From a virus: a stretch of DNA of 25,984 bases. This document shows, one piece after another, positions 1-25,984 of this stretch. Within the stretch, counting starts at the first letter, position 1. The number at the start of each line of letters is the position of its first letter. The notes beneath the pieces are model-generated. The model was not told where the DNA came from, searched no databases, and saw only the letters and a program-made list of their open reading frames with translations. The stretch is taken from the IMG/VR virus record IMGVR_UViG_3300031974_000241, positions 1-25,984 of that record. One strand, given 5' to 3'. The translations under genes and the position numbers were made by a program.

Positions 1-3
1 TGT

Positions 4-738
4 TTAAACATAGTTACCAGTTGGAATATCTGAATCACAATATGCTGTGCCTTGACATACTGGACATGTGAAGTCTCTGACTTTACTCACAACTCCAGAA
101 GATACATAAAAGATTGTACCTTGATTCTTTTGTCTACTTTTCTCAGTTGCACCACTGCACCAGACATCTGCACAAAAGAATTTGATTTGGCGTGTAGTTT
201 GCTTTTTTCTGTTATCCACAAATTTAACATAAGGATAGCTACCAGCTTTCTCTAACCATGATTTGATTAACTCAGTAAATTCCAAAGTTACACTTGTGCT
301 TGTTGGTATTGCTCCTAGTTTAAACAACCCAAAGACAGCGTCTACAAATTCTCCCTTATGACCAGTATCCTCTGGAAGAATCGCATGGCTAACCTCGTGG
401 GCTACAATCTCTAGTGCTTTAAGAGTATCGCTAGTTTCTCTATCTATCTCTATTCTTCTAACACTACCATTTGCACTTGCACCTAGTACCCAGCATAAAC
501 CAACTGCTGTACCTCTGTTATTGTTTGCTAATGTTTTTCTACCTCTAGTATCTGAGATATGTACGCTTAGTTTATCTCCTAAGTTTTCTACATCTCCAAC
601 ACCATTCTTGATTGCATACTTTACACACCAGTTGGCGAATGAAGTAAGATAATCTTCTGGAGACTTCTTACTAACTTTAAGGCTATCTACCCATTCTGGA
701 TAATTATCCTTTGTAAGTGTTGCGTATTGGCTTTTCAT
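4..738 (-). CDS. SprT-like zinc metalloprotease with C-terminal zinc ribbon
   Basis: This 244-residue protein carries the gluzincin motif HEVSH (H114, E115, H118), with a likely third zinc ligand at H127 in a GHKGEF segment. That arrangement is typical of SprT/Spartan-like proteases. The C-terminal part has C189/C194 and C225/C228, which look like a zinc ribbon, preceded by a basic KKQTTR stretch. SprT-family proteins often act on DNA-associated proteins, and phage homologues are common, but the phage substrate is unknown. The start is supported by AGAGGT about 6 bases upstream on the minus strand. It is the only leftward gene in the window and is transcribed divergently from the structural genes, so it probably belongs to an early or accessory transcription unit. 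The stop codon lies inside a TGTTTAAACA palindrome at the window edge. Zinc-protease fold is well supported; biological role is inferred. Confidence 0.85.
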   Translation of the reverse strand: MKSQYATLTKDNYPEWVDSLKVSKKSPEDYLTSFANWCVKYAIKNGVGDVENLGDKLSVHISDTRGRKTLANNNRGTAVGLCWVLGASANGSVRRIEIDRETSDTLKALEIVAHEVSHAILPEDTGHKGEFVDAVFGLFKLGAIPTSTSVTLEFTELIKSWLEKAGSYPYVKFVDNRKKQTTRQIKFFCADVWCSGATEKSRQKNQGTIFYVSSGVVSKVRDFTCPVCQGTAYCDSDIPTGNYV

Positions 739-763
739 TTGTTTACCTCTTTCTTGTTTGTTT

Positions 764-776
764 CTGTTAATAACAG
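764..776. promoter_or_regulatory. Palindrome CTGTTA-A-TAACAG, candidate operator
   Basis: A perfect 6+6 inverted repeat with a one-base centre lies 26 bases upstream of the protease start codon, between that gene and a GTTTAAAC site at 792-799. Position and symmetry fit a dimeric repressor site or part of the leftward promoter region. No clear sigma-70 promoter for the leftward gene could be matched nearby. Confidence 0.3.
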
Positions 777-883
777 TTTACTACATTCTCAGTTTAAACA
801 AGGTATTTATCTAGTTTTTTTTTCCCCACTCTAATTAATGGGCTATCCTCTGTTTGTAAGTTTTAAAACCAGTACATCTGTGT

Positions 884-903
884 ACATACTTAGACATACT
901 TAG
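884..903. repeat. Tandem direct repeat, 2 x ACATACTTAG
   Basis: The 10-mer ACATACTTAG occurs twice head to tail with no mismatch. Just upstream is an interrupted palindrome (GTACA-TCTG-TGTAC, 872-885). One helical turn per unit is the spacing expected of paired protein-binding sites such as operators or iterons, but two copies are too few to decide. Confidence 0.5.
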
Positions 904-1044
904 TATATTCTTTGTTGTGCTGTGTGTATTTGTTTAAACAATGTTTGTATAGGTGTAGTGTTTGTGGTGCTTTATGTGTGTGGGGGGTTTAATGTGCTCC
1001 CCTTAACTACAACTGATGTACCCTCTAAATATATGCTGTTAACT

Positions 1045-1102
1045 GGTACAGGAAATCACTGTACAATATATAGTGGTGTACCTGATAACACTATATATAG
1101 TG
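1045..1102. repeat. Nested palindromes around TATATAGTG
   Basis: GGTACA (1045-1050) is complementary to TGTACC (1077-1082), and inside it CACT (1057-1060) faces AGTG (1072-1075). Next comes the perfect 14-base palindrome CACTATATATAGTG (1089-1102). The motif TATATAGTG recurs, and a further GATATAGTG lies at about 1110-1118. The cluster lies within non-coding sequence. It looks like a protein-binding array or a cruciform/stem-forming control region. Confidence 0.45.
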
Positions 1103-1241
1103 CTACTAGATATAGTGTGTTGTGTATAAACAGTAAAGAAGTACAGCTAACCCTGTGCCACTCCCTCCCAAAACCAGAATGACTAAAATATAGTAGCATT
1201 TAAATATGTGGAATAATAGGCTATTACCCTAGTTACCATGG

Positions 1242-1354
1242 TCCTGCTAGTCCACTTACTTGAAGTTTCTTATTATCAGAAGTCCTTTTCTTAAAGCAGG
1301 AAGAACCTCTTGCTTGTTCTTGTGTATTCTATCATACCACAGATTTAAGTGGTA
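1242..1354. other. Run of three short hairpins, candidate structured RNA
   Basis: Three inverted repeats follow each other: TCCTGCT (1242-1248) with AGCAGGA (1295-1301); AAGAAC (1301-1306) with GTTCTT (1316-1321); and TACCAC (1335-1340) with GTGGTA (1349-1354). The last is followed by the T-rich stretch TATTTATTTTA, so it may act as a weak rightward terminator. The first two share base 1301. Whether this is one transcript, a terminator series or chance is unknown. Confidence 0.35.
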
Positions 1355-1364
1355 GTATTTATTT

Positions 1365-1424
1365 TAGGGGTTGCGTATCACAGTAGGAGTTTCCTCCTTT
1401 CGCCTACTACCTCTGCAACCCCTA
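1365..1424. terminator. Strong 60-base compound hairpin, probable insulator/terminator before P1
   Basis: TAGGGGTTGC (1365-1374) pairs perfectly with GCAACCCCTA (1415-1424), a 10-base-pair G+C-rich outer stem. An inner stem can form between AGTAGG (1382-1387) and CCTACT (1403-1408), or alternatively AGGAG (1385-1389) with CTCCT (1394-1398). Short T-rich tracts flank it on both sides (ATTTTA before on the opposite strand, GATTTTA after), so it could stop transcription in either direction. It ends 8 bases before the -35 of P1, where it would isolate the promoter from read-through. It lacks the arm pattern of a tRNA. Confidence 0.5.
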
Positions 1425-1432
1425 GATTTTAC

Positions 1433-1459
1433 TTGCATAACTTACAGATATGATATAAT
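1433..1459 (+). promoter_or_regulatory. Promoter P1, sigma-70-like with extended -10
   Basis: The -35 element TTGCAT (1433-1438) is followed after 15 bases by a perfect -10 TATAAT (1454-1459) with an upstream TG (1451-1452), giving an extended -10. Initiation is expected near 1466. The same layout and mostly the same bases recur at P2 (20999-21025), which strongly supports function. P1 points into the small-gene and packaging operon. Confidence 0.75.
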
Positions 1460-1481
1460 AAAAGAGTTACATTCGTAACTT

Positions 1482-1534
1482 ATAAGGATACCTCCTTATT
1501 GTTTGTTCAGTCTAACCCTCACGCAAGTGAGGGT
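1482..1534 (+). promoter_or_regulatory. 5' leader with two stem-loops downstream of P1
   Basis: ATAAGGA (1482-1488) pairs with TCCTTAT (1493-1499) around a TACC tetraloop, so an SD-like AAGGA is paired with an anti-SD-like TCCTT. ACCCTCAC (1515-1522) pairs with GTGAGGGT (1527-1534) around a GCAA loop, which is a GNRA tetraloop. Both lie between the predicted P1 start and the first start codon at 1556. Neither is followed by a U tract, so they are more likely RNA-stability or translation-control elements than terminators. Confidence 0.5.
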
Positions 1535-1555
1535 GAAGCTGTTAAGATACACCTC

Positions 1556-1660
1556 ATGGATATATTCGTTGTAGATTGCGATTCTTGTTACCACCCTTAC
1601 TGGGAGGATGAGTTGGTGAATGGACTATGTCCAAGATGCCAAGAGTTTGAAGAAGAATAA
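1556..1660 (+). CDS. 34-residue acidic zinc-ribbon protein
   Basis: The short reading frame encodes a protein with two cysteine knuckles, C8-x2-C11 (CDSC) and C25-x2-C28 (CPRC), the classic four-cysteine zinc ribbon, ending in an acidic FEEE tail. It is the first gene after P1 and has a structured leader. No strong ribosome binding site precedes ATG 1556, so translation may depend on the leader structure. Similar tiny zinc ribbons occur widely in phages, usually with no assigned role; protein-protein or nucleic-acid contact is a guess. The spacing of the cysteines makes chance coding unlikely, but expression is unproven. It ends at an A9T7 tract. Confidence 0.6.
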   Translation: MDIFVVDCDSCYHPYWEDELVNGLCPRCQEFEEE

Positions 1661-1873
1661 AAAAAAATTTTTTTCACACACCATAAATTTGCGAGGGGGG
1701 TATAGTGGATACACCTAGGAAAGTCCTAGGGATTGTATAGGGGTATACAATATAATATGAAAAGAAAGATAGCTTAATCATCACGAGACAGTTCGTAGGA
1801 TTGTTATGTATGGATAGGTTGATTTGATATTTCATTTTCTTTCATAATTACAGTAAATGGACAGACTGTACGA
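1661..1873. other. Non-coding spacer with a CCTAGGA hairpin
   Basis: After the A9T7 tract (1659-1674) no gene is seen. A perfect hairpin CCTAGGA-AAG-TCCTAGG occupies 1714-1730. A TATAAT at 1751-1756 lacks a well-spaced -35. TATGAAAAGAAA (from 1756) is roughly complementary to TTTCATTTTCTTTCATA (about 1829-1845), which could close an approximately 90-base structured segment. Function is unknown. Confidence 0.4.
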
Positions 1874-1904
1874 CAGAACGCCACCTTGTGTGGCGTTTTG
1901 TGTT
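1874..1904 (+). terminator. Rho-independent-type terminator
   Basis: AACGCCAC (1877-1884) pairs with GTGGCGTT (1890-1897) around CTTGT. The stem can be extended by C1874-G1900, A1875-T1899 and a G-T wobble. The run TTTTGTGTT follows from the 3' arm. It would end or attenuate the short P1 transcript after the zinc-ribbon gene. The next start codon is only 30 bases on, so read-through or a nearby weak promoter must feed the following genes. Confidence 0.6.
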
Positions 1905-1933
1905 ATGATGGTAGAAATACATAGGAGAGTAAA

Positions 1934-2014
1934 ATGCCAAAAGGTATAGGTTACCCAACAGGGATGAAGAAAGCTACTAAGAAAAAAGCAGCTAAGAAAA
2001 AAAAGAAAAAGTAG
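1934..2014 (+). CDS. 26-residue lysine-rich peptide
   Basis: ATG 1934 is preceded by AGGAGA (from about 1923) at good distance. The peptide starts MPKGIGYPTG and then is almost all Lys and Ala; about half of its residues are lysine. Tiny basic proteins beginning in this style are familiar from marine phages, where they are unassigned. A DNA-condensing or head-filling role is chemically plausible but is inference. The stop codon lies one base before the next ATG, so the two are probably translationally coupled. The A-rich 3' part forms a homopolymer-like tract that could be prone to polymerase or ribosome slippage, but the downstream gene is not in the -1 frame. Confidence 0.6.
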   Translation: MPKGIGYPTGMKKATKKKAAKKKKKK

Positions 2015-2015
2015 T

Positions 2016-2273
2016 ATGGCAACATATCAAGGTAAGTCAGTAACATTAAATAGTCCTTCTAGGATTAAGAAGGGCGAACCTGGGTATGGTCGTAAAAAAT
2101 TTAAAGTCTTTGTTAAAGATGGAGACAAAGTAAAAAAGGTTATGTTTGGAGACCCTAACATGGAGATTCGTAAAGATAACCCAGAAGCAAGAAAATCATT
2201 TAGAGCTAGGCATAAATGCGATACAGCGAAGGACAAGACAACACCTAGATATTGGTCTTGTAAAATGTGGTAA
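2016..2273 (+). CDS. Conserved marine-phage-type basic protein, 85 residues
   Basis: The protein is basic and compact, with a central KKFKVFVKDGDKVKKVMFG stretch likely to be beta-rich, and a C-terminal signature of Arg/His/Cys/Trp residues (RARHKCDTAKDKTTP, then YWSCKMW). I recognise this C-terminal pattern as recurrent in uncharacterised proteins of cyanophages and other marine phages, so it is a real family rather than a chance frame. Two cysteines and a histidine in the tail could bind a metal, but a full four-ligand site is not evident. It has no strong ribosome binding site of its own and starts one base after the previous stop, implying coupling. The location just upstream of terminase suggests a virion or packaging accessory. 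Function unknown. Confidence 0.8.
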   Translation: MATYQGKSVTLNSPSRIKKGEPGYGRKKFKVFVKDGDKVKKVMFGDPNMEIRKDNPEARKSFRARHKCDTAKDKTTPRYWSCKMW

Positions 2274-2275
2274 CT

Positions 2276-2398
2276 ATGGCAAAACAAGTTAGTTGGATGT
2301 GGGGTAATAAGAGACATTATGGAACTCTTATTAGAGAAACAAAAACACACAAGTATGCCAGAACAAAGAATGGCAAAGTCAAAAAAATAGCAAAGTAA
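2276..2398 (+). CDS. 40-residue basic protein of unknown function
   Basis: ATG 2276 lies two bases after the preceding stop. The product begins MAKQVSWMWGNKRHYG and ends in a lysine-rich tail. It is short, basic and tryptophan-containing, like other tiny genes in this cluster. There is no independent ribosome binding site; coupling to the upstream gene is likely. No family recognised. Its tight packing between two coding frames and same-strand orientation are the main reasons to accept it. Confidence 0.5.
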   Translation: MAKQVSWMWGNKRHYGTLIRETKTHKYARTKNGKVKKIAK

Positions 2399-2400
2399 TT

Positions 2401-2496
2401 TTGAAAGTAAATTGTCCTAGGTGTAAACAACCACTATCTATTATTAATGGTAATGTAGGTTGTAAGAATAAAGAATGTAAGAATTATGTCAAATAG
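2401..2496 (+). CDS. 31-residue zinc-ribbon protein with TTG start
   Basis: The frame beginning at TTG 2401 encodes KVNCPRCKQPLSII and then a second cysteine pair (C21 and C26), a four-cysteine zinc-ribbon pattern in only 31 residues. The frame stays open upstream without an ATG or GTG start nearby, so the TTG is the best candidate. It follows the preceding stop by two bases and overlaps the terminase start by 11 bases. Its knuckle CPRC is shared with the 34-residue protein at 1556. Absence of a clear ribosome binding site keeps confidence low, but the cysteine spacing argues for a real protein. Confidence 0.4.
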   Translation: MKVNCPRCKQPLSIINGNVGCKNKECKNYVK

Positions 2497-4411
2497 AAAA
2501 ATATGTTACGCTGCAGGATGTAAAAGAGTATTAAGTGGCAATCGTAGAAAATACTGTAGCGATAGATGTGCTAATAGAATCCAGACACAAAAGAAAAGAG
2601 CTAAAGCTAAGGGCATAAAGTGGGTACAACCTGAAGAAGAAGAAATTGTAATACCTAGCCAAAGAAATGTACAAAGTCGTAGAGGTGTTGTTTATAACGA
2701 CCTCAAAGAATCTGGATTAGGCGAAGATATACTTAAAGGTAAGACTACAGTCAAAGATGTAGCAAAGATACTAGAAACATCTGTAGCAGCAGTATCTATG
2801 GCATATCAAGCATACTTAGAAGATTTAGAACAGAAAGCTGCACAAGATGAATGGCAACTACCACAAGTTGCAGAAAAGTCATTACAAGACTTTAGAGATT
2901 TTAGAGATAGATATTTCCAAACAGAAACTGGAGACCCATACGAAACACCAGACTTTCACATCAAGTGGATTAATTCTATCTTAGATGCAATAGAGCATGG
3001 TAATCAGCAGATGATACTATCTCCACCACGACATGGCAAGACTGACTTGTTAATACATTTTGCAGTATGGCTTATCTGTACAAAACCTAACATTAGAATA
3101 TTGTGGGTAGGTGGTAACGAAGAGATAGCAAAGAATGCAGTTAGTTCTGTATTAGACCAGCTAGAAAGTAATGAATTATTAATTGAAGAAATATGTGGAC
3201 CAGGACCTAAATTTAAACCAACGAGCAGGACAGGTAAGTCTTGGTCGCAAAATGGTTTTACTGTTGGTACTCGTACTGTTACTGGTATCAAATCTCCTAC
3301 CATGGTTGGTATAGGTAGAGGTGGAAAAATTCTATCAAGAGACTGTGATTTAATTATTGCAGACGACATTGAGGACCACTCATCTACTATGCAACCAGCG
3401 TCAAGAGAGAACACAAGAAACTGGTGGACTACAACACTATCAAGTCGTAAAGAGGAACATACAGCTATGGTAGTTATAGGTTCACGACAGCACTATGACG
3501 ATTTGTATTCACACTTGTTAGATAACGAATCATGGTTAACGATTGTAGAAGAAGCACATGACACAGGTTGTAACTTACCTGATTGGGATAATGAATTACA
3601 TAAAGAGTGTATGTTATGGGCAAAGAAGAGAACTTACAAATGGTTAATGGATAGAAAGAAAGCTGCAGAGACTACAGGTGGTAGAGCAATATACGAAATG
3701 GTATATCTGAATGTAGCTATGCCTGATGGTATGTCATTGTTTGACAGACCAGAGATAGAGGAATGTAGAGACCAAAACAGAGACATAGGACATATACCAC
3801 ATAATGTTAGATTGATTGCAGGTCTTGACCCAGCATCTACAGGATATCAAGCAGCATTCTTATGGGGATACGACCAGAATACAGATAAGTTGTACATGAT
3901 AGATATGGAGAACAGTTTAGGTGGTGGTATTCCAGTAGCACTAGAAATTATAAAAACCTGGTTTCAAAAATATAACTTAGCACATTGGGTTATTGAAGAG
4001 AATGGATTCCAGAGAGCAATTAGACAAGATAAATCAATTCGTGAGTTTGCAGGTAAGCATGGTATATTTTTAGAAGGTACACAGACTTATGGTAACAAGC
4101 ATGACCCAGTGTATGGTGTTACAGCTATGAGACCATTGTTTGAACAGAAGCTAATTAATTTACCTTATCGTAGCTTTGAAGCACAAGAAAAGGTAAACTT
4201 ATATACAAGTCAGTTAGTGTATTTTAGTTCTGCACAAAATAAGAGTAGAACTGTAGGACAGAAGTCTGACTTAGTTATGGCAAGTTGGTTTCCTATGAAA
4301 ACAATAAGGCGTTTACAAAAGGAAAGACTTGCTACAATGGGTATGGAATATGAACCTAGTTTTAGTGGTTATGAAGGACTAGGCATAGACATTGATGTTT
4401 GGAGAACATGA
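2486..4411 (+). CDS. terL: Terminase large subunit with zinc-ribbon and HTH-like N-terminus
   Basis: This is the packaging motor ATPase and DNA nuclease (641 residues). The Walker A motif is SPPRHGKT (179-186), Walker B is LIIADD (289-294), and RNase H-like nuclease acidic residues are plausible at D448 (GLDPAST), E504/E505 and D595. The N-terminus is unusual: C7, C12, C24 and C28 form a zinc-ribbon-like site, and residues about 84-113 (TVKDVAKILETSVAAVSMAYQ region) look like a helix-turn-helix. No separate small terminase is evident, so this N-terminus might supply DNA recognition. The length is longer than a typical large terminase of about 450-550 residues because of this extension. It overlaps the portal start by four bases (ATGA), indicating coupling. 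The motor assignment is firm; the exact catalytic residues are read by eye. Confidence 0.93.
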   Translation: MSNRKICYAAGCKRVLSGNRRKYCSDRCANRIQTQKKRAKAKGIKWVQPEEEEIVIPSQRNVQSRRGVVYNDLKESGLGEDILKGKTTVKDVAKILETSVAAVSMAYQAYLEDLEQKAAQDEWQLPQVAEKSLQDFRDFRDRYFQTETGDPYETPDFHIKWINSILDAIEHGNQQMILSPPRHGKTDLLIHFAVWLICTKPNIRILWVGGNEEIAKNAVSSVLDQLESNELLIEEICGPGPKFKPTSRTGKSWSQNGFTVGTRTVTGIKSPTMVGIGRGGKILSRDCDLIIADDIEDHSSTMQPASRENTRNWWTTTLSSRKEEHTAMVVIGSRQHYDDLYSHLLDNESWLTIVEEAHDTGCNLPDWDNELHKECMLWAKKRTYKWLMDRKKAAETTGGRAIYEMVYLNVAMPDGMSLFDRPEIEECRDQNRDIGHIPHNVRLIAGLDPASTGYQAAFLWGYDQNTDKLYMIDMENSLGGGIPVALEIIKTWFQKYNLAHWVIEENGFQRAIRQDKSIREFAGKHGIFLEGTQTYGNKHDPVYGVTAMRPLFEQKLINLPYRSFEAQEKVNLYTSQLVYFSSAQNKSRTVGQKSDLVMASWFPMKTIRRLQKERLATMGMEYEPSFSGYEGLGIDIDVWRT

Positions 4412-6192
4412 AAACAGCAGAAGAATTATATAGCAGGGTATACGAGCTAAGGTCATTACACGCAGACTACGCAGCAGATAAAGAAAACATCAGAGCCATT
4501 ATGAATGGTGGAGCTGATGGACTTAAAGCATTGTTGGGTAAAGATATGCGAGACATGGACTATAAGCAATTACCTGCACCTAACTTATTAATGTCATCAC
4601 TAGAAAGATTTGCACAAAAGTTAGGTAGAGCACCAGACTTAAAAGTTGATATATACAATGATAAAGATTCAGAGAGAGCTGCTAAGAGAGCAGAGAAGTT
4701 AGAGAGAATTGTACATTCCTATGATGGAATACAAGAATTAGATTTACAATTACCACAAGTTGGTAGATGGCTACCAGGTTATGGTTTTGCAGTATGGATA
4801 CTTAAAGAAAAGAAAGATGCTAATGGAATACCATATCCAGTAGCAGAGCTTAGAGACCCATATCAATGTTACCCAGGATACTTTGGTGTTGACCAACAAC
4901 CTAAAGAGTTAGCAGTTGTATCAAGAGTACCTCATGTAACTCTTGCTGAGATGTATCCAAAACACAAAAATGTAATACTTGATGAAGTATCTAGTGAATA
5001 CAATACTATGGCATATTTGTCTAGCTATGACGAAGGTTGGGCTAACGCAGATGGCACAGGTAAAGTAGTTGCAGAATATTATGATGAAGATGGAACTTAT
5101 GTGTTCCTACCAGAAAACAAAATTATATTAGATTTTATACCTAACCCATTAAAATCAGGACCAAGATTTGTCGTGGCAAAGCGTTACAGCTTTGACCAAA
5201 TGCAAAGTCAATTCCATCATGTGATTGGATTGATGGCTAATATGGCAAAGATAAATGTTCTATCTGTCATTGCAATGGAAGATGCTGTGTTTACAGAAAC
5301 CAACATCATTGGGGAGATAGAATCTGGACAATATAGAAAAGGTAGATTCGCTGTTAACTACTTGACCCCAGGGTCTCAGGTTAGCAAACCAACTAATAAT
5401 TTACCTTATCAGTTGTTTCAACAGATAGATAGACTAGAAAGACACTTGCGACTAGGTTCAGCATATCCAGTGTCAGATGATGGACAATCGCCAAATGCGT
5501 TTGTTACAGGTAGAGGATTAGAAGAACTAGGACAGTCTGCTTCATTACATGTAAGAGAATATCAAACAGTATTGAAGAAAGCATTAGAACAGATTGACTC
5601 TAAGAGATTAGAGTGGGATGAGATAATGTATGGTGGTTCAAGAAAACCTATGGCAGGTTTTAGGAATGGAACTGCATTTAAAGAAACATACGACCCAAGC
5701 ATTGATATTGCAGAAATGTATAAGACTAGAAGAGTCTATGGTGTTATGGCAGGTTTTGATGAAGCACAAAAAGTAATTACTGGATTGCAATTATATCAAC
5801 AAGGCATAATTGATAAACAAACATTACAAGAGAATATGGATGGATTAGATAACATATCTCAAATAGATAACAGAATTAATGCAGAGAGAGCAGAAAATGT
5901 ATTATTTGAATCATTGATGCAACAAGCTGCACAAGGTAATCCTAAAGCAACTATGGCAGCAATAGAAATAAGAAAGAATCCTCAGAATATGACTGCTATA
6001 TTAGATAAGTTTTATACACCAGAAGAACCAGAAATGAGTCCTGAAGAGGAAGCATTAGCTGGATTAGGTGGACCACAAGTACCACAGGCAGAACCAGATA
6101 TAGCTAGTGTATTAGCACAACTTAGTGGTGGATTACCACCAGAGCAAGTAGCTGCTGGACCTGGTTTACCAATAGGAGGACCACTTGGCTAA
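4408..6192 (+). CDS. Portal protein
   Basis: Residues are counted from ATG 4408, which overlaps the terminase stop as ATGA; an in-frame TTG at 4399 is possible but less usual. The 594-residue product has the size and position of a portal: immediately after terminase, mixed alpha/beta, with a helical segment rich in Glu/Lys/Gln (around SLHVREYQTVLKKALEQI) resembling the wing-to-stem region, and a C-terminal Pro/Glu/Gly-rich tail. The portal forms the dodecameric channel at the capsid vertex through which DNA enters and leaves. No independent motif is decisive, so the call rests on context, length and sequence character. Its last bases contain AGGAGG (6174-6179), the ribosome binding site for the next gene. 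Confidence 0.78.
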   Translation: MKTAEELYSRVYELRSLHADYAADKENIRAIMNGGADGLKALLGKDMRDMDYKQLPAPNLLMSSLERFAQKLGRAPDLKVDIYNDKDSERAAKRAEKLERIVHSYDGIQELDLQLPQVGRWLPGYGFAVWILKEKKDANGIPYPVAELRDPYQCYPGYFGVDQQPKELAVVSRVPHVTLAEMYPKHKNVILDEVSSEYNTMAYLSSYDEGWANADGTGKVVAEYYDEDGTYVFLPENKIILDFIPNPLKSGPRFVVAKRYSFDQMQSQFHHVIGLMANMAKINVLSVIAMEDAVFTETNIIGEIESGQYRKGRFAVNYLTPGSQVSKPTNNLPYQLFQQIDRLERHLRLGSAYPVSDDGQSPNAFVTGRGLEELGQSASLHVREYQTVLKKALEQIDSKRLEWDEIMYGGSRKPMAGFRNGTAFKETYDPSIDIAEMYKTRRVYGVMAGFDEAQKVITGLQLYQQGIIDKQTLQENMDGLDNISQIDNRINAERAENVLFESLMQQAAQGNPKATMAAIEIRKNPQNMTAILDKFYTPEEPEMSPEEEALAGLGGPQVPQAEPDIASVLAQLSGGLPPEQVAAGPGLPIGGPLG

Positions 6193-6421
6193 GAATCCAT
6201 CTGAAGTAAATGCAAAGTTTTTTAATATTATTAACAGTGAAGATTGGGATATACCAGAAGTAGATACTGACCCAACTATAGTTAGAGATTTATTTTTACA
6301 AGGCGATATACCTTTAGGAGCTTTTGTATTACCTACACCATTACCTGGTGTATGGTTTAGTATAAGTATGGGATTTGAAATAGAAAATCCAGATGAGGAT
6401 GATAAAGATGCCAGGTGGTAG
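6185..6421 (+). CDS. Small acidic protein, TTG start, unknown
   Basis: The start is TTG 6185, supported by a perfect AGGAGG five bases upstream, inside the end of the portal gene (8-base overlap). The 78-residue product is acidic at both ends with a hydrophobic, Pro-rich middle (LGAFVLPTPLPGVWFS). No signal peptide or clear membrane helix is seen, and no family recognised. It lies between portal and the giant virion protein and overlaps the next gene, so it is probably a structural or assembly accessory made in moderate amounts. Position suggests a head-completion role, but nothing in the sequence proves it. Confidence 0.65.
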   Translation: MAKNPSEVNAKFFNIINSEDWDIPEVDTDPTIVRDLFLQGDIPLGAFVLPTPLPGVWFSISMGFEIENPDEDDKDARW

Positions 6422-6737
6422 AAAACCTAAAGTAGATGGTGCATTCCAAGATGCAGTATTAAAACCAATTCCAGGCACTGGAGATTTTGGTTCTTACACA
6501 CAACAAGAAGAACAAATAGCTGCAGTACCTATGATTAAAGATGAAGTAATGGCTACAGGTGGTATGCCACAATACACACCAGAAGATATATTATCTAAAC
6601 CAACTGAAAGAGCAGATGAGCCAGGAACTTTTGATAGCACACCACAACAAGCTGTAAGTATGCCAGTAGGCACAGATACACAAATATTAATAGAGCTAAT
6701 TAAGGAAAAAGCACCAATAACAATTCAGAGGTTTTAA
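6408..6737 (+). CDS. 109-residue protein of unknown function
   Basis: I chose ATG 6408 because GAGGA (6395-6399) lies eight bases before it; in-frame ATGs at 6393 and 6399 lack such a site. The protein begins MPGGRKPKVDGAFQDA and is rich in Pro, Thr, Gln and Gly, with a more helical acidic/basic end (ILIELIKEKAP). It looks largely disordered, as many small virion linkers are. Start overlaps the preceding gene by 14 bases, and its stop overlaps the next ATG (TAATG). No family recognised. Confidence 0.65.
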   Translation: MPGGRKPKVDGAFQDAVLKPIPGTGDFGSYTQQEEQIAAVPMIKDEVMATGGMPQYTPEDILSKPTERADEPGTFDSTPQQAVSMPVGTDTQILIELIKEKAPITIQRF

Positions 6738-9700
6738 TGAACATTTTTAATAAATGGAATAAAGACTTCTATGAAAAGCATGACGAAAATCTTGCTTATA
6801 ATAAAAAGAAAGATGCAATTAAAGCTAATACTGATTTAGACGCACTTACACAAAACTTTCAAGATTTAAAAAACTTAACACCATTAGAAATGGATGAGTT
6901 AGTAGTATCAGCAGCAGAGCTAAATGTTACACCACAACAATATTATGAATTGTATAAAACTACTAAACCTGTACAAGTAAATATTACAAATGGTAAACCA
7001 AATGCTGTATTGGATTATTTAAAGAAAGTACAGAAAACAATTCGTAATAATCAAAAAATATATGATGAGACTAAGAAAAAATTAGGATATGACAAAGGTG
7101 GTAAGTTCTTTACTCAGTCAATATTTATGGGTCTTAACAGTGTATTTGATGTTATACAAAGAGGTGGAGTAAATCAATTAGCAACACCATACACACAGTT
7201 TGAAGATGAGATACTTGCTAAACAAGGATTAACAAGACAAGACCTTATAGAGTTTGAAAAAAAAGGTCGTAATGAAAATCAACAAGAATGGAAATCTGCA
7301 GGTATTAGAAGTTTAGCGTTTGCAAAAACTGTATCACAATACTTGTCAGCAGCACCAGAAACATTATTAAATATATTTGGACTAGACACACCTGCTGAAT
7401 CACTAACAGATATAGAAAGCAGGTCTAAAGCGTGGTTAGCTTCACAAGGTGTTGTAGATGCAGATGGTGAAGGATATATACAAAAAACAGATATAGAAGC
7501 TGCTATAGAAGCAACAAGAGACAATACTCTTGATGAAATACGAATACAAGAAAAAGAGTTACAAAGAGAATTAACTACAACAGAAAAAGTAAGTTTAGCT
7601 TTAAATAACTGGTATGACATTGTTACAGAAGAAGTATCTCCTAATCCTTTACTTAATGTACTAGGAGAATCAACACCAACAGCACAAAATAGAAAACTAA
7701 GAGAAGGATATGAGAGAGCACAGATATCTTCTAACTTAGGTGATTTTGCTAGTTACTTAGTTACAGGAAACATGCCAGGTAGATACTCACCAGAAAACAT
7801 TATGTATGAAGATACACACCAGCTATATGATTTAAAGATACTACAAGCAGAACAAGCATTTGATAGAGGAGAAATATCTATAACACAGAAAAATAAACTT
7901 GTAGATGAATTAGAAGATGAAAGAGATGAAGAACTAAGCAAGATTGCATTTGAACCTAATAAAGGTTTATCTGGAATTATGGGTGGTTTTATGAACTTAG
8001 TATCTATGTACTACACTGACCCATTTGTATTTGCAGCAAAAGGTGTTGGTCTAGGTGGTAAAGTACCAGAAAAATTTGATGAAGTACTTGCTGGTGCTCA
8101 AAAAGAAATGAAACGCTTTGTAGATGAAGGTGGAACTGTAGCAGAGTTTTGGCAAAACAATGATGAGATACTTGATGGTTTATCTACTGTTATTGTAGAA
8201 GCTAACAAACAAGGACAACCTACATTCTTAAATATGATTAACGCAGGATTTAATCATAAGTTTGCAAAGACTGTAGCTGATGCAACTGACCCTGCAATTA
8301 TTAAAGATGGTCTTATAGATGGATTTAATAATGGTTATGTATCAGATATGGTGTTTGGAAAGTCATCATTAGGAAGAACAGGACAATTTAGAATACAAGC
8401 AAAAGTTATATCAGATAATTTAATTAGAGCATTTGGAGATAAAGATTTAGATAACAGTGTTACTGCAACAGGTAGAAGAGGTGGAACGCTAAAAGAATTA
8501 ATTAATGGTACAGATGTTAGATTACCTAATCGTGGAATGATAGATGTACGAAACATACAAGAAGCAGCAGTAATGTTTGCAAGAGTAGGTAATGTATTTA
8601 AAGTACCTGAAAGTCGTTTAAACAAGCTGTTAGTAGATTTCTATGATGCTGCTGATGAAGGTTTATATACAAAAGCACAAGATATTTATTATGATGGTTT
8701 GCTTAGAACAGAAGGTGCATTACAACTTAGATACTTGTATGGATTGTCTGATAAAGAGATAACAGAGTTCTTTGGCAATATGAAACAAGGTCCAAGAATG
8801 TTTAGTGATGATGTAGGAGATTTCTTAACACCATCAAGAACAGATGAGTTTTACCCTGTAGATGAAATAGATATTCTTACACAAAAACAATTTGGTGGAC
8901 AAGTAGAAGGTATAGATATACCACAAGAATTTACTAGAAACTCTATAGAGCTAATTAATCAATTTAGAGGTTTTACTATTGAAATACCAGATGTAGTAGG
9001 AATTATTAAAACTACATCACAAAGAAGAAGATTAAGAGCTAAAGCATTAATTGAAAAAGAAGGTATTGATAAAGTATTTGCTAAAGCTAGACAAGCCTAT
9101 GAACAAGGTAAGCCAGGAACATTCTGGGATGCAGATACTCCTATAGGAGAGATAATATCTAATATTGCACCAGGTCTAGGAGACCCAGGTATATTGTTTA
9201 AAGGACAAGAGACAATATTGTCTGCTATAGAAAAAGGTACTTTTGGTTTAGTAAGAGGTGTATTCTATCCACTACAGTTATTAGGTAGATTTTCTTATCC
9301 TGCAAAATTAACAATAGATGGAAACCTAAGAGCAGCGTTATTAGGCGTTAGGTCAATGTTTAGAAGTCCATTAAAGTTTTTAAAATACTTACTTAATGAT
9401 TCACAAGGTGTAGTAGCAAGAGCATTGGGATATACACCAGAAACATCTTTGGTAGGACCATATAAGAAAACTAAACCATTAGAGTTTCAAAATCCACAGC
9501 TACAAGGATTAAATGAAAAATTACCAATGTCTATAAGAAAAGCATTAGGTGTATTACAAGACAGTGCAGACTATGGAATACCAGAGTTGCAATCATTGTC
9601 ATCTGCATCACCAACATTTGCATTTGGTAGAAGATTTCCAGACTCAGGATATGAGTTAATAAATAAACTAGGAACAAAAGATGTTCCTATGCCAGATGGT

Positions 9701-12700
9701 GTACAAGCATTTAAGTTATCAGATGAATACATAGAAGCTGTACAAGAATACTTGTTTGAATACATTGATGATGACTTAGCTATGATTACAGCAGCATTAA
9801 TGAAACAAGGATTAGATTACACAGATATTGCTAAATTTTATGCAGATACACCTGCAGTACAAGCAATAATAGAACAAGCTAATAAGATGATGCAATCAAG
9901 AAATGTATATGCTAAAGGTATATTACCAATAGTTAGTAAACCAGAAGATTATCAAAAGTTAGCTAAACATTATGTACAAAGCATAAACAACATTAGTGGT
10001 GGTAGTGCAGACTTCATAGACATTATTGCTACAGGTAAAGTAGGTAGAGTAGATTTGCGTAGCACAGATTCTATGACACCAGATAACCTAGCTGTGTACA
10101 ATGCTAAAGTAAAAAAACTTACACTAAAAAATCAAAGTAAGATGCCTAATCAAGTTCCTAAGATAAAACCAGAAGTTGATGAAAGAAAAGGTTATCAAAA
10201 AGCATTAGACGCATTATTCTTTGCTACTGCACAAATGGAAGCAGACTTAATCAGAGTACCTTTGTTTAAACAAGGTTATGAACATTTTATAGAAGCAGGT
10301 ATTCCATTTACATCTAAGCAAGGTCTTAACAAAATAATGAATGCTCACTTAGACCCAGAGTCATCTATCAATCTTAGTGATGATGTATTTAAATTAGTAC
10401 AAGATGAATACAACGCTATAAAAGATTTAGCACCAGACTTAGCTGTTACAGAAAGAACTGTACCTGTAAAAGTGTTTGATAATGGAGATTCACTATCCAT
10501 AATTGGATACAGTGAAAATGGTCAAAAACAAATTACATCACTTAAAAGATTAGACACAATGAATGATGAACTTACATTTGACTTAAACTTGTATAACACA
10601 GAGCTTAAAGTATTTAAAAAACAATCTGCTGTAGCTGACTATAGATTAGGTGATGATGGAGATGCTATAGGTGTCTATAACTTTTCTGTAAATAAATCAG
10701 AAGCTATTGTTAATGGTGCTATACCAGATAAAGATGCACTTGTTAGAGCAGTAACTAATGCGTTAGATGAAAGTGTAAATGCAGAAGCATTAGTAGATGA
10801 AGCAATAGATTACTTAGCTAAGAGTCAAGGTAAGTTTGATAAAAACATTACTAAGAAGGAATTGTTTGAAGTATTAGGTATTGATGGTTCTACACCAAAT
10901 GTAGTAGGTCTAAAAGTTAAATTACAAAAAGGTAAGACAACTGCAAAAGTAAAAAATGCACAAGGTGAAATAACACATGATGTTGGTATCACAACATTAA
11001 ATAGAGTGTTAGGAAAGAAAGCATCAAGACCAATTCTCAGAAAAAAAGCAGAAACACAAGATGCTATTGATAGAGCATACGACTGGATAGAATCACATCC
11101 TGAAGGTTGGAGTATAGATTTAGGTAAGAAGAAGAATACACATATACCTGGATATTATGTATCTCCATACAAAACAAAAGAAGTTGTATTAGATACACCA
11201 GTTACAAAAAAACAAATAGAAGATTTTATAACTAAAAATAAAACATTGTTAAAAAAAGAGGACCATGTTTTAGGTGGTTGGATAGAAAACAATAAGTTAT
11301 ATCTTGATGTATCTATAAGAGTTAAAAAAGGTGTAGCTGCACAAGTAGTAGATGGCACAGATGAAGCACTTGCTAAAGCACAATACATAGCAATACTAGG
11401 AGACCAGAAAGCTATAGGTAATGTAACAATATCAGGTTTTGCAGGAGAGATAGCTAGTGATACTGCTGGAGCATTAGATACTATTAGAAGGTCAGGACAA
11501 GACTTACTTATAGGCTCTAACAAAAAACTGTTACCAACTAATAAAGCTATTACATTACCAAGAGCAGGAGCTGTAATAGGTAATGATGTACTACAAGCTG
11601 CAGGTATTAGAGCAATCGTAGATGAAAAAGCAGGTGTTGTTAAATTACTTAAACCACAAAACAATCCAATACTAGATAAAACATTTAGTGGTGATTATCA
11701 GTCTATGTTAGATTTGTCAGACATTAAGTCTGCTACTACACCAAGAGTTATGTCTATGGAAGATTTGCATGAAAGAGCTGTAGAGTATGCTTTTGAGTTG
11801 CACTCTAGGTTATTGTATAACTTAACAGAACGAGGGTTTTTCTCACAAGCATATAGAGTAGGGTTTGCATTTTTTGAAGCATGGCGTGAGGTATTAGGTA
11901 GATACTACAACTTAGGTCTAGCTAATCCAAAAGCTGTAGCACAAATAGGATTTGGTTATAGAAAAGGTATAGAGCATAACTTTATATATGATGACCCAAC
12001 AGGAGAAAAGTATTTAATAATACCAGTAGGTGGAACACCATTTGAAGATTATGTTAAAACAGAAGGTAGGGGTGCATTTACAGATGATATGGCACTTGCT
12101 GATTCTAAAATTATTGCTAAAAGAGGAATACCACTTAGTGCATTGAATGTTGGTGGTGGTGGATTGTTCCCACCTGTAGGACCAGCTATTGCCTTGCCAG
12201 TAGGTTTTTTAGTTAGAAACAAACCTAAAGCTAAAAAGAATTTAGAGAAATATATATTTGGTGGATTTGAATTATCAGGTGCAAGAATTGATTCAGGAGA
12301 AAGTTTTCTTGGTGTATTAGCAGAAACAGCAATACCATCAGTTGGTAAAAATATGATAAACGCATTATCTACACAATTTTTTGATAGTCCAGGGTTAGAT
12401 GAGGACCAATGGTTATCTTCTGTTAATACTGCTTATCAAGTTGCAGGTGTATTAAGACCAGATTTAGCAGATGATAAAGAACAATTAGAAGTTGTAGCTA
12501 TGACTTTAGCAGCTAATTTTTTCCAATTAAAAGCGTGGGATAGATTTGTAAATCCATTTATACCAAGAATGTCTATTATGTATGCAATAGAAGGTAATGA
12601 AGTTGCTTTTGCAGAATGGTATGGAACTAAAGGTGAAGATAGTGGTTTGGTATATAACAACTTTGTAGAGTTGTCAGTTATACATGGTTTTTATCAAGAT

Positions 12701-13579
12701 ATTAAAGATGAGTATGTAATGACACTAGGACCACAAGGTGAGTTTTATGCGTTGTTAGAAGTAGCTAAATTATTAGGTTTAGATACAAGAGACTTATCAG
12801 AAGGATTTACTTCTACTGCATTACAGATAAAAGGTAAGAATATATCTGAAGGTGGAATACTACCAAGAACTACACCAGAATATGATTTTGTTATAAGCAA
12901 TCCAGAACTAGCTGCAGATTATGGTCCAGTGCTTACATTGTTTGCACCAGGATTAGACGAAGGTTCAGTAGAGTATGGTGGCGTAAGCTATATAGCTAAC
13001 CTAGGATTGTTTACACCTAAGACAGCTAATGAATTTTATGTATCTACACAAACATTTCTTGCTAGTGCAATAGAAACTGCAACAAAAGATTACTGGTCAA
13101 CAGTTATAGATAACAGTACTACTGACCCAGGAGAAAGAGTTGCTAGAAAGAAAGCTAAGTTTGCACTAATAGAAGCTGATTTAGCACAAATGTTTCCTAT
13201 GGCTTATGGTAATTCTGCAGAACTAAACAAGGTATTAGGTTCTGATTATGAAACAGGAGTACCAAATGATGTACTTATTGATTACTTAGAAAGAGCTGTA
13301 CAAGACCCAAGGTTTGATAACTTTGATAATAGAAATGAAATAGCACAATATCTTAACTTTAGAGCACAAGCAATAGATGCAGTAGCAGATAAAAGAGGTT
13401 ATCCAATAGAAGAAGATGCTATGAGATGGATAAGTACAAGTGATACTATACAAGCACAAGAAGTTAGAAATCAGCTCTATACTAAAGCACAGGAAATAGG
13501 AAGAAAAAATCCTAAATTTTTGGTAATATTTGATAGAGTATTTGCTTACGAATTAACCAGATTTGGATTAGAAGGATAA
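6737..13579 (+). CDS. Giant internal virion protein, 2280 residues
   Basis: The largest gene of the window (6.8 kb) starts at ATG 6737, coupled by TAATG to the previous stop and preceded by AGAGGT. The product is long, mostly helical and soluble-looking. A conserved-looking segment at about 835-890 (FYPLQLLGRFSYPAKLTIDG and following LRAALLGVRSMF) resembles, from memory, large virion proteins of actinobacterial and marine phages. Around 1490-1530 there is a segment with GYYVSPYKTKEV and GGWIENNKLYLDVSIRV that I have seen in other large phage polyproteins. Around 1797-1828 there is a Gly/Pro-rich hydrophobic stretch that could enter a membrane. No protease, transglycosylase or nuclease motif is certain. 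Size and position suggest an ejected internal protein analogous in role to T7 gp16, or a scaffold for such a core; a tape-measure role is less likely because typical coiled-coil repeats and TM clusters are lacking. Confidence 0.75.
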   Translation: MNIFNKWNKDFYEKHDENLAYNKKKDAIKANTDLDALTQNFQDLKNLTPLEMDELVVSAAELNVTPQQYYELYKTTKPVQVNITNGKPNAVLDYLKKVQKTIRNNQKIYDETKKKLGYDKGGKFFTQSIFMGLNSVFDVIQRGGVNQLATPYTQFEDEILAKQGLTRQDLIEFEKKGRNENQQEWKSAGIRSLAFAKTVSQYLSAAPETLLNIFGLDTPAESLTDIESRSKAWLASQGVVDADGEGYIQKTDIEAAIEATRDNTLDEIRIQEKELQRELTTTEKVSLALNNWYDIVTEEVSPNPLLNVLGESTPTAQNRKLREGYERAQISSNLGDFASYLVTGNMPGRYSPENIMYEDTHQLYDLKILQAEQAFDRGEISITQKNKLVDELEDERDEELSKIAFEPNKGLSGIMGGFMNLVSMYYTDPFVFAAKGVGLGGKVPEKFDEVLAGAQKEMKRFVDEGGTVAEFWQNNDEILDGLSTVIVEANKQGQPTFLNMINAGFNHKFAKTVADATDPAIIKDGLIDGFNNGYVSDMVFGKSSLGRTGQFRIQAKVISDNLIRAFGDKDLDNSVTATGRRGGTLKELINGTDVRLPNRGMIDVRNIQEAAVMFARVGNVFKVPESRLNKLLVDFYDAADEGLYTKAQDIYYDGLLRTEGALQLRYLYGLSDKEITEFFGNMKQGPRMFSDDVGDFLTPSRTDEFYPVDEIDILTQKQFGGQVEGIDIPQEFTRNSIELINQFRGFTIEIPDVVGIIKTTSQRRRLRAKALIEKEGIDKVFAKARQAYEQGKPGTFWDADTPIGEIISNIAPGLGDPGILFKGQETILSAIEKGTFGLVRGVFYPLQLLGRFSYPAKLTIDGNLRAALLGVRSMFRSPLKFLKYLLNDSQGVVARALGYTPETSLVGPYKKTKPLEFQNPQLQGLNEKLPMSIRKALGVLQDSADYGIPELQSLSSASPTFAFGRRFPDSGYELINKLGTKDVPMPDGVQAFKLSDEYIEAVQEYLFEYIDDDLAMITAALMKQGLDYTDIAKFYADTPAVQAIIEQANKMMQSRNVYAKGILPIVSKPEDYQKLAKHYVQSINNISGGSADFIDIIATGKVGRVDLRSTDSMTPDNLAVYNAKVKKLTLKNQSKMPNQVPKIKPEVDERKGYQKALDALFFATAQMEADLIRVPLFKQGYEHFIEAGIPFTSKQGLNKIMNAHLDPESSINLSDDVFKLVQDEYNAIKDLAPDLAVTERTVPVKVFDNGDSLSIIGYSENGQKQITSLKRLDTMNDELTFDLNLYNTELKVFKKQSAVADYRLGDDGDAIGVYNFSVNKSEAIVNGAIPDKDALVRAVTNALDESVNAEALVDEAIDYLAKSQGKFDKNITKKELFEVLGIDGSTPNVVGLKVKLQKGKTTAKVKNAQGEITHDVGITTLNRVLGKKASRPILRKKAETQDAIDRAYDWIESHPEGWSIDLGKKKNTHIPGYYVSPYKTKEVVLDTPVTKKQIEDFITKNKTLLKKEDHVLGGWIENNKLYLDVSIRVKKGVAAQVVDGTDEALAKAQYIAILGDQKAIGNVTISGFAGEIASDTAGALDTIRRSGQDLLIGSNKKLLPTNKAITLPRAGAVIGNDVLQAAGIRAIVDEKAGVVKLLKPQNNPILDKTFSGDYQSMLDLSDIKSATTPRVMSMEDLHERAVEYAFELHSRLLYNLTERGFFSQAYRVGFAFFEAWREVLGRYYNLGLANPKAVAQIGFGYRKGIEHNFIYDDPTGEKYLIIPVGGTPFEDYVKTEGRGAFTDDMALADSKIIAKRGIPLSALNVGGGGLFPPVGPAIALPVGFLVRNKPKAKKNLEKYIFGGFELSGARIDSGESFLGVLAETAIPSVGKNMINALSTQFFDSPGLDEDQWLSSVNTAYQVAGVLRPDLADDKEQLEVVAMTLAANFFQLKAWDRFVNPFIPRMSIMYAIEGNEVAFAEWYGTKGEDSGLVYNNFVELSVIHGFYQDIKDEYVMTLGPQGEFYALLEVAKLLGLDTRDLSEGFTSTALQIKGKNISEGGILPRTTPEYDFVISNPELAADYGPVLTLFAPGLDEGSVEYGGVSYIANLGLFTPKTANEFYVSTQTFLASAIETATKDYWSTVIDNSTTDPGERVARKKAKFALIEADLAQMFPMAYGNSAELNKVLGSDYETGVPNDVLIDYLERAVQDPRFDNFDNRNEIAQYLNFRAQAIDAVADKRGYPIEEDAMRWISTSDTIQAQEVRNQLYTKAQEIGRKNPKFLVIFDRVFAYELTRFGLEG

Positions 13580-13580
13580 T

Positions 13581-14600
13581 ATGCCACATATACCAGGACA
13601 TGTAGATAACACAACTACGACAACAACTGTTCCAAAAGGACCATTTGGTGGTGTAGGTAGTGGACAAGGAGCAGCAGGTAACAGTACTGTTGATGAAGAT
13701 TTTTATGTACGAATTGCAAGTATCTTAGACACTGAAGGTACAGCATCTAAAACACCATTAGGTAATGGTTACTTAAAAGAGTATGAAGTAAAGACAGGAA
13801 TACCTGACCCAGAAGAAGGACCAGTTGTAAAATTAATTCCTGCTGAAGAGTTTTTAACAAGTGATGAGTGGCAATCAGAAAGAAGAGCGATACTAGGAAC
13901 AGGTGCTGCGTATAAATATATTTACTTTCCTACTGATGTAGGAGCACAAGCTAGACAGCTAACACCATACATAAGAGTACAAACCAAGAACTTACTAGCT
14001 GCAGCAGGTCTTATTGATTTAAATAAAACTATTGGTGCAGAAATAGATGATGAGTTTCTTAAAGGTATAAAAGCAGCTATGCAATTTAGTATGAACAATG
14101 GTGGACAAATGTCATGGGTTGCAGGACTTAAAGTATTAGCAGGTGCAACACAGGCAGCAGCTATGTCATCATTAGGTGGAGGATATTCTTTTGGTGATGA
14201 AGCATTGAATGAGTTTGTATCTGAAATGATTACTAAAGCAGAAGCTAGAAAAGGTGCACCATTGTCAGATTATGAGAAGCAATACATTACAGCTAAGTTG
14301 ACAGAAGGACCAGCAGAAGAGTTTAAACAATCACTTACAGGATTAGGAGCAGGTTCAGCACCAACATTAAGTTATGATGTTGCTACAGGTCAAACAATAC
14401 AAACACCAGGTATGGAAGCAGAAGAACCAGATGTAAGTATTCTTACAGAAGGTGGAGCAGATGTATTAGATGAAGTATTTAAACCTAGAGAAGAATTACA
14501 AAGACAAGCAGATATGGAAGATGAGACATTCTATAGAATGCAAAGAAACCTAGCAGGGTTAAAATCAGCAGAAGCTAGACCAGTACCAAGGATACGATAA
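13581..14600 (+). CDS. 339-residue virion-associated protein, unknown
   Basis: ATG 13581 follows the giant gene by one base and is preceded by AAGGA. The N-terminus is a low-complexity Thr/Gly region (six consecutive Thr, then PKGPFGGVGSGQGAAG), and the core is Ala/Gly-rich and helical, with segments such as GGQMSWVAGLKVLAGATQAA. The C-terminus is charged (PREELQRQADMEDETFYRMQ). The mix of a disordered head and small-residue helices is common in ejected core proteins. It overlaps the next ATG by one base. The N-terminal HIPGHV resembles the YIPGV near the C-terminus of the neighbouring lysozyme, a weak hint of a shared docking motif. No family is recognised and the virion role is inferred from neighbours. 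Confidence 0.65.
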   Translation: MPHIPGHVDNTTTTTTVPKGPFGGVGSGQGAAGNSTVDEDFYVRIASILDTEGTASKTPLGNGYLKEYEVKTGIPDPEEGPVVKLIPAEEFLTSDEWQSERRAILGTGAAYKYIYFPTDVGAQARQLTPYIRVQTKNLLAAAGLIDLNKTIGAEIDDEFLKGIKAAMQFSMNNGGQMSWVAGLKVLAGATQAAAMSSLGGGYSFGDEALNEFVSEMITKAEARKGAPLSDYEKQYITAKLTEGPAEEFKQSLTGLGAGSAPTLSYDVATGQTIQTPGMEAEEPDVSILTEGGADVLDEVFKPREELQRQADMEDETFYRMQRNLAGLKSAEARPVPRIR

Positions 14601-15355
14601 TGGAAATAACACAAGAAGCTATAGAGATAATTAAAGCAGAAGAGACACTGCAATTAGAAGCATATCAAGATGGTGAATCAGTATCTATTGGATATGGTCA
14701 TAGCAATACAAGTGGTGGTGAACAGTTTGAATTAGGGGATACTATTACAGAAGAAAAAGCTGAAGAATTACTTGCAGAAGATTTAAAAGAGATACAAAGA
14801 ATAGTTAATCAGAGAATGGAAAACTATGGTGTTACTCTTACACAAGGTCAATATGACGCTATGGTAGTTGGAACATACAATAGACCAGAACAATTAAAGT
14901 CTAAAAAAATATACACAACATTAGCTAGTGGTGATATGGATGCTATAAAAGAAGCATGGAATAAAACAGTTTCTGAAGAAGATAAAGAAAAGTATCCAGG
15001 TTTAATTAAAAGAATAGAATCAGAGTTAGGTCTTATGGAAGAAGTTGAAAAAGTTATTCCAGATGATGGAGACCCTAACAGAGGAATACCTGAACCAAAC
15101 CCAGGATTTCAACCAGTAACTGTTCCACCAATGCCTAGAACACCACCATTAGCACCATCACAAATGTCTCAATATACTTCACAAGTTCCATTAGCTGCAC
15201 AAAATAAAAGTTATGGTAGAGTAAGACAAATGCTAGAAGCACAAGTAAACAAACAAAAGAAACAAGCAGGTCATACACCATATATTCCTGGTGTAGCACC
15301 ACAAGTTACTTTTAGTGATGCTGTACAAGCTGCATTGAAATTGTTAGGGAGGTAG
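14600..15355 (+). CDS. GH24 (T4-type) lysozyme with Pro-rich C-terminal extension
   Basis: Residues 1-150 match the phage lysozyme fold: EETLQLEAYQDG then SVSIGYGHS. By alignment with T4 lysozyme (E11, D20, T26), the catalytic positions are E15, D24 and S29, so the threonine is replaced by serine. It would cleave the glycan backbone of peptidoglycan. After the domain come about 100 residues rich in Pro and Gln, ending in a short helix (SDAVQAALKLLGR). There is no signal peptide. No holin or spanin is seen beside it; instead it sits among virion genes. It may therefore be a particle-borne lysozyme that opens the wall during ejection rather than the lysis endolysin, although a dual role is possible. 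Start overlaps the previous stop (TAATG), with AAGGA upstream. Confidence 0.85.
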   Translation: MEITQEAIEIIKAEETLQLEAYQDGESVSIGYGHSNTSGGEQFELGDTITEEKAEELLAEDLKEIQRIVNQRMENYGVTLTQGQYDAMVVGTYNRPEQLKSKKIYTTLASGDMDAIKEAWNKTVSEEDKEKYPGLIKRIESELGLMEEVEKVIPDDGDPNRGIPEPNPGFQPVTVPPMPRTPPLAPSQMSQYTSQVPLAAQNKSYGRVRQMLEAQVNKQKKQAGHTPYIPGVAPQVTFSDAVQAALKLLGR

Positions 15356-15357
15356 TA

Positions 15358-15462
15358 ATGGTATATAAAACTCTTAAAGAAATAAACGATAATTACAAAA
15401 AAGCACCAAGAACAGGCAAGAAAAAAGAAGCTGTAAAATTTCTAAAATCCTATAACAAGTAA
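15358..15462 (+). CDS. 34-residue lysine-rich peptide
   Basis: ATG 15358 has an excellent ribosome binding site, AGGGAGG (15346-15352), five bases upstream and inside the end of the lysozyme gene. The product is basic, about one third Lys, starting MVYKTLKEINDNYKKAP. Its stop overlaps the next gene's ATG (TAATG). The good ribosome binding site and exact coupling on both sides support a real small gene. Unknown function; being basic and encoded among ejection proteins, it could bind DNA or a partner virion protein. Confidence 0.6.
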   Translation: MVYKTLKEINDNYKKAPRTGKKKEAVKFLKSYNK

Positions 15463-18212
15463 TGGATAAAGAACAAATAATTGCAGAGAAGGATAGGATT
15501 CTCAATGAATTTCTTGATGGTCTTATAGATAATACTGGACCATTGTCTAATGCACAAGAGTATAGAAAAAGAGCTATAGAATTATTTTTAAGTGAAAATA
15601 TACGCCATGTAGAGTTAGCAGAAGCATGGGATGAAATATTTTTAGAAGCTAGAGACGCACTAACTACTGATGTATTAGTGGATAAAATATACAACTTTAT
15701 AGAAGATGGTTACAACCTAAATGTAGAAGCTAATAAAGGTGTTCCTGAAGTAGATAAAATTGACCATATTGATATGAGATTAAGTTTAGAAAATAAAGCT
15801 CAATCAGGTGAACTTTATGAATTTTTACAAGACCTAGACAGAAAACAATTAGATGGTTATGTTCGTACAATTATACAAGATTTTAACCAAAAAGAAATGT
15901 ATATGGGTATTAGACATGTAATGCCTGAAAGTGTAGAAATGAGAATATTAATTAACCACATGGATGGTTATATAAAATTACTTGACAGTTATAAAATGCA
16001 ACCTTCTTATTACAACATAGACCAATATGCTGAAATGAAATCATATAGAGTAGCTAATAAAACAGGTACAGGTTGGAGAAGATATGAACCACCAACAAAT
16101 TTAGAAGAACTTAAAGCTATACATCAAAGATTTAAAGATGAATTTCCAAATAAAATTCGTGAATTTATAGCTGGAGAAAATAATATATTTTATGGAAGTG
16201 AAAGAGAAGGTAGATTATTAAATGATGAATATTATCAATGGACAGGTTTTGGAACTCCAACATCTGATATGCCTTCAATTCAAGCAAGTAATAATATAAA
16301 AGAAATAGCAGACAAAATATACAAAGCATCAGCAGCAGATAAATTTGATGAACTTGCTATGGAAAAAGGATATGATGATGGTACTGATTGGTTTAATGAA
16401 ATGGTAGAAAAAGATTTAGACCCAACAGAATATGACAAAGCATCAGCAGAATCTAAAAAGTTTGCACAATCAGAAACAATAGAAGAAATAAATTATTACT
16501 TCAATGAACCAGTATGGGATAATTTAAATGAAACTTATTATCTTCCTGCTAGTGAAGTAACATCAAGTACAGAATTTGGTAATGTGTTGTTTGAAGCAGT
16601 AAAAGGAAACACACCTACAAATGTAGTAGATTACCAAGATACTGGAGTAGGTGGCAGACCTTTTGAAATAGAAGGTGGTGTTCCTGTAGATGAAAGTGGT
16701 AATCCAATAAAAAGTATTGGTAATGCTGATGAAACAGTAACAATATATAGAGTAGTACCTGAAGGAGTAGATAGTGTAAATGCTAACGATTGGGTATTTA
16801 TAAATAAAGGTCAAGCAGAAGAAGCACTTAAAAATGCTAATGCAAATGTTGATGGTAATTTTAATTTAATTGAAATGGAAGTAAGTAGAGGAGATGTTTA
16901 TCCATCAACTAGGGGTAATTTAGAAATGGGTTATTTTCCTAAAGACACACCTCCTAATACTACACTAAGAGTTAGTGGAGAAACAGGCTTATCAACACAT
17001 AGCGATAGGATTAGAAAAGTAGCACAAGACTATCACAAAATAATGGGTTACTCTGACCCAGAGTTTAAACCAGCTATGGTATTTAATGATGAGATAGGTG
17101 CAATAGCAGCAGACATATTTGAACAATTACCTATGTTTGATGACAATGCTATACCTTATTACAAGAAGTTTATACAAGAAACTAATATGCAATACCAAAC
17201 ATTATTAGATGCAGGTATGAAGTTTGAAGTAGTAGATGGAGACCCATATACACCTAACAGAGCAGGTCATCAACAAATGATAGCTGATATGGAAAATGGG
17301 GTATTAAAAGTATTAGCTACAGAATCTGGATTTGGTGATGAAGCTACAAGTAAGTTAAATCCAATGTTAGCTGAGTCAATATACACAGATGTAAATGGAA
17401 GAGTAATGCTAGAGAATGATGTCTTTAGAGCTGTACATGACACATTTGGACATGGTATGAGAGGTAATACCTTTGGTCCAATAGGTGAGTACAACGCATG
17501 GTTAGCTCATAAAGAGATGTATTCTCCAGATGCTAGAAGAGTAATGACTACAGAAACATTAGGACAAAATACTTTTACAAACTATGGACCACACATGAGA
17601 GATGCTGAAGGAAAACTATTATCTAAAGCAGATGCAGGATATATTAAACCTGCTGATAGACCATTCGCATCACAGAAGGTAGCACTTATGCCTGAAGAGA
17701 TTATCAATGTTGCAGGTACTGTAGTAGAAGATGCAAGTGAATTAGTAGATACTAGCAGTTTAAACAAGGTAGTAGAACTAGCAAGTACACAACCAGAAGT
17801 AGCAGATGGAATTATGAAATCAGCTAAGAAAGTTGTAGGTAAAGCATTTAACACATTAGCAGGTGTATTAGACCCAGGTGATGTAGCTATAACTGCAGGT
17901 ATATCAAGATTGTTACCTAGACTAGGTTTAGCTGCAATATCTCCTGCTGCATTAGCAGCGTATGTAGGATATGAATTAAGTGTACTAGCAATAGATGCAG
18001 CACAATCACTTGATAAAGCTAGACAAAAGCAAGGAATAGAATTATTAGATTATGACAATACAAATCCTAATATAAATTGGAAACAATTAGGTCAAGATAC
18101 ATGGAATGAGTTTGGTGAAATCTCTGATACATGGTCGTTGTCATGGAAAATTAGTGAACCTATAATTGATTATGCGTTTGGCGAGTATGCTAAACTACAG
18201 GAGAATAGGTAA
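15462..18212 (+). CDS. Polyvalent virion protein: ART-like region plus HDTFGH domain
   Basis: This 916-residue protein has a helical N-terminal half. Residues about 424-510 resemble the ADP-ribosyltransferase module of phage polyvalent proteins: TIYRVVPEGV (Y429, R430), then NDWVFINKGQAEEAL, then an EMGYF segment with E488. Residues about 640-750 form a second domain with HDTFGH (H659, D660, H664), GEYNAWLAHKEMYS (H683), MTTETLGQN (E698) and ASQKVALMP. This pattern I recall from many large phage proteins, where it is conserved but unassigned; the His/Asp/Glu set suggests metal binding or catalysis. Residues about 817-847 are strongly hydrophobic and could insert in a membrane. Together with neighbouring lysozyme and giant protein, it is probably injected and modifies host targets. 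ART family assignment is by eye. The start is set by TAATG coupling. Confidence 0.72.
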   Translation: MDKEQIIAEKDRILNEFLDGLIDNTGPLSNAQEYRKRAIELFLSENIRHVELAEAWDEIFLEARDALTTDVLVDKIYNFIEDGYNLNVEANKGVPEVDKIDHIDMRLSLENKAQSGELYEFLQDLDRKQLDGYVRTIIQDFNQKEMYMGIRHVMPESVEMRILINHMDGYIKLLDSYKMQPSYYNIDQYAEMKSYRVANKTGTGWRRYEPPTNLEELKAIHQRFKDEFPNKIREFIAGENNIFYGSEREGRLLNDEYYQWTGFGTPTSDMPSIQASNNIKEIADKIYKASAADKFDELAMEKGYDDGTDWFNEMVEKDLDPTEYDKASAESKKFAQSETIEEINYYFNEPVWDNLNETYYLPASEVTSSTEFGNVLFEAVKGNTPTNVVDYQDTGVGGRPFEIEGGVPVDESGNPIKSIGNADETVTIYRVVPEGVDSVNANDWVFINKGQAEEALKNANANVDGNFNLIEMEVSRGDVYPSTRGNLEMGYFPKDTPPNTTLRVSGETGLSTHSDRIRKVAQDYHKIMGYSDPEFKPAMVFNDEIGAIAADIFEQLPMFDDNAIPYYKKFIQETNMQYQTLLDAGMKFEVVDGDPYTPNRAGHQQMIADMENGVLKVLATESGFGDEATSKLNPMLAESIYTDVNGRVMLENDVFRAVHDTFGHGMRGNTFGPIGEYNAWLAHKEMYSPDARRVMTTETLGQNTFTNYGPHMRDAEGKLLSKADAGYIKPADRPFASQKVALMPEEIINVAGTVVEDASELVDTSSLNKVVELASTQPEVADGIMKSAKKVVGKAFNTLAGVLDPGDVAITAGISRLLPRLGLAAISPAALAAYVGYELSVLAIDAAQSLDKARQKQGIELLDYDNTNPNINWKQLGQDTWNEFGEISDTWSLSWKISEPIIDYAFGEYAKLQENR

Positions 18213-18214
18213 AT

Positions 18215-20119
18215 ATGGCATTAACACCACAAGAACAAAGACAGTTGCTAATAGATTTAGTTAGTGGTCGTATTACAAAAGCAGAATATGACGAAGTAAA
18301 TTACAATCAAAGAGTTAGAGATTTAAGAACAGCATCAGGTCAAGCACCTAATCCATTAACAGAAACAGAGAAAAGATTATTTAGTAGAGCTACACAAACT
18401 ACAAGACCTACATTACCTACAGTAAATGACCAAGGTGTTATAGATGTATCTACTATTGATACAACTACTAGAAGTCCTGGAATAACAAATCAATTTGGTA
18501 CACCACCACAAGACTTGCCACCTAGTGGACCATCAGCAGTAGCTGCAGGTCCAACTACACCTAGTTATGTAGATGATAGACCATCACCAGATGAAGAAGA
18601 ACAAGAATATTATTCACAAGTTGTATCTGGTGATAATGGTCAAAATAATAATGGTCAAAATGATAATGGTCAAAATAATAATGGTTCTACTGAAACTGTT
18701 ACAGAACAACCAGATGAATATGGATTTACTCCTTCACAATATAAAGCAGGTATTCCTATTTATAGAAAAGATGCACCTGCAGGTGGAGAAAGAGTATTTA
18801 GTAATGCAGATTTAAAAACAGCACTAGGTAATGGTTACTCTTTAACTACTGTAGATATAACAGAAGGACCAGACGCTGGAACATCTGCTGAAGATGCAGG
18901 AGCAGACCAAGTAACAGATACAACAGCAGTAACAACAACTAATACTGGTTTTGCAGATAGTATGATTTGGGAGTATCAAGGTAAGAAACATGTAGTATTT
19001 CAAATTCCAGGAACAATGATGTTTATGAGATATGCAGCATCTGATACAGATTTAGATATGTTGTATAGTGCTAGACAAAGACCTGATGTAACACAAGCAT
19101 CAGATGAAATGTGGACTAGCTCAGTATTTTTTGGAAATGTGGATGAATTAGATGAAAAGGTTATTACTACTGGTGATAGTCCTTTTGTAGGATTCGTAGA
19201 CAATTTTGAAAAAGCAACACTAGGCAGACCATGGCTTAAAGATGATGATGAAATGTTTGCATTATGGGTAGAAGGATATGTAGAAGATAGAGATATTCTT
19301 GAAGAAGAGTGGGCTAATACAGAATGGTGGAATAACAGTACTGCAGAAGAAAGAAGTTGGTTAGTACTTTCTAAAGGTAGAGGTATTGGAGATGCTGACT
19401 TCCCTGCTGATGCTAAAACATTATTAGACCAAAATAGAATAGCTTACCTACAACAAATGAAATCTGCAGGTATTGCTAATGCAGATACTATTAGAGATGC
19501 TAATGGTAATACATTGGCTAATTGGTTTGCTGACCAAGTTACATTTGGTAACTTTGACTCAGTTAAAGCAGCAGAACAAATACAAGCACTATCAGATACA
19601 ACATCTGGTATAGCTGTAGATGAATCAATTACTAATTGGTTAGAGGGTAAAGGTGAAGTTGACCAAACTAGAACAGGTTATGCTTCTGCCAGGTCTCTTG
19701 CTAAGAAGTGGTTAGGTCCAGTGTATGGTGCGTTAGATGATGCAACACTTGCAGACTATGCAGGAATAATTAGAAATGCAGAGAACCCAGATGTAGGTGC
19801 AGATATACTACAAGAAAAATTAAAAGCACAAAGAAAAGTTTTATTTAGTTCTGATATTTATGATGAGAACTTAACTTATGATGATATTGCAGCTCCATGG
19901 CAAAACTATTCATTCCAATTCTTAGGAGAGAGAATAGATGAGACATCAGAGAACTGGTTAAATGTATTACTTGCTAATGACCAGAACACTGCAGTACAAG
20001 AATTAACTGCTTATGGTTTAAACAACAACATAGAAAAAGTTATAGATACAATGACAGATAATATTGCTAGTTCTGTAGGAGTATCTGAATCTGGAGTACA
20101 GAGAGGGTTTAGTACATAA
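18215..20119 (+). CDS. 634-residue virion-block protein, unknown, with Asn/Gln repeat linker
   Basis: ATG 18215 follows the polyvalent gene by two bases, with AGGAG (18199-18203) and TAGGT upstream. The N-terminal 130 residues are Pro/Thr-rich and look disordered, followed by an NGQNNNGQNDNGQNNNG linker encoded by a 15-base tandem repeat. The remainder is acidic and tryptophan-rich (WVEGYVEDRDILEEEWANTEWW and following NSTAEERSW) and helical. No enzyme motif, signal peptide or membrane helix is seen. I do not recognise a named family. The genes around it indicate an ejected or internal virion component; its start near the Lys-rich peptide and ART protein suggests co-assembly. Stop overlaps the next ATG (TAATG). 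Confidence 0.65.
   Translation: MALTPQEQRQLLIDLVSGRITKAEYDEVNYNQRVRDLRTASGQAPNPLTETEKRLFSRATQTTRPTLPTVNDQGVIDVSTIDTTTRSPGITNQFGTPPQDLPPSGPSAVAAGPTTPSYVDDRPSPDEEEQEYYSQVVSGDNGQNNNGQNDNGQNNNGSTETVTEQPDEYGFTPSQYKAGIPIYRKDAPAGGERVFSNADLKTALGNGYSLTTVDITEGPDAGTSAEDAGADQVTDTTAVTTTNTGFADSMIWEYQGKKHVVFQIPGTMMFMRYAASDTDLDMLYSARQRPDVTQASDEMWTSSVFFGNVDELDEKVITTGDSPFVGFVDNFEKATLGRPWLKDDDEMFALWVEGYVEDRDILEEEWANTEWWNNSTAEERSWLVLSKGRGIGDADFPADAKTLLDQNRIAYLQQMKSAGIANADTIRDANGNTLANWFADQVTFGNFDSVKAAEQIQALSDTTSGIAVDESITNWLEGKGEVDQTRTGYASARSLAKKWLGPVYGALDDATLADYAGIIRNAENPDVGADILQEKLKAQRKVLFSSDIYDENLTYDDIAAPWQNYSFQFLGERIDETSENWLNVLLANDQNTAVQELTAYGLNNNIEKVIDTMTDNIASSVGVSESGVQRGFST
18632..18685 (+). repeat. 15-base tandem repeat, 3.6 copies, within CDS
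   Basis: Units GATAATGGTCAAAAT and AATAATGGTCAAAAT alternate at 18632, 18647 and 18662, with a partial fourth unit ending at 18685. Only the first base varies (D or N codon). It encodes the flexible Asn/Gln/Gly linker. The multiple-of-three unit means copy-number change would lengthen or shorten the linker without breaking the frame. Confidence 0.85.
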
Positions 20120-20985
20120 TGGCTAATATTACAGTTGCAGGATTGCAGAATTTAAAAACAAGAGCAAAAGAAAAGTTTGGTACATTATTGCCAGATGAGT
20201 TATTAGATATCTATGTAGCTGCTTATGTTCAATCAGGTAATGATGAACAACAAGCTATTAGTGCTGTAAGAACTTCTAATGCTTATCAAAGCTACTATCC
20301 AGGAAACTTAAACCCAGATGGTGTAACTACTAAGTATTCAGAAGCAGAGTATTCACAAGTTATAGATGGATACAATAGAAAGTTTGAATCTATAGGTATT
20401 AATCCAGATGTCATACTTACTAATGACAGGAAGAAACAATTAATACAAAACATTGTATCGCCTGATGAATTAGGAACAAGAATCAATACAGTGTATAGCA
20501 ATATAATTACAGGGATACCACAGGTAAAAGAATACTATCAAAGAAATTTTGGAAGAACATTAACTGATGAAGAGATTATAGCTAGTGCTATTGACCCACA
20601 ACTAGGTCAGCAGATAATTGCAGGTACTATTGCAGCTAGAGATGTTGTATCACAAAATGTAGTAAGAGCACAGATTGGTGGTCAAGCATTGTTAGCTGGA
20701 ACAGAGATATCTATAGAAGCAGTTGAAGCATTGAGACAACAAGGGTTAGACCCACAAGCTGCAAGACAAGCATTTAATCAAGTTCAGAATATACAGCAAC
20801 AAGCATTCGCACAAGGTAGAGAAGTACCAGAGGTACAAGCTATTGTAGAAGGTTTGCAATTAGGTGATATAGAAGATTTACAACAAGTATCTAACATACT
20901 TAGACAGGCACAAGTACAGAGCACAGCACAAGCTGGAGCTAGAACTACACAAGCAGGAGCTGTTACAGGTCTTATAGAACAATAG
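20119..20985 (+). CDS. 288-residue virion-block protein, unknown family
   Basis: The product is helical, rich in Gln and Ala, and ends in a long Gln/Ala-rich tail. A segment about 50-75 (NAYQSYYPGNLNPDGVTTKYSE and following AEYSQVIDGY) and the later IGGQALLAGTEIS resemble, from memory, a recurrent type of structural protein in actinobacterial and marine phages, though I cannot name it. No catalytic motif or membrane segment is evident. It is the last gene before the P2 promoter and ends the ejection-protein block. The start overlaps the previous stop (TAATG); a purine-rich AGAGAGGG lies about 11 bases upstream. Its stop codon TAG is within the palindrome at 20984-20999. Confidence 0.65.
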   Translation: MANITVAGLQNLKTRAKEKFGTLLPDELLDIYVAAYVQSGNDEQQAISAVRTSNAYQSYYPGNLNPDGVTTKYSEAEYSQVIDGYNRKFESIGINPDVILTNDRKKQLIQNIVSPDELGTRINTVYSNIITGIPQVKEYYQRNFGRTLTDEEIIASAIDPQLGQQIIAGTIAARDVVSQNVVRAQIGGQALLAGTEISIEAVEALRQQGLDPQAARQAFNQVQNIQQQAFAQGREVPEVQAIVEGLQLGDIEDLQQVSNILRQAQVQSTAQAGARTTQAGAVTGLIEQ

Positions 20986-20999
20986 TTGTTTAAACAACT
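20984..20999. promoter_or_regulatory. 16-base palindrome AGTTGTTTAAACAACT at P2, candidate operator
   Basis: A perfect palindrome starts within the stop codon of the preceding gene and its last base is the first base of the P2 -35 element. It contains GTTTAAAC, which also occurs in the divergent intergenic region (792-799, 932-939) and eight other places. A protein bound here would contact or block RNA polymerase at P2. Alternatively it could act as a short hairpin in read-through RNA. Confidence 0.5.
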
Positions 21000-21025
21000 T
21001 GCATACCTGTAAACTATGATATAAT
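20999..21025 (+). promoter_or_regulatory. Promoter P2 of the capsid operon
   Basis: TTGCAT (20999-21004), 15 bases, then TATAAT (21020-21025), with TG at 21017-21018. Over the 31 bases from ACTTGCATA to TATAATAA, 25 match P1, including the first nine and the last thirteen. Initiation is expected near 21032, giving a leader of about 165 bases before the scaffold gene. It gives the capsid genes their own transcript in addition to read-through from the ejection block. Confidence 0.78.
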
Positions 21026-21195
21026 AATTACGACCCTATTCCTAGGTCTGGGGGTAAAACTTGACCAGGCAAAGATACGATTACTGTCTTGATGCCTACT
21101 AACAAGACATGGAAAATAAATAATAAGTAGTTAAGGCTCAGAGCATTACATAGATGGCTCTTGTAAAAATATTATTTATAGATAGGAGACAGCAA
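21026..21195 (+). promoter_or_regulatory. P2 leader with mutually exclusive hairpins
   Basis: Stem A pairs AGGCAAAGA (21067-21075) with TCTT-GA-TGCCT (21087-21097), nine pairs with a two-base bulge. Stem B pairs TGTCTTG (21085-21091) with CAAGACA (21103-21109). They share bases 21087-21091, so only one can form. A third hairpin pairs AGAGC (21140-21144) with GCTCT (21157-21161). None ends in a clear U tract. An RNA switch, stability element or processing site is possible. The ribosome binding site AGGAGA lies just before 21196. Confidence 0.4.
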
Positions 21196-21645
21196 ATGTC
21201 TGAAAATATTGAAAACGCTGAAGGTTCAGTAGAATCTGATAAGAATTGGAAAGCAATTCGTGAAGAGAACAAAGCTCTTAAAGAGGAATTGATTGCATAT
21301 CAATCCAAAGAAAGAGATAACTTGTTTCAACAAGTTGGATTAGATAGAACTAAAGGTGTTGGAAAAGCTGCAGACTTGATGTACGAAGGCGACCTTGAAG
21401 TAAATGCTTTAAAGGAATTTTTGTCAGAAGAGTTTGGAGAAGAAGTTGTTAGTGGACAACAAGACAGTATTCGTAACACAGTAAACGAAGGTCAAAACAG
21501 ACTGGATGCTCTACAGCAGACAGCACAAGCCATTAACGAAACTCCAAATGTCGCTGACCAAATAGCTAAAGCACAACAAAGTGGCAGAGTTAGAGACAGT
21601 ATTGCGTCTAAAATGATGGCTCTTAATGAGCTAAAAGACAAGTAA
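21196..21645 (+). CDS. Putative capsid scaffold protein
   Basis: ATG 21196 is preferred over the in-frame ATG 21154 because AGGAGA lies seven bases upstream and the intervening residues (MALVKILFIDRRQQ) are unlike the rest. The 149-residue product is acidic and highly charged, with heptad-like helix early (NWKAIREENKALKEELIAYQ) and a Gln/Asn-rich C-terminal half ending in a short basic helix. This composition, size and position immediately before the major capsid gene are typical of scaffold proteins, which line the inside of the procapsid and then leave or are cleaved. No protease motif is seen. The assignment is by context and composition. Confidence 0.65.
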   Translation: MSENIENAEGSVESDKNWKAIREENKALKEELIAYQSKERDNLFQQVGLDRTKGVGKAADLMYEGDLEVNALKEFLSEEFGEEVVSGQQDSIRNTVNEGQNRLDALQQTAQAINETPNVADQIAKAQQSGRVRDSIASKMMALNELKDK

Positions 21646-21646
21646 G

Positions 21647-21667
21647 TCTAGGAGAAAAGCTCCTAGA
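21647..21667 (+). promoter_or_regulatory. Hairpin between scaffold and capsid genes
   Basis: TCTAGGAG (21647-21654) pairs perfectly with CTCCTAGA (21660-21667) around AAAAG. It lies two bases after the scaffold stop and just before the strong capsid ribosome binding site (AGGAG at 21679-21683). There is no U tract. It may mark an RNA end, protect the capsid message from 5' decay, or prevent ribosome interference. Confidence 0.5.
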
Positions 21668-21690
21668 TAAGAATTTATAGGAGAATAAAA

Positions 21691-22701
21691 ATGGCAGCAA
21701 TAGCTTCCCCAGACCCAATCTCAGTAAGTGAGATTAACAATTTTACTGGTGAACTGTTTAAAGTTGGTGCAAGAAGAACACCTCTACTATCAATGGTTGG
21801 TGGTTTAACAGGTGGTAAACTTCTTAATTCTCCAGTATTCCAAACACAAAAAGTTGACACTCCAACAGTTAGTGGTTACACAACCCTAGCAGAAGGTGGA
21901 ACTCCAACATATTTTGGTAGAAGCAGAAGTTCTGCAATAGACTGTGTCCAAATCTGGAATCAAGGTGTAAAACTCACCTATTCAGCATTAGGCTCTACAG
22001 GATATTTGAACTCACAAGCTATGGAATCTGGAACAGCAGCTTTTGAAGGTTCTAACCCAATCAATGATGAAATGGCATTTCAATTAGAAGAGCTACTCAG
22101 CAAAATCGCAAGAGAAGTTGAGTATGAGTTCTTTAATGCTACATTCAATGATGGTACAGATGGTAACCCAAGAGAAATGCGTGGAATCGCAGAATGGGTA
22201 GCTTCTGGTAATGGTTCATCAGCTTATGCACACGATACAACAGGAGATGGACTAGGTTCAGCTCAATCATTAGACTACACAGCAATATCAGAAACATTAA
22301 AATTAATGTATGATGCTGGTGCTCCAATGCAAAACCCAGTCTTGTTCGCAAGACCAGGTTCAATCCTTGACTTAAACCAAGGTTTAGTATCACAAGGTAA
22401 CCAAAAAATGGCAGTATTACCAAGAGATAGAAATATCGCTGGTATTAACATTGATTCAATCATTACTCCATTTGGTAACATTGGATTAGTCGTTAATGAG
22501 TTTGTTCCTGCAGACCAAGCATTCGTGCTTGACCTTGCATTCCTTGATGTTTGTTTCTTGAACATCCCAGGAAAAGGTGCTGTATTCGTAGAAGATACAG
22601 ACAATGATGATGCAGCAGCAATCTCAAAGCGTGTATATATGGAAATTGGTCTTGATAAAGGACCTGCAGAATATCACGCAGTAATTAATGGCGTAAGCTA
22701 A
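21691..22701 (+). CDS. Major capsid protein (HK97-fold, probable)
   Basis: The 336-residue product has the usual size, the strongest ribosome binding site in the operon (TAGGAGA, seven bases before ATG) and the right position after scaffold. The N-terminal RRTPLLSMVGGLTGGK, the long helix region ELLSKIAREVEYEFFNATFNDG (about 130-150) and the C-terminal beta-rich domain resemble HK97-fold capsid proteins of the SU10-like type, by my recollection. It builds the icosahedral shell. Codon use differs from neighbours: about half of the 20 Ile codons are ATC, whereas ATA/ATT dominate elsewhere, consistent with very high expression. A hairpin lies just before it and another just after, which suggests message-level control. 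No separate decoration gene is seen. Confidence 0.85.
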   Translation: MAAIASPDPISVSEINNFTGELFKVGARRTPLLSMVGGLTGGKLLNSPVFQTQKVDTPTVSGYTTLAEGGTPTYFGRSRSSAIDCVQIWNQGVKLTYSALGSTGYLNSQAMESGTAAFEGSNPINDEMAFQLEELLSKIAREVEYEFFNATFNDGTDGNPREMRGIAEWVASGNGSSAYAHDTTGDGLGSAQSLDYTAISETLKLMYDAGAPMQNPVLFARPGSILDLNQGLVSQGNQKMAVLPRDRNIAGINIDSIITPFGNIGLVVNEFVPADQAFVLDLAFLDVCFLNIPGKGAVFVEDTDNDDAAAISKRVYMEIGLDKGPAEYHAVINGVS

Positions 22702-22721
22702 AATTAATTTATAGGACTTAT

Positions 22722-22753
22722 GGGCAGAACCACCACTCTGCCCTAAGTTCTGC
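22722..22753 (+). terminator. Alternative hairpins after the capsid gene, possible leaky terminator
   Basis: GGGCAGA (22722-22728) pairs with TCTGCCC (22737-22743); alternatively GCAGAAC (22724-22730) pairs with GTTCTGC (22747-22753). The 5' arms overlap, so these are exclusive. Only a short T-poor tail follows, so termination would be partial at best. The location suits attenuation of downstream neck/tail genes relative to capsid, or an RNA processing site. Confidence 0.45.
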
Positions 22754-22767
22754 TAGAATCTAATATC

Positions 22768-23712
22768 ATGAGTACAACCATAGGCAATCTAGTTGATAGA
22801 GTTTTCAGAGAATATTTAGAACCAAATGATGACATTCAGTCATTTACTAATTTAAGACTAGAAATATCAGACACAACATCCACAACAGTTTCTTACGAAT
22901 CAGATTACTTAACTACTGAAGAAGAAGATGCTATGGGTGCAGGTGCATTTATAGAAATCAATCAAGAACTAATGATGGTTGTATCATTGAATACAGCAGA
23001 TGAAACATTAACTGTTGTAAGAGGAGCAAGAGGTACTACTGCTGCTACACATGCACAAGGAGACCTCATAAAAATTAATCCTCCATTTATAAGACTTAAT
23101 GTTTTTAACGCAGTAAAGGACCAGATAGAAAACTTATATCCAACATTGTTCGCAGTAGAGACACAAACTATTACAAGTGCTAATGGTTATGTAGCTCTTA
23201 CTGGAGATGATGACAGTAGAATTGTAGCTCCACTAAAAGCTGTATCACAATATACAACACTTGCTAGTGGTAATGAAACATCAGTGCAATTTAGAGGTGT
23301 GTCAGTAGAGCTTATTGATGTACCTACATCTGTTACATCTACTGGTAAAGTTGTACAGTTTTTTGGAATACAAACTGGAGTAGATGTACATTGTACATTT
23401 AAGAAAAAGTTTGGTGAAGTATCTAGTGAGTCAACAACACTTGCTGATGTTGGTTTGGAAACAGAGTATGAGCCAATCATTATGGCAGGAGTAGCTGCAC
23501 AAATGATAGCTGGTAAAGATATACCTGCAGCAACAACTGAGTATATAACAGACTCAATACAAGCTAATGTATATCCAGTAGGTTCATCATCTAATATCAG
23601 AAACTCATTACTACAGTATCAACAAATACTTATACAACAAGCTAGGAAAGACCTAAGAGCTAGATACCCAGAACCTGTCAGTTTAAACAGCGTGGTATAT
23701 CCAAGTGCCTAG
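22768..23712 (+). CDS. Neck/head-tail adaptor-type protein, 314 residues
   Basis: ATG 22768 lies shortly after the alternative hairpins and has no obvious ribosome binding site. The product has a beta-rich early domain (EINQELMMVVSLNTADETLT and following VVRGARGTTAATHAQGDLIKINPP) and a later helical part with KDQIENLYPTL. Such VVRG-GT-A-H-GD segments recur in phage neck and tail proteins. Position right after the major capsid gene, as in podoviruses, suggests a connector that attaches the nozzle to the portal. Its stop overlaps the next GTG start by eight bases. Assignment is by context and partial motif resemblance; other head-tail adaptor types are possible. Confidence 0.6.
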   Translation: MSTTIGNLVDRVFREYLEPNDDIQSFTNLRLEISDTTSTTVSYESDYLTTEEEDAMGAGAFIEINQELMMVVSLNTADETLTVVRGARGTTAATHAQGDLIKINPPFIRLNVFNAVKDQIENLYPTLFAVETQTITSANGYVALTGDDDSRIVAPLKAVSQYTTLASGNETSVQFRGVSVELIDVPTSVTSTGKVVQFFGIQTGVDVHCTFKKKFGEVSSESTTLADVGLETEYEPIIMAGVAAQMIAGKDIPAATTEYITDSIQANVYPVGSSSNIRNSLLQYQQILIQQARKDLRARYPEPVSLNSVVYPSA

Positions 23713-25672
23713 AGTACCTACCACTGCTGATGTGTCTAATCCTAAAAGAAAAGGATATGACTTTAGATTAGATAACTTATTGTTTAGAACTGCTATATCT
23801 AATGACAGACAATTAGTTATTAGAAGTGCAGAGTTTCCTAATCAACAGATAGACCTAAGACAAAACCCAGAAGATATAACAACTAACATAGGTCAGATAT
23901 TTTCTCGTAATGATTTTTCTGGTGGACAAGGTTTAGATTATGCACATAAAAGAAACAATGCAGATAAAGATGTAACTAGATTTTTTGATAGTAAAGGTGT
24001 AGATGTATTCCATGGAGATGATGAGACATCTTACAATGTACATTTGTTATACAAGACAGCACCAGAAGGTATAAGTTTTAATGGTACTAATAACTATTTA
24101 ACACAGCTTACTAATGGTAAGTTGTATGTAACTGATGAAACTACTGTGTATGAAAGCACAGATAGTGGAGATAGCTGGAATCCTTTAACACCAACAATAA
24201 CAATAAATTATGACATTACAGGAATAGCTGCAGTTGGCAATACAATATATTTAACTACTGCTGATGGTACATCTAACTCAGAACTTATAGAATATGATGG
24301 CACAACCTGGACAGAACACACTACTAATCAATCTACTAATGGTGGATTAACAGGTGTATGGTTTGCTAAAGGACAGTTGTTTATATCTGGAGACAATGGA
24401 ACTGTAGAATTAGTATGGGCAGTTAGTCCATTCAACAAGAGCTGGTCATCATCAGACTTACAAGATGCAGATGCAATCGTTACATTTGAAGATAGCCACC
24501 ATATATCACAAATTGTAGATGCAGGTGCAGTAGTATTAGCTGCTAGTACAAATGGAGATATTTATTCTATTAAAGATGTATCAGGAACTATGACTTTGTT
24601 TGGTCAAACAAACATACCATTTGAAGAAGTACATTGTATAGCTGCAACAGAGGGTATTGTATTTTTTGGAACTAAAGAAAAGTCAAGAGATGTAGGTAGA
24701 TTTTATAGAGCAGACTTAGTTACAGCAGATAACTTGTATGTACTTGCTAATAGACAATTAGTAAAAGAATGGGTAGAAGATGGAGTAGATACTACACCAC
24801 ACTTTATGTTTGTTACTAGAGATAGTGTATTTTGTGGCGTAAAAGAAAGTGGTAGTGAAAGTTTCTTATGGAGATACTACTTACCTACTGCAGGGTTTGC
24901 TAGAGATATAAAGATGGGTGCTGCTGGAATTGTTACTGGAATTACAAATGCAAGTAATAAGTTTGTAGTTGCAGTAGCAGGTTCAGATATATATAAAGAA
25001 ACATCTCTGTATGAAGATGAAGGTTATTTGATATTACCTAATGTAGATTTCTTTACATCAGAAGTGAAACAATGGGTTGGTACAACTGTAGAACATGATG
25101 AGATTACAGATACCAGGAGAATACAAAGTTATATATCTACAAAAGAAGCTACTATTGATTTTCCTAATAGTGCAAATTGGGAGTTAGCTAATGACAGTAC
25201 ACAAGGATTTGGTGGAGAAGAAGTACAGATTAACAGAAACGCTAGATACTTAAACTTGAAGATTGTATTACAACCAACAGATGATAATACAGGAACACCA
25301 GTATTTAGAAGTGTATCAGCTAGAGCATTACCTAGACCACAGTTAGTAGTAATAGATATACCAGTAAATATTTCTGACCAAGTAGAACGACCAAATAGAA
25401 AACGAATTAAAGTACGAAACCTAGGAGAGACAATATATCAAGAGCTTAAACAAAAAGAAGGCGATAGTGTTACCTTAGAATTGTATAGCCCACAAGAAGT
25501 TATCAGAGGAGTTGTAGAGAGTGTGGCATATCCTGTGATAAATGATGCTAATATAGGTTCTGTAACACAATTTTGTACTGTTAGAATAAGAGGTGTAAGA
25601 GCAGAAGATGTTGCATCACTATTTACTAACACAATAGGAATTGGTGCATTAGGAGTGGTAAGATTAGGATAA
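23705..25672 (+). CDS. Tail nozzle-like protein with beta-propeller
   Basis: The best start is GTG 23705, eight bases inside the previous gene, because the N-terminal PRVPTTADV is compact and no in-frame ATG lies near. The 655-residue product has repeated beta-strand segments in a pattern consistent with a beta-propeller: an Asp-box-like S151-T-D-S-G-D-S-W158, then TGIAAVGNTIYLTT, LTGVWFAKGQLFISG, VVLAASTNGDIYSI and similar blade-like repeats. A C-terminal region (VIDIPVNISDQVERPN and beyond) is beta-rich. Podovirus nozzle proteins contain propeller domains and follow the adaptor, which matches. Sialidase-like Asp boxes also occur in tailspikes, but the N-terminus lacks a particle-anchoring spike pattern and the position favours nozzle. 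No signal peptide. Confidence 0.6.
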   Translation: MPRVPTTADVSNPKRKGYDFRLDNLLFRTAISNDRQLVIRSAEFPNQQIDLRQNPEDITTNIGQIFSRNDFSGGQGLDYAHKRNNADKDVTRFFDSKGVDVFHGDDETSYNVHLLYKTAPEGISFNGTNNYLTQLTNGKLYVTDETTVYESTDSGDSWNPLTPTITINYDITGIAAVGNTIYLTTADGTSNSELIEYDGTTWTEHTTNQSTNGGLTGVWFAKGQLFISGDNGTVELVWAVSPFNKSWSSSDLQDADAIVTFEDSHHISQIVDAGAVVLAASTNGDIYSIKDVSGTMTLFGQTNIPFEEVHCIAATEGIVFFGTKEKSRDVGRFYRADLVTADNLYVLANRQLVKEWVEDGVDTTPHFMFVTRDSVFCGVKESGSESFLWRYYLPTAGFARDIKMGAAGIVTGITNASNKFVVAVAGSDIYKETSLYEDEGYLILPNVDFFTSEVKQWVGTTVEHDEITDTRRIQSYISTKEATIDFPNSANWELANDSTQGFGGEEVQINRNARYLNLKIVLQPTDDNTGTPVFRSVSARALPRPQLVVIDIPVNISDQVERPNRKRIKVRNLGETIYQELKQKEGDSVTLELYSPQEVIRGVVESVAYPVINDANIGSVTQFCTVRIRGVRAEDVASLFTNTIGIGALGVVRLG

Positions 25673-25673
25673 T

Positions 25674-25984
25674 ATGACAGCACAAGAAAGTAAATTAAGT
25701 AACGCATACGAGAGTACAATAACTACAGCACTAACAGCAGATGCTAGTGGTACTTCTATATCTGTAGATACAGCACCAACAGATAGCTCAAATACAGCTA
25801 TATCAGGTGCAGTTGTAATGTACTTAGTTATAGACCCAGATAGTGATAGTTCAAGAGAATATGTAAAAGTTACAAACATATCTGGAACAACATTAACAGT
25901 TGTAAGAAACATTGATACTGGTGGTGGAGGATTAAGAACTCATGCTGCTGGTGCAAAGATTAGACAAGTTGCACAAGCACAACA
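25674..25984 (+). CDS. Beta-rich virion protein, 3' end cut off
   Basis: ATG 25674 lies one base after the preceding stop, with TTAGGAT upstream. The frame stays open for 103 codons to the window end. The visible part is Thr/Ser/Ala-rich, with GTSISVDTAP, VMYLVIDPDSDSSREYVKV and a segment TLTVVRNIDTGGGGLRTHAAG that resembles TLTVVRGARGTTAATHAQG of the 314-residue neck protein. This suggests a shared small beta domain, as seen in tail and fibre proteins. Probably a tail protein; the rest is outside the window. Confidence 0.6.
   Translation, partial: MTAQESKLSNAYESTITTALTADASGTSISVDTAPTDSSNTAISGAVVMYLVIDPDSDSSREYVKVTNISGTTLTVVRNIDTGGGGLRTHAAGAKIRQVAQAQ

Follow-up and report, generated by a model that had tools for sequence, protein, structure and literature searches.

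A sizeable clade of uncultured marine phages, with more than 500 members detectable in IMG/VR, probably relies on a zinc-ribbon and DNA-reading domain of the large terminase (TerL) itself in place of a separate small terminase (TerS). The usual view of tailed phages is that most require a separate TerS to recognise their own DNA. Here a module comprising a zinc ribbon and a helix-turn-helix (HTH) domain precedes the ATPase within the TerL chain, and on balance we lean towards regarding the TerL of this clade as a self-sufficient single-polypeptide terminase, in which the N-terminal module would do the DNA-recognition job of TerS. Were this so, nature would have provided a minimal terminase, in which TerL recognises DNA by a domain of its own and works without a ring; the ring would then be dispensable, and recognition, cutting and packaging could be studied with one purified protein. 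The fused architecture would also account for the lack of annotated TerS genes in these phages. No description of a naturally fused TerS and TerL appeared among the matches listed from the open-access (PMC) literature, and DNA recognition by TerS, like the reason for its ring, is described as still debated (PMC9611059).

An N-terminal module on a T7-like large terminase

The window, i.e. the whole stretch of DNA analysed here, is an entire record, a linear viral fragment of 25,984 bases. Its plus-strand open reading frame at 2486-4411 encodes a protein of 641 residues that matches PHROG_38 (E = 1.1e-64, PHROG profile search), scores above the Pfam cut-off for Terminase_6C (PF17289) and has PDB sequence matches to T7 maturase B (4bij) and to 8dgc. 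Walker A (residues 178-186, a leucine followed by SPPRHGKT at 179-186; 3017-3043) and Walker B (DLIIADD, 288-294) are both conserved, and the RNase H-like nuclease domain (residues 446-599; 3821-4282), assigned from the PF17289 match and from invariant columns, retains the invariant acidic residues D448, E504 and D595. By these sequence features the frame is a T7-like large terminase, with both the ATPase and the nuclease, to which an N-terminal extension has been joined.

The earlier note placed a Cys4 zinc ribbon at the start of this extension, and comparison with relatives confirms it. The ribbon occupies residues 5-42 (2498-2611), with C7, C12, C24 and C28 as the putative ligands and no further cysteine in the translation (2486-4408) until residue 198; residues 1-63 are basic, with 16 K/R vs 5 D/E. 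Relatives were gathered stepwise (80 close, 80 soil, eight genome contigs, and up to 80 plus 76 intermediate marine sequences), and TerL was present in 313 loci, from which 25 with the gene cut at its 5' end and eight failing the Walker A pattern were dropped, leaving 208 marine and 72 soil proteins. The zinc pattern occurs in 204 of the 208 marine 5'-intact TerLs and in none of the 72 from soil. Three of the four marine misses keep four cysteines with a longer first loop (C-x9-C), and the fourth (L067) has a broken N-terminus. Across 50 diverged marine N-termini the ligand columns are cysteine at C7 in 48, at C12 in 50, at C24 in 49 and at C28 in 50, the single change at position 24 being to histidine, still a possible ligand. 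Nor is the pattern common in these genomes: the window and five relatives together have 130 ORFs of 150 aa or more, and in these it appears within the first 60 residues six times, each time in a TerL.

Over seven pairs with the window, dN/dS was 0.047 for the ribbon and 0.054 for the core, as against 0.199 for the HTH and 0.335 for the linker; by this measure the ribbon is constrained as strongly as the motor, while the faster evolution of the recognition part relative to the core fits a reader of DNA sites. The zf-CGNR family (PF11706) scores 18.2 bits in the window N-terminus, under the curated cut-off of 24, and matches 13 of 50 members (best E 1.4e-6). Conservation of all four ligands suggests that the ribbon binds zinc.

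After a linker of approximately 20 residues, the HTH domain (residues 64-125; 2675-2860) starts with an invariant R66-G67. AlphaFold2, run on residues 1-188 with 50 aligned N-termini (mean pLDDT 81), predicts helices at 26-41 in the ribbon and at 68-76, 78-84, 89-96 and 100-121 in the HTH; block pLDDT was 82-92 over residues 11-40 and 92-96 over 71-120, with 54-58 not confident. These helices, with the high pLDDT at 71-120, bear out the earlier suggestion of an HTH-like stretch near residues 84-113 and extend it to about 68-121. A similar stretch can be read by eye in diverged representatives, and Pfam HTH families match 20-22 of 50 marine members. VIA-align superposes residues ~65-124 on sigma-28 region 4, a LuxR-type domain and an archaeal transcription factor (Z 5-5.6), while Foldseek returned nothing for the module below E = 1 (best E 1.1), and no TerS structure is among the matches listed for it by Foldseek or by the second alignment. 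Because the matched folds are small and common, the result says HTH rather than TerS; according to the model, the marine module belongs to a DNA-binding HTH fold class. The profile searches point the same way: against PHROGs the marine HTH matches DNA invertase families in 20 of 50 members and transposase families in 8 of 50, with TerS families in at most 3 of 50 (best 5.9e-4), so that by sequence the marine HTH taken by itself is weakly TerS-like. Searched alone against 50,697 phage records (tblastn), the module had no match at E<=1. The predicted helices 100-121 and 127-143 lead directly into the ATPase domain, without obvious room for a stalk.

Soil relatives, comparison terminases and exchange of the module

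Among the listed matches to named records of the phage collection, the best are Streptomyces podoviruses of the Beephvirinae, the group of Abafar, which a passage of PMC11536984 describes as a podovirus by electron microscopy. The TerLs of Immanuel3, Dennebes and Abafar (PHROG_38), with about 25% whole-protein identity to that of the window, likewise have an HTH fused before the core. Immanuel3 and the window have the gene order TerL, portal, giant protein and capsid in common, and the virion genes phrog_7578 and phrog_7813 are common to the window and the Streptomyces podoviruses. In Immanuel3 TerL is gene 1, and there is no TerS among its 84 annotated features. In contrast to the marine clade, the Streptomyces podoviruses are without the zinc ribbon and carry an endolysin gene between TerL and portal, and their HTH, unlike the marine one, is clearly TerS-like by profile: the soil/Streptomyces TerL N-termini match phrog_4044 in 9 of 13 cases (best 5.5e-8) and phrog_4102 also in 9 of 13 (best 6.3e-7). 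Comparison of the marine and soil profiles gave 92% for the global alignment, which includes the core, and 49.6% for the HTH alone. On the global alignment the marine HTH occupies the position of its TerS-like counterpart in the soil clade, in register up to the ATPase.

The genes that make up this shared order in the window are assigned with differing assurance. The 597-aa protein at the portal position (4399-6192, plus strand) is identified by position only, being downstream of TerL as in Immanuel3, and has no PHROG match better than E 0.17; the major capsid protein (21691-22701, plus strand) matches phrog_1328 (E = 7.7e-31). Downstream of the putative portal, a 2280-aa protein (6737-13579) has no PHROG match at E<=0.01, and a giant protein of ~1,650 aa (gene 9) occupies the equivalent place in Immanuel3. 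Immanuel3 (L178:16040-17988) also has 22 tRNA genes arrayed within its structural module; ARAGORN found no tRNA genes in the window.

Twelve comparison TerLs were used, ten of the 60 matches listed in one search and two of the 40 in another. Their Walker lysine lies at residue 58-97, compared with 164-185 among 17 representatives of the marine clade and 157 for Immanuel3, the last being the sole true soil length since soil rows were limited to 150 residues before Walker A. All 12 are without the N-terminal extension, a lysine at 58-97 leaving no room for the module. The core of the window TerL resembles that of the T7 terminase (maturase A/maturase B; 4bij), yet the T7-like comparators differ from it in having a separate TerS of 85-87 aa and the Walker lysine at 65-66. 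An annotated TerS adjoins TerL in six of the 12 (Jayden, PhiCh1, Pony, BIS33, Quill and Erwinia 12); the tree label 'separateTerS' was applied to all 12, six with and six without an annotated TerS in the stretch covered. In the TerL-core tree the marine and soil sequences each form a clean clade (support 100/100 for both), and the two are joined against the comparators with weak support (80/45), a result compatible with one fusion or with two.

Within the marine clade the module can, on the evidence of one contig, be exchanged independently of the motor. The L179 module is 80-82% identical to those of L303 and L308, against 65% for the cores of the same pair; with L017, L179 is 82% identical in the core and 33% in the module. 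In AU tests the module data reject a grouping of L179 with its core relatives (p 0.0024) and the core data reject one with its module relatives (p 6e-44), for groups that were picked after the identities were known; the clear exchange is that of this one MAG contig. A second exchange, of the L063 type, is not claimed: L063 is 73% identical to L243 in the module and 82% in the core, and 42% and 87%, respectively, to the window, but the core data do not reject the simple grouping (AU p 0.314). The exchange seen in L179 fits a proposal, made in a paper on Sulfitobacter phage PhiGT1, that small terminases are under diversifying selection and are themselves drivers of recombination of terminase genes (PMC10386132). 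The TerL of L179 (8001-9914), in which the module of another lineage sits atop a window-like core, has also one zinc-ligand cysteine changed to histidine.

The search for a separate small terminase

The earlier note had seen no separate TerS. This holds for the window, although the absence proves little there because the window is a linear fragment, and we accordingly turned to longer relatives. The two ends of G005 (40,541 bases) meet inside a single tail gene (residue 267 / 269), G009 (42,650 bases) has ends that overlap inside the giant gene, and G008 is without ~110 residues of its capsid gene. Both G005 and G009 are essentially complete and circularly permuted, though end repeats were not found. 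No TerS was recognised in G005 down to E 0.006 among the best 25 PHROG families (31 of 48 ORFs scanned, each of at most 420 aa), nor in G009 by a PHROG scan of 35 of 57 listed ORFs, which matched 15 families in all; a corresponding scan of Immanuel3 (45 of 62 CDS) matched 55 families, of which the best 25 are listed.

Twenty whole records were also searched by profile (11 soil IMG/VR records, Immanuel3 and eight marine). The TerS profile phrog_4044 is matched in 9 of the 20 and phrog_4102 in 5 of the 20, in every case inside a TerL-sized frame (637-698 aa) and nowhere else, and neither is matched in any of the eight marine whole records. Both profiles also match control genomes (10 of 14 and 9 of 14, respectively, with E-values unstated), and weight is therefore placed on the position of the matches and not on the bare E-value. 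Their confinement to TerL frames constitutes the strongest evidence that the soil HTH is the fused DNA-binding part of a TerS. When the marine and soil HTH profiles were run against the TerS genes of neighbours and the ORFs of relatives, TerLs only were found below E 0.01. Other families contribute less: PF03592 is matched in none of the 20 records; the T7 TerS family PF11123 is matched in none of 15, a weakly informative negative since 7 of 14 control genomes match it below cut-off; and phrog_2538, which gives weak matches in 4 of the 20, of which three fall outside TerL-sized frames, is uninformative because it matches all 14 control genomes.

TerS proteins are hard to recognise and diverge strongly, so a free TerS could be missed. 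The principal alternative, that a separate TerS exists which is too diverged to recognise and that the module merely assists, for example by docking to it, is in our estimation unlikely, though it is the strongest of those considered. In its favour counts a 2019 paper reporting that a small terminase had for the first time been identified in a gene transfer agent (PMC6854486), and two candidates can be put forward. The first is an 85-aa protein (2016-2273, plus strand; phrog_7595, E = 1.2e-16) encoded in the slot usual for TerS, whose gene is the best conserved there, being kept upstream of TerL in 88 of the 133 relatives with comparable upstream ORFs. Its AlphaFold2 model (pLDDT 89), however, consists of beta strands and short C-terminal helices with no HTH, and has no Foldseek match at E<=0.001; as neither the model nor the fold search gave it TerS features, it was rejected as a TerS. 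In the soil clade, moreover, TerL is not preceded by any conserved ORF of 80 aa or longer; the most populous cluster takes in 6 of the 48 loci that have such ORFs. The second candidate, a small HTH protein of 70-108 aa encoded in the early region of four of five relatives (G005, G006, G008 and G009), is the weaker one: it lies on the opposite strand and distant from TerL, its HTH is C-terminal, and it matches transcription-regulator and HTH profiles weakly.

Few small proteins of the clade are as well conserved as the phrog_7595 protein, in which F44, G45, F62, A64, R65, H66, W80 and W85 are invariant, and very diverged versions are encoded upstream of other marine TerLs. The early HTH protein of G005 (L165:8642-8965) is 108 residues long, and its HTH is at the C-terminus; G008 and G009 have shorter versions of it, and in all three genomes the gene adjoins an early gene of ~300 aa. 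Two tiny zinc ribbons upstream of TerL, which the earlier note had proposed might act with it, are not supported as partners, given their patchy conservation: the 31-aa CxxC ORF at 2401-2496 (plus strand), the stop of which overlaps the TerL start, occurs in 67 of 201 relatives, and the 34-aa CxxC...CxxC ORF at 1556-1660 (plus strand) in 10 of 201.

Proposed packaging by one polypeptide, and other genes

The interpretation in the earlier note is supported in part, and its suggestion that one polypeptide does both jobs gains appreciable support. The fused HTH is clade-wide, the soil HTH is matched by TerS profiles and no free TerS was recognised among the ORFs scanned in the essentially complete relatives; against this, the marine HTH is weakly TerS-like. 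Our best reading is that the marine lineage adds a zinc ribbon to a TerS-like recognition domain fused to the motor, and operates without a TerS ring. As to the wider proposition, that the marine lineage and the soil actinophages, separately or by common descent, both do without a TerS ring, with reading, cutting and pumping of the DNA all done by a single chain, and that the marine cassette is an interchangeable specificity unit, we regard the arguments as evenly balanced.

With free TerS proteins that have an N-terminal HTH (PHROG 4044, 4102 and 1482; the SF6, PaP3 and P76-26 types in a passage of PMC9611059) the marine module would share the HTH as DNA reader; it differs from them in having no recognised oligomerisation core or stalk, and in being encoded inside the TerL frame rather than by a gene of its own. 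The herpesvirus terminase, in which the zinc-finger TerS pUL28/pUL56 wraps the TerL ATPase (PMC9611059), similarly has its motor in physical union with a recognition part that binds zinc, but its subunits are separate proteins, its TerS is large and all-helical, and there is no known homology; it may serve as an analogy and not as a relative. 

In a single-polypeptide mechanism, several TerL copies would assemble via their HTHs on concatemeric phage DNA at a packaging site, where the basic zinc ribbon and linker could steady the module or supply extra DNA contacts. The RNase H-like domain would make the first cut, after which the complex would dock on the portal and the ATPase domains would translocate the DNA. 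With neither a separate TerS ring nor its helical oligomerisation core recognised, the TerL oligomer itself would supply the avidity. That the module binds DNA, does so at specific sites and replaces TerS is what we infer from the evidence above; it could instead bind nucleic acid or protein for some other job, e.g. autoregulating the late genes, restraining the nuclease, or docking to the portal or the capsid. The families that the HTH matches (Crp, LuxR, sigma region 4) are indeed generic DNA-binding ones, and in other phages the N-terminal parts of terminase subunits carry protein contacts as well. We nevertheless consider such a role improbable, and more so than a diverged TerS, as the marine module occupies the same place as the TerS-like HTH of the soil clade, with register kept to the ATPase (92%), and is both faster-evolving than the core and exchangeable, as expected of a specificity part. 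That the extension is an artefact of a wrong start codon or of chance cysteines, as the weak-looking ribosome-binding site before 2486 (judged by eye) might be taken to indicate, is scarcely credible, given that 204 of 208 homologues keep the zinc pattern and that dN/dS is 0.047 from residue 5 onward.

Two further observations concern the genomes themselves. In L165 and L171 (G005 and G009; 40-43 kb) the early genes on the opposite strand include no ORF of DNA-polymerase size, as judged by eye from ORF sizes. At the start of the window, the minus strand at 4-738 encodes a protein of 244 aa that has a C-terminal CxxC and an HEVSH motif resembling that of metalloproteases; it matches phrog_6361 and, weakly, Pfam metallopeptidase families, and is conserved in G005.
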